From Candidatus Nitrospira allomarina (lineage in GTDB: Bacteria > Nitrospirota > Nitrospiria > Nitrospirales > UBA8639): a stretch of 64,000 bases of DNA. The stretch lies in assembly GCF_032050975.1 (NCBI RefSeq), contig NZ_CP116967.1, positions 1,733,001-1,797,000 on the forward strand. The letters are read 5' to 3'. Each line of letters opens with the position of its first letter. Position 1 is the stretch's first letter. Shown here one piece after another: positions 1-64,000 of the stretch. The position numbers and the translations under genes were made by a program. Below the pieces are notes generated by a model, which ran no database searches, was not told the origin of the DNA, and worked only from the letters and a program-made list of their open reading frames with translations.

Positions 1-413
1 ATAATCGGAATGACCCTCAGTTGAATAAGGGTATTGAGGGTATGGCGGGCATTCAGGAATCGTCGACGGTCGGATAAATCCTGGTGAGTTAAGAGGACTT
101 GGGCAATTTTATTTTTCGTTTCTTCAAACGCCATCTCATAGGCTCGCATGAGCCGGCTTTGTCCGACGGCAGCGGCGGCTTGCTGAAGAGGTAATTCAGC
201 GGGATAGGAAAAAATGGCGAGGTGTGAGATGCCCGCAACGATGGCTCCGGAAGAAACCACGACAATTTGTCGATCCTGAGCCTGGAGGGTGCCCAATTCC
301 TGGGCTAAACGGTTGATGCGGTCGAGACGAAGACCGCCTTGCGAGGAAGCCACCAGGCTGCTTCCTACTTTGACGACGATCCTCTTGCACGCGGCTAGCA
401 CTTGCTCGCGCAT
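1..413 (-). CDS. proB: Glutamate 5-kinase, N-terminal part (runs off window)
   Basis: Reverse-strand reading from the ATG at 413 stays open to the window edge, giving about 137 residues. The start contains the amino-acid-kinase phosphate-binding stretch RIVVKVGSSLV, followed by IVVVSSGAIVAG, which matches the ProB family motif. ProB phosphorylates glutamate as the first step of proline synthesis in the cytoplasm. The ATG lies inside the last codons of obgE (19 bp overlap), so the two are probably translationally coupled. The order rplU-rpmA-obgE-proB is common in bacteria and supports the call. The C-terminal half, including any PUA domain, lies outside the window. Confidence 0.9.
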   Translation of the reverse strand, partial: MREQVLAACKRIVVKVGSSLVASSQGGLRLDRINRLAQELGTLQAQDRQIVVVSSGAIVAGISHLAIFSYPAELPLQQAAAAVGQSRLMRAYEMAFEETKNKIAQVLLTHQDLSDRRRFLNARHTLNTLIQLRVIPI

Positions 414-1414
414 GAGGTCTTTGCTTCCAGAACGGCTTTCCCTAAATAGGTCACGAGTGATGGAAGGCCTTCCCTGGTCACGGCCGAAATGGGAAAGAAC
501 GGAAAGTGGTGTGCGCTGCAATACTCCCGAAGGGCTTCCAAGTGCTGGCCGTTTCCCTGAGAATCAATTTTTGTAGCTACGATGGCAAATGGCCGTTCAA
601 GGAGTTCCGGGTCAAAGGCCTGGAGTTCCCTTTGTAGGGTTTCAACGATCTCGACGGGATCTTCTGCAATCCATTCGGTAATGTCGACCAGATATAACAA
701 AAAAGCGGTTCGCTGGATATGTCGCAGAAATTTAATTCCTAACCCTTTCCCCTCATGAGCGCCTTCGATCAATCCTGGAATATCGGCTACAACAAACGAA
801 GAATGTTCCATCCATTCCACCACTCCCAAATGAGGCCGCAGGGTGGTGAAGGGATAACTCGCAATTTCCGGGTGTGCAGAAGAAATCGCTGAAATCAATG
901 TTGATTTACCTGCGTTAGGAAAGCCCACTAAGCCGACATCGGCTAACAATTTCAATTCCAGATTCACCCATCGCTCTTCGCCGGGAGTCCCTGGCTCAAA
1001 TTGACGTGGCGCTCGATTCGTTGACGTGGCAAAACGTGCATTCCCCTTTCCGCCTTTACCTCCTTTGGCCACGATGGCGGTCTGTCCTTCCGCAATAAGG
1101 TCGGCGATGATTTCACCGTCTTCGGTTTTCACGAGAGTTCCGACAGGAAGGGGAATCACGATATCGGAGCCATTGGCTCCATGGCAATTGGTCTTGAGGC
1201 CTCTGACGCCGGAAGTAGCCTCATAATGTTTTTGATATCGCAGGTCGAGCAATGTTGAGACTCTGTTGGAGGCCACAAAGACCACGTCTCCTCCATCCCC
1301 GCCGTCGCCACCGTTGGGACCGCCAAACTCGGCAAATTTTTCCCGTCGAAAGCTGCAGTGTCCGGTTCCACCGTCACCAGCTTTGATAAATATTCGTGCT
1401 TGATCGATAAACAT
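395..1414 (-). CDS. obgE: Obg-family GTPase ObgE/CgtA
   Basis: A 339-residue protein with the Gly-rich Obg fold at residues 1-158 (glycine clusters near 31-43 and 118-124), then the GTPase domain. G1 is GFPNAGKS at 164-171 and G3 is DIPGLIEGAHEGKG. The G4 position reads ATKID rather than NKID, a conservative variant. G5 resembles SAVTREG. Obg GTPases bind the 50S ribosomal subunit and link ribosome assembly to growth and stress state. The gene follows rpmA by 81 bp and its 3' end overlaps proB. Length is typical of the short Obg forms that lack a long C-terminal extension. Confidence 0.97.
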   Translation of the reverse strand: MFIDQARIFIKAGDGGTGHCSFRREKFAEFGGPNGGDGGDGGDVVFVASNRVSTLLDLRYQKHYEATSGVRGLKTNCHGANGSDIVIPLPVGTLVKTEDGEIIADLIAEGQTAIVAKGGKGGKGNARFATSTNRAPRQFEPGTPGEERWVNLELKLLADVGLVGFPNAGKSTLISAISSAHPEIASYPFTTLRPHLGVVEWMEHSSFVVADIPGLIEGAHEGKGLGIKFLRHIQRTAFLLYLVDITEWIAEDPVEIVETLQRELQAFDPELLERPFAIVATKIDSQGNGQHLEALREYCSAHHFPFFPISAVTREGLPSLVTYLGKAVLEAKTSCASKC

Positions 1415-1495
1415 ACTGATCCTTAAAAAATCCTACCGGACTTACCAGGGAGAAATGAAGGCGATGAATTGATAAAGCAAGAAATGGGAAGGGAG

Positions 1496-1750
1496 CTAGA
1501 CGGGGGGATAGACGCTCACCTTCCGGCGGGCGATTCCTCCTTCAAACTTAACGATCCCGTCTACTTTGGCAAAGAGGGTGTAGTCGCTTCCAAGTCCGAC
1601 ATTTGTCCCAGGAAAGAATTTTGTTCCGCGTTGACGAACGATGATGCTTCCGCCGCTCACCTTTTCGCCGGCATAGGCTTTGACGCCTAAATATTGTGGA
1701 TTGCTATCGCGACCGTTGCGGGATGATCCGCCACCTTTTTTATGCGCCAT
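1496..1750 (-). CDS. rpmA: 50S ribosomal protein L27
   Basis: An 84-residue basic protein opening with [16 protein letters not shown], the conserved L27 N-terminus that reaches toward the peptidyl-transferase centre. It continues with the family pattern [12 protein letters not shown] and ends in a basic segment typical of L27. There is no cleavable Firmicute-type N-terminal extension. It lies 35 bp downstream of rplU and upstream of obgE, the standard arrangement. A purine-rich ribosome-binding site (GGAGGTTTGACTC before the ATG) fixes the start at 1750. Confidence 0.97.
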
Positions 1751-1785
1751 GAGTCAAACCTCCAAAGTATTCTAAAGATCAAGGA

Positions 1786-2103
1786 TTATGCCGATGCCAC
1801 GATTTCAGTGATTCGAACTTCAGTGAATCCCTGACGATGGCCCTTGGTCCGTCGATAGTTTTTTCGTCGTTTCTTTTTGAAAATGGTAATGGACCGGGTT
1901 CGCGCATGCCGGATGATCTCTCCTTTGACTACTGCATCTGTAATCATGGGAGAGCCGACAATAGGCGCTTGGTCCGTTTGGACAAATCCCACTGAGTCGA
2001 ATTGAATGATGGATCCGACATCGCCTTCAAGTGACTCGACTTGTAGAATACCGTTCGGTTCCGCCCGGTATTGTTTTCCACCTGTTTCGATAATTGCATA
2101 CAT
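1786..2103 (-). CDS. rplU: 50S ribosomal protein L21
   Basis: A 105-residue protein starting MYAIIETGGKQYR, the L21 signature, with a basic C-terminal region containing KKKRRKNYRRTKGHRQ that binds 23S rRNA. It is the first gene of the rplU-rpmA-obgE-proB unit. A good Shine-Dalgarno (AAGGAGC) lies just upstream of the ATG at 2103. The intergenic region towards ilvE (2104-2257) must hold the promoters for both divergent genes. A TTGACA-like hexamer is visible on the minus strand there, but it has no convincing -10 partner. Confidence 0.97.
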   Translation of the reverse strand: MYAIIETGGKQYRAEPNGILQVESLEGDVGSIIQFDSVGFVQTDQAPIVGSPMITDAVVKGEIIRHARTRSITIFKKKRRKNYRRTKGHRQGFTEVRITEIVASA

Positions 2104-2257
2104 GTTTTTAGCTCCTTAACAAACACGCATTTTGCCAGTATGTTTACATTTATGTCAAGATTTTAGTATATCATCACGCGTTCTTGATGCTTAGCAAAAA
2201 ACTCTTCGCTCACATGCCTTGTCTATTTCAGCTACTGTCAATCGGAGAAGTATTCCT

Positions 2258-3172
2258 ATGGTGACTGGTTCAAAAAAAATTTGGATGGATGGAGCCCTCG
2301 TCGATTGGGATGAGGCCTCGGTTCATGTTCTTACCCATTCTCTCCATTATGGTCTGGCGGCCTTTGAGGGGATCCGTTGTTATGAGGGCAAGGCCGGATC
2401 AAACATTTTTCGATTACAAGAGCATGTGGACCGGCTCTTTGAGTCTGCCCATATTACGATGATGCCCATGCCTTTTACCAAAAAAGAGGTGTCGGACGCC
2501 ATTGTTGAGACGGTTCGGGTCAATCAATTGGCCTCCTGTTACATCCGCCCGATCGCCTATGTGGGGTACGGCGCAATGGGGGTGTACCCTGGTGACAACC
2601 CGATTCGTCTGGCTATTGCGGCTTGGCCATGGGGATCGTATCTAGGGGAAGATGCCTTGGTGCAAGGCATCAGGGCAAAAATTTCATCCTTTACCCGGCA
2701 TCATGTGAATGTATCTATGACCCGGGCAAAAATCTCGGGATATTACGTCAATTCGATTTTAGCCAAATGGGAGGCGAAGAAGTCAGGATATGCCGAATGT
2801 ATTCTCCTTGATCCTGATGGATATGTCTCTGAGGGAACAGGAGAAAACGTGTTTATTGTGAAAAAGGGAGTTCTAAAAACGACTCCCTTGACCTCGATCC
2901 TGGACGGGATTACCCGGAATTCGATCCTTGAAATGGCGAGAGCCAAAAACATCCCGGTGATTGAGGAGCGGTTTACCCGCGATGCGATGTATGTGGCAGA
3001 TGAAATATTTCTTACCGGAACCGCTGCCGAAGTGACACCGGTTCGCGAATTGGATGATCGAAAAATCGGCGAAGGTAGGCCAGGGGCTCTCACAAAATGC
3101 CTGCAGGATAATTTCTTTAGAATTGTGCGTGGCGAAGAACCTGCGTATGCCAATTGGCTGACTCCAATTTAG
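2258..3172 (+). CDS. ilvE: Branched-chain amino acid aminotransferase
   Basis: A 304-residue fold-type IV PLP aminotransferase. Early motifs are IWMDGALVDWDEASVHV and HYGLAAFEGIRCY. The catalytic Lys is in TRAKISGYYVNSILAKWEA, and GTGENVFIV matches the phosphate-binding region. It catalyses the last step of Leu, Ile and Val synthesis, transferring an amino group from glutamate to the 2-keto acids. An upstream TTG at 2219 is in frame, but the ATG at 2258 has a GGAGAAG ribosome-binding site 8 bp upstream and gives the usual family length, so I chose it. The gene stands alone, divergent from rplU and convergent with secG. Confidence 0.95.
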   Translation: MVTGSKKIWMDGALVDWDEASVHVLTHSLHYGLAAFEGIRCYEGKAGSNIFRLQEHVDRLFESAHITMMPMPFTKKEVSDAIVETVRVNQLASCYIRPIAYVGYGAMGVYPGDNPIRLAIAAWPWGSYLGEDALVQGIRAKISSFTRHHVNVSMTRAKISGYYVNSILAKWEAKKSGYAECILLDPDGYVSEGTGENVFIVKKGVLKTTPLTSILDGITRNSILEMARAKNIPVIEERFTRDAMYVADEIFLTGTAAEVTPVRELDDRKIGEGRPGALTKCLQDNFFRIVRGEEPAYANWLTPI

Positions 3173-3258
3173 GAGTGGCCCTTCTCACTCAGGTGGCCCC
3201 ACGATCCTGGGCCATTCCACCATTTGTCAAAAATAGTTGCCGACTCAGTAAAGAATAT

Positions 3259-3630
3259 TTATGGAGCAGTCGGGGCGGGAGTGGTCTCTGCCTGGGGTTC
3301 AGCTGTGCCGGTTTCAGTTGGAGGAGTTGTCTCAGTGGTCGCTGGAGAGGACGTTTCATGGTGTGAGGTTGGGTGAAGATCTATTACGGTGGACGAGGTA
3401 TTGGCCTGTTTAGACAGTAATGCCAGGCTGAGCGATGTCAGCATAAACACAATAGCCGCTCCCACTGTGATCTTGCTTAGAAACGTACCGGGGCCCCGGC
3501 TTCCAAACACCGTTTGAGAAGACCCTCCAAATGAAGCACCGATCTCAGCGCCTTTTCCTGCCTGGAGCAAGATGGCGGCAATCATGAGAAAACAGACAAT
3601 GATATGAAGAATGACGGTCAGGGTATACAT
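3259..3630 (-). CDS. secG: Preprotein translocase subunit SecG
   Basis: A 123-residue protein with two hydrophobic segments (about residues 3-21 and 51-72). Between them is the SecG-type loop LLQAGKGAEIGASFGGSSQTVFG. SecG is the small accessory subunit of the SecYEG channel in the inner membrane. The C-terminal 50 residues are rich in Thr, Pro, Glu and Ala (ETTPPTETGTAEPQ), a low-complexity tail seen in several SecG proteins. It is last in the gap-pgk-tpiA-secG unit, 31 bp after tpiA, a placement seen in many bacteria. Confidence 0.93.
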   Translation of the reverse strand: MYTLTVILHIIVCFLMIAAILLQAGKGAEIGASFGGSSQTVFGSRGPGTFLSKITVGAAIVFMLTSLSLALLSKQANTSSTVIDLHPTSHHETSSPATTETTPPTETGTAEPQAETTPAPTAP

Positions 3631-3661
3631 AATGTGTACGTGTTCGTTGGAGTGTTCCTGG

Positions 3662-4420
3662 TTAATTGGAAGAAGCTAATTCGGCTATCTTAACAAAGGA
3701 TTCGGAATTCAAACAAGCTTTTCCCACGAGAGCCCCATTAATTTGTGAAGATTGAAAGAGACTTTTGGCATTGTCCTGAGTCACGCTCCCACCGTAAATG
3801 ATTGTGGTCTGATCAGGTTTGATGCCCCATTGCCTGGCAAGAAAAGACCGGATATGGCCATGGACCTCGGCTGCCTGGTCGACGGTAGCCGCCTGGCCGG
3901 TCCCAATGGCCCAGACCGGTTCGTAGGCGATGGTGATCCTCGCAAAATCTTTTGATTCGAGACCTTCAAGACCGGTTTGTAATTGCTGTTGAATGACGGC
4001 CTGGGTTTTATTTGACTGACGCTCTTCAAGACGTTCCCCGACACATAAAATTGGTAGGAGGTCATGGTGGAAGGCGGCGTGGATTTTTTTATTAATAGCC
4101 TGGTCGGTTTCTCCAAAAATATGCCGTCGTTCGGAATGTCCAATAATGACATAGTGGCAGCCGACGTCCCGTAGCATGGGTGGCGAAATTTCTCCGGTAA
4201 AGGCGCCCTCGTCACTCGCACAGGTATTTTGAGCGGCCAATTGGATGGGCGTGGAAGCCAGCAGGCGTGAAACTGCTGGCAACGACACGAATGGAGGAGC
4301 GATGGCCAATTCTACTGACGCCTGTGGTTGATAAATTTGGAGAATATCCTTCACCAGCGACTCGGCCTGGGAAATCGTTTTGTGCATTTTCCAATTGCCG
4401 ACAATGAATCGACGTAACAT
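3662..4420 (-). CDS. tpiA: Triosephosphate isomerase
   Basis: A 252-residue TIM barrel. Visible motifs are FIVGNWKMHK with the substrate-binding Asn and Lys, IIGHSERR with the catalytic His, and IAYEPVWAIGTG with the catalytic Glu. The phosphate loop IIYGGSV is near the C-terminus. It interconverts dihydroxyacetone phosphate and glyceraldehyde 3-phosphate. GAGGT upstream of the ATG at 4420 serves as the ribosome-binding site. It follows pgk by 45 bp and precedes secG, so it is probably co-transcribed with gap and pgk. Confidence 0.97.
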   Translation of the reverse strand: MLRRFIVGNWKMHKTISQAESLVKDILQIYQPQASVELAIAPPFVSLPAVSRLLASTPIQLAAQNTCASDEGAFTGEISPPMLRDVGCHYVIIGHSERRHIFGETDQAINKKIHAAFHHDLLPILCVGERLEERQSNKTQAVIQQQLQTGLEGLESKDFARITIAYEPVWAIGTGQAATVDQAAEVHGHIRSFLARQWGIKPDQTTIIYGGSVTQDNAKSLFQSSQINGALVGKACLNSESFVKIAELASSN

Positions 4421-4465
4421 GAGGACCTCTGAACTTTTGGAAGTGAAAAAAGGGGGGCGTTGGGA

Positions 4466-5665
4466 TCAAAGACGATCGGGTAAGGCTGCAAGCCCCGGCA
4501 TATGCTTGCCTTCCAGGAGTTGAAGGGCCGCACCACCACCGGTTGAAATGAACGACATGCTTTCCGATTCTCCGGCTCGATACACGGCGAGAGCCGTATC
4601 TCCTCCTCCCACAATTGTTTTCGCATAGGCATTGGCCACAGCATGGGCCATTGCATAGGTCCCGCGTGAAAATGCATCACGCTCAAAGACTCCCATGGGG
4701 CCATTCCACAAAATGGTTTTGGCGTTTTGGACGGCTTCACTAAACAGGCGGACTGATGCGGGCCCGATGTCCATGCCATACCAGCCCGCGGGGATTTCCT
4801 GCACCGGGACAATTTTTGTTTCCGCTTCAGGGTCGAGACTGGCGGCGACAACACAATCGACGGGAAGATAGAATTTGATTTTTTGAGCCATCGCCTGTTC
4901 GTGAATGCGTTTGGCAAAGTCCAGCATGTCTTTTTCGACGAGAGATTGGCCGATTTCCAATCCCATGGCCTTGATAAAGGTAAACGCCATGCCGCCACCG
5001 ATGATGACTTTATCGACCACCTTGCCAAGATTTTCAATGACCCCGATTTTCCCGGAAACCTTGGCCCCTCCCAAAATGGCCACAAACGGACGAACAGGGT
5101 TCTCCACCGTGCCTTCCAGAGCTTCAACTTCCCGTTTCATCAGAAATCCTGCCGCAGATACTTTCACATATTTGGTGATGCCGACAGTGGAGGCATGAGA
5201 CCGGTGGGCGGTTCCAAAGGCATCATTGATGTACACATCTGCCAATGAGGCCAATTGGGACGAGAACTGGTCGTCGTTTTTTTCTTCTTCCGGATGAAAG
5301 CGCAGATTTTCTAATACCACTACGTCGCCGGGTTTGGCTTTGTTGACGACAGCTTCAACGGTCGGCCCAATGCAATCGCCAACAAATTCAACCGGTTTAT
5401 TTAATAGTCGCTGGAGTCGCTTGGCCACGGGAGCCAGGCTGAGTGCCTGGTTGATGGTTCCATCCGGGCGTCCCAGGTGGGAACAGAGAATGACGACAGC
5501 GTTTTCATCTACAGCACGGTTGATGGTGGGAAGGGCGGCCCGAATCCTGGAATCGTCCGTGATCTGGCAGGAGTCATCGAGGGGAACGTTAAAATCCACG
5601 CGAATGAGTACGCGTTTGTTGCGGAGGTCAACCTGATCAATGGTTTGTTTTTTTAAATGCTTCAT
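4466..5665 (-). CDS. pgk: Phosphoglycerate kinase
   Basis: A 399-residue two-domain kinase. The N-domain has VLIRVDFNVPLD and the HLGRPDG loop that binds the phosphoglycerate. The C-domain has AILGGAKVSGKIGV and the nucleotide-binding GGGDTALAV followed by FISTGGGAALQLLEG. It transfers phosphate between 1,3-bisphosphoglycerate and ADP. In an autotroph it would run mainly in the gluconeogenic direction, but the sequence alone does not show that. The ATG at 5665 has an AAGAAGG ribosome-binding site. It lies 69 bp downstream of gap in the same unit. Confidence 0.97.
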   Translation of the reverse strand: MKHLKKQTIDQVDLRNKRVLIRVDFNVPLDDSCQITDDSRIRAALPTINRAVDENAVVILCSHLGRPDGTINQALSLAPVAKRLQRLLNKPVEFVGDCIGPTVEAVVNKAKPGDVVVLENLRFHPEEEKNDDQFSSQLASLADVYINDAFGTAHRSHASTVGITKYVKVSAAGFLMKREVEALEGTVENPVRPFVAILGGAKVSGKIGVIENLGKVVDKVIIGGGMAFTFIKAMGLEIGQSLVEKDMLDFAKRIHEQAMAQKIKFYLPVDCVVAASLDPEAETKIVPVQEIPAGWYGMDIGPASVRLFSEAVQNAKTILWNGPMGVFERDAFSRGTYAMAHAVANAYAKTIVGGGDTALAVYRAGESESMSFISTGGGAALQLLEGKHMPGLAALPDRL

Positions 5666-5734
5666 GCCTTCTTTTGCCTTCCGATGCCGATGGTTCGCGG
5701 GGGAAAGCCGGTTACATTTGTGATGATGCGATAT

Positions 5735-6739
5735 CTAACGGTGTTGAGCGAGAACATTGATCAGATCGTGCAAGCGGCACGAATATCCCCATTCATTGTC
5801 ATACCAGGCAAATACCTTAACGAGCCGTTTATTGATGACGGAAGTGAGAGGTGCGTCCACGGTGGCAGAATATGAACACCCATTGAGATCACTGGAAACA
5901 ATGGGGGCTTCAGAGACCTGCAAGTAACCCTTCAACGAGCTCTGGGCAGCTTGTTGAAAGGCCGCGTTCACCGTTGCCGCATCACAATCGCGTTCGACTT
6001 CAACTGAAAGATCAATGAGCGATACATTGGGGGTCGGCACTCGAATGGCCATGCCATCAATCTTCCCTTTTAATTCCGGGATGACCAGGTATAACGCTTT
6101 GGCCGCCCCGGTTGATGTAGGAATCATGGATAAGGTGGCCGCCCGTGCCCGGCGTAAATCCTTATGAGGCAAATCAAGCAGTTGTTGATCGTTGGTATAC
6201 GAATGAATGGTGGTCATAAACCCGTGCTTGATGCCGAATTCCTGTAAAAGAACTTTCGACACGGGAGCGAGACAATTGGTCGTACAGGAGGCGTTTGATA
6301 TGATGGTGTGTTGTTGAGGATTGTAGTCGGAGTCATTCACGCCCAACACGATCGTGATATCCGGATCTTTGGCAGGTGCTGAAATGATAACCCGTTTGGC
6401 TCCGGCCGAAATGTGTTGTCCCGCGCTTTTCCTGTCGGTAAAACGCCCAGTGCATTCGACCACGAAATCAATCTGGTGTTCTTTCCATGGCAAGGCCTGT
6501 GGGTCTTTGATGGCCAGAATCTGAATCTGTTTCCCATTGACTGTCAGAAAGTCCGGTCCGTGTTGAATATCGGCTTGAAATTTTCCATGAATCGAATCAT
6601 AGGTCAAAAGATGGGCCAGGGTTTTTGAGTCAGTCAAGTCATTGATGGCCACAATCTTGATGGCAGGATCTTTGAAACAGGTCCGGAAAAAATTTCTTCC
6701 AATGCGACCAAATCCATTAATGGCAACGCGGATACTCAT
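5735..6739 (-). CDS. gap: Glyceraldehyde-3-phosphate dehydrogenase, type I
   Basis: A 334-residue enzyme with the NAD(P)-binding start VAINGFGRIGRN. The catalytic Cys is in SNASCTTNCLAPV, and the catalytic His follows in the HSYTNDQ segment. The C-terminus has the conserved WYDNEWGYSCR. It oxidises glyceraldehyde 3-phosphate, or runs the reverse reaction in carbon fixation. It heads the gap-pgk-tpiA-secG unit. The 290 bp upstream (6740-7029), between gap and the trpS stop, contain no ORF and are the likely promoter region. No strong ribosome-binding site is visible at the ATG. Confidence 0.97.
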   Translation of the reverse strand: MSIRVAINGFGRIGRNFFRTCFKDPAIKIVAINDLTDSKTLAHLLTYDSIHGKFQADIQHGPDFLTVNGKQIQILAIKDPQALPWKEHQIDFVVECTGRFTDRKSAGQHISAGAKRVIISAPAKDPDITIVLGVNDSDYNPQQHTIISNASCTTNCLAPVSKVLLQEFGIKHGFMTTIHSYTNDQQLLDLPHKDLRRARAATLSMIPTSTGAAKALYLVIPELKGKIDGMAIRVPTPNVSLIDLSVEVERDCDAATVNAAFQQAAQSSLKGYLQVSEAPIVSSDLNGCSYSATVDAPLTSVINKRLVKVFAWYDNEWGYSCRLHDLINVLAQHR

Positions 6740-7029
6740 AGTTTGATATACCTAAATAAATGAAAATAAGGGAATCTTTTATAGGTACATGATCGTAATT
6801 TCACAATAGCATGAAGTCAAGAAAATATCTCGAGTCCGGCTCATAAAGTTCCTTGTTTTGCTGGGTTGTGAGAGCAATGAGCCTTTGTAAAGCCCGCTAT
6901 TCCCGTGAACATGGTTTCTGGGTGTGCTCTTTGGACTAAGGAACGGGAGGTTGTCCGTTTTATGGGCCGCTTTGGTAGTAGAAAAATGCTACTTCAGAAA
7001 GTGCTCGAGTATTGTGCGATTTGAGGTTG

Positions 7030-8013
7030 CTAGAGAATTTTCATCGCGGTTTTCACTTCCTGCATCGTCTCCTGTGCCACGTGAGAGGCGCGTTTTCGTC
7101 CTTCTTCTACCATTTCCTGCGTCTGTTCAGGATGTTGAAGGATTGTGGCCCGTGTGTCCCACATAGGTCGGTAGCGTTCCACCATGGCGTCGGCAACTTG
7201 GCGTTTGCAATCGATGCATCCAATGGCAGCGGTGCGGCAATCCTGGTCAATTTGTTTGACGACGTCGGCAGATGAATAAATTTTGTGAAAGTCAAATACC
7301 GGGCAGACATCAGGGTTGCCCTTGTCGGTCCGGCGGACGCGTGCAGGATCCGTCACCATGGTTTTGAGCTTTTGTCGCACGACCGGCTCGGTATCGGAAA
7401 GATTGATCGTATTGCCGTAACTTTTGCTCATTTTGCGTCCGTCGGTGCCCATGACTTTGGGAAACTGTGTGAGATGTTCCTTGGGTTCAGAAAATACCGG
7501 CGAATAAAGATTGTTGAACCGGCGGCCTATTTCCCGCGTGAGTTCCAAATGGGGAAGCTGATCCTTGCCGACCGGGACGAGATCGGGTTTGTATAACAGA
7601 ATGTCTGCCGCCTGTAGCACTGGATAACCCAAAAATCCGTAGGTGGAAAGATCCTTTTCTTTGATCTCCACCTGCTTTTCCTTATACGTAGGATTTCGCT
7701 CCAACCAGGGAATGGGCACAATCATAGAGAACAGCAAGTGGAGAATGGCATGTTCTGGAATGCTGGATTGGACAAACACCGTAGCCCGTTCCGGATCAAT
7801 GCCGGCTGCAAGCCAATCAATGAGCAATTCCTGTGTGAATTCTTTAATCCGGCCGGTGTCGGCATAATTTGTCGACATGGCATGCCAGTCAGCCACAAAA
7901 AAATAACATTCGTATTGGGCTTGTAAGGTTTTCCAATTTTCCAGAGCTCCGAGAAGATTGCCTAAATGCATGAGCCCGCTCGGTTGCATGCCGCTGAGTA
8001 CTCGTGTGGTCAT
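7030..8013 (-). CDS. trpS: Tryptophanyl-tRNA synthetase
   Basis: A 327-residue class I aminoacyl-tRNA synthetase. The HIGH-type motif is SGMQPSGLMHLGNLLGAL and the KMSKS loop is present as GRKMSKSYGN. The GYPVLQAADILLY segment is typical of TrpRS. It charges tRNA-Trp in the cytoplasm. It lies 20 bp downstream of the M50 protease gene on the same strand, suggesting co-transcription. Length matches the compact bacterial TrpRS family. Confidence 0.96.
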   Translation of the reverse strand: MTTRVLSGMQPSGLMHLGNLLGALENWKTLQAQYECYFFVADWHAMSTNYADTGRIKEFTQELLIDWLAAGIDPERATVFVQSSIPEHAILHLLFSMIVPIPWLERNPTYKEKQVEIKEKDLSTYGFLGYPVLQAADILLYKPDLVPVGKDQLPHLELTREIGRRFNNLYSPVFSEPKEHLTQFPKVMGTDGRKMSKSYGNTINLSDTEPVVRQKLKTMVTDPARVRRTDKGNPDVCPVFDFHKIYSSADVVKQIDQDCRTAAIGCIDCKRQVADAMVERYRPMWDTRATILQHPEQTQEMVEEGRKRASHVAQETMQEVKTAMKIL

Positions 8014-8033
8014 AGTCAGTATTCCGGTTCTCG

Positions 8034-8756
8034 TTAAGTTATGAAAGCAGGTAAAAAGAGGCGTTGAAATACCTGAAACACCATTCCGATAAAGCTGCTG
8101 ATTATGGGGATATACGAATTCAGCATCAGGAGACCCAAAATAAGAAACATCCCATAGGGTTCCAACCGGTTTAAGATTTCCGCGGAACTGACCGGGAGGA
8201 GGCTACGAAGGACCCGGCTCCCATCCAAAGGAGGAACCGGTAAAAGATTAAATGAAAATAGCACGATATTAATGATCATGGAAGATAAGGCCATGGCCGT
8301 GAGAGGAACCAGGATCATGCCGAGAAGATCGCGGCGTGGTTCAACGCCAGGCTGAGGAGGCCAGTTGGCTTGGAGAGTGGGGTCGAGATAAAGAAACAGG
8401 CCGAGCAGCAGGCTGCTGACAATGGCCAAAAACAAATTCATGAGTGGTCCGGCTGCGGCCACAAAGGCCATATCTCGTCTGGGGTTATGGAGGTGTGCAG
8501 GATTGACGGGAACGGGTTTGGCCCAACCAAACACAAACCCTCCAGGTATCAGAGACAACATCAGTGGCACAATGATGCTTCCATACAGGTCGATGTGCGG
8601 GAGGGGATTGATGGTGAGTCGTCCCAGGTTTTTGGCCGTCTGGTCTCCAAAGAAATTTGCGACCCACCCATGGGCGCATTCGTGTAAGACCACCGCGGCC
8701 ATGAGTGGAACCAGCATGAAAGAGAGGTTATAGAGAAAAGAGGAAAGGGAATCCAT
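8034..8756 (-). CDS. Site-2 protease family (M50) membrane metalloprotease
   Basis: A 240-residue, strongly hydrophobic protein with about six membrane segments. The zinc-binding motif VLHECAHGW (HExxH) is in the first third and the third ligand region NLLPVPPLDGSRVL is in the C-terminal half. Both lie within the membrane, as in the S2P/M50B family. It lacks the PDZ domains of RseP, so it belongs to the short YwhC-like group, whose substrates are mostly unknown. It sits between the LpoA-like gene (5 bp upstream) and trpS. The tight spacing suggests one transcript but does not indicate a substrate. Confidence 0.9.
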   Translation of the reverse strand: MDSLSSFLYNLSFMLVPLMAAVVLHECAHGWVANFFGDQTAKNLGRLTINPLPHIDLYGSIIVPLMLSLIPGGFVFGWAKPVPVNPAHLHNPRRDMAFVAAAGPLMNLFLAIVSSLLLGLFLYLDPTLQANWPPQPGVEPRRDLLGMILVPLTAMALSSMIINIVLFSFNLLPVPPLDGSRVLRSLLPVSSAEILNRLEPYGMFLILGLLMLNSYIPIISSFIGMVFQVFQRLFLPAFIT

Positions 8757-8761
8757 TTGGC

Positions 8762-10699
8762 TTAGTTGAGTTGGGTGAAGGTCTTGTTTTTGACCTGGAG
8801 GAGGTAGAGCCTTCGGTTCAGTATGCCGGCGGAACTAAAAGAGGCAAATCCGCTCAATGCCGGCAAGTCAGAGCGTCGCACAAGTTGGTCCCAGACCCCT
8901 TGTCCGGATTGAGCGCCCTGGCGGATGGTTTCCATCACCATGGTTGCCGCATCATAGGCCTGGAAGGCAAAGAGGGATGGTTCCTTTTGAAACTGACTGC
9001 GATACCGCTGAACAAACATCTGAATATTGGGATCAGGACTGTTGGGAAAAAATCCATCGACAAAAATATGACCGTCCAGATCGTGTTTGGCCCACCGAAA
9101 TAATTCAGAGTTATGCCAGCTATTGCCGCCTAAAATCGGCACATTCATGTCATAAAATGCCAGTTGTGCCGCAATGAGGGCCAAGTGCACGGGCTGTCCC
9201 GGGACAAACACGGCGTCAATCCCCGGTGTGTAGACCAAGCGATCTTCTCCGGTTCGGGTTTTTTCGTTTTGGGTGGTGCCGTATTTGGCCAGATCTTTTT
9301 CCTTCAAGTGGCGTAATTGTTCACCAATATCGGTCTGGTCATCAGCATAGCCTTCTGAGGCAATAATTTCCCCGCCGGAGTGCAACACTTCTTTCGCGAA
9401 CATATCAGCCATTTCTCGTCCATACGCTGTTTGGGGATAAATAATGCCAAAACGGTGGTATCCCAGTTTTAGGATGGCATATTCCACCAGGCGTTTGGCC
9501 TGGACGGATGAGGTCATGGCGGTACTAAACCAAAAAGATCCAAACTGCCGAACATTTAAGAGCGTGGATGAAGGGGTGATAAACGGCGTGACATAGTCAT
9601 CAGGGAGTCGGCCGAGTCCCTGTATCTCACGTGACAAAAGGGGCCCTACGACTGCAAGGGGCCGAAATTCATCAAGCATTTGTTGTATCTCAACGCGCAA
9701 TGGGGCGGTGAGGGTTGTGGTATCTTTTACGACCAGCCCAACCGAGGTCAGTCCCCATTGTTCCTTGGCAATTTCGAGAGCGAGTCGAATGCCGTTTAAC
9801 GAATCCGTGCCATAGGTTTTCATGGGGCCGGAAAAAGGCAGGGCGGCGGCCAAAATATGCGAATGAAATTTGATTTTGCTGATAAATGATTGGAGGAGGG
9901 CCATCGCGGTTTGAGCATAGGGATGGGAGGGAAAGCGTTTGAGAAATCCCCGGATATCCCGTTCGGCGAGGACCTCGTCCCCATGGGCAGTATGCAGTTC
10001 AATCAGCCGGATGGTTGCGATGTCACCCGGATACCGGGAGGAATAACTCTCAACCAGTTCCTGGAGCGCGGGTTCGTCCAACTGCTGTAAAATCAGTGTT
10101 TGAGTGAGGCTTTCTAACTCGAGCCGTTCGGTCTGGTCGGCCAGACTCATCTCATTTAAGAGGGCTTTTACGGCGCCCAGCGGGTTGTGATTGTTTAACT
10201 CGGTTTGACGGATCAATTGGAATATTGACCGGCGCAGGTCCAGATCCGTGGCGTAATCCAATGCCTGATACAATTGATCCAGGGCAGGCTCATAATTCTG
10301 TAATTCGATATAGAGTTCGGCCATTAAGACCCGTGCCGGGTTCGTGGAGTGTGAAAAGGGAAATTCCTCCAGGAGTTGCTTCAAAACCGTAAGGGCATCC
10401 GTTGGCTGATGATCATGTTTCAGGGCGGTTGCCTGCAAAAGATAGGCTTCTTCAAGGATCTCTGGAGGAGGAAATGAATCTATCAGCTTCTCGAGAGTCG
10501 TAATGGCGGCTGCAGGATTATCGGCTTCAAGCTCCAATCTTGCCTGAGCCAGAAGAGGAGAAGTTGAAGTTTGTTGAGCAAATGCGATGTTGAAGCTTTC
10601 GCCAAAGAAGGGCCACCATCCATCGTGCAGTCCCGGGCTTCCCAGGATGAGACACAAAAAGGTTCGCAGCAACAGATATTTAAGTCTGACAGTCGTCAA
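8762..10699 (-). CDS. TPR plus periplasmic-binding-fold protein (LpoA/penicillin-binding-protein-activator-like)
   Basis: A 645-residue exported protein. A basic, hydrophobic N-terminus (about 1-40, ending near FNIAFAQQ) looks like a signal peptide without an obvious lipobox. Residues 45-270 form TPR-like helical repeats. Residues 275-640 form a type I periplasmic-binding fold of the leucine-binding type: AAALPFSGPMKTYGTDSLNG, VVGPLLSREI, FGIIYPQTAYGREMA. This arrangement resembles LpoA, which activates PBP1a, and annotated ABC substrate-binding relatives. No transporter genes are nearby, so a cell-wall role is more likely than uptake, but this is inference. The start is a TTG at 10699 with no clear ribosome-binding site; no in-frame ATG lies near. 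Confidence 0.8.
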   Translation of the reverse strand: MTTVRLKYLLLRTFLCLILGSPGLHDGWWPFFGESFNIAFAQQTSTSPLLAQARLELEADNPAAAITTLEKLIDSFPPPEILEEAYLLQATALKHDHQPTDALTVLKQLLEEFPFSHSTNPARVLMAELYIELQNYEPALDQLYQALDYATDLDLRRSIFQLIRQTELNNHNPLGAVKALLNEMSLADQTERLELESLTQTLILQQLDEPALQELVESYSSRYPGDIATIRLIELHTAHGDEVLAERDIRGFLKRFPSHPYAQTAMALLQSFISKIKFHSHILAAALPFSGPMKTYGTDSLNGIRLALEIAKEQWGLTSVGLVVKDTTTLTAPLRVEIQQMLDEFRPLAVVGPLLSREIQGLGRLPDDYVTPFITPSSTLLNVRQFGSFWFSTAMTSSVQAKRLVEYAILKLGYHRFGIIYPQTAYGREMADMFAKEVLHSGGEIIASEGYADDQTDIGEQLRHLKEKDLAKYGTTQNEKTRTGEDRLVYTPGIDAVFVPGQPVHLALIAAQLAFYDMNVPILGGNSWHNSELFRWAKHDLDGHIFVDGFFPNSPDPNIQMFVQRYRSQFQKEPSLFAFQAYDAATMVMETIRQGAQSGQGVWDQLVRRSDLPALSGFASFSSAGILNRRLYLLQVKNKTFTQLN

Positions 10700-10952
10700 A
10701 GGGAATTTACCTAAACGCCTTGGAAATGGAAGGGATTGTTCGTATGGAAACAGGCCAATACCCGAATGCTTGGGTGGATAATTTACAAGCAGAATACGGT
10801 GACGACAATGCTTTTCTTATTTAGTATACCAGGAAGTTCGCTTACCAAAATAGAAGAATGCAAGAAAAACTCTGGATAGGATTATGGTCGGTGGGGGCAT
10901 GAAAAGGTTTGTGTTTTTCCCATCGTAAAGATAAGGGTGGCGTAAAGAGCCG

Positions 10953-11882
10953 ATGCAGGAATGTATTGATCGTTATCTCACCATGCTGCAAGTCGAGCAG
11001 GGCTATGCGGCGAATACCATTGAGAGCTATCGTCGGGACCTCAGGAAACTCGAGATCTTTTTTCGAACGCACGACATTGCCGATCCCACATATCTTTCCA
11101 GGCCACTGTGGTTTCAATTCTTAAACAGTTTGAAAGCCGAAGGGCTGTCCTCCTCTTCAATTGCCAGGTGCCTGGCTTCTATCAGGGGTTTCTATAAATC
11201 GTTTGAGAGGGGAAGGGATGATCCGACATTTGAGGGTATTTTAAAAGGGACGCCGAAGCAATGGAGTCAATTGCCAAAGTTGTTGTCCGAAGCCGAAGTG
11301 ACCAGATTGCTCAACTTATCCGTGATGGACACCAGGGAAGATCTACGTGATGCCGCCATGGTGGAACTGCTCTATGCCACCGGTCTTCGGGTGTCGGAAC
11401 TCATCAATTTGGAAATGGCGCATCTCAATCTGGATGTGGGGTTTTTGCAAGCGACTGGCAAGCGGGACAAACAACGAATTGTTCCGATCGGAGACAAGGC
11501 ACGCCAGTTGGTCTCGGAGTATCTGCAGTCTTCCCGTCCGGCCTTTGTCAAAAAGCGAACGTCTTCCGCGTTATTTCTTACCCGGCTGGGTCGGGCCATG
11601 AGCCGCCAATGTTTTTGGAAAATTCTCAAGGATCGTACGGCTCGTGCAGGCATCACCAAGCCTATTTCACCTCATATGCTTCGCCATTCCTTTGCCACGC
11701 ATTTATTGGATCACGGGGCCGATCTTCGTTCGGTCCAAATGATGCTCGGCCATGCCAGCATTGCCACGACACAAATCTATACTCATGTGGAGCAAGCCCG
11801 CCTCAAAAAGGTTCATGACCAATACTTTCCCCGTAAACAACGGACGAGGGTCTTTGGAGCCTCTCATGATACTGAGTCTTGA
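10953..11882 (+). CDS. xerD: Tyrosine recombinase XerD-like
   Basis: A 309-residue recombinase with an N-terminal SAM-like DNA-binding domain (residues 1-90) and a catalytic domain. All active-site residues are visible: Arg in LLYATGLRVSEL, Lys in ATGKRDKQRIVPI, HxxR in HMLRHSFATHLL, His in MLGHASIATT and the nucleophile Tyr in IYTHV. Xer enzymes resolve chromosome dimers at dif during division. Length and sequence fit XerC/XerD rather than a phage integrase, and no att-like repeats or phage genes flank it. XerC versus XerD cannot be settled from one copy. Confidence 0.88.
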   Translation: MQECIDRYLTMLQVEQGYAANTIESYRRDLRKLEIFFRTHDIADPTYLSRPLWFQFLNSLKAEGLSSSSIARCLASIRGFYKSFERGRDDPTFEGILKGTPKQWSQLPKLLSEAEVTRLLNLSVMDTREDLRDAAMVELLYATGLRVSELINLEMAHLNLDVGFLQATGKRDKQRIVPIGDKARQLVSEYLQSSRPAFVKKRTSSALFLTRLGRAMSRQCFWKILKDRTARAGITKPISPHMLRHSFATHLLDHGADLRSVQMMLGHASIATTQIYTHVEQARLKKVHDQYFPRKQRTRVFGASHDTES

Positions 11883-12002
11883 GCAGATATTTGCCCGGGT
11901 GTCGCCCTGCGGTGATGGCCCGATTCCAATTTGCAATTGGAAAAAGGCCTATGGCAGGCTAGCACCGAGCTTTTATTTTATAAATTTTTGGAGGGGTGGG
12001 TT

Positions 12003-12188
12003 ATGAAGTATAGAAAGCAGGTGCATTATGTGAAGGGCGTGTTTGCGTGCCCAAAATGTCATCAACATTTTGTGCAAGAGAAGTGGTTGGAGGAATTCCG
12101 GGTACGATGTCATAAGTGCGATTATCGAGGGGCCTTAACCCATGTATCGGTGGAAGAGCAGATGGACGAAGAAATTGAACGCCGATAG
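12003..12188 (+). CDS. Small zinc-ribbon protein
   Basis: A 61-residue protein with two CxxC knuckles, FACPKCHQHF and VRCHKCDYRG, about 20 residues apart, which together would bind one zinc ion. The C-terminus is acidic (EEQMDEEIERR). An in-frame start exists further upstream at 11931, but GGAGGGG at about 11989 lies just before the ATG at 12003, which I take as the true start. The function is unknown. Proteins this small with a single ribbon may contact RNA, DNA or another protein. It sits alone between xerD and the flavodoxin gene. Confidence 0.7.
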   Translation: MKYRKQVHYVKGVFACPKCHQHFVQEKWLEEFRVRCHKCDYRGALTHVSVEEQMDEEIERR

Positions 12189-12262
12189 CGGGGTTTGGGG
12201 TTCTTAAGGATTGGTCTTTCAGGTCGGGAACTTTGATTTCTCTCTTCCAGTTTGATTCTCCT

Positions 12263-12910
12263 ATGAAGATTTTTCGGGGAAATACCTTATGGGTAGCTCT
12301 GGCTGTCCTTGTTTGGTGGTGTGGGTATGTGCAAGTTTCCGCTCAGACTTCATCTCCCCAAGCATCTCCTCAAGCTAGCGATGGCCTTCAGGTCTTAGTC
12401 ACCTATCATTCTCTGTCGGGTCATACGGCCGAGATGGCCAAGAGTGTGAAAAAGGGTGCTGAATCGATACCAGGGACCACCGTCCTCCTGAAGACCGTGG
12501 GGCAGGTGACCGCCGATGAGTTGTTTGGCAGCGATGCAGTCATCGTGGGTTCGCCAGTCTATTGGTCGAATATGTCAGGTGAAGTCAAAGCATTTTTTGA
12601 CCGGTGGCAGTTTGAATTTGGCGTGTATCCTGAATGGAAAATGCGTAATAAGGTAGGAGCAGCCTTTGCGACCGGTGGGCAAATATCAAGCGGAAAAGAG
12701 GTGACGATGTTGACCATCCTTGCAGCCATGCTTGGAAATAAGATGATTGTTGTGAGTGACGGAGGAGCGTTTGGCGCTTCAGCCACCACGGAAGGCGATA
12801 GCCCTGGCATTAATGATGCGGAGCGTGCGGATGCATGGGCGTTGGGAAAGCGTGTGGCTGAAGTGGCGTGGGTGATCAAGCGAGGCCAGACGATCCCAGG
12901 GCAATCCTGA
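12263..12910 (+). CDS. Exported flavodoxin/WrbA-like NAD(P)H:quinone oxidoreductase
   Basis: A 215-residue protein from the ATG at 12263; a TTG at 12233 would add ten residues. The first 28 residues are a hydrophobic export or anchor signal (KIFRGNTLWVALAVLVWW, then VSAQT). The mature part is a flavodoxin fold: VTYHSLSGHTAEMAKSV matches the FMN phosphate loop, VGSPVYWSNMSGEVKAFFDR the second flavin loop, and TGGQISSGKEV the third, as in WrbA. WrbA proteins reduce quinones by two electrons and are normally cytosolic. An exported copy is unusual, and no twin-arginine motif is present to carry a folded flavoprotein. The next gene starts 10 bp downstream. Confidence 0.8.
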   Translation: MKIFRGNTLWVALAVLVWWCGYVQVSAQTSSPQASPQASDGLQVLVTYHSLSGHTAEMAKSVKKGAESIPGTTVLLKTVGQVTADELFGSDAVIVGSPVYWSNMSGEVKAFFDRWQFEFGVYPEWKMRNKVGAAFATGGQISSGKEVTMLTILAAMLGNKMIVVSDGGAFGASATTEGDSPGINDAERADAWALGKRVAEVAWVIKRGQTIPGQS

Positions 12911-12920
12911 AGGGCATTTT

Positions 12921-13625
12921 ATGAGTTCGATACCGGGAAACTTAGACGATAAATGGGTCATTTATTGGGAGCGGGAGTATGCCACCGCCTTTGCTCCGGA
13001 ACGACTCAAGCTGGATTTCCATCCCCACCGCCCCTTGATGACCAACATGCCGTTGCCTGAGCAACGGGAGTTAGCGGCCTCCGGATACAAGGTCCTTCCT
13101 GATGATTGCGGGCCGGTTCGGGCCGTAGGTCAATACGGCTGGCTCATCCGTTCACCTGCGGATTGCCGGTTTCGTAGGAAAGGCACTGGTTTTGAATGGC
13201 AGTCTCCGCCCATACTTCCTGAAGAGCGGCTCTTGGGGTATAAGTCATTTTCGGGAATGTATGTCGATACGATTTTGAATAGTGGATTTCCCAAGCTCTA
13301 TTGTGGCATTCGTTTTTATTACCCCAAACAAGTCGGCATGATGATGAAGGATCTTCCCAATCATTTTTATCATTTCCCCAACCGGACCTTCTCCATCTGG
13401 GAAGGGATCAAAACGCAAGAATATAAACTAACCCCGAATCCCTATGATTTTCTGCCTGACCACGATGCCTTTGTGACGAATTTTCTGCTGCAATTGGACC
13501 CTTCTCCGGACAAGACCACGACTATTCTCCGTGGCGATCCCATTGGTGTGGTATTCCCGGTCATGCTTCCGAAACATTTCATACTCGAAGAGTTGAAGCA
13601 TCCTTCTGAAGCCCCCAACGCATAA
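12921..13625 (+). CDS. Hypothetical protein, 234 residues
   Basis: I do not recognise this family. The protein is soluble, rich in aromatic residues and proline, with no signal peptide or membrane segment. Conserved-looking stretches include YGWLIRSPADCRF in the first half and FPKLYCGIRFYYPKQVG and HFYHFPNRTFSIWEG in the middle. It starts 10 bp after the exported flavodoxin, with a weak GAAGGG ribosome-binding site, so the two are probably co-transcribed. A short GC hairpin follows the stop codon. Coding quality is convincing, since codon use matches the neighbours and the frame is long and uninterrupted, but no function can be assigned. Confidence 0.75.
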   Translation: MSSIPGNLDDKWVIYWEREYATAFAPERLKLDFHPHRPLMTNMPLPEQRELAASGYKVLPDDCGPVRAVGQYGWLIRSPADCRFRRKGTGFEWQSPPILPEERLLGYKSFSGMYVDTILNSGFPKLYCGIRFYYPKQVGMMMKDLPNHFYHFPNRTFSIWEGIKTQEYKLTPNPYDFLPDHDAFVTNFLLQLDPSPDKTTTILRGDPIGVVFPVMLPKHFILEELKHPSEAPNA

Positions 13626-13626
13626 T

Positions 13627-13644
13627 GCCGAGCAGGCCCTCGGC
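13627..13644 (+). terminator. Possible weak terminator hairpin
   Basis: GCCGAG and CTCGGC form a perfect 6 bp stem with a 6-base loop immediately after the stop codon at 13625. The downstream sequence is only pyrimidine-rich, not a clean T-run, so termination efficiency is uncertain. Confidence 0.35.
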
Positions 13645-13844
13645 TTGATCCTCTCGCGTCCTTTTCCCCTTATTTACTATATCAGTGCCTGTGAGGTAGA
13701 AGATGTTGCCCGATTTTCCCGCCTAAGGGAAAGCCTGTTGACGCGTTAAATTGATATACTGGTTGAGTGTCGGCGGAAACGCGTGGGCCGCGATACCAAT
13801 AAACGCATTTGTTGGTTCGATTTTCGTGCTCATGAGGGAGGAGC

Positions 13845-14606
13845 GTGAAGGTACAACCCAAGTCTGATTTGATTCTTCACCAATGGCAGACTCTTGCCAA
13901 AGCCTGTGATGACGGAGAGAGTCAGACTCGACTAGCGATATTGTGGGAGCACATTAATCGGTTTCCGGTCAGGCAGGCGGCGTCCGCCCATGCCGAGATC
14001 GAGACGGCGTATTTTCTCGCGCAAGCGGGCTTTTCCGTGGCATTTTTAGAGGCCTCTGGCGGTCGAACGGCGGATTTGGAGTGTTATGAAGGTACCCATC
14101 GATTTTTTGTGGAAGTCACGGTTATCCAATCGACCCAAGGACCTACTCGCAAATCACCGGCGGTGCGCCTGCAACCTCACCAGATTTTGGAATCCTCGGA
14201 TGAGTTTTTTGAACAGGCTTTAGTTAGGCGATTGTTGTCACGCATGGCCGAAAAAGCCAGGCAATTAGAACGGTACTGTGCACCCGTGTTGCTGGCAGTC
14301 AGTGTACCCGATTTACCCTGGAGGAAAGGGCGCCCTCAGGACATTCCTTCCTTGGATCTTCAGCGATTGGCTGCGATGTTGGTCGGAGTGGTTGTTGACG
14401 TCCCTCAGTTCAGTGCGATCCTGCTGACCTTATGGAAGGCACCGGCGCAGGAATTACGTAATCCCATTCGTATTCGCCAGGTCACGTGGGTTACTCGACC
14501 TCCAGGGGATGCACGCGACCCTCGAATTCGATTGTTGGCAGTGAACCCGGTTGCTCGATATCGCCTTAGCTCCCAAGAACTCACAAGTATCAAGGAAAGG
14601 ATGTGA
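13845..14606 (+). CDS. Orphan protein with PD-(D/E)xK nuclease-like core
   Basis: A 253-residue protein starting with GTG at 13845 behind a strong GGGAGGAGC ribosome-binding site. Residues 48-92 read like a restriction-endonuclease-type core: a helix with Glu (HAEIETAYFLAQAGF), a strand, then GRTADLECYEGTHRFFVEVTV, placing Asp77 and Glu90 in the D...ExK order. The usual Lys is Thr92, so catalysis is doubtful or the Lys has migrated. The rest contains LLAVSVPDLPWRKGRP and a Pro-rich strand region. There is no signal peptide and no adjacent methylase or mobile gene. The nuclease-fold call is inference from pattern only. Confidence 0.7.
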   Translation: MKVQPKSDLILHQWQTLAKACDDGESQTRLAILWEHINRFPVRQAASAHAEIETAYFLAQAGFSVAFLEASGGRTADLECYEGTHRFFVEVTVIQSTQGPTRKSPAVRLQPHQILESSDEFFEQALVRRLLSRMAEKARQLERYCAPVLLAVSVPDLPWRKGRPQDIPSLDLQRLAAMLVGVVVDVPQFSAILLTLWKAPAQELRNPIRIRQVTWVTRPPGDARDPRIRLLAVNPVARYRLSSQELTSIKERM

Positions 14607-14645
14607 GGCAAACCTGCGGGAAAGGATTGGAAAAAGTACGAACGG

Positions 14646-14966
14646 TCAGGATGAAGGCAGGGACGCTTTCAGGGCTTCCAGGTTTTTAATGACGAGGAGA
14701 TCACCATTCTTGGTTGCCACGGTGATGCCTTGGGTGCATATTGTCCGGCATTTTTGAAAATCGCCTGTCTGGTGAAGCGATTGAGCCAATGCAAAATAGG
14801 CGGCTGAGTATTCAGGTTTCACCTCAATGCATTGCTCCAGGGCAGGAATCGCCTCTTTCCAATTTTCGTCATTCATGTAGGCTTTCCCCAGGCCGAACCA
14901 CATGGTTTCGTCCTTCGGATCCATTTGGAGCACTTTCTTGAATTGTTCGATCTTAGGATTGGCCAT
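14646..14966 (-). CDS. Small TPR-repeat protein
   Basis: A 106-residue protein made almost entirely of three TPR units: DETMWFGLGKAYMNDENWKE, then IPALEQCIEVKPEYSAAYFALAQSL, then GDFQKCRTICTQGITVA. TPR helices mediate protein contacts. There is no signal peptide or membrane segment, so it is cytoplasmic. It lies on the minus strand between plus-strand genes, with its own 214 bp upstream region. A partner cannot be inferred. Confidence 0.8.
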   Translation of the reverse strand: MANPKIEQFKKVLQMDPKDETMWFGLGKAYMNDENWKEAIPALEQCIEVKPEYSAAYFALAQSLHQTGDFQKCRTICTQGITVATKNGDLLVIKNLEALKASLPSS

Positions 14967-15180
14967 GGTTGAGATCCGATCAGAAATAAAGGTGACGAAA
15001 CAAGAACGAAATCGAGCCTATCATGCGGGTGTATTCGTTGTCTAAGCCATTCCCCTATGCTAGGATCTTTTTCGCTTTTCCCTCCTGCTTGTCAGTAGGC
15101 GCAAGATTTATTCCCGGTAACGGTGATCAGGTTTTTCCTCGTTAGCATGATTTCCTTTTCAAGTTTAGGAGTTCTTGAGT

Positions 15181-16125
15181 ATGGGACGTGTTGGATACGT
15201 ATCTCATCCGGCCTATGAGCTCCATGAGATGAGCAGAAGCCATCCGGAGTCACCTGAACGGCTTCGTGCAATACGCGCACAATTAGAAAGTTCGGGAACG
15301 TGGTCCCGGCTGCATCAGGTTGCCCCACGACGGGCCGATCTGAAATGGATTGAACTCGTCCACGACTCATCCTATGTGGAAAGTCTTGAACGACGCTCCC
15401 CCTCAACTGGGTATGTCTCCCTGGATCCTGATACGTCGATGTGTCCGGGAACGCTGGAGGCCGCCTATCTGGCAGTCGGCGGGGGATTGGCGGCGGTGGA
15501 TGCGATCATGAACCATGACATTGATCAGGCGTTTTGCGCTGTGCGGCCTCCTGGGCATCACGCGGAGGCGGATCGAGCGATGGGGTTTTGTTTCTTTAAC
15601 ACCATCGCGATTGCCGCCCGTTATCTTCAGCAACAATATGGACTACAGAGGATTATGATTGTGGATTGGGATGTGCACCATGGCAATGGCACGCAACAGG
15701 CCTTCTATGATGATCCCACAGTCCTTTTTTTTAGTACCCACCAGGCTCCATTTTATCCCGGGACGGGCCGTTCGACGGAAACCGGGGCAGGTCAAGGGAA
15801 AGGTCTCACCATCAATGTGCCGCTCCCGGGAGGACAAGGGGATGGGGAGTATCGCGAAATATTCCAGAAGGTCTTGGTCCCCGCTGCCGAACACTTTCAA
15901 CCTGAATGTATTCTGATTTCCGCCGGATTTGACGGTCACCGGGATGATCCATTGGCGAGTATGGCCTTAACGGAGCAAGGGTATGCCGATTTGACCACGA
16001 TTGTCTCGAAGATTGCAAAAACATTTGCAAGGGGGCGAATCGTGTCATGTTTAGAAGGTGGGTATCACCTCAAGGCGTTGGCGGGATCCGTGGACCGCCA
16101 CCTACAGGCTCTGCTGGATAATTAA
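15181..16125 (+). CDS. Histone deacetylase-family amidohydrolase
   Basis: A 314-residue class II HDAC-like/acetylpolyamine amidohydrolase fold protein. It has SHPESPERLRAIR near the N-terminus, the active-site stretch RPPGHHAEADRAMGFCFFN with tandem His residues, and the metal-binding VDWDVHHGNGTQQAFYDD. The last ligand region is SAGFDGHRDDPL and the C-terminal CLEGGYHL. Bacterial members deacetylate polyamines or small acyl-amines, or remove acetyl groups from proteins. An in-frame TTG lies 6 bp upstream, but AGGAG at 15167-15171 is correctly spaced only for the ATG at 15181. The cytochrome gene begins 4 bp after its stop. Confidence 0.92.
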   Translation: MGRVGYVSHPAYELHEMSRSHPESPERLRAIRAQLESSGTWSRLHQVAPRRADLKWIELVHDSSYVESLERRSPSTGYVSLDPDTSMCPGTLEAAYLAVGGGLAAVDAIMNHDIDQAFCAVRPPGHHAEADRAMGFCFFNTIAIAARYLQQQYGLQRIMIVDWDVHHGNGTQQAFYDDPTVLFFSTHQAPFYPGTGRSTETGAGQGKGLTINVPLPGGQGDGEYREIFQKVLVPAAEHFQPECILISAGFDGHRDDPLASMALTEQGYADLTTIVSKIAKTFARGRIVSCLEGGYHLKALAGSVDRHLQALLDN

Positions 16126-16129
16126 CGCG

Positions 16130-17452
16130 ATGAAATCAAAGCGATCATGGGGAGGAAAAGCGTGGTTGTTGCTCCTATTGGTGCTAGGGGTAGGGATCTA
16201 TATTTTTTATACGGAGATTCGTCCCACCGTCATATTCGGCTTACGAGAGGATTACGCGAAACCCATTCCCTATCAACAGATTCCAGTGGGATTGCAGAGC
16301 TTGAAAGCGGAGGAATGTGGAAGTTGTCATGTCGAAATCTACGAAGAGTGGAAATCCAGTATTCATGCCAAGGCCTTTCACGATCCGTTTTTTCAAGCCT
16401 ATTGGAAAAAAGATGACAATATCTGGGTCTGTTTGAATTGCCATACGCCATTGGAAAATCAGCAACCGACTCTTATTCAAGACCTTCCCCGTGGCCGTGT
16501 CGAAAAAGCCATTCAAATTCCCAATTACCGGTACGATGCGGAGTATCAACAAGAAGGTGTGACGTGCGCAGCCTGCCATGTTCGGGATGGAAAGATTCTC
16601 GGTCCATATGACGATTCGGCGGCGCCGCATCCCACCCAATTCGATCCTTCCTTTAGAACGACCCAAGTCTGTTATCGTTGTCATAATGTCGTTTCGGGAC
16701 CCATGCAATTCTACAATGCAGGGCCTTGTGGTACGTATCCTGAGTATGAAGGCAAGTTTTTCATGAAGGAAAAGGGACTGATTTGTCAGAGTTGTCATAT
16801 GCCGGAAGTCGAGCGGCCGGTGGCCAAGGGTAGCCCTATCCGATTTGGTCGACGGCATCTCTGGCGGGGAGGTCATGATCCGGACATGGTCAAGCGAGCG
16901 GTCGCTGTCCAAGTGCAGGCAGATCCTCCGACACCCCAACCGGGTGACGATGTCAAATTGACGCTGACTCTGATTAATGCGGGGGCTGGGCACAAAATCC
17001 CGACAGGGGACCCTGACCGGTTTTTTACCGTTGAATTTACGGTGCGCGATTCGAACGGTACGGTGGTGCATGAGCAGTCTGATACCATGGGCCGTTGGAT
17101 CCTCTGGCAGCCTGTGATTGTGGAAGTATATGATAATCGATTGCTGCCCCTTGCCAGCCGGGATTATTCCTTTGAATATGAAATCCCCGAACATGAAAAA
17201 GGGTGGATCGTTCAGGCGCGGATTCGGTATCATATTCAGACCGATAGTCAAAATCAGATGTTGAGAGATCGGTATGGTCTGACGGCCGATGATCCATATG
17301 TCTTTACGATCTATGAACGAGAGTACCCCTTGGATGCGACCTTGTCTACGATTGTGCAGGATCAGGAACCCGATCTTCGGGTAGGGTGTATGGCACCGTC
17401 CGATGGGCTTACTCCTCATCCCCCGGCAGATATGTCTTCACTCCATTCATAA
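16130..17452 (+). CDS. Membrane-anchored pentaheme c-type cytochrome (cytochrome c-554-like)
   Basis: A 440-residue protein. Residues 11-29 form one membrane-spanning anchor, leaving the rest in the periplasm. Five CxxCH heme-attachment sites begin at residues 63, 101, 146, 181 and 219 (CGSCH, CLNCH, CAACH, CYRCH, CQSCH). The C-terminal half (about 260-420) lacks heme sites and looks like a beta-sandwich (VKLTLTLINAGAGHKIPTGD). The spacing resembles cytochrome c-554-type multiheme proteins. It probably passes electrons in the periplasm, with donor and acceptor unknown. The start at 16130 follows the HDAC-like gene by 4 bp, implying co-transcription. The anchored sulfurtransferase neighbour is 11 bp downstream. 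Confidence 0.87.
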   Translation: MKSKRSWGGKAWLLLLLVLGVGIYIFYTEIRPTVIFGLREDYAKPIPYQQIPVGLQSLKAEECGSCHVEIYEEWKSSIHAKAFHDPFFQAYWKKDDNIWVCLNCHTPLENQQPTLIQDLPRGRVEKAIQIPNYRYDAEYQQEGVTCAACHVRDGKILGPYDDSAAPHPTQFDPSFRTTQVCYRCHNVVSGPMQFYNAGPCGTYPEYEGKFFMKEKGLICQSCHMPEVERPVAKGSPIRFGRRHLWRGGHDPDMVKRAVAVQVQADPPTPQPGDDVKLTLTLINAGAGHKIPTGDPDRFFTVEFTVRDSNGTVVHEQSDTMGRWILWQPVIVEVYDNRLLPLASRDYSFEYEIPEHEKGWIVQARIRYHIQTDSQNQMLRDRYGLTADDPYVFTIYEREYPLDATLSTIVQDQEPDLRVGCMAPSDGLTPHPPADMSSLHS

Positions 17453-17463
17453 AGGAAAGCACT

Positions 17464-18333
17464 GTGGCTGAAAATTTTTTCATTGATACTGAATCACTTG
17501 CCCAAAATCTGGGCCGCGAAGACTTGGTCATTCTTGATGTACGAGGCCGCGCGGCCTATTCCTCACATATTCCCGGTGCTGTTCACAGTACGTGGCATGA
17601 GTACAGCGATCCCTCGGCCGTGGCAAAGGGGGTCTTAGACCCTGATCTTGGGAGAATTGAACAGCGTCTTCGAGCGCTCGGTATTAACCAGTCCAGTGAC
17701 GTGGTTATTTATTGCAACCCCTTCGATAATTGGGGTGATGAGGGACGCATGTTTTGGATGTTGACCTATCTGGGTCATCCAAGCGTCCGGATTCTGGACG
17801 GTGGGTGGGTCAAGTGGACTGCAGAGCAGCGCCCATTTGAACATGAAGCGATTCAACCCAAGCCGGGCGATTTTGCTGTTAAGGCCAATCCGGACCTCAT
17901 TGTGAATAAGGATGGATTGAAAAAGCTGGTCAAAGGACCCCATCCGGATACCATCATTCTTGATGCCAGAAGCGTTGAGGAATATGCGGGGAAAGAGATC
18001 GATGGGTTGCCTCGGGCCGGCCATATTCCTTCTGCCATCAATATCCCGTGGAACCGGTTTTTACAACGGGATGCCACGGTGAAACCTCCGGAGCAGGTCA
18101 GGAAAATATTTGAGGATCACGGGTTACGGGACAATCAGGAAATCATGACATATTGCCTGGGTGGCGTCCGGGCGGCTTGGGTCTTTTGTCTATTGCGATA
18201 CGTCGGGTTTCCACGAGTGAAAGTCTATCCAGGGTCATGGTGGGAATGGTCACGTGATTTTGCGGCACCGGCGGAAAAAGATGTGAAGTTATTATATCGA
18301 GTCACCAATCAGGATCAAATGAGAACATCTTGA
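17464..18333 (+). CDS. Two-domain sulfurtransferase (thiosulfate/3-mercaptopyruvate type)
   Basis: A 289-residue tandem rhodanese. The first domain (residues 5-135) contains LVILDVRGRAAYSSHIPGA but no catalytic Cys in the usual loop. The second (150-280) carries IILDARSVEEY and the active loop TYCLGGVRAAW with Cys231. Such enzymes move sulfane sulfur from thiosulfate or mercaptopyruvate to thiol acceptors. The GTG at 17464 has AAAGGAAAG upstream and gives a standard length; a longer in-frame start at 17386 lies inside the cytochrome gene and is rejected. No signal peptide is visible, so it is cytoplasmic. It follows the pentaheme cytochrome by 11 bp. Confidence 0.92.
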   Translation: MAENFFIDTESLAQNLGREDLVILDVRGRAAYSSHIPGAVHSTWHEYSDPSAVAKGVLDPDLGRIEQRLRALGINQSSDVVIYCNPFDNWGDEGRMFWMLTYLGHPSVRILDGGWVKWTAEQRPFEHEAIQPKPGDFAVKANPDLIVNKDGLKKLVKGPHPDTIILDARSVEEYAGKEIDGLPRAGHIPSAINIPWNRFLQRDATVKPPEQVRKIFEDHGLRDNQEIMTYCLGGVRAAWVFCLLRYVGFPRVKVYPGSWWEWSRDFAAPAEKDVKLLYRVTNQDQMRTS

Positions 18334-18408
18334 TCTCGTGTATGAGAGATGAGATTATAACCTACTCTCTCAGTTCAATATTAATTTACTTTTTCAAGGA
18401 GGTCAGGG

Positions 18409-18765
18409 ATGAAAAAGCAAGCGGTTGTTAGGGGAATTGGTCTGTTTGCCATTCTAGGGTTACTGTTTGCGGGGTCGTGGGGTTCTCTCGCCCTTGCAGG
18501 AGCCAATCCACATGTGGCTGAAGCGATTGCCCATGCCCAGGGAGCCGTGAAACATGGCGAGCAGGGACATGCTGATGCGTTGGTTGAGCATGCCCAGGAA
18601 GCCTTGACCCACGCCCAAGGTGCCCAAAAGGACGTGAAAAATCCTCATTTAGACGAAGGGGTTCACGAACTCATGGAAGCGGTGGAACATGGCAAAGCCG
18701 GTCATGCCGATGTCGGGACCAAGCATGCGAAAAGCGCAGTGATGCATTTGAAAGAGGTTAAGTAA
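18409..18765 (+). CDS. smbP: Small periplasmic metal-binding protein, SmbP-like
   Basis: A 118-residue protein with a signal peptide (about 1-30, ending SLALAGA). The mature part is a repeated helical unit, EAIAHAQGAVKHGEQGHADA and close variants, with twelve His residues spaced to lie on helix faces. It matches the pattern of SmbP from Nitrosomonas europaea, a periplasmic four-helix protein that binds copper and other divalent metals. AAGGAGG lies 7-13 bp before the ATG. A strong terminator follows at 18793. Its own upstream region (18334-18408) suggests an independent promoter, so it may be highly expressed. Confidence 0.88.
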   Translation: MKKQAVVRGIGLFAILGLLFAGSWGSLALAGANPHVAEAIAHAQGAVKHGEQGHADALVEHAQEALTHAQGAQKDVKNPHLDEGVHELMEAVEHGKAGHADVGTKHAKSAVMHLKEVK

Positions 18766-18792
18766 TCATAAAGCCTTAATCTGATGAAAGAA

Positions 18793-18825
18793 GCGGGTAG
18801 AGTTCATCTCTGCCCGCTTTTTTTT
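18793..18825 (+). terminator. Rho-independent terminator of smbP
   Basis: GCGGGTAGAG pairs with CTCTGCCCGC (10 bp with one G-T pair) around a 5-base loop, followed directly by a run of eight T. This is a classical intrinsic terminator 28 bp after the smbP stop codon. Confidence 0.9.
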
Positions 18826-18836
18826 GTGGGGTGGTG

Positions 18837-19637
18837 ATGTCCAAGATCAGTGGAGGGTATTTTCAATTTTCTCCGGTGTTTGGAGAGATCCAACGTAATC
18901 TAGAAACCATCCTGAATGCCATCCATAACTTTGAAGGGCATCTCCTTGTTTTTCCCGAACTTGCCCTCTCGGGTTATCAATTTCTTTCTAAAGACGAAGT
19001 CCGCGAACTGGCTGAAGACATTCCTTCCGGTCCCGTAATTAAAACCCTGGAGGAGGCCGTGCGGGGACGCGACCTGCACGTCGTGGTCGGGTTGGCTGAA
19101 CGAGACCATGACCGGTTATATAATTCGGCAGTGCTGATCGGCCCGAAAGGGTATATCGGGAGATATCGGAAAACCCATTTATTTTTTGAGGAAACCCTCT
19201 GGTTTGATCCGGGAGATACGGGATTTCTTGTCTGGGATATTGGAAGGGCTAAGGTGGGCCTTCTCGTCTGTTTTGATTGGTTTTTCCCGGAAGCCGCAAG
19301 AAGTCTGGCCATTAAGGGCGCCGATATTTTATGCCACCCCAGCAATTTAGTGTTGCCTTATTGTCCTGATGCCATGGTGACGAGATGCTTGGAAAACGGG
19401 GTATTTGCCATCACAGCCAATCGAGTCGGTCGTGAACAGCGTGGGGAAAAACCTGCATTGCCGTTTATTGGCATGAGTGAGATTGTGGCCCCCAATGGAC
19501 AGATTTTGTGTCGGTCTTCCCTCAAAGACGATGAGGTTGGTCAGTACGAGATGGATATGGCGGAAGCCCGCGACAAACGAATCAATCCCTATAACGATTT
19601 GCTTAAAGACCGACGTCCTCAATGGTATGTTTTGTAA
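18837..19637 (+). CDS. Carbon-nitrogen hydrolase (nitrilase superfamily)
   Basis: A 266-residue nitrilase-superfamily amidase. The catalytic triad is visible: Glu in VFPELALSGYQF, Lys in GRYRKTHLFFEE and Cys in GLLVCFDWFFPEAARSLA. These enzymes hydrolyse nitriles, amides or N-carbamoyl compounds. The sequence most resembles the omega-amidase/N-carbamoylputrescine group, but the substrate cannot be read from sequence. GTG codons at 18831 and 18834 are also in frame; the ATG at 18837 is the simplest start. It begins 12 bp after the smbP terminator T-run, so its promoter either lies within the smbP unit or depends on read-through. Confidence 0.9.
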   Translation: MSKISGGYFQFSPVFGEIQRNLETILNAIHNFEGHLLVFPELALSGYQFLSKDEVRELAEDIPSGPVIKTLEEAVRGRDLHVVVGLAERDHDRLYNSAVLIGPKGYIGRYRKTHLFFEETLWFDPGDTGFLVWDIGRAKVGLLVCFDWFFPEAARSLAIKGADILCHPSNLVLPYCPDAMVTRCLENGVFAITANRVGREQRGEKPALPFIGMSEIVAPNGQILCRSSLKDDEVGQYEMDMAEARDKRINPYNDLLKDRRPQWYVL

Positions 19638-19800
19638 GGGGCAAGTAGTTGGAATGCACGAGCCAGGGCGCCGCTAGGCTTGACATAACCGGGAGGATGC
19701 CCTAAATCCTGAATTAAGGGTGTAAACCCAGGAGCCAGGCAGGAGCAGGAAGAGTTTTTCAAGGATGAATCTTTCTATTGGCAGGGACGAGGAGGATATT

Positions 19801-20562
19801 ATGAAAAGGTGGTTGGTTTTTTCGGTCGTGCTTCTATTCGGATTGCCCGGGTGCATGGTTTCGAAGTCGAAATATGAGGCATCGGTGGCGGATATGGAGT
19901 CGGCCAAGGCCGAGTTGGAAAAAAGCCGGATGCATCAGGAAGCCCTTGAAGAACAAATACGCAATTTAAAAGGATTGAACGAAAAAGTTTCCACGGATTT
20001 GGAGACGATGACCACCGAGGTGCAACGAATTAAAGAAGGAAGAAAAAATGAGCACACTTTATTGGAAACACGTGAGCGGGAATTGGATCAGGAGAAAGAG
20101 CAGCTCACGTCCAAATTGCGTGTGGTCGTGGACCAATATCAAAAAGTGAAAGCGCAAAACAAAGCCCTGAAAGAGACAGTGTTGCGCTATCAGAAGGAAT
20201 TAAAAGACACCCGTGAATCTTCTATAGGAAGTACTGCCGGAGTGATGAAGTCCTTGGAGAGGCCTGACATGCCCAAGACCGAAAGTGCCCCGTCAGTGAA
20301 TTCCAGCCCGATCGTTTCGTCCAAACCACCTGTGCCTAAAATTGTGACGCCCCCCACCCTGCCAAAAATCGGAGGGGATTTAGTCAATATTAATAAGGCG
20401 CCAGTGAGTGATCTCGTGTTGACGCTGGGATTAACTCGGGAGGTAGCTGAGGAAGTGGTTTCAAACCGGCCTTATCGCCTCCGTGGCGAACTTGTAGCGA
20501 AAAACATTATTCCAAAAGCCACATTTGACGAGATTAAGGACCGTATTACAGCTTCTCCCTAA
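19801..20562 (+). CDS. Lipoprotein with coiled coil and helix-hairpin-helix C-terminus
   Basis: A 253-residue lipoprotein. MKRWLVFSVVLLFGLPGC is a signal peptide ending in a lipobox Cys at residue 18. Residues 25-145 are a long charged coiled coil (KAELEKSRMHQEALEEQ and similar heptads). A Pro/Ser-rich linker (175-200) leads to a C-terminal domain of about 60 residues, DLVNINKAPVSDLVLTLGLT through KATFDEIKDRI. That domain has the ComEA-type helix-hairpin-helix layout, which binds DNA in known members. The ATG at 19801 has GAGGAGG upstream; the longer in-frame start at 19765 is rejected. DNA binding at the cell envelope is inference. Confidence 0.78.
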   Translation: MKRWLVFSVVLLFGLPGCMVSKSKYEASVADMESAKAELEKSRMHQEALEEQIRNLKGLNEKVSTDLETMTTEVQRIKEGRKNEHTLLETRERELDQEKEQLTSKLRVVVDQYQKVKAQNKALKETVLRYQKELKDTRESSIGSTAGVMKSLERPDMPKTESAPSVNSSPIVSSKPPVPKIVTPPTLPKIGGDLVNINKAPVSDLVLTLGLTREVAEEVVSNRPYRLRGELVAKNIIPKATFDEIKDRITASP

Positions 20563-20626
20563 TGGAAGTGGTGAATAATGCCGCTTGCGCCGCCTGGCCG
20601 TGCTCACCTACTCCTCCGTACGCTCC

Positions 20627-20673
20627 GCTCGTCCAAGCAGCTGCGGCCTTCTTTTCGGCATGACTGGACGAGC
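20627..20673. repeat. Inverted repeat in possibly dispersed intergenic element
   Basis: GCTCGTCCA (20627-20635) and TGGACGAGC (20665-20673) are perfect 9 bp inverted copies around a GC-rich 29-base centre. The block 20580-20680 differs in texture from the flanking genes, being rich in CTCC and CGTAC. It could be one copy of a dispersed palindromic repeat, which needs the whole genome to test. Confidence 0.4.
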
Positions 20674-20681
20674 CTATTTGA

Positions 20682-20749
20682 ACACTCAGCATTCTTCAAC
20701 ATGGAGAACTTCATCAACAAAGATGGAGTTCTCCATGTTTATTGAGTGT
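20682..20749. terminator. Long bidirectional hairpin between convergent genes
   Basis: An 18 bp stem with one wobble pair (20698-20715 with 20722-20739) closes a 6-base loop. The outer arms ACACTCA (20682-20688) and TGAGTGT (20743-20749) extend it after short bulges. It lies between the converging lipoprotein and lolD genes, where it could terminate transcription from both sides, although the T-run is poor. Confidence 0.6.
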
Positions 20750-20753
20750 AGTC

Positions 20754-21503
20754 TTACGACCTGTCCGTTGGGGGCGGACTATTCGTCAGGCAGCGATCTT
20801 CGATAATTTGTCCATCCTGTAGTTGAATCAGCCGGTCGGTCTGCAGGGAGAGTTTTTCGTTGTGGGTCACAATCACGAAGGCTGTTCCATGCGTGTGATT
20901 GAGTTTTCGTAAAAGTTCAAATAATTCATCGCCGGTATGCGTATCCAGATTGCCTGTCGGTTCATCTGCCAACACCAGGTCAGGGTGCCGGATTAAGGCT
21001 CTGGCCACGGCGACACGCTGCTGCTCTCCTCCTGATAATTCCCCTGGTTTATGGTGCAGACGGTGAGAAAGCCCCACTTCAGATAGGAGAGATTTTGCCG
21101 CGTCCATGGCCTGCTGTTTGGGAATTTTTTGGATGAGCGCCGGGAGATAGGTGTTTTCCAACGCGGTGAATTCCGGAAGAAGGTGATGAAATTGAAAAAC
21201 AAATCCGATGGATCGATTCCGAAATCCCGCTAACGCGGTTTCGCTGACCCGGAACATATTCTTTCCTTCAAACAATACTTTTCCACTTGTCGGGCGATCC
21301 AAGGTTCCCATGATGTGGAGCAGGGTACTTTTTCCTGCACCTGAGGCTCCGACAATCGACACCATTTCCTTTCGCGCTAACGTCATGGAAATGCCGTTGA
21401 GGACATGCACCGTTTGCTTGCCCATCTGAAATGAACGACAAAGATTGTCGATAGAGACCAATGGCACCTGGGGCGTGAACTCTGAGTCGATTGGGTTATT
21501 CAT
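20754..21503 (-). CDS. lolD: Lipoprotein-releasing ABC transporter ATPase LolD
   Basis: A 249-residue ABC ATPase. Walker A is [10 protein letters not shown], the Q-loop is in [18 protein letters not shown], the signature is [15 protein letters not shown] and Walker B is [13 protein letters not shown]. The sequence is typical of the LolD/MacB branch. With the LolC-type permease it extracts lipoproteins from the inner membrane for delivery to the outer membrane. Its start overlaps the permease stop by 8 bp, so translation is coupled. A short acidic and Pro-rich tail ends the protein. Confidence 0.93.
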
Positions 21504-22782
21504 AACGAAGGGCGCTGACTGGATCTAATTTCGCTGCTTGCCATGAAGGGTAGAACGTGGCGGCAAAACTGATCAGGATGGCCGAGGTGGCTACTAACAG
21601 CACATCCAATGGCAGGATGTGGACGGGAATGCGGGATATGTAATAGACGGAGGCGTCGAAGGTCCAATAGTTCTGAATGAGCCACAAAAAAGTATAGCCG
21701 AGTGGGACCCCAATGCCCGTTCCCACGATTCCGATTACCAACCCGTTTAACATGAAAATCCGCATGATGGCTCCTGGCGTGGCGCCCATGGCTTTGAGGA
21801 TGGCAATTTCCCGTTGCTTTTCGTTGACAATCATCGTCAAGGTCCCCACGATATTGAACGAGGCGACCAGGGTGATCAAGACCAGCAGAAGAAACATCAT
21901 GGTCTTTTCGAGTTTTAATGCCGAAAACAAATTTCGATTTAGTTGCATCCAATCACGGGCAATAAAGATGTGACCGAGTGTGGCCTCTAATCGTTGGGCA
22001 ATCTGCTGGGCCAAAAATACGTCATTGACTTTGACTTGAATCCCCGTAACCGTCTCTCCGAGATTGAAAAATTTCTGGGCCTCTTCCAGACTGATATACG
22101 ACAATGAAGAATCATATTCGAACATGCCGGATTCGAACACGCCGACCACGGTGTAGGGCCGAATTTTCGGTGTCATGGTCAACGAGGTCATTGGGCCGAC
22201 AGGTGAGACGACGTTGATGGTATCGCCGATAAACACGCCAAGCCGGAAGGCCAATTCCTTCCCCAAAATAATTCCTGGCGGGTTGGAGGGCGCAGGAGTG
22301 GGGTTGTCCCGACCGGAATCAGGAGATGTCGATGTGGGTGGGGCAAAAGGGCGGGTCAGGTCAGCCAAATCCCCAAATTTCATGTTGGCTTCTATATCGG
22401 TCACGCGTGTTTCCTGCGAGGGCTGGATGCCCCGGAGGATGATCCCTTGCACGGCCGTTTTCGAGGTGACGAGCACTTGTTTGAAAATAAACGGGGCAGC
22501 GGCTATCACATCGGGAACGGCTTCAATTTGATCGACCAGGTCCGCATAGCCTTTCATGTCATTGCTGCCCCGTTCCTGGACGATCACATGCGCAGTGGTG
22601 CCAAGAATTTTCGACTGGAGATCCTCCTTGAAGCCGGTCATGATGCCAAGCGTGCCAATGAGTGCTGCGACACCAAGCGTGATTCCGGTGATGGAGATAA
22701 ACGTGTTCAGCGAAATTGTTCGTTGCCGACGCTTGGCCCGAAGATACCGCAGTCCGACTAAAATCTCATATGGGAGGGTCAC
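21496..22782 (-). CDS. lolC: Lipoprotein-releasing ABC transporter permease LolC/E
   Basis: A 428-residue permease with the LolC/E/FtsX layout: one N-terminal membrane segment (LNTFISITGITLGVAALIGT), a large periplasmic MacB-type domain (45-270), then three C-terminal membrane segments. IVNEKQREIAILKAMGATPG is the conserved coupling helix that contacts LolD. The periplasmic domain contains a Pro/Ser/Thr-rich insert near residues 150-170. Only one permease gene is present here, so a homodimer (LolF-like) is possible, or LolE lies elsewhere. It overlaps lysS by 4 bp upstream and lolD by 8 bp downstream. Confidence 0.92.
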   Translation of the reverse strand: MTLPYEILVGLRYLRAKRRQRTISLNTFISITGITLGVAALIGTLGIMTGFKEDLQSKILGTTAHVIVQERGSNDMKGYADLVDQIEAVPDVIAAAPFIFKQVLVTSKTAVQGIILRGIQPSQETRVTDIEANMKFGDLADLTRPFAPPTSTSPDSGRDNPTPAPSNPPGIILGKELAFRLGVFIGDTINVVSPVGPMTSLTMTPKIRPYTVVGVFESGMFEYDSSLSYISLEEAQKFFNLGETVTGIQVKVNDVFLAQQIAQRLEATLGHIFIARDWMQLNRNLFSALKLEKTMMFLLLVLITLVASFNIVGTLTMIVNEKQREIAILKAMGATPGAIMRIFMLNGLVIGIVGTGIGVPLGYTFLWLIQNYWTFDASVYYISRIPVHILPLDVLLVATSAILISFAATFYPSWQAAKLDPVSALRYE

Positions 22783-24266
22783 AAAGGCCGATCCGGTCGA
22801 AGTTGGGGAAAAAGAATGACATCGCGAATCGAGGCCTGATTGGTGAGCAGCATGACGAGTCGATCAATCCCAATACCTTCTCCTGCTGTGGGAGGCATGC
22901 CATATTCGAGGGCTCGAATAAAGTCCTCATCGAGATAATGGGCTTCGTCGTCTCCTGCATCACGCAATGCCACTTGGGCCTCAAAGCGTTGTCGCTGGTC
23001 TAATGGGTCGTTTAACTCCGAAAATCCATTGGCTAATTCCCGTCCACCAATGAAGAGTTCAAATCGGTCGGTCAGTGCCGGGTTGGATTCTTTTTTCCTG
23101 GCCAAGGGAGAGATCTCAATCGGGAAATCGGTAATGAATGTTGGTTGAATCAAGGTCGGCTCGACTGTGGCTTCAAAAAGGTTGACGAGGATGTCGACAT
23201 GGCCGGCTTGCGGCACATAATCAACCCCTAACCGTTTTGCCGCGTCTATGGCTTTCTTTTGGTCGGACAGGATCTCAGGATCCAACCGGTTGACCTCTAC
23301 GATCGAGTCCAAATACGGCACCCGGCGCCAGGGTGGCGCCAGAGAAATGCTTTGGCCCTGGTATGCTACCGTTGGGCCTCCGCACACTTCCAGACTCAAG
23401 GTGTGGAACAACTGTTCGGTCAGGTCCATCAGATCATGATAATCCGCATAGGCCTGATAAAATTCCAACATGGTAAATTCAGGATTGTGAATGGTGGAAA
23501 TGCCTTCATTGCGGAAATTGCGGTTGATTTCAAAGACGCGCCGGAATCCCCCGACAATGAGGCGCTTGAGGTATAATTCCGGTGCCACACGCAAATATAA
23601 ATCTACGTCGAGGGTGTTGTGATGGGTCACAAACGGGCGTGCCGTGGCTCCTCCAGGGATGGAATGCATCATCGGTGTTTCTACTTCGAGGTATTCTCGT
23701 TCCGTGAGAAACGAACGAATGATATTAATGATTCGACTGCGCGTGCGGAAGACCTGGTGTACCGATGGATTGGCAATCAAATCCACATAACGTTGCCGAT
23801 ACCGGGTTTCGATGTCGGTGAGCCCGTGCCATTTTTCCGGAAGAGGCCGTAACCCCTTCGTGAGAAAGGTGAGGCGATGGACTTCCACCGTGAGTTCGTC
23901 GGTTTTGGTGCGAAATAACTTGCCTTCGACTCCGATCCAATCCCCTAAATCAAACGACTGCGAAAGTTCGAAGGACTGATCCCCAAGCAGATCTTTCTTG
24001 AGGTAGACCTGGAGACGATGGCCTTCTTCCTGTAGGGCTGCGAAAGCAGCCTTTCCGAAACGGCGCATGGCCACAATGCGTCCGGCTACCGTGCACGAAA
24101 CCGGTGTGCCTTCAAGCTCTTCTTTGGTCGAGTCCGTATATGATTGAAGAAGGGTCTCAAGTGTGTGAGAGGTGGGAAAACGTGTACCAAACGGATGGAT
24201 GCCTTGCTCCTGAAGCGCGTGGAGTTTTTCCAATCGTTGTTGTTGTTGTTCGTTCAATTCTTCCAT
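22779..24266 (-). CDS. lysS: Lysyl-tRNA synthetase, class II
   Basis: A 495-residue class IIb synthetase. The N-terminal OB-fold anticodon-binding domain (about 60-150) contains VAGRIVAMRRFGKAAFAAL. Motif 2 is RVFEINRNFRNEGISTIHNPE, described here as family match FRNEG, and motif 3 is GEGIGIDRLVMLLT near the C-terminus. It charges tRNA-Lys. It lies 120 bp downstream of prfB and overlaps lolC by 4 bp. The prfB-lysS-lolC-lolD order is common in proteobacteria and related phyla and supports the assignments. Confidence 0.96.
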   Translation of the reverse strand: MEELNEQQQQRLEKLHALQEQGIHPFGTRFPTSHTLETLLQSYTDSTKEELEGTPVSCTVAGRIVAMRRFGKAAFAALQEEGHRLQVYLKKDLLGDQSFELSQSFDLGDWIGVEGKLFRTKTDELTVEVHRLTFLTKGLRPLPEKWHGLTDIETRYRQRYVDLIANPSVHQVFRTRSRIINIIRSFLTEREYLEVETPMMHSIPGGATARPFVTHHNTLDVDLYLRVAPELYLKRLIVGGFRRVFEINRNFRNEGISTIHNPEFTMLEFYQAYADYHDLMDLTEQLFHTLSLEVCGGPTVAYQGQSISLAPPWRRVPYLDSIVEVNRLDPEILSDQKKAIDAAKRLGVDYVPQAGHVDILVNLFEATVEPTLIQPTFITDFPIEISPLARKKESNPALTDRFELFIGGRELANGFSELNDPLDQRQRFEAQVALRDAGDDEAHYLDEDFIRALEYGMPPTAGEGIGIDRLVMLLTNQASIRDVILFPQLRPDRPL

Positions 24267-24386
24267 AACTTACATGGCTCTACTGATTCATGAAGGTGAA
24301 TGTCTCGATGGTTGTCTGGTCAGCGCATGCTATACGAATGTGTCGGTGATGAATCATGAAGGCCGAGTATCAAATGTGGAGGCGTG

Positions 24387-25509
24387 TTAATTGGCCGGCA
24401 TATGTGAAGCCTTCGAGGCCTTCATGGTTAAATACGCTTCGATAAATGGGTCCAGCCCTCCATCCATGACTGCGGGGACATTGCCTGACTCGTAGTTGGT
24501 CCGGTGGTCTTTGACCATTTGATACGGTTGAAACACATAGGAACGAATTTGGCTACCCCAGGCGATATCTTTCTTTTCTCCAACAATATTTTGAAATTCC
24601 GCGTCTTTCTTTTGTTGTTCCAGCTCATACAGCTTCGCTTTTAACACCCGCATGGCGCCGATCCGGTTTTGTAATTGCGACCGTTCATTTTGACATTGGA
24701 CCACGGTTCCCGTGGGAAGATGGGTCATGCGAATAGCGGTTTCCACCTTGTTCACATTTTGCCCGCCCGCGCCACCCGCGCGAAAGGTATCGACTTTCAG
24801 ATCCTTATCATCAATCACAATATCAATGTCATCGTCCAATTCCGGATAAACCCCCACGGCGGCGAACGAGGTATGCCGACGCTTGTTGGCGTCAAAGGGC
24901 GAGATGCGAACCAGCCGGTGCACGCCCGCCTCTGAGTGCAGGTATCCATAGGCCAATGGACCCCCAATGGCCAAGGTTACGCTTTTAATGCCGGCTTCAT
25001 CGCCAGGTTGCAGATCGATGGTTTCCACTTTGTACCCCCGTTCCTGAGCCCATCGAATATACATGCGCATGAGCATCTGTGCCCAGTCCTGAGATTCGGT
25101 TCCGCCTGCTCCGGGATTAATGCTGAGAATGGCATTATTCTGGTCATGTTCGCCCGATAACAATTGTTCCAATCGCCAGGCTTCCAGCGTGGCCTCAATG
25201 TCTTTGATGCCCTTGCTCCACTCGGCTTCTAATTCCGGATCCCCTTGTTGGCCAATCAGATCAAGAATGGCAAGAAGGTCATCCCGTTGCTGGTCGATTT
25301 GTTGAAGGCGTGCGAGTTGGCGTTCGATCTCAGCTTGACGTCGTCCGGCTTTGGCAGCCTGCCGGGGATTGTTCCAAAAATCCGGTTGGGAGGTCTCCCG
25401 CTCCAGTTCTTCCAGTTCAGTTGTTAGCCGAGGAACGTCAAAGATACCTCCGGAATTCCAGAATGTAGTCGTTGATTTTGTCCATTCGAATGCGAATATC
25501 TTCAAGCAT
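24387..25509 (-). CDS. prfB: Peptide chain release factor 2, with programmed +1 frameshift
   Basis: Reading starts at the ATG at 25509 behind GAGAGGAG and encodes [19 protein letters not shown], then meets an in-frame TGA at 25440-25438. Skipping one base after CTT continues as [13 protein letters not shown] to the stop at 24387, giving 373 residues. The second part has the stop-codon-reading SPF motif ([13 protein letters not shown]) and the catalytic GGQ ([11 protein letters not shown]). RF2 releases peptides at UGA and UAA. The frameshift is the known autoregulatory device: low RF2 favours slippage. An apparent start at 25505 in the shifted frame is an artefact. Confidence 0.96.
25437..25451 (-). 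promoter_or_regulatory. prfB programmed +1 frameshift signal
   Basis: On the minus strand the sequence reads GGAGG TAT CTT TGA C. The SD-like GGAGG lies three bases before the slippery CTT, directly followed by the UGA stop and a C. This is essentially the same arrangement as the Escherichia coli prfB site. Confidence 0.95.
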
Positions 25510-25529
25510 GGGCAGCACTCCTCTCGTGG

Positions 25530-27158
25530 CTATATCAGTGAAGACCGTGGCTTAGGGGTGGAAAGCGGTGTGGTAAACCGACACCAACCGAACAAAATAC
25601 CAGCTATTATAACACAACCCCAACTAAAGACATCCCCAAATTGCGTGTAAAAGGTGGGTGATGAGGAACGGAGTGGGAGTAATCCCGTCACCGCCTGTTC
25701 TGAGAAAATTGATGTCTGGGAAAGAATGTGTCCGTCTGGGGCAATGAAGCCGGAAATCCCGGTGTTGGCGGCCCGGGCAAATCCTAAATGGTTTTCCACG
25801 GCACGAAAAACGACCATGCCGAAATGTTGATACGGCGCAGCAGAATTCCCGAACCAGGCATCATTGGTAATCGTGACGAGAAAATTAGCGCCCTCCTGGG
25901 CCATCCGGCGAACCAGATCGGGGAAAATCACTTCGAAACAAATAGCCACCCCGAATCTCGGACCACTGCCGGGTGGCAGCGTTGGGACTTGCATGGTCAT
26001 GACTCCCTGGCCCGATTTGAAGTCCCCGATCCCTACCACGAGCTTATCCAGAAAAAAGAGAATTGATCTCAAGGGTATGTATTCCCCAAATGGCACGAGA
26101 TGACGTTTGTCATACCGGTCTGAGGCCCGTCCTTCAGCCGTCACTAGAAAGGCACTATTGTACAAATAAGGACGGCCGTCCTGTTGAAATCGAAGTGTGG
26201 GGCTGCCAAATAGCAACGAGTTGTGTGTGTTTTTCGCAATATCAAGGATTTGTTTCTGGTAGTCGGGTTCCTGCTCGAAGAGAAAGGGTGTGGCTGCCTC
26301 CGGCCAAATGAGCAGGTCGGTATTTTTCCCGGCTTTAAGGCTGAGCGAGGCGTAGCGTCGAAGTGTCTCATCCCGATAGGCCTCGTTCCATTTGACGGCT
26401 TGATCAATATTGGCTTGGACCAACCCAATTGATAGCGTGCGTGCCGAGGCGTCAAGGTTGGCCTGTTCCTGCACCCGCCAGGTTCCATAGGCCAGGACGA
26501 GACTCAGGGCGCACCCAAAGCCTGTCACCGACACCCAGGGTCCCGGAAGGGCCAAGCCTCGTCTTTTGCCGTCGATCCATAACAAAAGAGAAGTCAGAGC
26601 AACATTCCCCATGACGAGTAAAAATGATACCCCATAAACTCCCGTCACATCGGCAAATTGAATAAGCGGGAGCCATTGGTATTGAGAATAGCCCAAGAGC
26701 GCCCAGGGGAACCCGCTCAACGCATGGGTTCGCACAAATTCCAAGGTGACCCACAAGGCGGGAGCTCCCAGCCACAAGAGTTTGGGGCAGGTGTGTTGAA
26801 ACTTGGCATATCCCCAGCCATAAATGCCCATGTATAGGCCAAGGTAGGCAGCCAAAAGGAGCATCAACAACGCACTCACCATGAACGGCACTTGACCAAA
26901 TTGATGCATGGCCGTGATGACCCATGTCACGGTCCCTGCAAAGGCGATGGTTCCGGCCAGCCATCCATAATACAAAGCCCGTCTTGGCGGGAGGTCATGA
27001 ATAATAATTTGGAGCGGAACCAACACCAACCAGGCCAGCCATCCGAGATCAAAGGGCGGGAAGCTCAGAGGATGAAAAATTCCGATTAAGGCGAGAGCGA
27101 AAAAAGAGGCTATTGTCCTGCGAGACGGAAAAAATGAAGGTGGAATGGTCTGCCCCAC
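25530..27158 (-). CDS. lnt: Apolipoprotein N-acyltransferase
   Basis: A 542-residue protein with six or more N-terminal membrane segments (residues 15-220), then a periplasmic nitrilase domain (about 240-510). The catalytic triad is visible: Glu in LLIWPEAATPFLF, Lys in RYDKRHLVPFGEYIP and Cys in FGVAICFEVIFPDLV. Lnt adds the third acyl chain to lipoproteins, which makes them substrates for Lol export, consistent with lolC and lolD in the same cluster. The start is GTG at 27158 without a strong ribosome-binding site. It ends 20 bp before prfB. Confidence 0.95.
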   Translation of the reverse strand: MGQTIPPSFFPSRRTIASFFALALIGIFHPLSFPPFDLGWLAWLVLVPLQIIIHDLPPRRALYYGWLAGTIAFAGTVTWVITAMHQFGQVPFMVSALLMLLLAAYLGLYMGIYGWGYAKFQHTCPKLLWLGAPALWVTLEFVRTHALSGFPWALLGYSQYQWLPLIQFADVTGVYGVSFLLVMGNVALTSLLLWIDGKRRGLALPGPWVSVTGFGCALSLVLAYGTWRVQEQANLDASARTLSIGLVQANIDQAVKWNEAYRDETLRRYASLSLKAGKNTDLLIWPEAATPFLFEQEPDYQKQILDIAKNTHNSLLFGSPTLRFQQDGRPYLYNSAFLVTAEGRASDRYDKRHLVPFGEYIPLRSILFFLDKLVVGIGDFKSGQGVMTMQVPTLPPGSGPRFGVAICFEVIFPDLVRRMAQEGANFLVTITNDAWFGNSAAPYQHFGMVVFRAVENHLGFARAANTGISGFIAPDGHILSQTSIFSEQAVTGLLPLRSSSPTFYTQFGDVFSWGCVIIAGILFGWCRFTTPLSTPKPRSSLI

Positions 27159-27369
27159 GTTAATAGGGACCAGCGGTCGTTTCCAGGGGCGAGCCCTGCT
27201 GATTTATCAGATGTGGGCGTATTTCAGAATGACACCTAAGAATCAGTAGGAAAATCGGCTGGAAAGGAATGAAGTAATGATGATAGTCGAATAGGTGAAT
27301 ACGATTCAGGGCTACAAGAACAACAAATGGGAAATACCGTTCACTTCGCATGAACGGCCTGAGAATCGA

Positions 27370-27561
27370 CTAGACGGCTTTTTGGACCAATCCGGACCGC
27401 AGGCAACGGGTGCAGACTTTAATGCGTTGTGCCGCACCTTTCACGAGAGCGCGAACCGTCCGGAGATTCGGCCGAAAGATCCGTTTTGTGCGATTATTCG
27501 CATGACTGACATTGTTTCCCACTAAGCGGTTTTTTCCGCACACATCACATGAAAAAGCCAT
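27370..27561 (-). CDS. rpmB: 50S ribosomal protein L28, zinc-binding form
   Basis: A 63-residue protein beginning [20 protein letters not shown], with [16 protein letters not shown] in the centre, all L28 features. Two CxxC pairs (CDVC and CTRC) make it the zinc-binding type. AGGGAG lies upstream of the ATG at 27561. It lies 211 bp upstream of lnt and the intervening sequence has no supported gene. Zinc-binding L28 paralogues can be replaced under zinc limitation in other bacteria, but no Zur-type site is evident here. Confidence 0.94.
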
Positions 27562-29163
27562 GGTTTTCTCCCTGGATATTTAAAAAGGACAGAATGGTCG
27601 ATTAGAGTCTGTTTGTTACCACAGGTGCTATTGTACACACAAGACCCAAAATATCAAATTACGGCTTGTGATAATGCCCAGGGTATTCTTATCTGTGGGC
27701 ATTTGTCGGGACGAGTCATAAGTGACACCGGATGCTTGATGGAGAGAAGGGCGAAGCTTCCTCAAGCAGAGAGCCTGCGAGATACGGTTACAACCCATTT
27801 CAGTATAGTATGATGGGCATTTAGGACCTGGCCTTGAATGAGAGCCTCCATAAGAAGGTAGTCCTAACCTGATTATGGTCAAGACCAGGTTTGAGAACGC
27901 AAAAGTTTCCCTCATGGTCAGATTCTCAGTGATATCTAAAAATAGTAAGGAAATGGGAAGCCCTCCACTCATGGAAGGGCACAAGACAATCTCCTACCTT
28001 GAATAAATCTTTACCTAAAAAATAAAACTCTCTTTTATACACTGAATACTGAACCTTCGCTTATCACAGAAAAAGTAGAGCCATATAAATCCATTTTTTA
28101 TTTAACAGGGGCAAGCGGGTGCACAGATTATAGGCCTTAAGCCACACTTGCTATAAACTTCCTCAAGTGATAATCCCAAGCCGCATGAGGACTTGAATGT
28201 ATTTTGGCAATTAGTCGAAGTATTTTCAAAGAGGATCTCAAAAAATGAATTATCTATCATGTTCGTTGAATTTGAAACATCAGAAATACCCTGATAACAG
28301 GTGTTGAGGGGAATGGGTAGTAGTACTTTCCTCCTGTTTGGCTGTCGAACGTTTACCACACGGCTGAAGTTAACGTTTTATACACAAACGTTGTGTATTC
28401 CTTGAGGGTAGGCGCGATGTTCTCATGACTAGGTGTTGTGTCTCTAGCGGGATACATCCAGGTGTGATTTTCCAGAAGAGTCCCGACTGGGGGTTTCACC
28501 AACAGTCTTTTGAACTTTTCCTGGAACATTGGTCGTGGTCAAACTTTGCCGGGAATTGATATCACGCCTGCTCCATGTCCATCGGGCTGTCAGTTCGATC
28601 TCACCGACCCGACATCTGGATTCTAATTTAAATTTCAGCCTTGACTCGGGTACTATCTACACGATAGGCGCACAAAAAATAATCCTTACGGAACTAAGAG
28701 GAAGAGAATAGGCCGTTCTGTTTCTGGGGAATCCAGACCTGGTTCCAACTCTATAGGGCTCAGCGCTTGGTAGCAAAACGCGTTGGACAGCGATACCTGC
28801 TGGTTCGTTGCCAGGACCAGTTCGCTGCCAATTCCTGGACCTGATACGGCGTGGTTAATGCTCACGGGACTTTTTGGCTTAGAAACCTATGTCTCCCGGA
28901 GCCGCTCTATCCGTTGCCTTTTTAAGAAAACAGTGTAAGAGGTCTGCATTATTTAAAAGCTTTAACTGGTTCCGGGACTTTTATCTTTAAAAGAAGTGGA
29001 GAATGCCTTCATTTTTAGGATCCGCTTTTTTGCAGAAGTCGTTCGCTTCGTTTGAGTAAGAATCCTTCATTCGGCTCTGTCGGGTTTGCCATCTAAAGTG
29101 CCTCAGATCATAATGCGACTTTTTAAACGTGTGCGACTCACCCATTTCGACAAAGGAGGATTC
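27562..29163. other. Gene-poor 1.6 kb region
   Basis: No open frame here has a convincing ribosome-binding site, domain or codon pattern. The sequence is more AT-rich between 27950 and 28300 than its neighbours. Small inverted repeats are visible: ATGCCCA/TGGGCAT (about 27674-27704), GCCCTCCA/TGGAAGGGC (about 27960-27980) and a perfect 8 bp palindrome at 28380. An 85-codon Cys-rich minus-strand frame at 28102-28359 starts with GTG and is only a weak candidate. Decayed genes or an unrecognised RNA are possible. Confidence 0.6.
28380..28398. repeat. Perfect palindrome in gene-poor region
   Basis: ATACACAA, a 3-base centre ACG, and TTGTGTAT form an exact inverted repeat. It could be an operator or an element end. 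No adjacent gene start supports a regulatory role. Confidence 0.4.
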
Positions 29164-29643
29164 ATGATGAATCTGAAATTTCCTGCAAGGGATCGGCGTG
29201 TTCCATTAATGATGGGTCTGGCGATGGTGAGCATGCTGACCTTAATCCTTGGATGTCAGCAGCAGCACAGAGTCGATTCGGTTGTCATTAAACCCAATAC
29301 CTGCCCGCTTCCGGAAGACTTGTCGACAGACGATCAACATAAAGTCAAGAAATTTGGTGCGGAAATATCAGGTCTCATGACTAGCTTGGCTGGAGGCAAG
29401 CTGGATGCCGATGTACAAAGCGCCCTCAAAAGAAATTATCCGGACGCCGGAGATGTCAATCGTATTTATGCCATGAGTTATGCCGCTTGTGTCTCTTGCC
29501 GAGTGGATCCGAATGATGTGAAGGGATGTGCCCAACGGTTCGATGACATTATTGATAAATTTACCCCGCAGGAAACCGCTCCGAGCCATCCGGCGAAGGG
29601 GTATCGTTCCAAGCTCCTGGAGCCTCTGCGAGGCGCGAAGTAG
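29164..29643 (+). CDS. Hypothetical lipoprotein
   Basis: A 159-residue protein with an N-terminal signal peptide whose hydrophobic core (LMMGLAMVSMLTLILGC) ends in a lipobox, so Cys34 would be lipidated. The mature part has several further Cys residues (NTCPLP, YAACVSCRVD, KGCAQRF), possibly disulfide-linked. An AAAGGAGG ribosome-binding site at 29152-29159 is ideally placed for the ATG at 29164 or the adjacent one at 29167; the in-frame codon at 29086 is rejected. The family is not recognised. It is flanked by the gene-poor region and recG. Confidence 0.72.
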   Translation: MMNLKFPARDRRVPLMMGLAMVSMLTLILGCQQQHRVDSVVIKPNTCPLPEDLSTDDQHKVKKFGAEISGLMTSLAGGKLDADVQSALKRNYPDAGDVNRIYAMSYAACVSCRVDPNDVKGCAQRFDDIIDKFTPQETAPSHPAKGYRSKLLEPLRGAK

Positions 29644-29833
29644 TTTTTCTCCATAAGGACATGGTTCTGCGGAGCCTTCGGATTGATGTTATGACAGCGT
29701 CATTTCCCCCTCCCTTATTTCCTCTCAGCCATTTGCGCCCAGTGGGATTACGCCCAATGGGATTTAGATGTATTCAGTCCTTCTTGGTCAGGCGAAGGGT
29801 TCTGACTTCATAAGCTTTTTGGTTTAACCATTT

Positions 29834-32051
29834 ATGCCAAGTCATTCCTCGCTCTCTGAGATTCCCATTCAGTTTGCCAAAGGGGTGGGGCCTCGGAGAG
29901 CCCGCCTGCTGGAAAAATTAGACGTGCAAACATTAGAGGATGCCTTCTGGTTTTTACCCTGGCGATATGAAAACCGATTGGAAGTGTTGCCCATCGGGAA
30001 CCTTCTTCCAGGCATGAAGGCCACAATTAAAGGCAGAGTGCAGAAAGTGTGGGTGAAAACCACGTATCGAAGGCGTCTGGTCGTGGTCACAGTGACGGTG
30101 AGGGATGAGACGGGTCTTATCGAATGCGTGTTTTTTAACCAGCCCTATTTGGAGAAAACCTTTGCACCTGGCGTATCTCTGTTATTGACCGGTCCGGTCT
30201 TGTCCAATTCTTCTGCTAGTTCCCCGATGACCATGCGCGGGCCGGAATATGAATTGTTGGATGAGGACGAATTGCCGGACATGTGTGGGGGCCGGATTGT
30301 TCCCGTCTATCATGAGACAAATGGGTTGAGCTCCAAGCAGATTCGACGAATTATTCGATCAATTTTTGACCATTATGCCCATCAGTTACAAGAGATGTTG
30401 CCCTTAACGATGCGAACACAACTCGGAGTGCCAACCCTTTCAGAGGCATTACCCGTCTTACACTTTCCCAATCAGGAGCGTTCGGTGGAGGCATTGAATG
30501 CCTACGCGACACCAGAACACCAACGCCTGGCATTTGAAGAATTGTTTCTCCTGCAATTGGCACTCGCCATGCGGCGTCGAGGGCAGACTCAGGACCTTGA
30601 AGGTATCCCATTCGCTGTTCGCAACCCGTTGGTTAAACAGCTGAAAACCGTGTTGCCCTTTTCGCTTACTTCGGCGCAAGAACGTGTGATCAAGGAAATT
30701 AGCCATGACATGGGACGGCCAACCAGTATGAACCGCTTGCTGCAAGGAGATGTCGGGTGTGGGAAGACCGTGGTGGCTCTTCATGCCATCGTGATGGCCT
30801 GTGGGTCCGGATATCAAGCTGCCCTGATGGCCCCAACAGAAGTGTTGAGCGAACAGCATTATCTGTCATTGCTTCCCCTATTTGATGCTCTGGGTGTACG
30901 GAGCATTTTGTTGAAGGGCGGGCAGACAGGACGCGAGCGCGGGAAGATACTTGCCGGAATGCAGTCAGGTCAGGTGCAGGTGGTGGTGGGTACACACGCC
31001 TTGTTACAGCCGGATGTGCACTTTGCCAAGCTTGGGTTGGTAATTGTTGGATGAGCAACACAAATTCGGTGTGCTGCAGCGCGCCCAGCTTCGTGGGAAA
31101 GCGCCATGGCATCCCGATGTGTTGGTGATGACCGCCACGCCTATCCCCAGGACCCTGGCGATGACGCTGTATGGGGATTTGGATGTGTCGGTGATTGATC
31201 AGTTTCCTCCAGGGAAAAAACCCGTAAAGACGATGTTGTTCCCCACCGGTCAACGGAAAGACGCGCATCGTTTGATGCGAAAAGAATTGGAAGCGGGGCG
31301 GCAGGCTTATGTGGTGTATCCGCTCGTTGAACCATCAGAAAAAATTGATTTACAGGCAGCCATTGAGGCTGCCGAGCAATTACGGGAAGAATGTGCTCCA
31401 TTTCGAATCGGTTTGCTGCATGGCCGATTGCCATCCCGCGAAAAACAAGTGATTATGGCCAAGTTTAAAAAGAAAGAGATTGATGTGTTGGTGGCCACCA
31501 CTGTTGTCGAGGTCGGGTTGGATGTTCACAATGCCACGGTCATGCTCATTGAACATGCGGAACGGTTTGGATTGGCGCAATTGCATCAATTGCGGGGCCG
31601 GGTAGGGCGAGGTCTTTCTCAAGGCTATTGTATGCTGATTCATGGCCTTGGGAAAATTCCTCCCTATTCCCCTCAAATACCCTTGAAGCTTGAGTCCAGT
31701 CGAATGTCGCTCGATGAGATCGGCAGGCGTTCCCAGGGGGAAGCGTTTTCCCCTTCTACAGCGAGGCGGCGCCTCGGGGTGTTTGCACAATGTGAAGACG
31801 GCTTTGCACTGGCGGAAGAAGATTTGAAAATTCGTGGGCCTGGGCATGTCTTAGGGGTCAAGCAATGGGGGGAAATGGATTTTCGTGTGGCGGATTTGGC
31901 TCGAGATACCGTGTTGTTAATAAAAGCAAAACAAAAGGCAGGAGAAATATTGGAATGTGATCCACTGTTGACACTGCCTGATCATCGCATCCTTAAGGAA
32001 ACATTGTTTCGAAAATGGGGTGAAAAGTTCGCGCTGGGTTCCATTGGATAA
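29834..32051 (+). CDS. recG: ATP-dependent DNA helicase RecG, interrupted by a single-base frameshift
   Basis: Two abutting frames together encode a complete RecG of about 738 residues. The first (29834-31054) carries the wedge/OB domain (PIQFAKGVGPRRARLLEKL) and motif I (LLQGDVGCGKTVVA). The second (from 31050) starts exactly at the DEQH motif II and carries ATPIPRTLAM, the VEVGLDVHNATVM region and QLRGRVGRG. An extra G at 31049/31050 turns GTTGATGAG into GTTGGATGAG and creates an early TGA. Removing it restores VIVDEQHKFGV. RecG remodels stalled forks. About 40 residues (GKIPPYSPQIPLKL onward) are inserted after motif VI. A sequencing error or a true recent mutation fit equally. Confidence 0.85.
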
Positions 32052-32144
32052 ATTAGGGGACTGGTATTAATGGGAATATAATGAGAATGCCGAGTATGCA
32101 CCCCATGGTTTAAATTACCGTAGAAACGGGTCAGCTTTTCCTGT

Positions 32145-32173
32145 TTGACCTGTATAAAGGTTCATGGTAGATA
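32145..32173 (+). promoter_or_regulatory. Possible promoter of tRNA-Leu
   Basis: TTGACC (32145-32150) and TAGATA (32168-32173) are separated by 17 bp and lie about 20 bp upstream of the tRNA. The -35 box is good and the -10 box weak. Confidence 0.4.
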
Positions 32174-32193
32174 TCGCAGGAGAAAATGACCTT

Positions 32194-32280
32194 GCCCGGA
32201 TGGCGGAACTGGCAGACGCGCCGGACTCAAAATCCGGTTCTTTCACGAGAGTGGGAGTTCGACCCTCCCTCCGGGCACCA
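32194..32280 (+). tRNA. tRNA-Leu (anticodon CAA)
   Basis: An 87-base gene including the encoded CCA. The acceptor stem GCCCGGA pairs with TCCGGGC. The anticodon stem CCGGA/TCCGG closes the loop CTCAAAA, giving anticodon CAA, which reads UUG. A long variable arm (TTCTTTCACGAGAGTG) marks a class II tRNA, and the T-loop GTTCGACCC is present. There is no tRNA neighbour in the window. Confidence 0.95.
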
Positions 32281-32388
32281 TTAAATGTCTTAGGTTCAAT
32301 TGAAAATGAGAAAAAATGGAAAAAACCGTGTAAGCATTTAAGTGAAATTTCGGGTATGTTACTCAAGGATTTAAAGGCAAGAATTGAC

Positions 32389-32417
32389 TTGACAGGGGCT
32401 ACCGCCTTGACTATAGT
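32389..32417 (+). promoter_or_regulatory. Near-consensus sigma-70 promoter upstream of the exported protein gene
   Basis: TTGACA (32389-32394, perfect -35), a 17 bp spacer and TATAGT (32412-32417, five of six matches to the -10 box). Transcription would start near 32424, leaving an 80-base leader before the ATG at 32504. This is the cleanest promoter match I noticed in the window. Confidence 0.65.
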
Positions 32418-32503
32418 TGGTGCCCTTGATCATGAAATAAAATCGTATATTTGAATTCGTTCGTTTTTTTGATTATTCACTCACACTTCCAAGGAGGAGC
32501 CAC

Positions 32504-33259
32504 ATGCGGAAGGTAGGGTATTTTGGATTAGCAATGATTTTTGCAGGCTCGGTGAGCGTGGCGGTGGCGCAAGAGCGTCCACCTCAGCATGTAGGGTATG
32601 GGACTGGTGTCGGAGACTCTCAAGGTGTAGGCGACAGGTCACGAGTGATGGACCAAGACGACATGTTGCGGTACCTCTCAGCAGATGAAACGATTCAGGG
32701 TGAAGTTGTCGGTATTGATTACGCCGGGGGAAGGCTGTGGCTCGATATGGGAGGAAGTTCCCACGATGAACGGCAAACCCTTCGTGGTGCCTTGAACTTA
32801 AAAGAGCTGTATTTTGACAACAAAACCAATATGGCGAATCTTAAAGCTATTGGTAAGGGTGATTACGTCACGATCCAAGCAGCCAATGAAACTTCCGAGG
32901 ACCAAAAATTTGGAACAGGGCGAAAATTGGTTCGTGATGTGTATGTGTTAAAGGGAAGTCAATTGTTGGGAGGTGCCGATAATCCAGGCTTTGGCGGCGG
33001 ATTTGGTCAAAAACCCGATCCTTACGCCTCCAGAGGACTTACCGTTAAGAGTGGATCTTATACGGGAATGCCAGAGGGTGCGGTACAGCCAGGAGAAGTC
33101 AAGTCAGGAATCACCAGCGACGTTGGTATGATGACTGGTGCTGCACCTTGCTGGCAATGTGCACCCCAACCGACCACAGTCAATGAACGGACAGATAAGA
33201 CCGTTGCCACTGACTACGGGGATGATCGCAAGAACTTTAACAAGGGTACGGTTCAATAG
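32504..33259 (+). CDS. Hypothetical exported protein
   Basis: A 251-residue protein with a cleavable signal peptide (about 1-22, ending SVAVAQ). The mature part starts with a disordered Gly/Gln-rich stretch. A beta-rich core follows: IQGEVVGIDYAGGRLWLDMG and KGDYVTIQAANETSE, which looks like a small barrel or OB-like fold. The C-terminal third is Gly/Pro-rich and contains one CWQC pair. No family is recognised. AAGGAGG lies 8-14 bp before the ATG, a near-consensus promoter lies 90 bp upstream, and a strong terminator follows, so it is a single-gene unit likely to be well expressed. Confidence 0.78.
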   Translation: MRKVGYFGLAMIFAGSVSVAVAQERPPQHVGYGTGVGDSQGVGDRSRVMDQDDMLRYLSADETIQGEVVGIDYAGGRLWLDMGGSSHDERQTLRGALNLKELYFDNKTNMANLKAIGKGDYVTIQAANETSEDQKFGTGRKLVRDVYVLKGSQLLGGADNPGFGGGFGQKPDPYASRGLTVKSGSYTGMPEGAVQPGEVKSGITSDVGMMTGAAPCWQCAPQPTTVNERTDKTVATDYGDDRKNFNKGTVQ

Positions 33260-33289
33260 GTTTCTGATAACAAGCCATTTTTGTAGTGT

Positions 33290-33326
33290 AAAAGAGCGTG
33301 CCGGTCAATATCCGGCACGCTCTTTT
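33290..33326 (+). terminator. Strong hairpin terminator
   Basis: AAAAGAGCGTGCCGG and CCGGCACGCTCTTTT form a perfect 15 bp stem around a 7-base loop, ending in TTTT, 30 bp after the stop of the exported protein gene. With A and T runs on opposite sides it could work in both directions. Confidence 0.88.
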
Positions 33327-33411
33327 GTTATTTGCTCCATGAAATCAATAAGGATTACAGAAAGAAAATTTTATCTGTTTTAATCTGTCGGCGGGAGAAG
33401 AACGAGAGACC

Positions 33412-33636
33412 ATGGAGGAATTGGATCTTCGAGGTGTAATTTGTCCCTATAACTTTGTGAAGACGAAGCTTAAGCTGGAATCTTTAGAAAACGGTGATCA
33501 GTTGAGGGTCTTGTTGGATGAAGGCGAACCAATTCGAAATGTCCCGCAAAGCATTACCAATGAGGGTCACCAGATCCTTAAACAAGAAAAAGTTGACCAT
33601 TATTACCGTGTGGTTATTCAGAAGGTGAGTGTGTGA
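33412..33636 (+). CDS. TusA/SirA-like sulfur carrier protein
   Basis: A 74-residue protein beginning EELDLRGVICPYNFVKTKL. The Cys-Pro dipeptide at residues 11-12, before a helix, is the sulfur-carrying site of the TusA family. The remainder has the two-layer alpha/beta pattern of these proteins (NGDQLRVLLDEGEP, then the central helix and last strand). TusA relatives shuttle persulfide sulfur for tRNA thiolation, molybdopterin synthesis or sulfur oxidation. Its 3' end overlaps the convergent rsmI by 23 bp. The partner donor is not nearby; a rhodanese gene lies 15 kb away. Confidence 0.88.
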   Translation: MEELDLRGVICPYNFVKTKLKLESLENGDQLRVLLDEGEPIRNVPQSITNEGHQILKQEKVDHYYRVVIQKVSV

Positions 33637-34363
33637 TGGCGGTTGAGCTGGAGCTTTCAAGTAATGTTCCCAATTGCCTTTTACTCCTTTGAGGTAAGCC
33701 TTGTATTAAAAGCGTTATTTCTCCTTTAATCGATTTACCTTTTAACTGTTGAACCACTTCTTCAATTTCTCCCCGTAGAATTTCTTCGTTGAGTTTTGTC
33801 AGTTCCCGTGTCAGTACGATGTGTCTGTTTCCCATGACGGTAGTGATGACTTGTAATGTTTTGAGAATCCGATGCTGGGTTTCAAAAACAATAATGGTAC
33901 CTTTTTCCTCTTTAAGATTTTGGAAAAATTTTTCCCTGGCTCCTGGCTTTCTGGGCACAAATCCCTCAAAAATAAATCGATCCGTTGCCAAACCTGACAC
34001 GCATAATGCGGTCAGAACGGAGGATGGTCCTGGAATAGGGATAAGTGGAATATTTGACTTGATCGCCTGTCGAACCAGATAAAACCCCGGATCAGAAATA
34101 AGAGGGGTCCCCGCATCGCAAACCAAGGCAACGGAGCTCCCTTCCTGGAGCCGATGGAGGAGAATGTCGGTTTTCTCCTCTTTGTTGAAATCGTGATAGC
34201 TGGTGAGTGGTGTGCCGATGTGATAATAGGTGCAGAGTTTTTGTGTGCGACGTGTGTCCTCGGCTGCAATAATGGCTACCTCCTGTAAAATACGGATAGC
34301 CCGGAAGGTCATATCTTCCAGATTGCCGATAGGTGTGCTGACAATATAGAGCGTTCCGGTCAT
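33614..34363 (-). CDS. rsmI: 16S rRNA (cytidine-1402 2'-O)-methyltransferase
   Basis: A 249-residue tetrapyrrole-methylase-fold enzyme with the RsmI start GTLYIVSTPIGNLEDMT, followed by AAEDTRRTQKL and the SAM-binding VCDAGTPLISDPG. PIPGPSSVLTAL and FVPRKPGAREKF are also typical. It 2'-O-methylates C1402 in the decoding centre of 16S rRNA. It stands alone on the minus strand, its tail overlapping the end of the TusA-like gene by 23 bp. No clear ribosome-binding site precedes the ATG at 34363. Confidence 0.94.
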   Translation of the reverse strand: MTGTLYIVSTPIGNLEDMTFRAIRILQEVAIIAAEDTRRTQKLCTYYHIGTPLTSYHDFNKEEKTDILLHRLQEGSSVALVCDAGTPLISDPGFYLVRQAIKSNIPLIPIPGPSSVLTALCVSGLATDRFIFEGFVPRKPGAREKFFQNLKEEKGTIIVFETQHRILKTLQVITTVMGNRHIVLTRELTKLNEEILRGEIEEVVQQLKGKSIKGEITLLIQGLPQRSKRQLGTLLESSSSTAITHSPSE

Positions 34364-34488
34364 GGTCTATTGAGGGAAAATGATGTAGGGCAAAGTTGGA
34401 GATGGTACTGCGTGAGGCTGCCATTGTCCAGGAGGATCCAGTCGTACCCACCTCGTCACTCAGTTGCCAAATAATAAGGATATGAAGG

Positions 34489-35320
34489 ATGGGTGACATC
34501 CATAGTTTGCAAAGTCAGGTGGCTCTGGTTGCGGGAGGTGGAGTGGGCATTGGACGTGCCATTGCCCGGGCGTTAGTGGGGCAACAAGTGGGAGTCGCTA
34601 TTTGTGGAAGACGTGTGGAAGAATTGGAGCGCACAGCAGGCGATCTCATTCAGGCTGGCGGAGAAGTGCTTTCGGTACCATGCGATGTGACCCAACGGGA
34701 CGATGTTGAGCGTACCATAAAGAGAGTGATCCAGAAGTTGACAGGCTGGACATTCTTGTTAATAACGCAGGAGCATCAGGTCAAACGCCGATCCATGATC
34801 CGGATGATTCCAAATGGCAGAATATTCTTCAAGTGAATTTAACAGGCAGCCACTTGGTTTCGAAACTTGCTATTCCACATATGCTCCCCCACCACTATGG
34901 ACGAGTCGTGAATATCTCCTCCGTCTTGGGACGATTTGGCGTGGCAGGGTATTTGGCCTATTGTACAGCCAAACATGGCATTTTAGGGTTTACCAAAGCT
35001 CTGGCACTGGAAGTCGCCTCTCAGGGCATAACGGTGAATGCCATTTGCCCAACGTGGGTGGATACCGCCATGGCCAGGCAGGGTATCGAAGAAACGGCTG
35101 CCAGCCTTGGGATTTCACCAGGTGAATTTCGTGAAATCGCGATTAGTACGATTCCGAAAAAAGGATGGCGGAAACCGAGTAGGTGGCCAGTGTCGTCCTG
35201 TACCTCTGCTCACATGCGGCTAGTGCAATAACCGGTCAAGCCTTAAATGTTTGTGGTGGAACTACCGCAGGGTGTGATTTTCCTAGTCTTGGCAGTGAAG
35301 GAAAGCTGATAACTCATTGA
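34489..35320 (+). pseudogene. Short-chain dehydrogenase/reductase (FabG-like), broken by three lesions
   Basis: Joining three frames rebuilds a full SDR of about 275 residues: the nucleotide loop VAGGGVGIGRAIARAL, then LDILVNNAG, then NISSVLGRFGVAGYLAYCTAKHG with the YxxxK catalytic pair, and finally VASVVLYLCSHAASAITGQ. One base is missing near 34738-34740. A second is missing from an A-run at 35157-35162, where seven A would restore PKKRMAETE. A TAG stop stands at 35180-35182 where a Glu or similar codon is expected. Three independent lesions make error unlikely. SDRs reduce carbonyls with NAD(P)H; the native substrate is unknown. Confidence 0.85.
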
Positions 35321-35395
35321 TTTTCTTGACCTTCTATATATGCAGATCTATACTCGACATGGCTCACTGTGCATGTTTCTTTACTAGGTTGTTCA

Positions 35396-36205
35396 ATGTC
35401 TGAATTACTGCCATATCTCACCATGGGCCTTTATTTTGGAGGCACGCTCCTTTTTCTTTTGTATCTCTGGCACCGTTCTGATGCCATCTCAAAAATTTCT
35501 CTTGTGGCCACAGGTTTGGGGTTTGTTTCTCATACCACAGCGCTCATCATGGCTATGATATCGACGGGACATGTCCCTATCATGACATTTAAGGACGCGA
35601 TGTCATTTTTTGCCTGGGGGTTAGTGCTGGTCTTTTTGGTTGTTGGCCTGAAACGGGGCTTAGAGGTGTTGGGCGCCTTTATCCTTCCACTGGCCTTTCT
35701 GTCTCTCGTTTCGGCAACCCTGGCCCCTCAGTCAGCCAGCACCCTGGCCCCGGTCTTTCAGACGGTTTGGGTGCATGTGACCCTGAGTATCCTGGGTACC
35801 ATCGGATTTGCTGTGGCCTTTGTGGCCGGGCTGATGTATGTGATGCAGGAGCGTCTCTTGAAGTCCAAACAATTTAATGTGTTAGCTTTCAAGCTCCCCC
35901 CGCTGGATTTTTTAGATTCTCTCAATCAACGATCTATCCTTTTTGGGTTTCCCTTATTGACCTTAGGAATTCTGACGGGGGCCGTTTCAGCACAATTAAC
36001 GATTGGGTCGTACTTGAGTTGGAACTCTGAGCAAATTTGGGCGTTAATTACCTGGTTTTTTTATTTCGCGGTCCTGATGGGAAGGGTGACGGCCGGATGG
36101 AGGGCGAAAAAAGCCGCTTATCTAACCATTGTGGGATTTGCCGGAGTAATTTTGACTTTTGTGGGCATCCTTATCAAAAGTCCTCAACCAATGTCACCGT
36201 TATGA
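35396..36205 (+). CDS. ccsA: Cytochrome c assembly protein, CcsA/HemX-like
   Basis: A 269-residue protein with about eight membrane segments. The central part, WVHVTLSILGTIGFAVAFVAG, matches the CcsA/CcmF-type region with its conserved His, and further His and Trp residues lie in loops (TTALIMAMISTGHVPI, SQLTIGSYL-like). Such proteins handle heme export or cytochrome c maturation, and HemX versions accompany hemA. Its stop overlaps the hemA start (ATGA), so the two are co-translated. The window encodes at least two c-type cytochromes that would need this pathway. The start at 35396 is preferred over the in-frame GTG at 35369, but no clear ribosome-binding site decides it. Confidence 0.85.
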   Translation: MSELLPYLTMGLYFGGTLLFLLYLWHRSDAISKISLVATGLGFVSHTTALIMAMISTGHVPIMTFKDAMSFFAWGLVLVFLVVGLKRGLEVLGAFILPLAFLSLVSATLAPQSASTLAPVFQTVWVHVTLSILGTIGFAVAFVAGLMYVMQERLLKSKQFNVLAFKLPPLDFLDSLNQRSILFGFPLLTLGILTGAVSAQLTIGSYLSWNSEQIWALITWFFYFAVLMGRVTAGWRAKKAAYLTIVGFAGVILTFVGILIKSPQPMSPL

Positions 36206-37560
36206 ATATTATCGTTTTAGGCCTCAATCATCGGACGGCTTCCGTTGAACTTCGTGAATTACTGGCCATTCAGGATAGCCGGATGGGAGAAGCGTTGGGT
36301 CGGCTCATGGCGTATTCCGGAATAAAAGAGGCCATGTATCTGGGGACCTGTAACCGTGTTGAAGTATATGCCGTCGTGGAAAAAAGAGAATGGGGTTTTC
36401 GTCAATTGGAAGATTTTTTGGTCTCAACCCATTTCTCTTTATCTTCGGAGGATTTACTCCCTCACCTGTATCGATATAGTGATGATGAAGCCATCGCGCA
36501 TTTATTTCGTGTATCGGCTAGTTTAGATTCCATGGTCGTGGGAGAGCCACAGGTCCTGGGGCAAGTTAAGGAGGCCTATGAGCTGGCTCTGACCCATCGT
36601 TCGTCCGGAGTCATTCTTAATAAGGTCGTCAAGAAGGCGATTTCGGTAGGAAAAAGTGTCCGGACGAACACGCGGATTGGGGAATATGCGGTTTCTGTCA
36701 GCTATGCCGCTGTGGAATTAGCCAAAAAAGTTTTTTCGAATCTGAAGCAACGAGTTGTGTTGTTAGTCGGTGCCGGGGAGATGGGAAAATTGGCGGCCCA
36801 ACACCTGGTGAATCAGGGTGTAAAGGAGGTTCTCATTGCCAATCGGAATCATCATCGTGCTTTCACACTGGCCGAGCGCTTCCATGGACAGGCGGTTCCC
36901 TATGAACAGCTTCGAAGCACGCTACCCAAGGTGGATATTGTGATTTGCGCCACGGGTGCTCCCCACTATGTTATTACCAAAGATGATATAGAAATGGCGG
37001 TGTATCATCGAATGAACCGTCCCATGTTTTTGATTGATATCACGGTGCCTCGAAATATTGATCCGGCGGTCAAGGATGTTGATAACGCCTATGTGTTTGA
37101 CATTGATGATCTCAAAGCCCATGTGGGGCATAATCAGGAAGAACGATTGAAAGAAGCCGAAACCGCCGAGCACATGGTCCGGGAGGAAGTCGGAAGTATG
37201 GTCGCCTGGGTTCGTGGCCTGGAAGCAACGCCCACTATTGTGGCCTTGAGAAAAAAAGCGGAAGAGATCAAACAAGGCGAGTTGGAGAAAGTCTTCGGTC
37301 GTCTGGGAGAATTGTCGCCGAAGGAGCGAGCTGCTATCGAAGGGCTGGCCTCGGCGATTGTGAATAAATTACTCCATGGTCCGGTCGTGACCTTAAAGTC
37401 GGAAGCGCAATCTCAAAATGGATTTGCGTTTATTGAAGCCGCCCGCCGGTTTTTTGAACTTCGCGAGCGGGAGATTCACTCCGGAGAGATCCAACTCCTG
37501 GAAGATGAGACAGGTGATGGCGTCAGCGAGGAGCCCCTGCCGCAGAAGGATGGCGTATGA
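36202..37560 (+). CDS. hemA: Glutamyl-tRNA reductase
   Basis: A 452-residue protein. The catalytic Cys50 is in YLGTCNRVEVYAV, preceded by LGLNHRTASVELREL. The NADPH-binding domain has VVLLVGAGEMGKLAAQHL, and the NTRIGEYAVSVSYAAVELAK segment is highly typical. It reduces glutamyl-tRNA to glutamate-1-semialdehyde, the first committed step of C5-route tetrapyrrole synthesis. The ATG at 36202 overlaps the ccsA stop; the longer frame beginning at 36037 lies inside ccsA and is rejected. The stop overlaps hemC by 4 bp. Confidence 0.96.
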   Translation: MNIIVLGLNHRTASVELRELLAIQDSRMGEALGRLMAYSGIKEAMYLGTCNRVEVYAVVEKREWGFRQLEDFLVSTHFSLSSEDLLPHLYRYSDDEAIAHLFRVSASLDSMVVGEPQVLGQVKEAYELALTHRSSGVILNKVVKKAISVGKSVRTNTRIGEYAVSVSYAAVELAKKVFSNLKQRVVLLVGAGEMGKLAAQHLVNQGVKEVLIANRNHHRAFTLAERFHGQAVPYEQLRSTLPKVDIVICATGAPHYVITKDDIEMAVYHRMNRPMFLIDITVPRNIDPAVKDVDNAYVFDIDDLKAHVGHNQEERLKEAETAEHMVREEVGSMVAWVRGLEATPTIVALRKKAEEIKQGELEKVFGRLGELSPKERAAIEGLASAIVNKLLHGPVVTLKSEAQSQNGFAFIEAARRFFELREREIHSGEIQLLEDETGDGVSEEPLPQKDGV

Positions 37561-38507
37561 ATCAGGGGAAGAGTCGAACACGGTCTACGCTCATTGTGGG
37601 AACACGAGGAAGCCAATTGGCCATATGGCAGGCCGAATGGGTGCAAAATCAGCTCAAAGCCCTTGCTCCGGATATTTCTGTCATTCTGAAGCGCATTCAA
37701 ACCAGCGGAGATAAGATTCAAGATGTGCCTTTGGCCAAAATTGGAGGAAAAGGCCTGTTTGTCAAAGAAATCGAAGAAGCGTTGCTCAGACGAGATATTG
37801 ATTTAGCCGTGCATAGCATGAAAGATGTACCGTCAGAATTGCCTGATGGATTGGGGATTGTTTGTGTTCCCGAGCGGGAGGATCCCAGGGATGCGTTGAT
37901 TGCCCGAGGAGGCCATACCTTGGCGACATTACCGATCGGTGCACGAGTCGGAACCAGTAGTTTGCGACGACAGGCGCAATTGTTACATGCTCGTCCCGAT
38001 CTTGAGATTGCCATGTTGCGTGGGAATGTTGATACACGACTTCGCAAGGTTCGCGAGGGTCAGTATGATGCCATTATTCTGGCCGCATCCGGGCTCAAGC
38101 GCCTAGGGTGGGATCAGGAAGTGACGGAGTATTTGTCCGTGGATGTGAGTTTGCCGGCAATTGGGCAAGGCTCGTTGGGCTTGGAAGGAAGGGAAGATGA
38201 TTCGTGGGTTCGAGATCTGGTGATTCAGTTTGAACATCGGCCAACTCGGATTGCGGTCGCTGCCGAACGGGCGTTGCTTGCAGGGTTGGAAGGCGGATGC
38301 CAGGTTCCCATTGCAGGATATGCGACTCTCCACGGAGACATCCTGACTTTGGATGGGTTAGTCACGAGCCTTGATGGGAAACGATATATCCGTCAAGTGG
38401 TATCGGGACCAGCGGGGGAAGCCGAATCAATTGGCACGCAGGTGGCTGAACAATTGTTGGACGGTGGGGCGCAGCCCATTCTCCAGGAAATTTATGGGAT
38501 GGCATGA
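37557..38507 (+). CDS. hemC: Porphobilinogen deaminase (hydroxymethylbilane synthase)
   Basis: A 316-residue enzyme with VGTRGSQLAIWQAEWVQ at the start, then KDVPSELPDG and the anion-binding TSSLRRQAQLL. Cys248 in EGGCQVPIAGY is the attachment site of the dipyrromethane cofactor. It polymerises four porphobilinogen units into hydroxymethylbilane. It overlaps hemA upstream and cobA-hemD downstream by an ATGA, so the three are translationally coupled. Confidence 0.96.
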   Translation: MNQGKSRTRSTLIVGTRGSQLAIWQAEWVQNQLKALAPDISVILKRIQTSGDKIQDVPLAKIGGKGLFVKEIEEALLRRDIDLAVHSMKDVPSELPDGLGIVCVPEREDPRDALIARGGHTLATLPIGARVGTSSLRRQAQLLHARPDLEIAMLRGNVDTRLRKVREGQYDAIILAASGLKRLGWDQEVTEYLSVDVSLPAIGQGSLGLEGREDDSWVRDLVIQFEHRPTRIAVAAERALLAGLEGGCQVPIAGYATLHGDILTLDGLVTSLDGKRYIRQVVSGPAGEAESIGTQVAEQLLDGGAQPILQEIYGMA

Positions 38508-40075
38508 ACAAGGCAGTTGCAATTCATGGTCGGGTGTTTTTGGTTGGAGCCGGGCCGGGCGATGCAAAGTTGCTGACCTTACGAGGGAAAGAGTGTCTCG
38601 AGCAAGCCGACGTGGTGCTCTACGATCACTTGGCCAATCCAGAGTTATTGAAATTTGCTCCTTCTCATGCCGAGTGTATTTACGTTGGAAGAAAAGGGCG
38701 TGGTGCCTATCGGGATCAGGCAGAGATTCACGCCCTGTTGGTCACCAAATCCAAAGAAGGCAAATGTGTGGTGCGACTGAAGGGGGGGGATCCTTTTGTA
38801 TTTGGTCGTGGAGGTGAAGAAGCCGAGGTGATCGCTGACGCTGGGATTCCCTTTGAAGTCGTACCCGGAGTAACGGCTGCCGTGGCTGTGCCGGCCTATG
38901 CCGGCATCCCCGTAACACACCGGACCCTCGCCTCGACGGTCGCATTTGTGACCGGCCATGAAGATCCGACCAAATCATCAAGTGCCATGGAATGGCCGCG
39001 TTTCGCTTCGGCTGAAGGAACCCTTGTCTTTTTAATGGGCATGAAAAATCTTCCGCAGATTGTTGACCGGCTCATTCAGGAAGGCAAGCCTGCAACGACT
39101 CCTGTTGCGGTGATCCGATGGGGGACCTATGCTCGTCAACGAACAGTGGTGGGAACGTTATCAGACATTGTGGAATTAGCCTCTCAGGCAGACATGAGTC
39201 CGCCATCAGTGATTGTCGTGGGTGAAGTCGTTCGGTTACGTGAACGATTGAACTGGCATGAATTACGGCCTCTGTTTGGACAAGGGGTTTTAGTGACCAG
39301 ACCTCGTGCCCAGGCGCCGGCTCTTTCGAATCTGCTGGCGGCGCAGGGTGCCGAACCGGTGGAATGTCCTACGTTGGAAATTCATCCTCCTGATAGCTGG
39401 GCACCTGTGGATGAGGCGATTGCTGCGATTTCGACATACGACTGGTTGATTTTCACGAGTGTGAATGGTGTGCAATCCTTCATGGAACGTCTTTGGTTTC
39501 ATCACAAAGATGTGAGGAGCTTGGCTGGAATCCGTGTGTGTTGTATAGGTCCACGCACCCGGGAAGAGGCTGCTCGTTGGGGGATTGCCTCGGATCTGGT
39601 TCCCCAAGATTTTCAGGCAGAGGGGATTTTGCAGGCCATAGGCGGGTTAGGGGTCGCCAGTCAACGGATTTTGATTCCTCGAGCCAAAGTGGCACGCGAG
39701 ATTCTTCCTGAGCAGTTGAAAGCCATGGGTGCCACCGTTCATGTGGTGCATGCCTATCAAGCTCTTCCTCCTATCGTCGATATGGGCCCTCTTCGTGATC
39801 GCCTTCGCAACAGGGAAATTCAGTATGTGACCTTTACCAGTTCTTCAACCGTGAAGAATTTTTGCCAGTTGTTTGAGAATCGTCAGGAATTGCAAGAATT
39901 AACACGGCATTTGATTGTGGCCGTCATTGGCCCGATCACCGCTCAAACCGTTCAGGAAGAAGGGCTGTCGGTGGATGTTATGGCGTTGGAAAATACAGTT
40001 CCGGCGTTGGTCGATGCCATGATCATTCACGCCCAGCAAAATCCAAAGGATACGCGATTGGTATCGTCTTCATAA
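38504..40075 (+). CDS. cobA-hemD: Fused uroporphyrinogen-III C-methyltransferase / uroporphyrinogen-III synthase
   Basis: A 523-residue two-domain fusion. Residues 8-250 are a SUMT: VFLVGAGPGDAKLLTLRG, VVRLKGGDPFVFGRGGEE, and PVTHRTLASTVAFVTGHE. Residues 270-515 are HemD-like: VLVTRPRAQAPALSNLLAAQ, WLIFTSVNGVQSFMERL, and YVTFTSSSTVKNF. The HemD half cyclises hydroxymethylbilane to uroporphyrinogen III. The SUMT half methylates it towards precorrin-2, the branch to siroheme, heme d1 and cobalamin. One polypeptide thus sits at the branch point. It overlaps hemC by 4 bp. Such fusions are known in several phyla. Confidence 0.94.
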   Translation: MNKAVAIHGRVFLVGAGPGDAKLLTLRGKECLEQADVVLYDHLANPELLKFAPSHAECIYVGRKGRGAYRDQAEIHALLVTKSKEGKCVVRLKGGDPFVFGRGGEEAEVIADAGIPFEVVPGVTAAVAVPAYAGIPVTHRTLASTVAFVTGHEDPTKSSSAMEWPRFASAEGTLVFLMGMKNLPQIVDRLIQEGKPATTPVAVIRWGTYARQRTVVGTLSDIVELASQADMSPPSVIVVGEVVRLRERLNWHELRPLFGQGVLVTRPRAQAPALSNLLAAQGAEPVECPTLEIHPPDSWAPVDEAIAAISTYDWLIFTSVNGVQSFMERLWFHHKDVRSLAGIRVCCIGPRTREEAARWGIASDLVPQDFQAEGILQAIGGLGVASQRILIPRAKVAREILPEQLKAMGATVHVVHAYQALPPIVDMGPLRDRLRNREIQYVTFTSSSTVKNFCQLFENRQELQELTRHLIVAVIGPITAQTVQEEGLSVDVMALENTVPALVDAMIIHAQQNPKDTRLVSSS

Positions 40076-40142
40076 ATATTCTATGGTGGAGGGAGTTCTG
40101 AACACCACGTTTTGTTAACCGATTGATGGGAGGAGTAGCGTC

Positions 40143-40535
40143 ATGGTTCCTGTAAAATCTTGTATGGTCCCGGTAGACAAAATTGTCAAAGTTGACCGGG
40201 ATATTTTAGTCAAGACCGCTGCAGAAATGATGCGGGATAATGGAATCGGAAGTGTGATTGTGACCAGTGGAGAAGAAATTATCGGCATTTTAACTGATAC
40301 GGATCTGGTTCGACGTGTGGTCGCCGCGGGTGCAGACCCGATGCGGACGACGGTCGAAAAAATTATGTCCGCTCCGATTGTCAGTATCGAGGCCGATCGA
40401 ACCTTGTTGGATGCAAATGATTTAATGGCTAAAGAACATATTCGGCATCTGGGAGTGACCCAGGCTGGAGCCATGGTGGGGATGATCTCTGTTCGGGATC
40501 TGGTTGTCTTTTTAACCAATCTTCCTCGAAAGTAA
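40143..40535 (+). CDS. CBS-domain pair protein
   Basis: A 130-residue protein of two CBS domains. The first runs about residues 8-60 ([20 protein letters not shown], then [17 protein letters not shown]). The second runs about 70-128 ([21 protein letters not shown], then [13 protein letters not shown]). CBS pairs bind adenine nucleotides or SAM and act as sensors. GGGAGGAG precedes the ATG. It is inserted between cobA-hemD and hemB, 8 bp before hemB, so it is probably co-transcribed with tetrapyrrole genes. A regulatory link to that pathway is only inference. Confidence 0.9.
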
Positions 40536-40543
40536 GGACGAGT

Positions 40544-41527
40544 ATGGGGTTTCCCGTTCATCGATTACGTCGTTTGCGGCAACATGAATCACTTCGCCGA
40601 ATGGTCAGGGAGACGCAGCTGAATCCGGCTGATTTCATCTATCCCTTGTTTGTAACCGTTGGGGAGAATAAGCAAGAGCCGATCGCCTCGATGCCTGGTC
40701 AATGGCGGTGGTCTGTGGATCGAGTCGTTAAGGAAGCCAAAGATGCCTGGGAATTAGGGGTTCCGGCCGTCATCTTATTTGGGATTCCTGAACACAAAGA
40801 CGAGCGTGGATCCTCGGCCTATGAGAAGGATGGGGTTGTTCAGCGTGCAGTTCGGGCGCTTAAAGACCATTTGCCCGATTTGATGGTGATCACCGATGTG
40901 TGTATTGATGAATATACTTCGCATGGTCATTGCGGAATTGTTCGAGACGGCCGGATTCTCAATGATGAAACGCTCGAGTGCCTTCAGGCAATGGCGCTAA
41001 GTCATGCAGAAGCAGGCGTCGATATGGTTGCTCCTTCCGATATGATGGATGGCCGGGTTGCCGCGATTCGACAGGCATTGGACCAACAGGGATTTTCTGA
41101 CATGCCCATCATGGCCTATTCTGCCAAGTATGCTTCGGCGTTGTATGCCCCGTTTCGTGATGCGGCCTTTTCGAGCCCATCTTTTGGGGACCGACGGTCC
41201 TACCAAATGGATGCAGCCAATGCGAGGGAAGCCTTGCGTGAAGTGGAACTGGACATTCAGGAGGGGGCCGATATCGTGATGGTGAAGCCAGCCTTGTTTT
41301 ATTTGGATATTCTGCGACGAGTGCGCGAACTTGTGGCCGTTCCCGTGGCGGCGTATCAAGTAAGTGGGGAATACAGCATGATCAAGGCTGGTGCGCAGTT
41401 AGGCTGGGTCAATGAAGCTTCGGTGATGATGGAAAGCTTACTCGCAATTAAACGCGCAGGGGCGGATCTGATTCTTACGTATTTTGCCAAAGAGGCTGCC
41501 TATCTCCTCACCCGTGACGGTGTATGA
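40544..41527 (+). CDS. hemB: Delta-aminolevulinic acid dehydratase
   Basis: A 327-residue TIM-barrel enzyme. The N-terminal [16 protein letters not shown] and [13 protein letters not shown] are typical. The Schiff-base Lys positions are in [15 protein letters not shown] and [14 protein letters not shown]. The metal site region reads [16 protein letters not shown] with two Cys, less than the three-Cys zinc type, so magnesium dependence is plausible. It condenses two aminolevulinate molecules to porphobilinogen. It follows the CBS gene by 8 bp and overlaps ribF by 4 bp. Confidence 0.96.
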
Positions 41528-42495
41528 AAATTTCTCAAGGATTACCGACGGTTCGTCCCGCTTCTTGTCCTGTTCTCACTATTGGTAATTTTGATGGACA
41601 GCATTTGGGACACCGTGCTCTTGTACAGGCGGTTGTGGATTGCGCCAGGCAGGTCAATGGATATCCTATGGTATTGTCCTTTGCTCCGCATCCTGTCGAG
41701 GTGTTGCGTCCCGGATCTGTCCATAAATTTTTATCTGATGACCATGAAAAGATAGCGTTCTTTCAACGGCTAGGCGTCGGGGAACTGGTGATTCTCCCTT
41801 TCACCATGGAGTTAGCCAGTCTGAGACCGGATGAGTTTGTTCGCCAGGTTCTGCATGATGGGCTTGGGATCCGAAAGCTGTTTGTTGGAGAAAATTTTGT
41901 CTTCGGTAAGGGACGAAGTGGAGGAGTGAAGGATTTGATTGAATTGGGGGCACGAGCAGATTTTTCGGTTGAGCCGATAGCGCCCGTAATTGTGGGACAG
42001 AAGGTGGTGAGTTCGACCCGCATTCGCCAATGCCTGACAGTTGGAGACGTGTGGGAAGGTGCCCAATGTTTGGGGCGCCCCTATATGTTAGAGGGGATTG
42101 TGATTTCCGGTGAGAAGCGAGGGAAACAGTTTGGATGGCCGACCGCCAATCTTCGACTCCCCGGGCATCGTGTTCTTCCTGCGGATGGTGTGTATGCCAC
42201 CCTGACAGTGTTGAAAGGGGAATGTCTGGACTCTATTGCCTATATCGGCACGCGGCCGACGTTTTCTGAAGAGGAACGTTTATTGGAAGTGCATATGTTT
42301 GATAAGACTCTTCAGCTATATGGGGAAGATATTTCAGTGTATTTTATTGAAAGAGTGCGAGGGGATATGGTGTTTGCCAATTCCCAGGATCTCGTGAGTC
42401 AAATGGACCAGGATGGCCGGCGAGCTAGGGAGATCTTGCGGAACTATTCAGGAGACCCCCGAATTCCTGCGGTCGTTCAGGGGGAAAGTGTATAG
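41524..42495 (+). CDS. ribF: Bifunctional riboflavin kinase / FAD synthetase
   Basis: A 323-residue two-domain protein. The nucleotidyltransferase half starts [19 protein letters not shown] and includes [15 protein letters not shown]. The C-terminal flavokinase half includes [26 protein letters not shown], seen here as the PTANL signature, and the IGTRPTF stretch. It makes FMN and then FAD from riboflavin. It overlaps hemB by 4 bp and touches tilS (TAG then ATG). Flavin supply would serve enzymes such as the exported flavodoxin in this window. Confidence 0.95.
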
Positions 42496-43923
42496 ATGAA
42501 TCGTCCAGGTCCCGTTGTTGGAATGGAACGAAAAGTTGACCAGGCCATTCGGGCTAAGGGGTTATTGGCGTCGGGAGATCGGCTCGTGGCTGCGGTTTCA
42601 GGCGGTCCTGATTCTGTGGCCCTTTTTAGGTGTTTGGTGGAGTTGCGCACCCGGTGGCATTGGGACATCTGTATTGGACATGTGGACCATGGATTTCGCG
42701 GAGCTGAAAGTGAAGGGGATGCGAAGTTTGTGCAGGATTTAGGGGAGAGATTTGGAGTGCCCGTTATGATCTGCCGGCTCCATCTGAATAAAGATGACGC
42801 AAAATTGAAGAAGGAATCACTCCAGGAATATGCCAGAAGAGCGCGGTACGGGGCATTGGAGCAAATGGTCCTTGACCGAAATGCGACAAAGTTAGTGCTT
42901 GGTCATACGGCGGACGATCAAGCCGAGACGGTTCTGATGTGGATGCTACGTGGGTGTGGAACCGGTGGATTAGGCGGCATCCCTCCCAAGCGAGGAATGT
43001 ATGTCGTTCGTCCCTTGCTTGATATCCATCGAAGTGAGATTGTGGCGTATCTGAGGGAGAGGGAGGAGGAATCCAGATTGGATACCTCCAATGTTCAACC
43101 CGTGTACCTCCGGAATCGCATTCGTCAGCACCTGATTCCTCAAATGAAACAGTTCTCGCCAGGGATTGTGAATGTATTGACCCGGCAGGCACATATACTT
43201 CGGGATGATCACGCCTACCTGGAGACATTAGCGGATGAAGCCTTCCAGCGTACGTGTGTGTCAGACGCCATGGGAGAACGGCAATTTGATCGTATGGCGC
43301 TTTTAAACGTACCGTTACCTATTCGTCGGAGGGTGGTCCGCCAGAGTCTCCAGATCATTGCCGGACACCAGCAGAGTCCGAGATTCGACTTTGTTGAACG
43401 GGTATTAGATCGGTTAGAGCATGGGCAGTCGGGATGGACGATTGAATATAACGGCGTGCGGGTTGGACAGGAATATGATCGTTTGGTGATTTGCTCCTGC
43501 GAGAAAATGCATCAACCTGGACAGGATTATTCGAGGGTGAGCGTGATGCCTTTATCCATACCTGGTGAGGTGGTTTGGCTCCCCACGGGGCACCGTTTTT
43601 CGGTTTCAAGAAAAATATCTCCAGAAATGAATGGCCATGCGAACCATTCAGAGATTTATCTTGATCCGGCGAGATTTACTCCTGAATTAATGTTACGAAG
43701 TTGGATGCCTGGAGATATTTTTTGTCCCAAGGGACTTGGTGGCCGACAAAAAAAAATCCAGGATTTTTTTTCGGATCTTAAATTGCCCCGTTCCCAGCGG
43801 AACAAGGTGCCTTTATTGGTGGCGCCTGAGGGAATTGTCTGGGTTGCTGGATTACGAGCAGATGAACGTTTCCAGGTCTCATCATCTACGACCTCGGTCG
43901 TTATGGCCAGGATGATCATGTAA
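42496..43923 (+). CDS. tilS: tRNA(Ile)-lysidine synthase
   Basis: A 475-residue N-type ATP pyrophosphatase with the PP-loop VAAVSGGPDSVALF at residues 31-44, then GHVDHGFRGAESEGDA and LVLGHTADDQAETVLMWMLRG. A C-terminal TilS domain follows (residues about 390-475, FCPKGLGGRQKKIQDFFSDLK). It converts C34 of the CAU anticodon to lysidine so that tRNA-Ile2 reads AUA. It starts immediately after ribF and is followed by hpt and ftsH, the classical tilS-hpt-ftsH order. Confidence 0.95.
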   Translation: MNRPGPVVGMERKVDQAIRAKGLLASGDRLVAAVSGGPDSVALFRCLVELRTRWHWDICIGHVDHGFRGAESEGDAKFVQDLGERFGVPVMICRLHLNKDDAKLKKESLQEYARRARYGALEQMVLDRNATKLVLGHTADDQAETVLMWMLRGCGTGGLGGIPPKRGMYVVRPLLDIHRSEIVAYLREREEESRLDTSNVQPVYLRNRIRQHLIPQMKQFSPGIVNVLTRQAHILRDDHAYLETLADEAFQRTCVSDAMGERQFDRMALLNVPLPIRRRVVRQSLQIIAGHQQSPRFDFVERVLDRLEHGQSGWTIEYNGVRVGQEYDRLVICSCEKMHQPGQDYSRVSVMPLSIPGEVVWLPTGHRFSVSRKISPEMNGHANHSEIYLDPARFTPELMLRSWMPGDIFCPKGLGGRQKKIQDFFSDLKLPRSQRNKVPLLVAPEGIVWVAGLRADERFQVSSSTTSVVMARMIM

Positions 43924-43924
43924 T

Positions 43925-44488
43925 ATGGAAGTCTCTATGGATCAAATCTTTGGAAAACCACTGGTTACGCAAGAAGCCATGAGGGCGCGCATTAAGGACC
44001 TGGGAAAGCAAATTTCTCAGGATTATCAAGACAAGGATCTCTTGGTTGTCGGTGTGCTCAAAGGGGCCTATGTGTTTTTTGCTGATCTGGTTCGAGTCAT
44101 CCGATTGCCTATTCAGATTGATTTTCTGATTGCCAAAAGTCACAAAACCATCGGTAGTTCCGCCAAAAAGGTGAAAGTGTGGTCAGAGTTGACAGAAAAG
44201 ATCAATAATCGCCATGTGTTGCTGGTAGAAGATATTGTGGACTCTGGAATAACTGCTCAGTTTTTAGTCAAAACGTTGATGAAGAAGAAACCAGCCTCTG
44301 TGGCTGTCTGCGCGTTGATTAGCAAGCCTGCCAATCGCAAAGTGGAGGTTGATTTGCGATATGTGGGGTTTGAAGTGCCTTCGACCTATGTTGTGGGATA
44401 TGGGCTGGATTTTAAGCAAAAATATCGAAATCTTCCCTACCTGGCTAAACTCGACCCAAAGTTGGTTCGAGAAGACTCCCAGTCTTGA
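43925..44488 (+). CDS. hpt: Hypoxanthine phosphoribosyltransferase
   Basis: A 187-residue type I phosphoribosyltransferase. The PRPP-binding loop is LLVEDIVDSGITAQFLV, and LLVVGVLKGAYVFFADLVR matches the family's flexible-loop region. The C-terminus contains GYGLDFKQKYRNLPYLA, characteristic of HPRT. It salvages hypoxanthine and guanine. The ATG at 43925 begins 1 bp after tilS; a second ATG at 43937 with GGAAG upstream is equally plausible and would shorten the protein by four residues. Confidence 0.93.
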   Translation: MEVSMDQIFGKPLVTQEAMRARIKDLGKQISQDYQDKDLLVVGVLKGAYVFFADLVRVIRLPIQIDFLIAKSHKTIGSSAKKVKVWSELTEKINNRHVLLVEDIVDSGITAQFLVKTLMKKKPASVAVCALISKPANRKVEVDLRYVGFEVPSTYVVGYGLDFKQKYRNLPYLAKLDPKLVREDSQS

Positions 44489-44596
44489 TGCGGTTGTCAG
44501 TTCTAAAAAGTGCGTGATAGAATCAATTGGTTAAGCTAATGGCTGGACGGTATGGCTCTTTATGACATTTGAATTGCTAAGGGGGTTACCCTCGGT

Positions 44597-46414
44597 ATGA
44601 ATTCTCGGGTGAAAAACTTACTGTTTTGGGTGTTTGTGTGTTTGTTCATGATTTTGTTGTTCAATCTCTTTACGGTGCCCAATCAGCATCCAGAAGATCC
44701 CGTCATCTTTAGCGATTTCATGGCACACTTGGAAAAAGGGGATGTTGAACGAGTTATCATCAAGAACAATAATATCAGTGCGATTTTGAAAGATGGTACC
44801 CGGATCCAAACCTATTCGGTTGAGTATCCAGACCTGGTTAAGGTATTGCAGGAAAAATCCGTACAAATTGAAGCCAAACCACCTGAAGATAATCCCTGGT
44901 ACATCACCTTCCTGCTCTCCTGGGGACCATTTGTACTCTTTTTGGGATTGTGGTTTTTCCTGATGCGTCAAATGCAGATGGGCGGCAACCGGGCTCTGTC
45001 ATTTGGGAAAAGCCGTGCCCGCCTCCTAACCGAGGAGAAGAAAAAAATCACGTTTGCGGATGTCGCGGGGGTGGATGAGGCAAAAGAGGAAGTGGTGGAA
45101 ATCATAGATTTTCTGAAGGACCCTGCAAAATTCCAAAAATTAGGTGGGCGTATTCCTAAAGGAGTCTTGATTGTTGGGCCTCCAGGTACGGGGAAAACCT
45201 TGTTAGCCAAAGCGATTGCTGGCGAAGCTGGTGTGCCGTTTTTCAGCATTAGTGGATCGGATTTTGTAGAAATGTTTGTCGGAGTTGGGGCTTCACGGGT
45301 TCGAGATCTCTTTGAGCAGGGGAAAAAGCATGCGCCTTGTATCATTTTTATTGATGAAATTGATGCGGTAGGCCGATTGCGTGGCGCCGGTCTTGGGGGA
45401 GGGCATGATGAACGGGAGCAAACCCTAAATCAATTATTAGTTGAAATGGATGGGTTTGATACCACGGAAGGCGTGATCCTGATTGCGGCGACCAATAGAC
45501 CTGATGTGCTGGATCCTGCCTTGTTACGACCAGGCCGGTTTGATCGGCAAGTTGTCGTGAATCGTCCTGATGTTCGTGGGAGAGGGGAAATTCTCAAGGT
45601 TCATACTAAAAAAGTCCCTGTCTCGTCAGATGTGGATTTGGAGCAAATTGCCAGAGGGACTCCGGGTTTTTCCGGGGCTGATTTGGAAAACCTGGTTAAC
45701 GAAGCCGCCTTGTGGGCTGCTCGCCTCGATAAAAAAACTGTTGACCAAATAGATTTTGAAAACGCCAAAGATAAGGTTTTAATGGGTGTCGAACGTAAGA
45801 GCATGGTTCTGACTGAGGAAGAAAAGCGCACGACGGCGTTTCATGAGGCGGGCCACGCTTTGATGGCGAAACTCTTACCAGGAACGGATCCTGTTCATAA
45901 AGTCACCATTATTCCTCGGGGGCGGGCTTTGGGCATGACGATGCAACTGCCCATCGATGACCGACATAGTTACTCGAAGGACTTTTTGTACAATACACTC
46001 TCCATTCTGTTTGGGGGGCGCGTGGCAGAAGAATTAATATTTAAAAGCGTGACCACTGGGGCTGGGAACGATATTGAGCGGGCCACGGATTTGGCGAGAA
46101 AAATGGTTTGCGAATGGGGTATGAGTGAAAAATTAGGTCCATTGACATTTGGAAAAAAAGACGAAGAAGTTTTCCTGGGACGTGATTTTGGTTCTCGTCG
46201 AGATTTTAGTGATCAAGTGGCTTTAGAAATTGACAAGGAAGTCAAACGGCTTGTAGTTGAATCTTATGAACGAACGACCAGGATGCTAACCGAACACATT
46301 CATACACTACGGGCCATCGCTGAAGCATTGTTGGAAAAAGAGGTGTTAGACGGCATCGAAATTGAAAAAATTGTTCAACAGTCATCTTCGCTTGAGCAAG
46401 CTGCAGCAGTGTAA
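44597..46414 (+). CDS. ftsH: ATP-dependent membrane zinc metalloprotease FtsH
   Basis: A 605-residue protein with two N-terminal membrane segments (about 7-25 and 104-123) flanking a periplasmic loop. The AAA domain follows: Walker [14 protein letters not shown], Walker [14 protein letters not shown] and the second region of homology [20 protein letters not shown]. The zinc protease motif is [12 protein letters not shown]. FtsH removes damaged membrane proteins and short-lived cytoplasmic regulators. It lies 108 bp after hpt. The 358 bp that follow contain no gene. Confidence 0.97.
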
Positions 46415-46772
46415 CGAGATTTCATGAATTTTTCATCAATTAGAATAGCCACGGAATTCTCGTTTCAGGCTAAGCTGGTATATTTTTCCTACTCCCCCTT
46501 ATGAAAAACTCAAATGTTTGAACCCCTTGTTTCCATTGAAATCATTTTTCTCCATCCACCGTGGGTTTAGAGCATGTTAATTGGGCCCATCACTATTGTG
46601 AGGGCTTCCCCCTTAAGAATTTATCTATCAAACGTTACCCCTTCCACTATTCTTTTCTTTGTCCATTCGCGGCTTTTCTAATCATTCAATTCGTTGAAAT
46701 TTATATGGCAGAAAGTCCTATTTGATTTTTAAAACCCCCTCATGCCAATGAGTTGGTTAACGGCATAAGCCC
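46415..46772. other. Gene-free spacer between ftsH and folP
   Basis: No frame of useful length on either strand. The plus strand is strongly pyrimidine-rich (tracts such as CCTACTCCCCCTTATG and CCCCTTCCACTATTCTTTTC). It probably holds a promoter for folP, but I see no clear -35/-10 pair or hairpin terminator. Confidence 0.6.
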
Positions 46773-47648
46773 ATGAAACCCGCAGCTGTCGCAGGTCCCA
46801 CTTTTACTGCAATCCGATGCCGAGAAAAGACCTTGCCCATTGGGTCAAAGGTCTTAATCATGGGTATCTTGAACATGACTCCGGATTCTTTTTCTGAGGA
46901 TGGACATTTCCTCAACGCTGAGGCAGCCCTTGAACGAGCACAACAGATGATTGCCGAGGGAGCGGACTTAATTGATATCGGGGGAGAATCGACGAGGCCT
47001 GGAGCGTTATATGTGGATAAGAACGAGGAAATAAATCGAATTGCTCCCATTCTGACCGCGTTGAGAAAACTCACCAATATCCCCATTTCTATTGATACAC
47101 GCAAAGCTGCTGTGGCTCGAACCGCATTGGATCTAGGCGCCGATATCATCAATGATGTGAGCGCTCTTCAAGATGATCCTCGAATGGCTCAATTAATTCA
47201 AGAAACCGGAGCAGGGTTGGTCCTCATGCACCGCCAGGGGCATAGTATAAATATGCAGCATGCCCCACAATATAAAGATGTCGTAGTTGAAATTAAAGAC
47301 TTTTTATCTGAACGGGTCTCCATGGCTCGATCGATGGGGATTCCGGCAGATCATATTATGATTGATCCGGGAATCGGGTTTGGGAAAACCCTTGATCATA
47401 ATTTGAAAATTCTTAGTAACATTGGGGAATTCCTTCCATTGGGACACCCTATTTTAATTGGGGTGTCACGGAAAGCCTTTATAGGGACATTAACGGGAAA
47501 ACCGGTTGGGAAACGGGAATTCGGGAATGCTGTTGCGGTGGCCGCTGCTGTCTGGCAGGGAGTTCATATTGTACGAGTTCATGAGGTGGGAGCCATGCAC
47601 GATGCTATTAAGGTGGCTCAAGCTTTACAAAATTTGTGCGACAAGTAA
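46773..47648 (+). CDS. folP: Dihydropteroate synthase
   Basis: A 291-residue TIM-barrel enzyme. It has the signatures IMGILNMTPDSFSEDGHF and LIDIGGESTRPGA, then SIDTRKAAVARTAL and VLMHRQGHSINMQ, and ends with the phosphate loop GVSRKAFIGTLTG. It joins p-aminobenzoate to the pterin diphosphate in folate synthesis. No good ribosome-binding site precedes the ATG at 46773, so the first 20 residues are uncertain. The ftsH-folP-glmM order is common. Confidence 0.95.
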   Translation: MKPAAVAGPTFTAIRCREKTLPIGSKVLIMGILNMTPDSFSEDGHFLNAEAALERAQQMIAEGADLIDIGGESTRPGALYVDKNEEINRIAPILTALRKLTNIPISIDTRKAAVARTALDLGADIINDVSALQDDPRMAQLIQETGAGLVLMHRQGHSINMQHAPQYKDVVVEIKDFLSERVSMARSMGIPADHIMIDPGIGFGKTLDHNLKILSNIGEFLPLGHPILIGVSRKAFIGTLTGKPVGKREFGNAVAVAAAVWQGVHIVRVHEVGAMHDAIKVAQALQNLCDK

Positions 47649-47839
47649 TAGGGTCGGTGGTAAGATCTCCCCCCGTGGCGTTTTCACCCCTTTGTCCGGC
47701 TTACAACAATGGCTTGGACTGGATTTTTGGGATTTTCGTTCCAGGCCTTTGATGCGCTTTTGAGTAGTGCGACAACATATATTTCCCGCTATTCATTTTG
47801 TTTTATGGTCTGAGTTCATTACTAAAAAAAGGGAACCAC

Positions 47840-49189
47840 ATGGGGAAACTATTCGGTACGGATGGGGTGCGTGGGGTCGCGAACCTGGATCCGATGACTA
47901 GCGAAATGGCCATGAAATTAGGACGGGCGGCAGCCCATGTTTTTCGTAAACGTGATGGACGACATAAAATCATCATTGGCAAAGATACTCGTGTGTCCGG
48001 GTATATGCTGGAGTCTGCCTTAACTGCCGGACTGTGCTCTATGGGTGTGGATGTCTTATTGGTCGGCCCCTTACCCACCCCGGCAATTGCGTTCATGACC
48101 CGTAGCTTGAGAGCCGATGCCGGGGTGATGATTTCTGCTTCCCACAACCCCTATCAGGATAATGGCATAAAGTTTTTTTCGAATGACGGGATGAAATTGC
48201 CGGATGAACTGGAACACCGTATTGAGAATCTTATTCTTTCCAATGAAATTGAGCATATTCGACCGACCGCTGACGCCATCGGAAAAGCCTATCGCATTGA
48301 TGATGCTGAAGGACGATATATTGAGTTCGTCAAGCGTTCGCTTCCCCGTGAAATGGATTTTCAAAATATGCGAATTGTCTTGGATTGTGCCCATGGAGCA
48401 GCGTATCACGTTTTCCCAAAGGTCATTCATGAACTAGGCGCGAAAGTCTGGGTGATGGGCAATGAACCTGACGGTCTCAATATAAATGACGGGTGTGGTG
48501 CGGTGCACCCGGAACGGTTACAGCAGATGGTTCGAGACCGGAAGGCCGACCTCGGTATTGCCCTTGACGGAGACGCGGATCGGGCTTTGTTTGTCTGTGA
48601 GAAGGGACAGGTGGTGGATGGAGATCATGCCTTGGCGGCTTTTGCTCTTGACCTTAAACGGCTAGGCCGATTACGACACAATACCGTGGTCGGAACCGTG
48701 ATGAGTAATTTTGGGTTTGAGGTCTGTATGCGAGAGGCTGGTATCAATTTGGTACGAACGGCTGTTGGGGACCGATATATCTTAGAGCGAATGGTGGCTG
48801 AAGATTTTAATCTGGGTGGAGAGCAATCCGGCCATATGATATTTTTGGATTATCATACGAGTGGTGATGGAATGATCTCCGGCTTGCAAATGCTGAAGCT
48901 GATGAAGCGAGCTCAAAAACCATTGTCGGAAATTGCCATGTGTATGCATTCTACCCCTCAAGTATTGGTAGGGGTCACCGTTCCCCGCAAGCCTGATCTG
49001 CAGAGCCTTCCACAGTTACAGCAGGCTATTCAAGACAAAGAGCGGGCGCTGAATGGAACCGGGCGGATTCTTGTACGCTATTCCGGTACGGAACCATTGC
49101 TGCGAGTGATGGTTGAAGGTCAAGATAACCAGGTCATACAGGAGATTGCAGATGATTTAATCACAGTGGTGAAGTCCTGCATTCAGTAA
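47840..49189 (+). CDS. glmM: Phosphoglucosamine mutase
   Basis: A 449-residue alpha-D-phosphohexomutase starting [20 protein letters not shown]. The phosphorylated active-site Ser is in [17 protein letters not shown], the metal loop is [12 protein letters not shown] and the sugar-binding loop is [10 protein letters not shown]. The C-terminal [15 protein letters not shown] binds phosphate. It converts glucosamine 6-phosphate to the 1-phosphate for peptidoglycan and LPS. The in-frame codon at 47798 is rejected because the family starts at MGKLFGTDG. Confidence 0.96.
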
Positions 49190-49241
49190 GGATCAGGTTG
49201 CTGTCGCCGGTCTTGGTAAAGAGTTTCATTAACCATATGCA

Positions 49242-51866
49242 TTGTCCTATGTGATACTCCATGGAGTAGTGTCCTACCTCACCGGGCTTTGGTTTGGCCC
49301 GTTTCTACCATTCTTCCCCCTATCACTTTTGGGGGCTCTTTTTATTTTTGGGTGCATTCTCACCTGGTTTGAACAACAGCGACGCCTAACTCGAAAAACC
49401 GGGTTCATCCTGTTTGCCCTTGTGGTGGGAGGAATCGGCCATGGTTATTGGGCATCGGCCACGCAATGGGATTCGAATCTCGTTATCGAGGGGGGAGAAC
49501 AGCCCATCTTCCTTGAAGGAACTATTGTTGCACCGGTCAGGCAGACCCCGGATGGGCTGGTTTTGCTGGTGGAGGCGACCCATATGGTGAAACAGGGAGA
49601 GGCGCAGATGGCTCATGGGCGAATCCGTCTCACTTGGCGGGAACCAGGTGCTTCTACATTAAGTTACGGTGATCATGTCGCCTTTATGGCCAGAGTACGC
49701 GAACCCTATGGAACCATGAACCCTGGCGGGTTTCATTATGGACGATATCTAAAACGCCAAGGAATTCATGCTGTCGCGACTGTGCAAGGCCCGGAAGGCA
49801 TCAGGATTCAGGGCACCCCGGAGCTGACCACCCGTGGGTTTATATTGGGTGTGGTCGATCGCTGGCGCCAATCGATTCATTCTGCGGCGGTCTCCAGTCT
49901 CACCAATCCTGCATTGGGATTGTTCCTAGGGATGGTACTGGGAGAGCAAAGTTATATTGAGTCGGATATTCGAGACGCTTTTATGGCCAGCGGAACCGTG
50001 CATATTCTTTCGATCTCCGGGTCTCATTTAGGGTTATTGGCATTGTTGATTTTTGCCGGAGCACGATGGAGCCTGCGCCAGTTACCGACCGTTTGGCTGG
50101 AACAACTTTCGTTACGACTCACCGCCACACGGTTTGCGGTCCTTATCACATTGCCGGCCGTCTCTTTTTATACCTTGCTGGCGGGTGCGGAAATGGCGAC
50201 GGTCCGCTCATGGATTATGATCGTGGTGTGTTGTGCCGGCATATGGTTGGGAAGGGAACGCAATCTGGTGACAGCGCTAGCCCTAGCCGCGCTTCTTATG
50301 GTGTTGCCGCATCCAGAGGCCATTCAGGATATTTCTTTCCAGTTATCATATCTCTCAGTTGCTGCAATTGCATTCGTGGTTCAGGCCCGGAAAGAAAAGG
50401 ATTCCAAGCTATCCGGATTAGATGCAGCCTTCCCACCAGCACAACCGACATGGCTCTTGGGTCTCTGGCAAAAGGCGGTGCTAGCCTGGCTGATGACCCT
50501 CGCAGTCAGCCTGACCACTTTGCCTTTGGTCGCCCATGACTTTCATCAAATACCGTGGCTGGGATTATTGGCAAATATGGTGATTGTGCCCTTGGTCGGC
50601 GCGATCATGATTCCTCTAGGTTTGTTGTCAGGGATGATGGTCTTAGTGGCGGGAGGAGGAACTCTTCCTTTGTCCAGTCTGAATCAATGGATCTTTGACT
50701 GGCTCGCGCAGGTCGTGATGATGCTCTCACATGTTCCCGGAGCGGCCTGGTATGTCGCATCGCCGAGCTTGAGTTCGATGATCGTCTTTTGGGGACTGTT
50801 GGCCGTGGTTGTGGCTATGTGGCATCGGAAGTTGATCCGATGGGGCTGTGGCACAATTCTGCTCGCGATTCTCCTGTGGTGGGGATGGTCCCCGCGCACA
50901 GGGTGGGATCCGGGAACCGTACGAGTCACGTTCCTGGATGTGGGACAAGGTGATGCCACCCTCATTGAATTACCCGACGGCCAAACCGTCTTGATCGATG
51001 GTGGACCATCCTATCGAAAATTGGATATGGGACGCGCGGTCATCGGACCGTATCTCTGGAATCAGGGGATCCGGAGGTTGGATCATGTGGTTGCGACGCA
51101 TCCGCAATGGGATCATGTGGGTGGCCTGCCGTGGGTGTTGGATACGTTCGAGGTAGGACATTATTGGGATAATGGCATCTCTCGCCCGGAACGCTTTTTT
51201 TCTCGCCTCCACTCGGCGGTGAAATCTGCTGGGCTTCAGGAACAGACAAGCAAAGCAGGAACTGTCATTGTCGGCCCCGGACCTTGCTCTCTGACTGTGC
51301 TTGGTCCCTCCCCCAGCCCAGGGACGGAGAAGTATGGTTCCCGAACAGTGTCTAGTGGAAAGAGTCTCAATAATCGATCGCTCGTCACCAGGCTCGAGTG
51401 CGGGCCGCATTCATTTTTGTTCACGGCCGATGCGGAACAGCAATCTCTGAATGAATTGCTTCGGGTTTCCAATGGTTTTTCTGCCCGCATCGTGAAAGTA
51501 CCGCATCATGGAGCGAAAAGTTCTCTGCATCGTGAATGGGTGAATCGCCTTCAAGCTGAGGCGATGGTTGTTTCGGTCGGTGCCCATAATCGGTACGGAC
51601 ATCCAGCTCCTGAGGTGTTGGATGCGTATAAACAGCGAGGCCTTCCTGTATACCGGACTGATCGCGATGGAGCGGTCTGGTTCATGGGAAGTATCGGATC
51701 GGACGACATGACGGTGCGAACAGCGAGGGAGGGAAGCCTGCTCCAGATTCAAGCCGGCCCGCGTATGTGGAGAGAGGAATGGGGCAATTGGACTCGAATA
51801 GGGAATCGATTAAACGGTTTTTCCAACAGCGTGGCATCTGGATTTCGGGGTCTTCCTCATAAATAG
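49242..51866 (+). CDS. comEC: DNA internalisation protein ComEC/Rec2
   Basis: An 874-residue protein with three parts. An N-terminal membrane and OB-like region (1-190) leads to the competence domain (about 215-530, FLGMVLGEQSYIESDIRDAF, ILSISGSHLGLLALLIF) with many membrane segments. A C-terminal metallo-beta-lactamase-like domain follows (570-820: VTFLDVGQGDATLIELPDG, THPQWDHVGGLPW, VPHHGAKSS). ComEC forms the inner-membrane channel for single-stranded DNA in natural transformation. Start is tentative: TTG at 49242 is the first in-frame codon and GTG codons lie downstream. It ends the long ccsA-to-comEC block, 52 bp after glmM. Confidence 0.93.
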   Translation: MSYVILHGVVSYLTGLWFGPFLPFFPLSLLGALFIFGCILTWFEQQRRLTRKTGFILFALVVGGIGHGYWASATQWDSNLVIEGGEQPIFLEGTIVAPVRQTPDGLVLLVEATHMVKQGEAQMAHGRIRLTWREPGASTLSYGDHVAFMARVREPYGTMNPGGFHYGRYLKRQGIHAVATVQGPEGIRIQGTPELTTRGFILGVVDRWRQSIHSAAVSSLTNPALGLFLGMVLGEQSYIESDIRDAFMASGTVHILSISGSHLGLLALLIFAGARWSLRQLPTVWLEQLSLRLTATRFAVLITLPAVSFYTLLAGAEMATVRSWIMIVVCCAGIWLGRERNLVTALALAALLMVLPHPEAIQDISFQLSYLSVAAIAFVVQARKEKDSKLSGLDAAFPPAQPTWLLGLWQKAVLAWLMTLAVSLTTLPLVAHDFHQIPWLGLLANMVIVPLVGAIMIPLGLLSGMMVLVAGGGTLPLSSLNQWIFDWLAQVVMMLSHVPGAAWYVASPSLSSMIVFWGLLAVVVAMWHRKLIRWGCGTILLAILLWWGWSPRTGWDPGTVRVTFLDVGQGDATLIELPDGQTVLIDGGPSYRKLDMGRAVIGPYLWNQGIRRLDHVVATHPQWDHVGGLPWVLDTFEVGHYWDNGISRPERFFSRLHSAVKSAGLQEQTSKAGTVIVGPGPCSLTVLGPSPSPGTEKYGSRTVSSGKSLNNRSLVTRLECGPHSFLFTADAEQQSLNELLRVSNGFSARIVKVPHHGAKSSLHREWVNRLQAEAMVVSVGAHNRYGHPAPEVLDAYKQRGLPVYRTDRDGAVWFMGSIGSDDMTVRTAREGSLLQIQAGPRMWREEWGNWTRIGNRLNGFSNSVASGFRGLPHK

Positions 51867-52074
51867 CCTATTCGCCACATTGCGAATCCATCGTGAACAT
51901 TTTACGATAAAATTGCCGTATTCGATAACTGCTGTGTGGGTTTGTCTATTTCCGCAAATGAGGAAGAGTGGTGTGCCAAATTTTGCTTCCACGTTTTAAG
52001 CCGCTGTCGAGGACAGATTGTCAGCCAAAGATAAAAAATTTCTCAAGATCGGTTATTGTCATTAAAGGAGTCTC

Positions 52075-52803
52075 ATGGCGAATCAAGACCAATTGAAGCT
52101 CATCAAGGCGGGGGTAAATGTCTGGAATGCATGGAGAAAAGCCAATCCTTCCATTCGCATAGATTTGAGTGGTGGAAATTTTTCCAGACTGGAATTGTCC
52201 TGTGTCGATTTGGCCGGTGCTAACTTGCAAGATGTCAATTTCAATCACGCGGATCTTTCAGGTGCCATATTGGCCGGGGCTAATTTGACAGAGTCCAGTT
52301 TGTTGGAAACAAATTTGACCGGCGCGAACTTGGAAAATGCGAATGTGAGTGACGCGGATCTTCTCCGGGCCATACTCATACGGGCGAATCTTGAGCGGGC
52401 ACATCTTGCCAAAACGGATTTAACAGGGGCAGATCTCACCGAAGCGAATCTGACTGAAGCGAATCTTCTCTTGGCCAATTTACAAGGCGCAAAACTCATT
52501 GAGGCTAATTTGGAGAGATGTAAGCTGCGAGAGGCAAATCTGGCCCAGGCGGATCTTGCTAGCGCCAATCTTGGTCGTGCTGATTTGGCACAGGCCAATC
52601 TCACGCAAGCGAATCTAGGGGGTGCGAATGTTGAGCAGGCTTCACTGATTCAGGTGAATTTGGAGGAGGCTAATCTTCAGGATCTTTACAACACGACTCT
52701 CCTCCAATTGTCAAAAGCCAAATCATTGCGGCAGGCTCGCCTTGACCCGCCAATCTATGCACAGCTTTCAATGGAGTATCCTCATGTATGTGGGGAGGAT
52801 TAG
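52075..52803 (+). CDS. Pentapeptide-repeat protein
   Basis: A 242-residue protein. After a 25-residue lead (LIKAGVNVWNAWRKANP), residues 30-205 are continuous A(N/D)Lxx repeats (GANLQDVNF, then TGADLTEANLTEANLLLANL and so on), which fold as a right-handed square beta-helix. A 35-residue non-repeat tail with one Cys ends the protein. It lacks a signal peptide. Some such proteins mimic DNA and protect gyrase, but most have no known role. AAGGAG precedes the ATG at 52075. It is a single-gene unit. Confidence 0.9.
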   Translation: MANQDQLKLIKAGVNVWNAWRKANPSIRIDLSGGNFSRLELSCVDLAGANLQDVNFNHADLSGAILAGANLTESSLLETNLTGANLENANVSDADLLRAILIRANLERAHLAKTDLTGADLTEANLTEANLLLANLQGAKLIEANLERCKLREANLAQADLASANLGRADLAQANLTQANLGGANVEQASLIQVNLEEANLQDLYNTTLLQLSKAKSLRQARLDPPIYAQLSMEYPHVCGED

Positions 52804-53039
52804 TTGTGAGACGTTGTGAGGTGTTAAGAAATCTTCACTTGTGATGGAAAATTTCGGATGGAGACCAGACAGATCATGCCAATAGTGGAAAACGGGATTT
52901 TTTGATCGTAATCTGAGGAAGAGACTCGCGGTTTCTTGTGTAAAAAAAAGAGGGTGATTGTTCAGAGGAACGTGCAGCGAACTTTTGGCCGCCCTGAATT
53001 TGAATTTCCATGAGTGCTAGACTTCAGCCCGTTGCCTTC

Positions 53040-53801
53040 TTACGTGCGAATGCCGCTGACGATCTGCAGAACCATGGCCGTGAGGAACATGAGACTGATA
53101 CCAGTGAAGACCCCATAGGCCGATTGGACCCGACGGGTGGCGGTATAGAAAATCGTGGTTAGAGAAAAGATTACATATAACAGCGAGCCCGCGGCTAACG
53201 CAAAAAACATGATGGTAAAATAGTGAGACACCGCGAATCCGCTGATTAAAGTTCCCAAACAAGTTGGCAGACCTGCCAGCAATCCCATCAAAAAGATATC
53301 TTTGAAACTCGGTCTTGATTTTCCAGCCGAGCCGATGATGGCAAATCCTTCTGTCCCATTGTGTAGAGCGAAACCCATAATGAGGACCCCGCTTAAGACC
53401 CATTCGCCCTGCATGTAGGCGGCGCCGATTGCCAGGCCTTCCCCCAAATTATGAAGGCCCATTCCTAGCGCAATCATGTAGGGGAGGAATAGCTTGGATG
53501 GCTCTGTCCGATTCCGACCCTGCTGGCGTTGCTCAATGAGGACTAATCCCACAAACCCGATCAACAGGCTTCCGAGAAAGGCGACCCACGAAAGAACATC
53601 TGTCGCGCCCGTGAATTCCACAGCCTCGTGCATGAGGTCAAAAAAGAGATAGACCAGTACACCCGTTGCGATTCCAGTTAAATAGCCTTCCCAAGTCCTG
53701 CTCATGGCCTTTGCAACTATTAAAGCCAAGGCAATGCCGAGATAAATCGGGAAAACCCCCGCAATCGCGCCAAGCCCGATTAATGATCCGATTGTTTCCA
53801 T
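53040..53801 (-). CDS. ZIP-family divalent metal transporter
   Basis: A 253-residue, eight-segment membrane protein. The two metal-binding helices carry GLHNLGEGLAIGAAY and ALHNGTEGFAIIG, the paired HNxxEG motifs of ZIP transporters. A loop rich in Arg and Gln separates the third and fourth segments. ZIP proteins move zinc, iron or other divalent metals into the cytoplasm, though some bacterial members resemble exporters. It lies 86 bp downstream of the DUF255-aldo/keto reductase gene on the same strand. Confidence 0.92.
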   Translation of the reverse strand: METIGSLIGLGAIAGVFPIYLGIALALIVAKAMSRTWEGYLTGIATGVLVYLFFDLMHEAVEFTGATDVLSWVAFLGSLLIGFVGLVLIEQRQQGRNRTEPSKLFLPYMIALGMGLHNLGEGLAIGAAYMQGEWVLSGVLIMGFALHNGTEGFAIIGSAGKSRPSFKDIFLMGLLAGLPTCLGTLISGFAVSHYFTIMFFALAAGSLLYVIFSLTTIFYTATRRVQSAYGVFTGISLMFLTAMVLQIVSGIRT

Positions 53802-53887
53802 AAACTAAACCTATCAAATATTGGAGTTTGTTGGCAATAATGAAACTTGGTTTCATTTTCAAATTAAAAATAATATGAAATCAGGTA

Positions 53888-56800
53888 TCAGGGAACCTCG
53901 GATGTATGAATAGTCTCAAATAGTGCACGGGATTGAGGGAGCGCTTCCCATTTCAGAATGGTCAGTGAGTCATCCACATAAACAGGATGTCGCATGCCGT
54001 TGAGCACACAGGTTACACCTGGGATACTGGCAACCGCCCAGAGGGCTTTCCGGGCAAAGGGTTCTTCCCGTTTGGATTCTGGTATAAGGGGGTCAATGAG
54101 CTTACGAATTTCAGAGAGTTTCTTTGCACTTTTTTGTGCGGCCTCCATGCGCATGACCTTGAGGAGGGAGACGAGTTCAGGGACATAGCGATCGCGCCAC
54201 GATTCCCATATTTGCACCTCTTCCTGTTTGCCGGCGAAATGTCGGGTGAGCAGTTGGAAGACCTGATTGGCATGTGGGGCAATCGTTTGTGATTCAATTT
54301 GATCCCAGTGCTCGAGATTGTGGATAGACGGACGAATCCGCTTCAGTTCTTCGGCCCAGTTGAAATAGTCCAGCGGAGCAGCTCCTTTTTCGGGTGTGGG
54401 GACCTGGGGTGCTAACACCTGCTTGTAGTCGTTCTCCAGCGCGGCGACTTTTGGTTGTTGGGCATCAAAATTTGTATTGGAAATTTCCACCTGAGGGTCT
54501 GCGAGGCGGATCATGCCTCCGCCTTTTCCAGGAATGGCATTCAGAGGCCGGTTCACCAAAACAGCAATGTTGGCTTCCTGGGCGAATGACAAGACTGTTT
54601 GCGCCTGTTCGGGACCGGTATTGGGCGTGAGCAGAGCTCCCGATTCAAACAGATTCATCGGGAGTTGCAGTATTCGAAAATGATGGTGCGGAATGCCGGC
54701 ATGTTTTGCGGCAGCTTCAGCGGCCTTGAGCATGCGAGAGAGAGAGGTGGCTTCGGGATTATCGGGTTTGGCCGTGCAGGTATTGGAGGAGACTCCATAG
54801 TATTGCAAACGGCCGGCGGCGATTTGTGTCTCCAGATAAGAAAATGCCTGTTCCAGGCGGCGATAAAACTCTTGCCGGAGATCTTCAAGTCTGAGGGGAT
54901 CAATCGACAAGTTCCTGTTCTTGGCATCGGACAGGAAATATTCTGGATTATGCAGGAGGCAGATATCCAGGGTTTCCAGTCCCAGGCGATCAAGGCACAG
55001 AATGAGTTGTTCTTCTAGAAACGATGGATGGAGGCAATGCCAGATGCCTTCGCCATATTTGACCATCTCGGGAAACGGTTTGCCGGCTTGTTCCCTGGTC
55101 TCAGCGCGCGTAAGATTATTGCCCTGCACATAGCCGATTTTTGAAACCACGATGACTTCATCACGAGAGACAACCTCTTTAGCGATGAGATCCTTGAGCA
55201 CAACACCCACCAATCGTTCGCTCCCACCGTCGGCATAATTGGTGGACGTATCGATAAGGTTGCACCCGTCTTGTAAAGACTTTTCAAGGGCTCTGCGGTG
55301 GTCTTCCACTCCAAGGTTGATCCGGTAACCACCAAAGCCTATGCGAGAAGTGGTCAATCCGGTTGAACCCAAAGACGTATATCCATGGGAGGAAGGGGGC
55401 GAATCCTGAGGGCTGGCCAGGATTCTGGCCACGTACTGCCCCGTTCCTTGAGGAGTGGCATGTCCGGAAAGCCCCTGGCTGGTCAGTGCTTGCACGGGTG
55501 GGTCAGTTGAGGTGATGGTTCCCTGAGGATAAGTCAATACGTCAATGGCCTCTTGAGGATCGGTAATCGGAGCCTGGCAGGCAAAGTTCTTACAGACATA
55601 GAGCGCGGCTTGCCCATCGACCAGGGTTTTCCCGGTTAACAGGGGATGAGGGGTTTCAGCCTCCAGCTCTTGCCGATAGGCCAAAATGCGATACGGGACG
55701 AAACACGCATTGACCGCCGTGCGGAGTTGGTTATATCCCTTGTCAGTGGGAGATCCCACGAGAGCCAATTCCACCGGCCCTCGTAATAAAAGATCGACGA
55801 CCATGAGACTTTTGGGAAACCCTCGTGGCACCTGACCGATTTGTTGGCCATAGGCACGGATAGCATTGGTCGCGGCTTTCCGAAAGTCTTCGCGATCACG
55901 GTGAAATGATAAGCGGGCTAACGCCGATGCGGCCACCGCATTTCCACTGGGAGTTGCACCATCGGCACCTTCCCGCCCCCGGATAATTAAGGCCTCATGA
56001 TCGGCGGCTGTGGTAAAGAATCCTCCATGCTCTCGATCTTCAAAGTCTTCAAGGAGGCGTTCCGCTAATGAGACTCCTTCATGGAGATACCGTTCATGCC
56101 CTGTGGCTTCATAGACATCGATCATCGCCTCGGCCGCATAAGCATAATCTTCCAAACAGGCATTGAGGTGAGCGTGCCCTGCCCGGTAGGTGCGCCACAG
56201 CCGGCTTTCAGGCCGTGAAAGCGTGGTTAGCAGGAAATCGGCGGCCCGGATGGCACCATCCAGATACGGTTCATGGTTGAATACTCGACCGGCTTCGGCC
56301 ATCGTGCCGATCATCATGCCATTCCAGGCGGTGATGATTTTGTCATCGAGTCCCGGTGGTACACGTTTCAGACGAGCCTGATACACGGTGGATTTTGTAC
56401 GCATGATGGTCTCACGTAAGTCTTCAGGGGAACAGCCTAATTCCTTCGCTACGGTTTCGAGTGATTTTTTTGTGCGTGGGATGTTGGTGTGTTCCCAATT
56501 GCCTTCATCCGTGATGTCGTAATACGCGCAAAAGCAAGTGGCGTCTTGTTCGTTTGTCAGAATTTCACGTATCTGTTCCGGGGTCCACACGAAAAACTTA
56601 CCTTCCACTCCTTCGCTGTCCGCATCAGTGGCTGAATAAAAACCACCTTCCGGTGCAGTCATTTCTCGTAAAATGTAATCTAGGGTCTCTGTGGCGACCT
56701 GGCGGTATCGATTCTCACCTGTGACTTGAAACGCTTCAACGTATGTCCGAGCAAGGAGTGCGTTGTCATACAGCATTTTTTCAAAGTGCGGGGCTAACCA

Positions 56801-57598
56801 TTCGTCATCGGTGGAATAGCGAGCAAATCCTCCACCAATATGATCATACAGTCCGCCTTCGGCCATCCCATCCAGGGTTTTGGTGACCATGGCGAGTATT
56901 TTCTTCTCTCGACTCCAGTGATATTGGCGCAGGAGAAAGGAGAGGCCGGTGGCAGGTGGGAATTTGGGTGCACGTCCAAATCCCCCGTAGCGTGCGTCGA
57001 AATCACGAGCATATTGCTTAACGGCATCTTCAATCTCGGCTGCGCCAACGGCAAGGGGAGATGCGGGTTGCAGGGCATTTCGCAGGCGTGCGGTGAATCG
57101 ACTGGCTTGTTGGGCGATGTTGGATTGATCTTTCTTCCACCCCTCCCCGATGTTTGTCAGGATTGATCCGAATCCCGGACGACCATAGCGGTCGGTGGGA
57201 GGGAAATAAGTTCCCGCAAAAATGGGTTCCTGATCAGGGGTGAGAAATACGGTCATGGGCCATCCGCCGTGCCCCTGGTTCATGGCAGTCGTGGCCTGCA
57301 TATAGATTTCATCCAAATCCGGACGTTCTTCCCTGTCCACTTTTATATTCACAAAGTACCGGTTCATCAGATCTGCGATGGCCTGATTCTCAAAGGATTC
57401 CCGCTCCATGACGTGGCACCAATGGCAGGCCGAATAACCTATGGAGAGCAAGATAGGCTTATTTTCTTTTTTTGCCAGATTCAGCGCCTCCTCTCCCCAG
57501 GGGAACCAATCTACCGGGTTGTAGGCATGTTGAAGGAGGTAAGGGCTCGTTTCGTGACTCAGACGATTGGGTTGGCGTTCTGTTGTGGATTCAGACAT
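53888..57598 (-). CDS. Fusion: thioredoxin/DUF255 (YyaL-type) protein with aldo/keto reductase
   Basis: One uninterrupted frame of 1236 residues. The N-terminal thioredoxin-like DUF255 domain (about 5-170) has [19 protein letters not shown] and the CHWC pair at residues 58-61. Residues 190-690 are the alpha/alpha barrel-like region of YyaL/SPATA20 proteins ([41 protein letters not shown]). After a linker, residues 745-1236 are a full aldo/keto reductase: [32 protein letters not shown] with Asp and Tyr, VVSKIGYVQ with Lys and CLLHNPEYF with His. Each half is close to its family's full length. The function of YyaL proteins is poorly known. Confidence 0.93.
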
Positions 57599-57688
57599 AA
57601 GGGCTTTTCACTCAACCTCCTATAGGGTAATGAATAATGATAGAAACGTTGGATTCCGAAATAATTATTACGTTAGGGAAAAGAAGTA

Positions 57689-58195
57689 TTATGGCTGTTG
57701 TTCTCCGAGGCTTCGTTCATACAGCAACACCTTCCATCCATCTTCCTCCGAAATGAAACCATTGGGCTGAACAACCGGAAGCATTCCTGTTCCAGGGACT
57801 CGGCCGGTTTGTCCCAAACTTCCGTTTTTAAGGACCCACATCATTTCACCCGGTGTTCGATAGGTGTTAAACTTCGGGTTGGTAAAATTTCTCGGTTGAA
57901 TGGGAAGGTTTTTTGCGGCCGGCCCATCCCCTTTACCTTCGGCACCATGACAACTAATACACCCTCCACGTCCCAAAAAAATTTCTTTACCTTCGGCAAG
58001 TATTTCCGAGGTGGGTTCAATTGGAGGTTGCGCCGATTTGGCTTTGGCTATCTCATTCGAGGGGACCCTGGAGATTTTGATGTTGAATTCACCACCTGCG
58101 CTACCATAGCCGGCAGGGTTGACTGACCAAGCTATTGGCGTATGGATGATGGAGAGAAAAAAGCTACTTCCCAAAATAAGCAGGTAGTGATTCAT
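57689..58195 (-). CDS. Monoheme cytochrome c, periplasmic
   Basis: A 168-residue protein with a signal peptide (about 1-24, MNHYLLILGSSFFLSIIHTP). It has a single heme site, GGCISCHGAEGKGDGPAAKNL in part, with the CISCH motif near residue 90, and probable axial Met in GTGMLPVVQP. The pattern fits class I cytochrome c oxidase-type (CoxB-like) or alternative complex subunits. The start at 58195 has AAGGAGG ideally placed; the in-frame TTG at 58210 overlaps that site and is rejected. It would depend on the heme and ccsA genes at 35-41 kb. It lies 90 bp upstream of the DUF255 fusion gene on the same strand. Confidence 0.88.
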   Translation of the reverse strand: MNHYLLILGSSFFLSIIHTPIAWSVNPAGYGSAGGEFNIKISRVPSNEIAKAKSAQPPIEPTSEILAEGKEIFLGRGGCISCHGAEGKGDGPAAKNLPIQPRNFTNPKFNTYRTPGEMMWVLKNGSLGQTGRVPGTGMLPVVQPNGFISEEDGWKVLLYERSLGEQQP

Positions 58196-58451
58196 GAAAC
58201 CCTCCTTCAATAAGATTTGGGAAAACTAAAAAAGTTAACTACTTGGGAGATAACTCGTGTTCCTTATATCTTAAGCTTTTCAAGGGTTCACAAAGGTCAT
58301 CAGGATACCAATCATCCAGCTGGGGGGCAATCTCAGCTATTTATTAACTATTTTCCATTGGGGGACCTTCCTTTCAAGTCATAACAAACATCCTTCCATG
58401 GTGGCCAGTTGTGGTACAATTAGTCCCAAATTTTTCTTGAGCATTGGCTTT

Positions 58452-59072
58452 ATGGCGTTAAATGAACACAATCGTCGGAAATTTGTGGCTGGCATGAGTC
58501 GGCGGATTGCTAAGCTTCGTGATCAATCTGAGCAAAGCTTGGACTTTGCTATTGAAACGATGTTTCAAGAGCGGACAGAGGCCTATTTGCATGTTGAGCA
58601 GGGGTTGATCGAGGTTGATCGGATGTTGGGGCTGGTTGAGGGGGAGTTGGAGGATATTACCGAATTGACTACGGCCCAGCGTTTGGAATCACGCTTAGAA
58701 TTTATTGAGGACCGGTTTGAAGAGTTTGAAAGCGAGATCAGGCAGCGTCCTCGCCGTCGAAGGCACAAGATCAATCTTTTTAATTTTTTCAAGGCTGCGG
58801 GCGGCAGCGGAGGGGAGGGAGAGCCCACTTCTGTTCGTGGGGAAATTCGTTCGTCTGTCCAAGCCTATGAAGTACTGGGTGTTGAATTTGGAAGTCCTTT
58901 GCCAGTGGTGACTCGAGCCTTTCGGGAGCGGGCCAAAAAGATACATCCTGATATTCGGCAGGGCGACCGCAGTTCCGAGCCGGAACTGCGGCGTATTATC
59001 GAAGCCTACCAGTTTCTCAAAACCGACTATTTTGGCAGTACGGCCTCAGATTCTATGCAGCGGCCATTTTGA
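58452..59072 (+). CDS. J-domain protein with N-terminal coiled coil
   Basis: A 206-residue protein. Residues 10-105 are a charged helical region (SRRIAKLRDQSEQSLDFAIE, then QRLESRLEFIEDRFEEFESE). A basic patch (RQRPRRRRHK) and a Gly-rich link lead to a C-terminal J-like domain (about 140-195, AYEVLGVEFGSPLPVVTRAF) with an intact HPD in AKKIHPDIRQG. J domains stimulate Hsp70. The client-binding part would be the coiled coil. The ATG at 58452 is preferred over the in-frame ATG at 58398, but neither has a strong ribosome-binding site. Confidence 0.82.
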   Translation: MALNEHNRRKFVAGMSRRIAKLRDQSEQSLDFAIETMFQERTEAYLHVEQGLIEVDRMLGLVEGELEDITELTTAQRLESRLEFIEDRFEEFESEIRQRPRRRRHKINLFNFFKAAGGSGGEGEPTSVRGEIRSSVQAYEVLGVEFGSPLPVVTRAFRERAKKIHPDIRQGDRSSEPELRRIIEAYQFLKTDYFGSTASDSMQRPF

Positions 59073-59108
59073 CATACGGCCCGCCTCAATTCTCACGGGA
59101 AGATGTTG

Positions 59109-59459
59109 TTAAAGAATTTTGGTGACGGTTTCCGGAGGGCGGGCGAGGATTACTTGGTCCCCTTTTTGGACCAGAGGACGCTGGATGAGATCCGGATGTT
59201 TGATGAGGATATCTAATAATTCATCATCGGTGAATTCTGAGTTTTGTAAGTTCAGCTTTTTGTATATCTCTTCCTTTTTACGGATGATTTCTGACGATTT
59301 AATCCCAGCTTTTTTGAGTAGCCCTTTGAGCGTGGATTTAGAAAAAGTTTTTTCGTAATAGTTAATGGTCGTATAGGGTTGCCCGCTTTGCTCTACTAAT
59401 TTGATGACCTGTCTGCAGGTGGAGCACGTTGGTTTGTGATAAATGAGGATGTCAGCCAT
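59109..59459 (-). CDS. ArsC/Spx-family thioredoxin-fold protein
   Basis: A 116-residue protein with HKPTCSTCRQVIKLVEQSG at the N-terminus, a CxxC active site, followed by YTTINYYEKTFSKSTLKGLL and the cis-Pro region LIQRPLVQKGD. This matches the ArsC-like fold of YffB and Spx relatives. Arsenate reductase activity is possible, but the CxxC and absence of ars genes nearby favour a general thiol-redox role. It is a single gene converging on the J-domain gene. Confidence 0.85.
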   Translation of the reverse strand: MADILIYHKPTCSTCRQVIKLVEQSGQPYTTINYYEKTFSKSTLKGLLKKAGIKSSEIIRKKEEIYKKLNLQNSEFTDDELLDILIKHPDLIQRPLVQKGDQVILARPPETVTKIL

Positions 59460-59595
59460 AAATACGTCTCCTTTGTGATTGGTCTGTCAATTTTATCAGC
59501 CTTGACCTCCTTTTTGGGGCCATGCTACAAGCTGGTCCAGCAGTTAGCGGAAGGATCAGTCTGATGAATACATACGACAGAGGGATTTTGCCAGA

Positions 59596-59958
59596 ATGAG
59601 CGAGCCAAACCCAGCTCAAGACTTTTTTTGTGCATCTGAGACCGAGCGAACCTTAAAGGATCTTCGGATTAAACGTAAAGGTCAGCCCGTGTATGTGATG
59701 GGTCATGAAGATCGGTATAAAGGCAAGGAAGGGGTATTTGAATTTTTTAACGTTCGGCTTGCAGTGGTCAAGTTTCCCGATGAAAAATCCCTAGGATTCG
59801 ACCCTATTGATTTATTGTTGCCGTGCGAAATCAACGAGGAGGGCGTGCCTTTTTTTGAAATTCGCTATTGCGAAACGTGCGATCAAGTTTTTCCTCTCAC
59901 CGCATCTGAATTTTATGCCCCTGTTGAGCGGAAAGAATGTCCCGAGTGTGCACCATAA
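59596..59958 (+). CDS. Hypothetical protein with C-terminal Cys4 zinc-binding tail
   Basis: A 120-residue protein I do not recognise. Residues 20-85 are a beta-rich part (IKRKGQPVYVMGHEDRYKG, FEFFNVRLAVVKF). The C-terminus has two pairs, YCETCDQVFPLT and ECPECAP, that would hold one zinc ion. There is no signal peptide. It lies alone between the ArsC-like gene and nadK. Codon use and frame length support a real gene. Confidence 0.72.
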   Translation: MSEPNPAQDFFCASETERTLKDLRIKRKGQPVYVMGHEDRYKGKEGVFEFFNVRLAVVKFPDEKSLGFDPIDLLLPCEINEEGVPFFEIRYCETCDQVFPLTASEFYAPVERKECPECAP

Positions 59959-60179
59959 GGCTCTATTGAAATTAAAGCCTTCCCTGCAGTTTGCTTGTCA
60001 GGGCATTTTCCGTTTTCTTTCCTTTTTTTGAATTCAATCGTCTATTTTTTTTTGATTAAATACGGGCAGACGGTTTTAATGAATAAATTAATTGAAATTT
60101 CAGATTTGCCAGGCTATGAAGCTAATGAGATAGTCATAAAATTGGTCGTGTTGGTGGTAGAGAGTCTAGAAGGCCGGAG

Positions 60180-61034
60180 TCACCCATCCCCCCACTTTAA
60201 TTTTGTACGTAATACCTCAAAGTAGCTTCGCTCGGGAAAACGAATAAGATGCGTGCGGTGGTCTGAGGCTCGCACTTGCACAAGATCACCAGTTAACATT
60301 TCTACTCCCACTTGGCCATCTATGGTCGCCATGGCTGGTTCCTGACTTGTCAGTTCAATGGTGATCGGCACATCGCCAGGGGCGAGGAAGGGGCGGTGGG
60401 AAAAGGTGTGTGGGCAAATTGGATTGATCAGCAACACTTCCAGCCGTGGATCTAAAATCGGACCCTTTGCCGAAAGGGAGTAAGCGGTCGATCCCGTCGG
60501 AGTAGCGACGATGAGTCCATCACCACGCAAGTTTGTCATAAATGCGTGGTTTACCCATATTCTCGTGGCGATCATTCTTGCTAAGTGGCCTTTACTGATG
60601 ACCACGTCGTTTAAGGCTGAGTAGGTGCAGAGAATTTGGTCGCCGCGTTGTAGCTGGACTTTTAGCATCAGGCGTTTATCCAGTTGCCATTTCCCTGCGA
60701 ATACTTTTTCTAAGGCTGTGGGGAGATCGTCAAAATTGATTTCAGTGAGGAAACCCAGACCTCCCATATTGACTCCCAGGATAGGAATCCCTCGTTGTTC
60801 AACAAGCCGTGCCCCGCTTAACATCGTGCCATCGCCACCCAATACAATAAGGAGGTCGGCTTCCTGGGCAATCTGAATACGTGTGGGACTATCCGAAGTA
60901 GGAAATCCTTGAGTAGAATCAAGAATGACGGTTTTGTGATGGGCCACCAACCAATCTCGAAGATGGGAAATCTCCTTCAGAATATTGGGGGCGTTAGGTT
61001 TGGTGATGATCCCGATGGTCTGAAAGGTAGACAT
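60180..61034 (-). CDS. nadK: NAD kinase
   Basis: A 284-residue enzyme with the GGDG motif in LLIVLGGDGTMLSGARLV (residues 64-78), then VNMGGLGFLTEI and the C-terminal TPTGSTAYSLSAKGP and NPICPHTFSHRP. It phosphorylates NAD to NADP in the cytoplasm. It stands on the minus strand opposite clpC. No clear ribosome-binding site precedes the ATG, but a short possible frame ends 9 bp upstream and could couple to it. Confidence 0.95.
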   Translation of the reverse strand: MSTFQTIGIITKPNAPNILKEISHLRDWLVAHHKTVILDSTQGFPTSDSPTRIQIAQEADLLIVLGGDGTMLSGARLVEQRGIPILGVNMGGLGFLTEINFDDLPTALEKVFAGKWQLDKRLMLKVQLQRGDQILCTYSALNDVVISKGHLARMIATRIWVNHAFMTNLRGDGLIVATPTGSTAYSLSAKGPILDPRLEVLLINPICPHTFSHRPFLAPGDVPITIELTSQEPAMATIDGQVGVEMLTGDLVQVRASDHRTHLIRFPERSYFEVLRTKLKWGDG

Positions 61035-61350
61035 GAGCTTAGATTAGGGATTGGTGTTGCCAGGCGTCAGGATGGTAGTGTCTTCGCTGATCTGATAGCA
61101 AGCGAGGATTTTTTCGAGAATGGGTTCGGCAATTTTATCCATGTGTGACAGGAGGCTTTTCTTAGCAACTTTTGATTGGTACACTAAATCATCATTCCTA
61201 TTGCTGGATCTCTCATCTCTAGCTTCTGACTTGACAGTTTTGAGGGATCACGGATAGACTGAAATTGTGAATTTTTCTCGAATTTATTTGTGGATAATAG
61301 ACGAATGTGTGAGCGAAAAGTTTCGCGAATAATCGGCTAGAGGAGGTCCA
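61035..61350. other. Intergenic region between divergent nadK and clpC
   Basis: 316 bp that must hold both promoters. On the minus strand a 46-codon frame (GTG near 61181 to TAA at 61044) reads plausibly but has no good ribosome-binding site. No CtsR- or CIRCE-type operator is visible upstream of clpC. Confidence 0.5.
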
Positions 61351-63780
61351 ATGTTCGAACGATTCACGGATCGTGGTAGAAAAATCATCATCCTTGCCAG
61401 AGAAGAAGCGGAACGGCACCAAAACGATTATTTGGGTACCGAGCATTTGGTTCTCGCGATTCTCCGAGAGTCAGACGGCATAGCCTTGATGATCATTAAA
61501 AAAATGGGTCTCTCTCCGGAACAAATCCGCCTTGAAATAGAACGGAATCTGCCCGGGGGTGGGACGACGGTTACGTTCGGGGAAATCCCATTTAGTCCCA
61601 GAGTGAAAAAGGTGATTGAATACGGTGTCGAGGAGGCCAGACTGCTGGGGCACAACCATATCGGGAGTGAACATCTCCTTCTTGGCCTACTTCGTGAGGA
61701 AGAAGGAATTGGGGGGAAAGTTCTTCGTAGTTTAGGGGCCAATCTTCTAACGGCACGTCAATTGACTGTCACATTCCTTCGAAAATCAGGAACCCGTGAG
61801 CGAGATAAAAAAAGTAGCACACCTGCGTTAGATGAATTTGGGAGGGATTTAACGCAATTGGCTCAAGAGGGAACGCTAGACCCTGTAATTGGACGTTCAG
61901 ATGAAATCCAAAGGGTCCTTCAAATCCTCAGCCGTCGAACCAAAAATAACCCGGCATTAATTGGTGAATCTGGTGTGGGGAAAACAGCCATTGTGGAAGG
62001 GCTGGCTCAGCGGATCATTGGCCTGGATGTTCCCGACAATTTATTGAATCGCAGGGTCATTGCCTTGGATCTTGGTTCCTTGGTAGCAGGAACAAAATAT
62101 CGTGGGCAATTTGAGGAACGGCTCAAGGTAGTGATGAAAGAAATTTCCCAAGCTGGGAATATTATTCTTTTTATTGATGAACTTCACACGTTAGTCGGTG
62201 CGGGTGCTGCTGAAGGGTCCATTGATGCTGCGAATATGTTAAAGCCGGCATTGTCCCGTGGGGAAATTCAATGCATTGGTGCAACGACCCTCGATGAATA
62301 CCGAAAACATATTGAAAAGGACGGGGCACTCAAGCGGAGGTTTCAGCCTATTTATGTTCAGCCTCCTTCAGTAGAGGAAACTGTGCAAATCATTCAGGGG
62401 CTTCGTGATCGATATGAAGAACATCATGGAGTTGAAATTACGGATGAGGCAGTTGAAGAGGCTGTGAAGCTGAGTGAACGATATATTACCGACAGGTTTT
62501 TGCCTGATAAGGCTATTGACCTTATCGATGAAACCGGTTCGCGAGCAAAGTTGCTAACATATGCTCTCCCCCCTGAGTTGAAGTCGCTGGAACAGGAACT
62601 CAAAAGAGTGGCTCGTGAAAAAGAAGTAGCAATCGGGCTTCAAAACTTTGAAGAAGCCGTGAAATTTCGCGAAGAGGAAGAGCGATTCCGCAAATTATTA
62701 GATGATTCCAAGCGTGATTGGAAGAAAAAGCAAGAGAAAAATAAACCGGTTATCTCAGGCGAGGATGTGGCGTATGTCATTTCGAAAATGACTGGGATTC
62801 CTCTCTTTAAACTTGAAGAAGAAGAATCTGAAAAATTGTTGCACATGGAGGATTACCTTCATAAACGTATTATAGGACAGGAAGAAGCCATTTCTGCGGT
62901 CTGTCGGTCCATTCGTCGGTCGCGGGCCGGTTTGAAAGATGCCAAAAAACCCATTGGGTCGTTTATTTTCCTTGGACCGACCGGGGTAGGTAAGACGGAG
63001 TTGGCTCGCGCATTAGCAGAATTCTTGTTCAATACTGATGATGCGTTAATCAGAGTAGACATGTCAGAGTACCAGGAGAAATTCACCAGTTCACGGCTGT
63101 TTGGAGCCCCTCCGGGTTACGTGGGGTATGAGGAAGGGGGGCAATTGACGGAGAAAGTAAGACGTCGTCCCTATTCAGTTGTCTTATTTGATGAAATTGA
63201 AAAGGCCCATCCAGATATTTTTAATGTGTTGCTGCAGGTACTTGATGATGGAGTATTGACGGATAGTCTAGGTCGGAAGGTGGACTTTAAAAATACTATT
63301 TTGGTGATGACCTCAAATTTGGGAACCCGATTCATTCAGAAGGGTGTATCCCTTGGGTTCCAGCGTGATGTAGAGGCTGAGCATTCTTCACGCATGCGAG
63401 GTGAAGTCCTTGCCGAGTTAAAGCGTCATTTCAGTCCTGAGTTCTTAAATCGTATCGATGAATTGGTTGTTTTCCACCAACTCACAAAAGAACATTTGGT
63501 GAGTATCGTTGATATTCTTATTGGGGAACTCAATGCTCGTCTTGTGGAAAGAGGAGTATTTTTAGATGTTACTGACGAGGTGAAACAGTGGTTGATTGAC
63601 GAAGGGTTTGAACAACAATACGGTGCCCGTCCCCTTCGCCGGACAATTCAACGCCGACTGGGAGATCCTCTCTCTGAAGAACTGATTAAGGGGCGGTTTA
63701 AGGATGCCAAAAAGATTAAAGTTGTCCTGACCGATCAGACTCCAAATTTCATTGAAGAAGAGGTGTTAGCGAGTGTCTGA
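61351..63780 (+). CDS. clpC: ATP-dependent Clp protease ATP-binding subunit ClpC
   Basis: An 809-residue Hsp100 unfoldase. The N-terminal double repeat (residues 3-145) starts MFERFTDRGRKIIILAREEA. The first AAA domain has GESGVGKTAIVEGL and FIDELHTLVGAGAAEG. A UVR-type middle segment is visible (FEEAVKFREEEERFRKLL), which marks ClpC rather than ClpB. The second AAA domain has GPTGVGKTELARAL and VLFDEIEKAHPDIFN. It feeds substrates to ClpP, which is not in the window. GAGGAGG precedes the ATG. It is followed by a terminator at 63812. Confidence 0.96.
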   Translation: MFERFTDRGRKIIILAREEAERHQNDYLGTEHLVLAILRESDGIALMIIKKMGLSPEQIRLEIERNLPGGGTTVTFGEIPFSPRVKKVIEYGVEEARLLGHNHIGSEHLLLGLLREEEGIGGKVLRSLGANLLTARQLTVTFLRKSGTRERDKKSSTPALDEFGRDLTQLAQEGTLDPVIGRSDEIQRVLQILSRRTKNNPALIGESGVGKTAIVEGLAQRIIGLDVPDNLLNRRVIALDLGSLVAGTKYRGQFEERLKVVMKEISQAGNIILFIDELHTLVGAGAAEGSIDAANMLKPALSRGEIQCIGATTLDEYRKHIEKDGALKRRFQPIYVQPPSVEETVQIIQGLRDRYEEHHGVEITDEAVEEAVKLSERYITDRFLPDKAIDLIDETGSRAKLLTYALPPELKSLEQELKRVAREKEVAIGLQNFEEAVKFREEEERFRKLLDDSKRDWKKKQEKNKPVISGEDVAYVISKMTGIPLFKLEEEESEKLLHMEDYLHKRIIGQEEAISAVCRSIRRSRAGLKDAKKPIGSFIFLGPTGVGKTELARALAEFLFNTDDALIRVDMSEYQEKFTSSRLFGAPPGYVGYEEGGQLTEKVRRRPYSVVLFDEIEKAHPDIFNVLLQVLDDGVLTDSLGRKVDFKNTILVMTSNLGTRFIQKGVSLGFQRDVEAEHSSRMRGEVLAELKRHFSPEFLNRIDELVVFHQLTKEHLVSIVDILIGELNARLVERGVFLDVTDEVKQWLIDEGFEQQYGARPLRRTIQRRLGDPLSEELIKGRFKDAKKIKVVLTDQTPNFIEEEVLASV

Positions 63781-63811
63781 TTGGCTATAGGGATGGTCAA
63801 ATGTTAGATGA

Positions 63812-63847
63812 AACCCTCAGGACCTCGAGTCCTGGGGGTTTTGTTGT
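63812..63847 (+). terminator. Terminator of clpC
   Basis: AACCCTCAGGAC pairs with GTCCTGGGGGTT (12 bp with one wobble) around loop CTCGA, followed by a T-rich stretch. It lies 31 bp after the clpC stop and before tsaD. Confidence 0.85.
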
Positions 63848-63887
63848 TTTTCGCCAAATTAATTTTTGTGCCGAAAAGGGGTTTTAA

Positions 63888-64000
<113 letters not shown>

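Follow-up and report, generated by a model that had tools for sequence, protein, structure and literature searches.

A frame break in recG and a 500-nt lattice of single-base insertions in a one-contig genome

In the one-contig genome G000 (4,553,057 bases, completeness rating 100%), recG is broken by a single extra base, which raises the question of whether RecG has just been lost, is produced by a shift of frame during translation, or is intact in the cell and misrepresented in the deposited sequence. An earlier note on this DNA had left these three options side by side. The locus lies within the window, i.e. the whole stretch of 64,000 nucleotides analysed here (positions 1,733,001-1,797,000 of the contig), and its reading depends on how frame breaks are distributed along the contig. 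The frameshift is almost certainly an assembly artefact rather than biology.

The recG locus and its relatives

The first open frame of recG ends at an in-frame TGA, and the gene resumes in the +1 frame (Table 1). The lesion falls at a Val/Asp junction, just ahead of the Asp of the DEQH motif, with the TGA one codon later. The RecG domains are complete yet split, with PF17191, PF01336 and PF00270 in frame 1 and PF00271 and PF19833 in frame 2, and the RecG profile TIGR00643 is matched consecutively, at positions 2-363 by the first half and 363-563 (best stretch) by the second; scored alone, the halves reach 302 and 369 bits, each below the cut-off of 659.4 bits. Removal of one base from the 2218 nt leaves 738 codons and a stop, in agreement with the 738-residue RecG proposed earlier. 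The sequence at the lesion is ATTGTTGGATGAG in the window and GTGGATGAG in the nearest relatives. One locus (L004 and L024, same contig), whose left flank is identical to that of the window, shows GTAATTGTGGATGAG where the window has GTAATTGTTGGATGAG, so that the surplus base is best read from this alignment as a T adjoining the GG at 31049-31050. Thus, the earlier claim of an extra base breaking recG at DEQH holds for the frame break but not for the base, which had been named as a G; the restored sequence GTTGATGAG is likewise not that of the relatives, although V-D-E-Q-H follows from both readings.

Table 1. Features of the recG locus (positions in the window).
Feature	Position	Strand	Evidence and remarks
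recG first open frame, 406 aa (ORF reading; ATG at 29834, TGA at 31052-31054); wedge domain, OB fold and N-terminal part of the DEAD helicase domain	29834..31054	+	Pfam PF17191, PF01336, PF00270; RecG equivalog profiles
Surplus base (best reading), TT versus a single T in the nearest relatives; contig position 1,764,048	31047..31048	+	Phase 48 mod 500; residual from the line of the 500-nt lattice, -1.5 nt
recG second open frame, 335 aa in the ORF list, with homology beginning at GAT 31050; Helicase_C and RecG domain 3	31044..32051	+	Ends at TAA (32051); Pfam and profile matches

The remainder of the gene is clean. Against G010, a one-contig relative whose DNA is about 94% identical across the ORFs compared, the second half aligned over 999 nt with 0 gaps, and the first half showed 9 gap positions, the G010 match being 9 nt (three codons) longer. 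Against a further genome, G014, the second half contained one +1/-1 pair that lies 9 columns apart and cancels itself. No other net frame break was found relative to G010 and G014, which bears out the earlier statement that recG carries no further lesion. Differences from G010 comprise 55 synonymous and 16 nonsynonymous changes among 402 codons in the first half and 40 and 16, respectively, among 333 codons in the second, and change was mostly synonymous in all ten comparisons (two halves against five relatives, G010 and four others).

A match to the first half of recG (E <= 0.001) was present in 77 of 78 related genomes, in some of them as a weaker, Mfd-like match only, and the base-level reading covers the fetched loci among these 77 matching genomes. 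Altogether 47 loci were read for the motif, and it was missing from five: G000's own locus (L001), L015-L017 and L043, the last four ending before the site. These loci include 17 from named records with a related recG (assemblies labelled Nitrospira, Nitrospirales, Nitrospirota and similar); as they partly repeat genomes of the set of relatives, the count was restricted to that set. Of the 29 related loci fetched from other genomes, one (L043) stops before the site, and all 28 that span it carry V/I-D-E-Q-H in an open frame. The comparison with close relatives called for earlier therefore gave an unbroken motif throughout. Among copies covering the whole query, the six nearest (86-96% identity, one truncated where its contig ends) are open over 712-784 aa, versus 408 in G000.

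Frame breaks along the contig

The only other match to recG in G000 is mfd, and this gene is broken as well. Its open frame at the match has 536 aa, versus about 1,150-1,260 in most Mfd-like matches elsewhere, and this first suggested that the problem lay with the genome rather than the gene. The mfd frames match TIGR00580 consecutively, at 1-453 and 455-905 of 907 positions, each alone below the cut-off, and are separated by a +1 at contig position 1,044,025 (near 1830 of L002).

Frame breaks were then counted by aligning G010 ORFs with three 400-kb blocks of G000 (765 ORFs, 719,910 nt). ORFs were trimmed by 90 nt at the start and 60 nt at the end, replacing a cruder, untrimmed pass that was richer in differences near ORF starts, and were dropped if they were shorter than 120 aa, had less than 82% identity to the target or less than 80% of the trimmed ORF aligned, or, where at least 10 changes were present, had fewer than half of them at third codon positions. 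G000 showed 24 net frame breaks relative to G010, namely 20 of +1, 3 of +2 and 1 of -1. When G000 ORFs served as donors instead (761 ORFs, 710,283 nt), this reverse comparison gave 21 net differences, of which 10 are the same G000 events viewed from the other side and only 2 are +1 in G010. With G014 as donor (164 ORFs), 7 net breaks were found in G000, and four of the five in-phase G000 sites of the first block, recG included, were recovered at identical positions; the comparison with G014 did not return the fifth, at 1,910,055. As a control, G010 and G014 differed by 0 net breaks in 163 ORFs in one direction and by 1 in 154 ORFs in the other.

Most +1 breaks of G000 share a phase. They lie at multiples of 500 in contig coordinates plus a slowly rising offset, which is about 0 where the contig begins and increases by about 30 nt per Mb. 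Four of the five sites in the first 400 kb have offsets of -1 to 8. The offsets are 25-35 from 1.04 to 1.40 Mb, apart from 1,333,048 (at 48) and 1,233,987 (off the lattice), and 43-55 from 1.63 to 1.91 Mb, with 1,959,652 again off. Sixteen of the 20 coding +1 breaks, among them those of recG and mfd, are at most 10 nt from the lattice line, versus 0.84 expected; among the other four, 1,333,048 misses narrowly (+11 nt) and 204,100, 1,233,987 and 1,959,652 clearly. This line was fitted on 17 sites selected as in phase, and a split test is therefore fairer: when only in-phase sites beyond 1 Mb were used for the fit, the line came within 5 nt of four of the five +1 sites in the first 400 kb, and its offset where the contig begins was near 0. 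The Rayleigh z at period 500 was 16.6 of a possible 20, the highest among integer periods from 20 to 3000, versus a maximum of 13.3 across 300 random draws. In G010 coordinates, the 21 breaks of the reverse comparison gave no period of 500 (z = 0.48), and their best integer period, 2037 (z = 10.6), lies inside the null range. The errors thus recur at a fixed period of 500, as at joints of consensus windows, and this period is absent from the comparison genome.

When intergenic sequence was included, the signal was diluted and persisted for +1 indels alone: 32 of 384 +1 indels fell within 8 nt of the line, versus 13.1 expected and 18 and 17 in the next best separate bins, and only 6 of 318 -1 indels did so (10.8 expected). 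For the 98 isolated +1 indels of two blocks, again with intergenic ones, the periodicity was weak (z = 2.6 at 500) because ordinary indels dominate that set; the clear signal came from coding frame breaks. Substitutions were not enriched at lattice points, suggesting that the joints are marked by extra bases only.

Probable polishing-window joints and rival explanations

Very probably, RecG is intact in the living cell and the surplus base arose at the joint of two polishing windows during assembly, a method suggested by the period itself. The draft would have been polished by a tool such as Racon or one of its re-implementations, in 500-nt windows that do not overlap; at a small fraction of joints, one base would have been retained by both adjoining windows, each extra base would displace all later joints by one and so produce the drift of the offset, and the recG and mfd sites would have happened to coincide with such joints. 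The slope implies about 30 extra bases per Mb, compared with 22 per Mb of coding sequence by direct count (16 in 0.72 Mb). According to the available text of the metaMDBG paper, Racon-type polishing, which metaMDBG re-implements, cuts contigs into non-overlapping 500-nt windows with a consensus for each (PMC11392814), and VeChat likewise uses 500-bp windows (PMC9636371, available text). The spacing of the G000 insertions equals this window size, and extra bases at window joints are therefore the best explanation of the lattice; an extra joint base is, however, not described in the consulted parts of these accounts. Nor was such an artefact found in the literature on polishing errors, as far as titles and abstract openings of part of the matching papers go. 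A paper on marine Nitrospirales describes genomes that measure 4 to 4.8 Mbp and were obtained from Illumina and Nanopore data, two being closed, and the words polish, racon and medaka are absent from its main text as available (PMC10579370). Like long-read indel errors in general, which in the accessible part of a published account turn intact genes into false pseudogenes (PMC12007338), the G000 insertions introduce frameshifts; unlike them, they follow a 500-nt lattice, are +1 in most cases and occur beyond long homopolymers too. Among the options raised earlier, an assembly or sequencing error is thus strongly supported, with the lattice of single-base insertions as its likely mechanism.

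An ordinary random sequencing error, independent of window joints, has next to no probability as the source of the recG break. Errors that add a T beside a T are common, and the lattice misses 4 of the 20 +1 breaks, but the recG site is only 1.5 nt from the line. A plain homopolymer error was rejected, since the site is merely TT and the breaks track position.

A real single-base insertion by which the strain very recently lost RecG, perhaps together with Mfd, is very unlikely. The clean remainder of recG is what a very young lesion would leave, mfd is broken as well, and a second recG copy that might compensate for the broken one was sought in G000 and rejected, mfd being the sole other match. 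However, the site is unbroken in every relative that spans it, and the real-loss reading requires both lesions to fall by chance on a lattice common to 16 of 20 +1 breaks; by position alone, a real mutation falls within 8 nt of the lattice in about 1 of 30 cases. The position of the break on the lattice, together with mainly synonymous change in both halves, disfavours the recent loss that had been considered earlier. A combined claim, in which the insertion is real, the lattice position is a coincidence and both RecG and Mfd have only just disappeared from this nitrite oxidiser, is most improbable; if true, the double loss would concern fork rescue and transcription-coupled repair. The mfd split is probably the same artefact as that of recG. 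The window also offers a gene with a different behaviour, an SDR-family dehydrogenase (34489-35231) that is split over frames. Where its frame departs from that of G010, the differences do not fall on the lattice; G010 has itself changed there, and the G014 match is only 70% identical. A further polishing-window artefact was rejected for this gene on account of the off-lattice differences and G010's own changes, and from its sequence it looks like a real decaying pseudogene of the lineage.

Translational recoding, in which a +1 shift at the site yields full-length RecG, is exceedingly improbable. The arrangement, with an in-frame TGA one codon past the extra T, is reminiscent of prfB. However, programmed sites are usually conserved, and the shifted site occurs in none of the 28 spanning relatives, so that programmed frameshifting was rejected and the low-level frameshifting entertained earlier is disfavoured. 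In addition, a slip at the GGA-TGA stop would, as the sequence reads, give V-G-E-Q-H and lose the motif Asp.

Implications and further observations

A one-contig genome rated 100% complete can thus hold false frameshifts in housekeeping genes, and a pseudogene list drawn from the deposited contig would falsely report a loss of DNA repair. Extrapolated from 1.2 Mb, and provided that the drift of about 30 nt per Mb reflects the number of extra bases, their total for the complete contig would be roughly 136. A shared phase of frame breaks along a contig provides a read-free test that separates artefacts from real decay.

Two further sites were noted. At 61044 of the window, another single-base insertion relative to G010 lies close to the lattice, 6 nt from its line. 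At contig position 1,052,024, a +2 frame break of G000 repeats AG near the lattice phase (24 mod 500), suggesting that the artefact may sometimes duplicate two bases.
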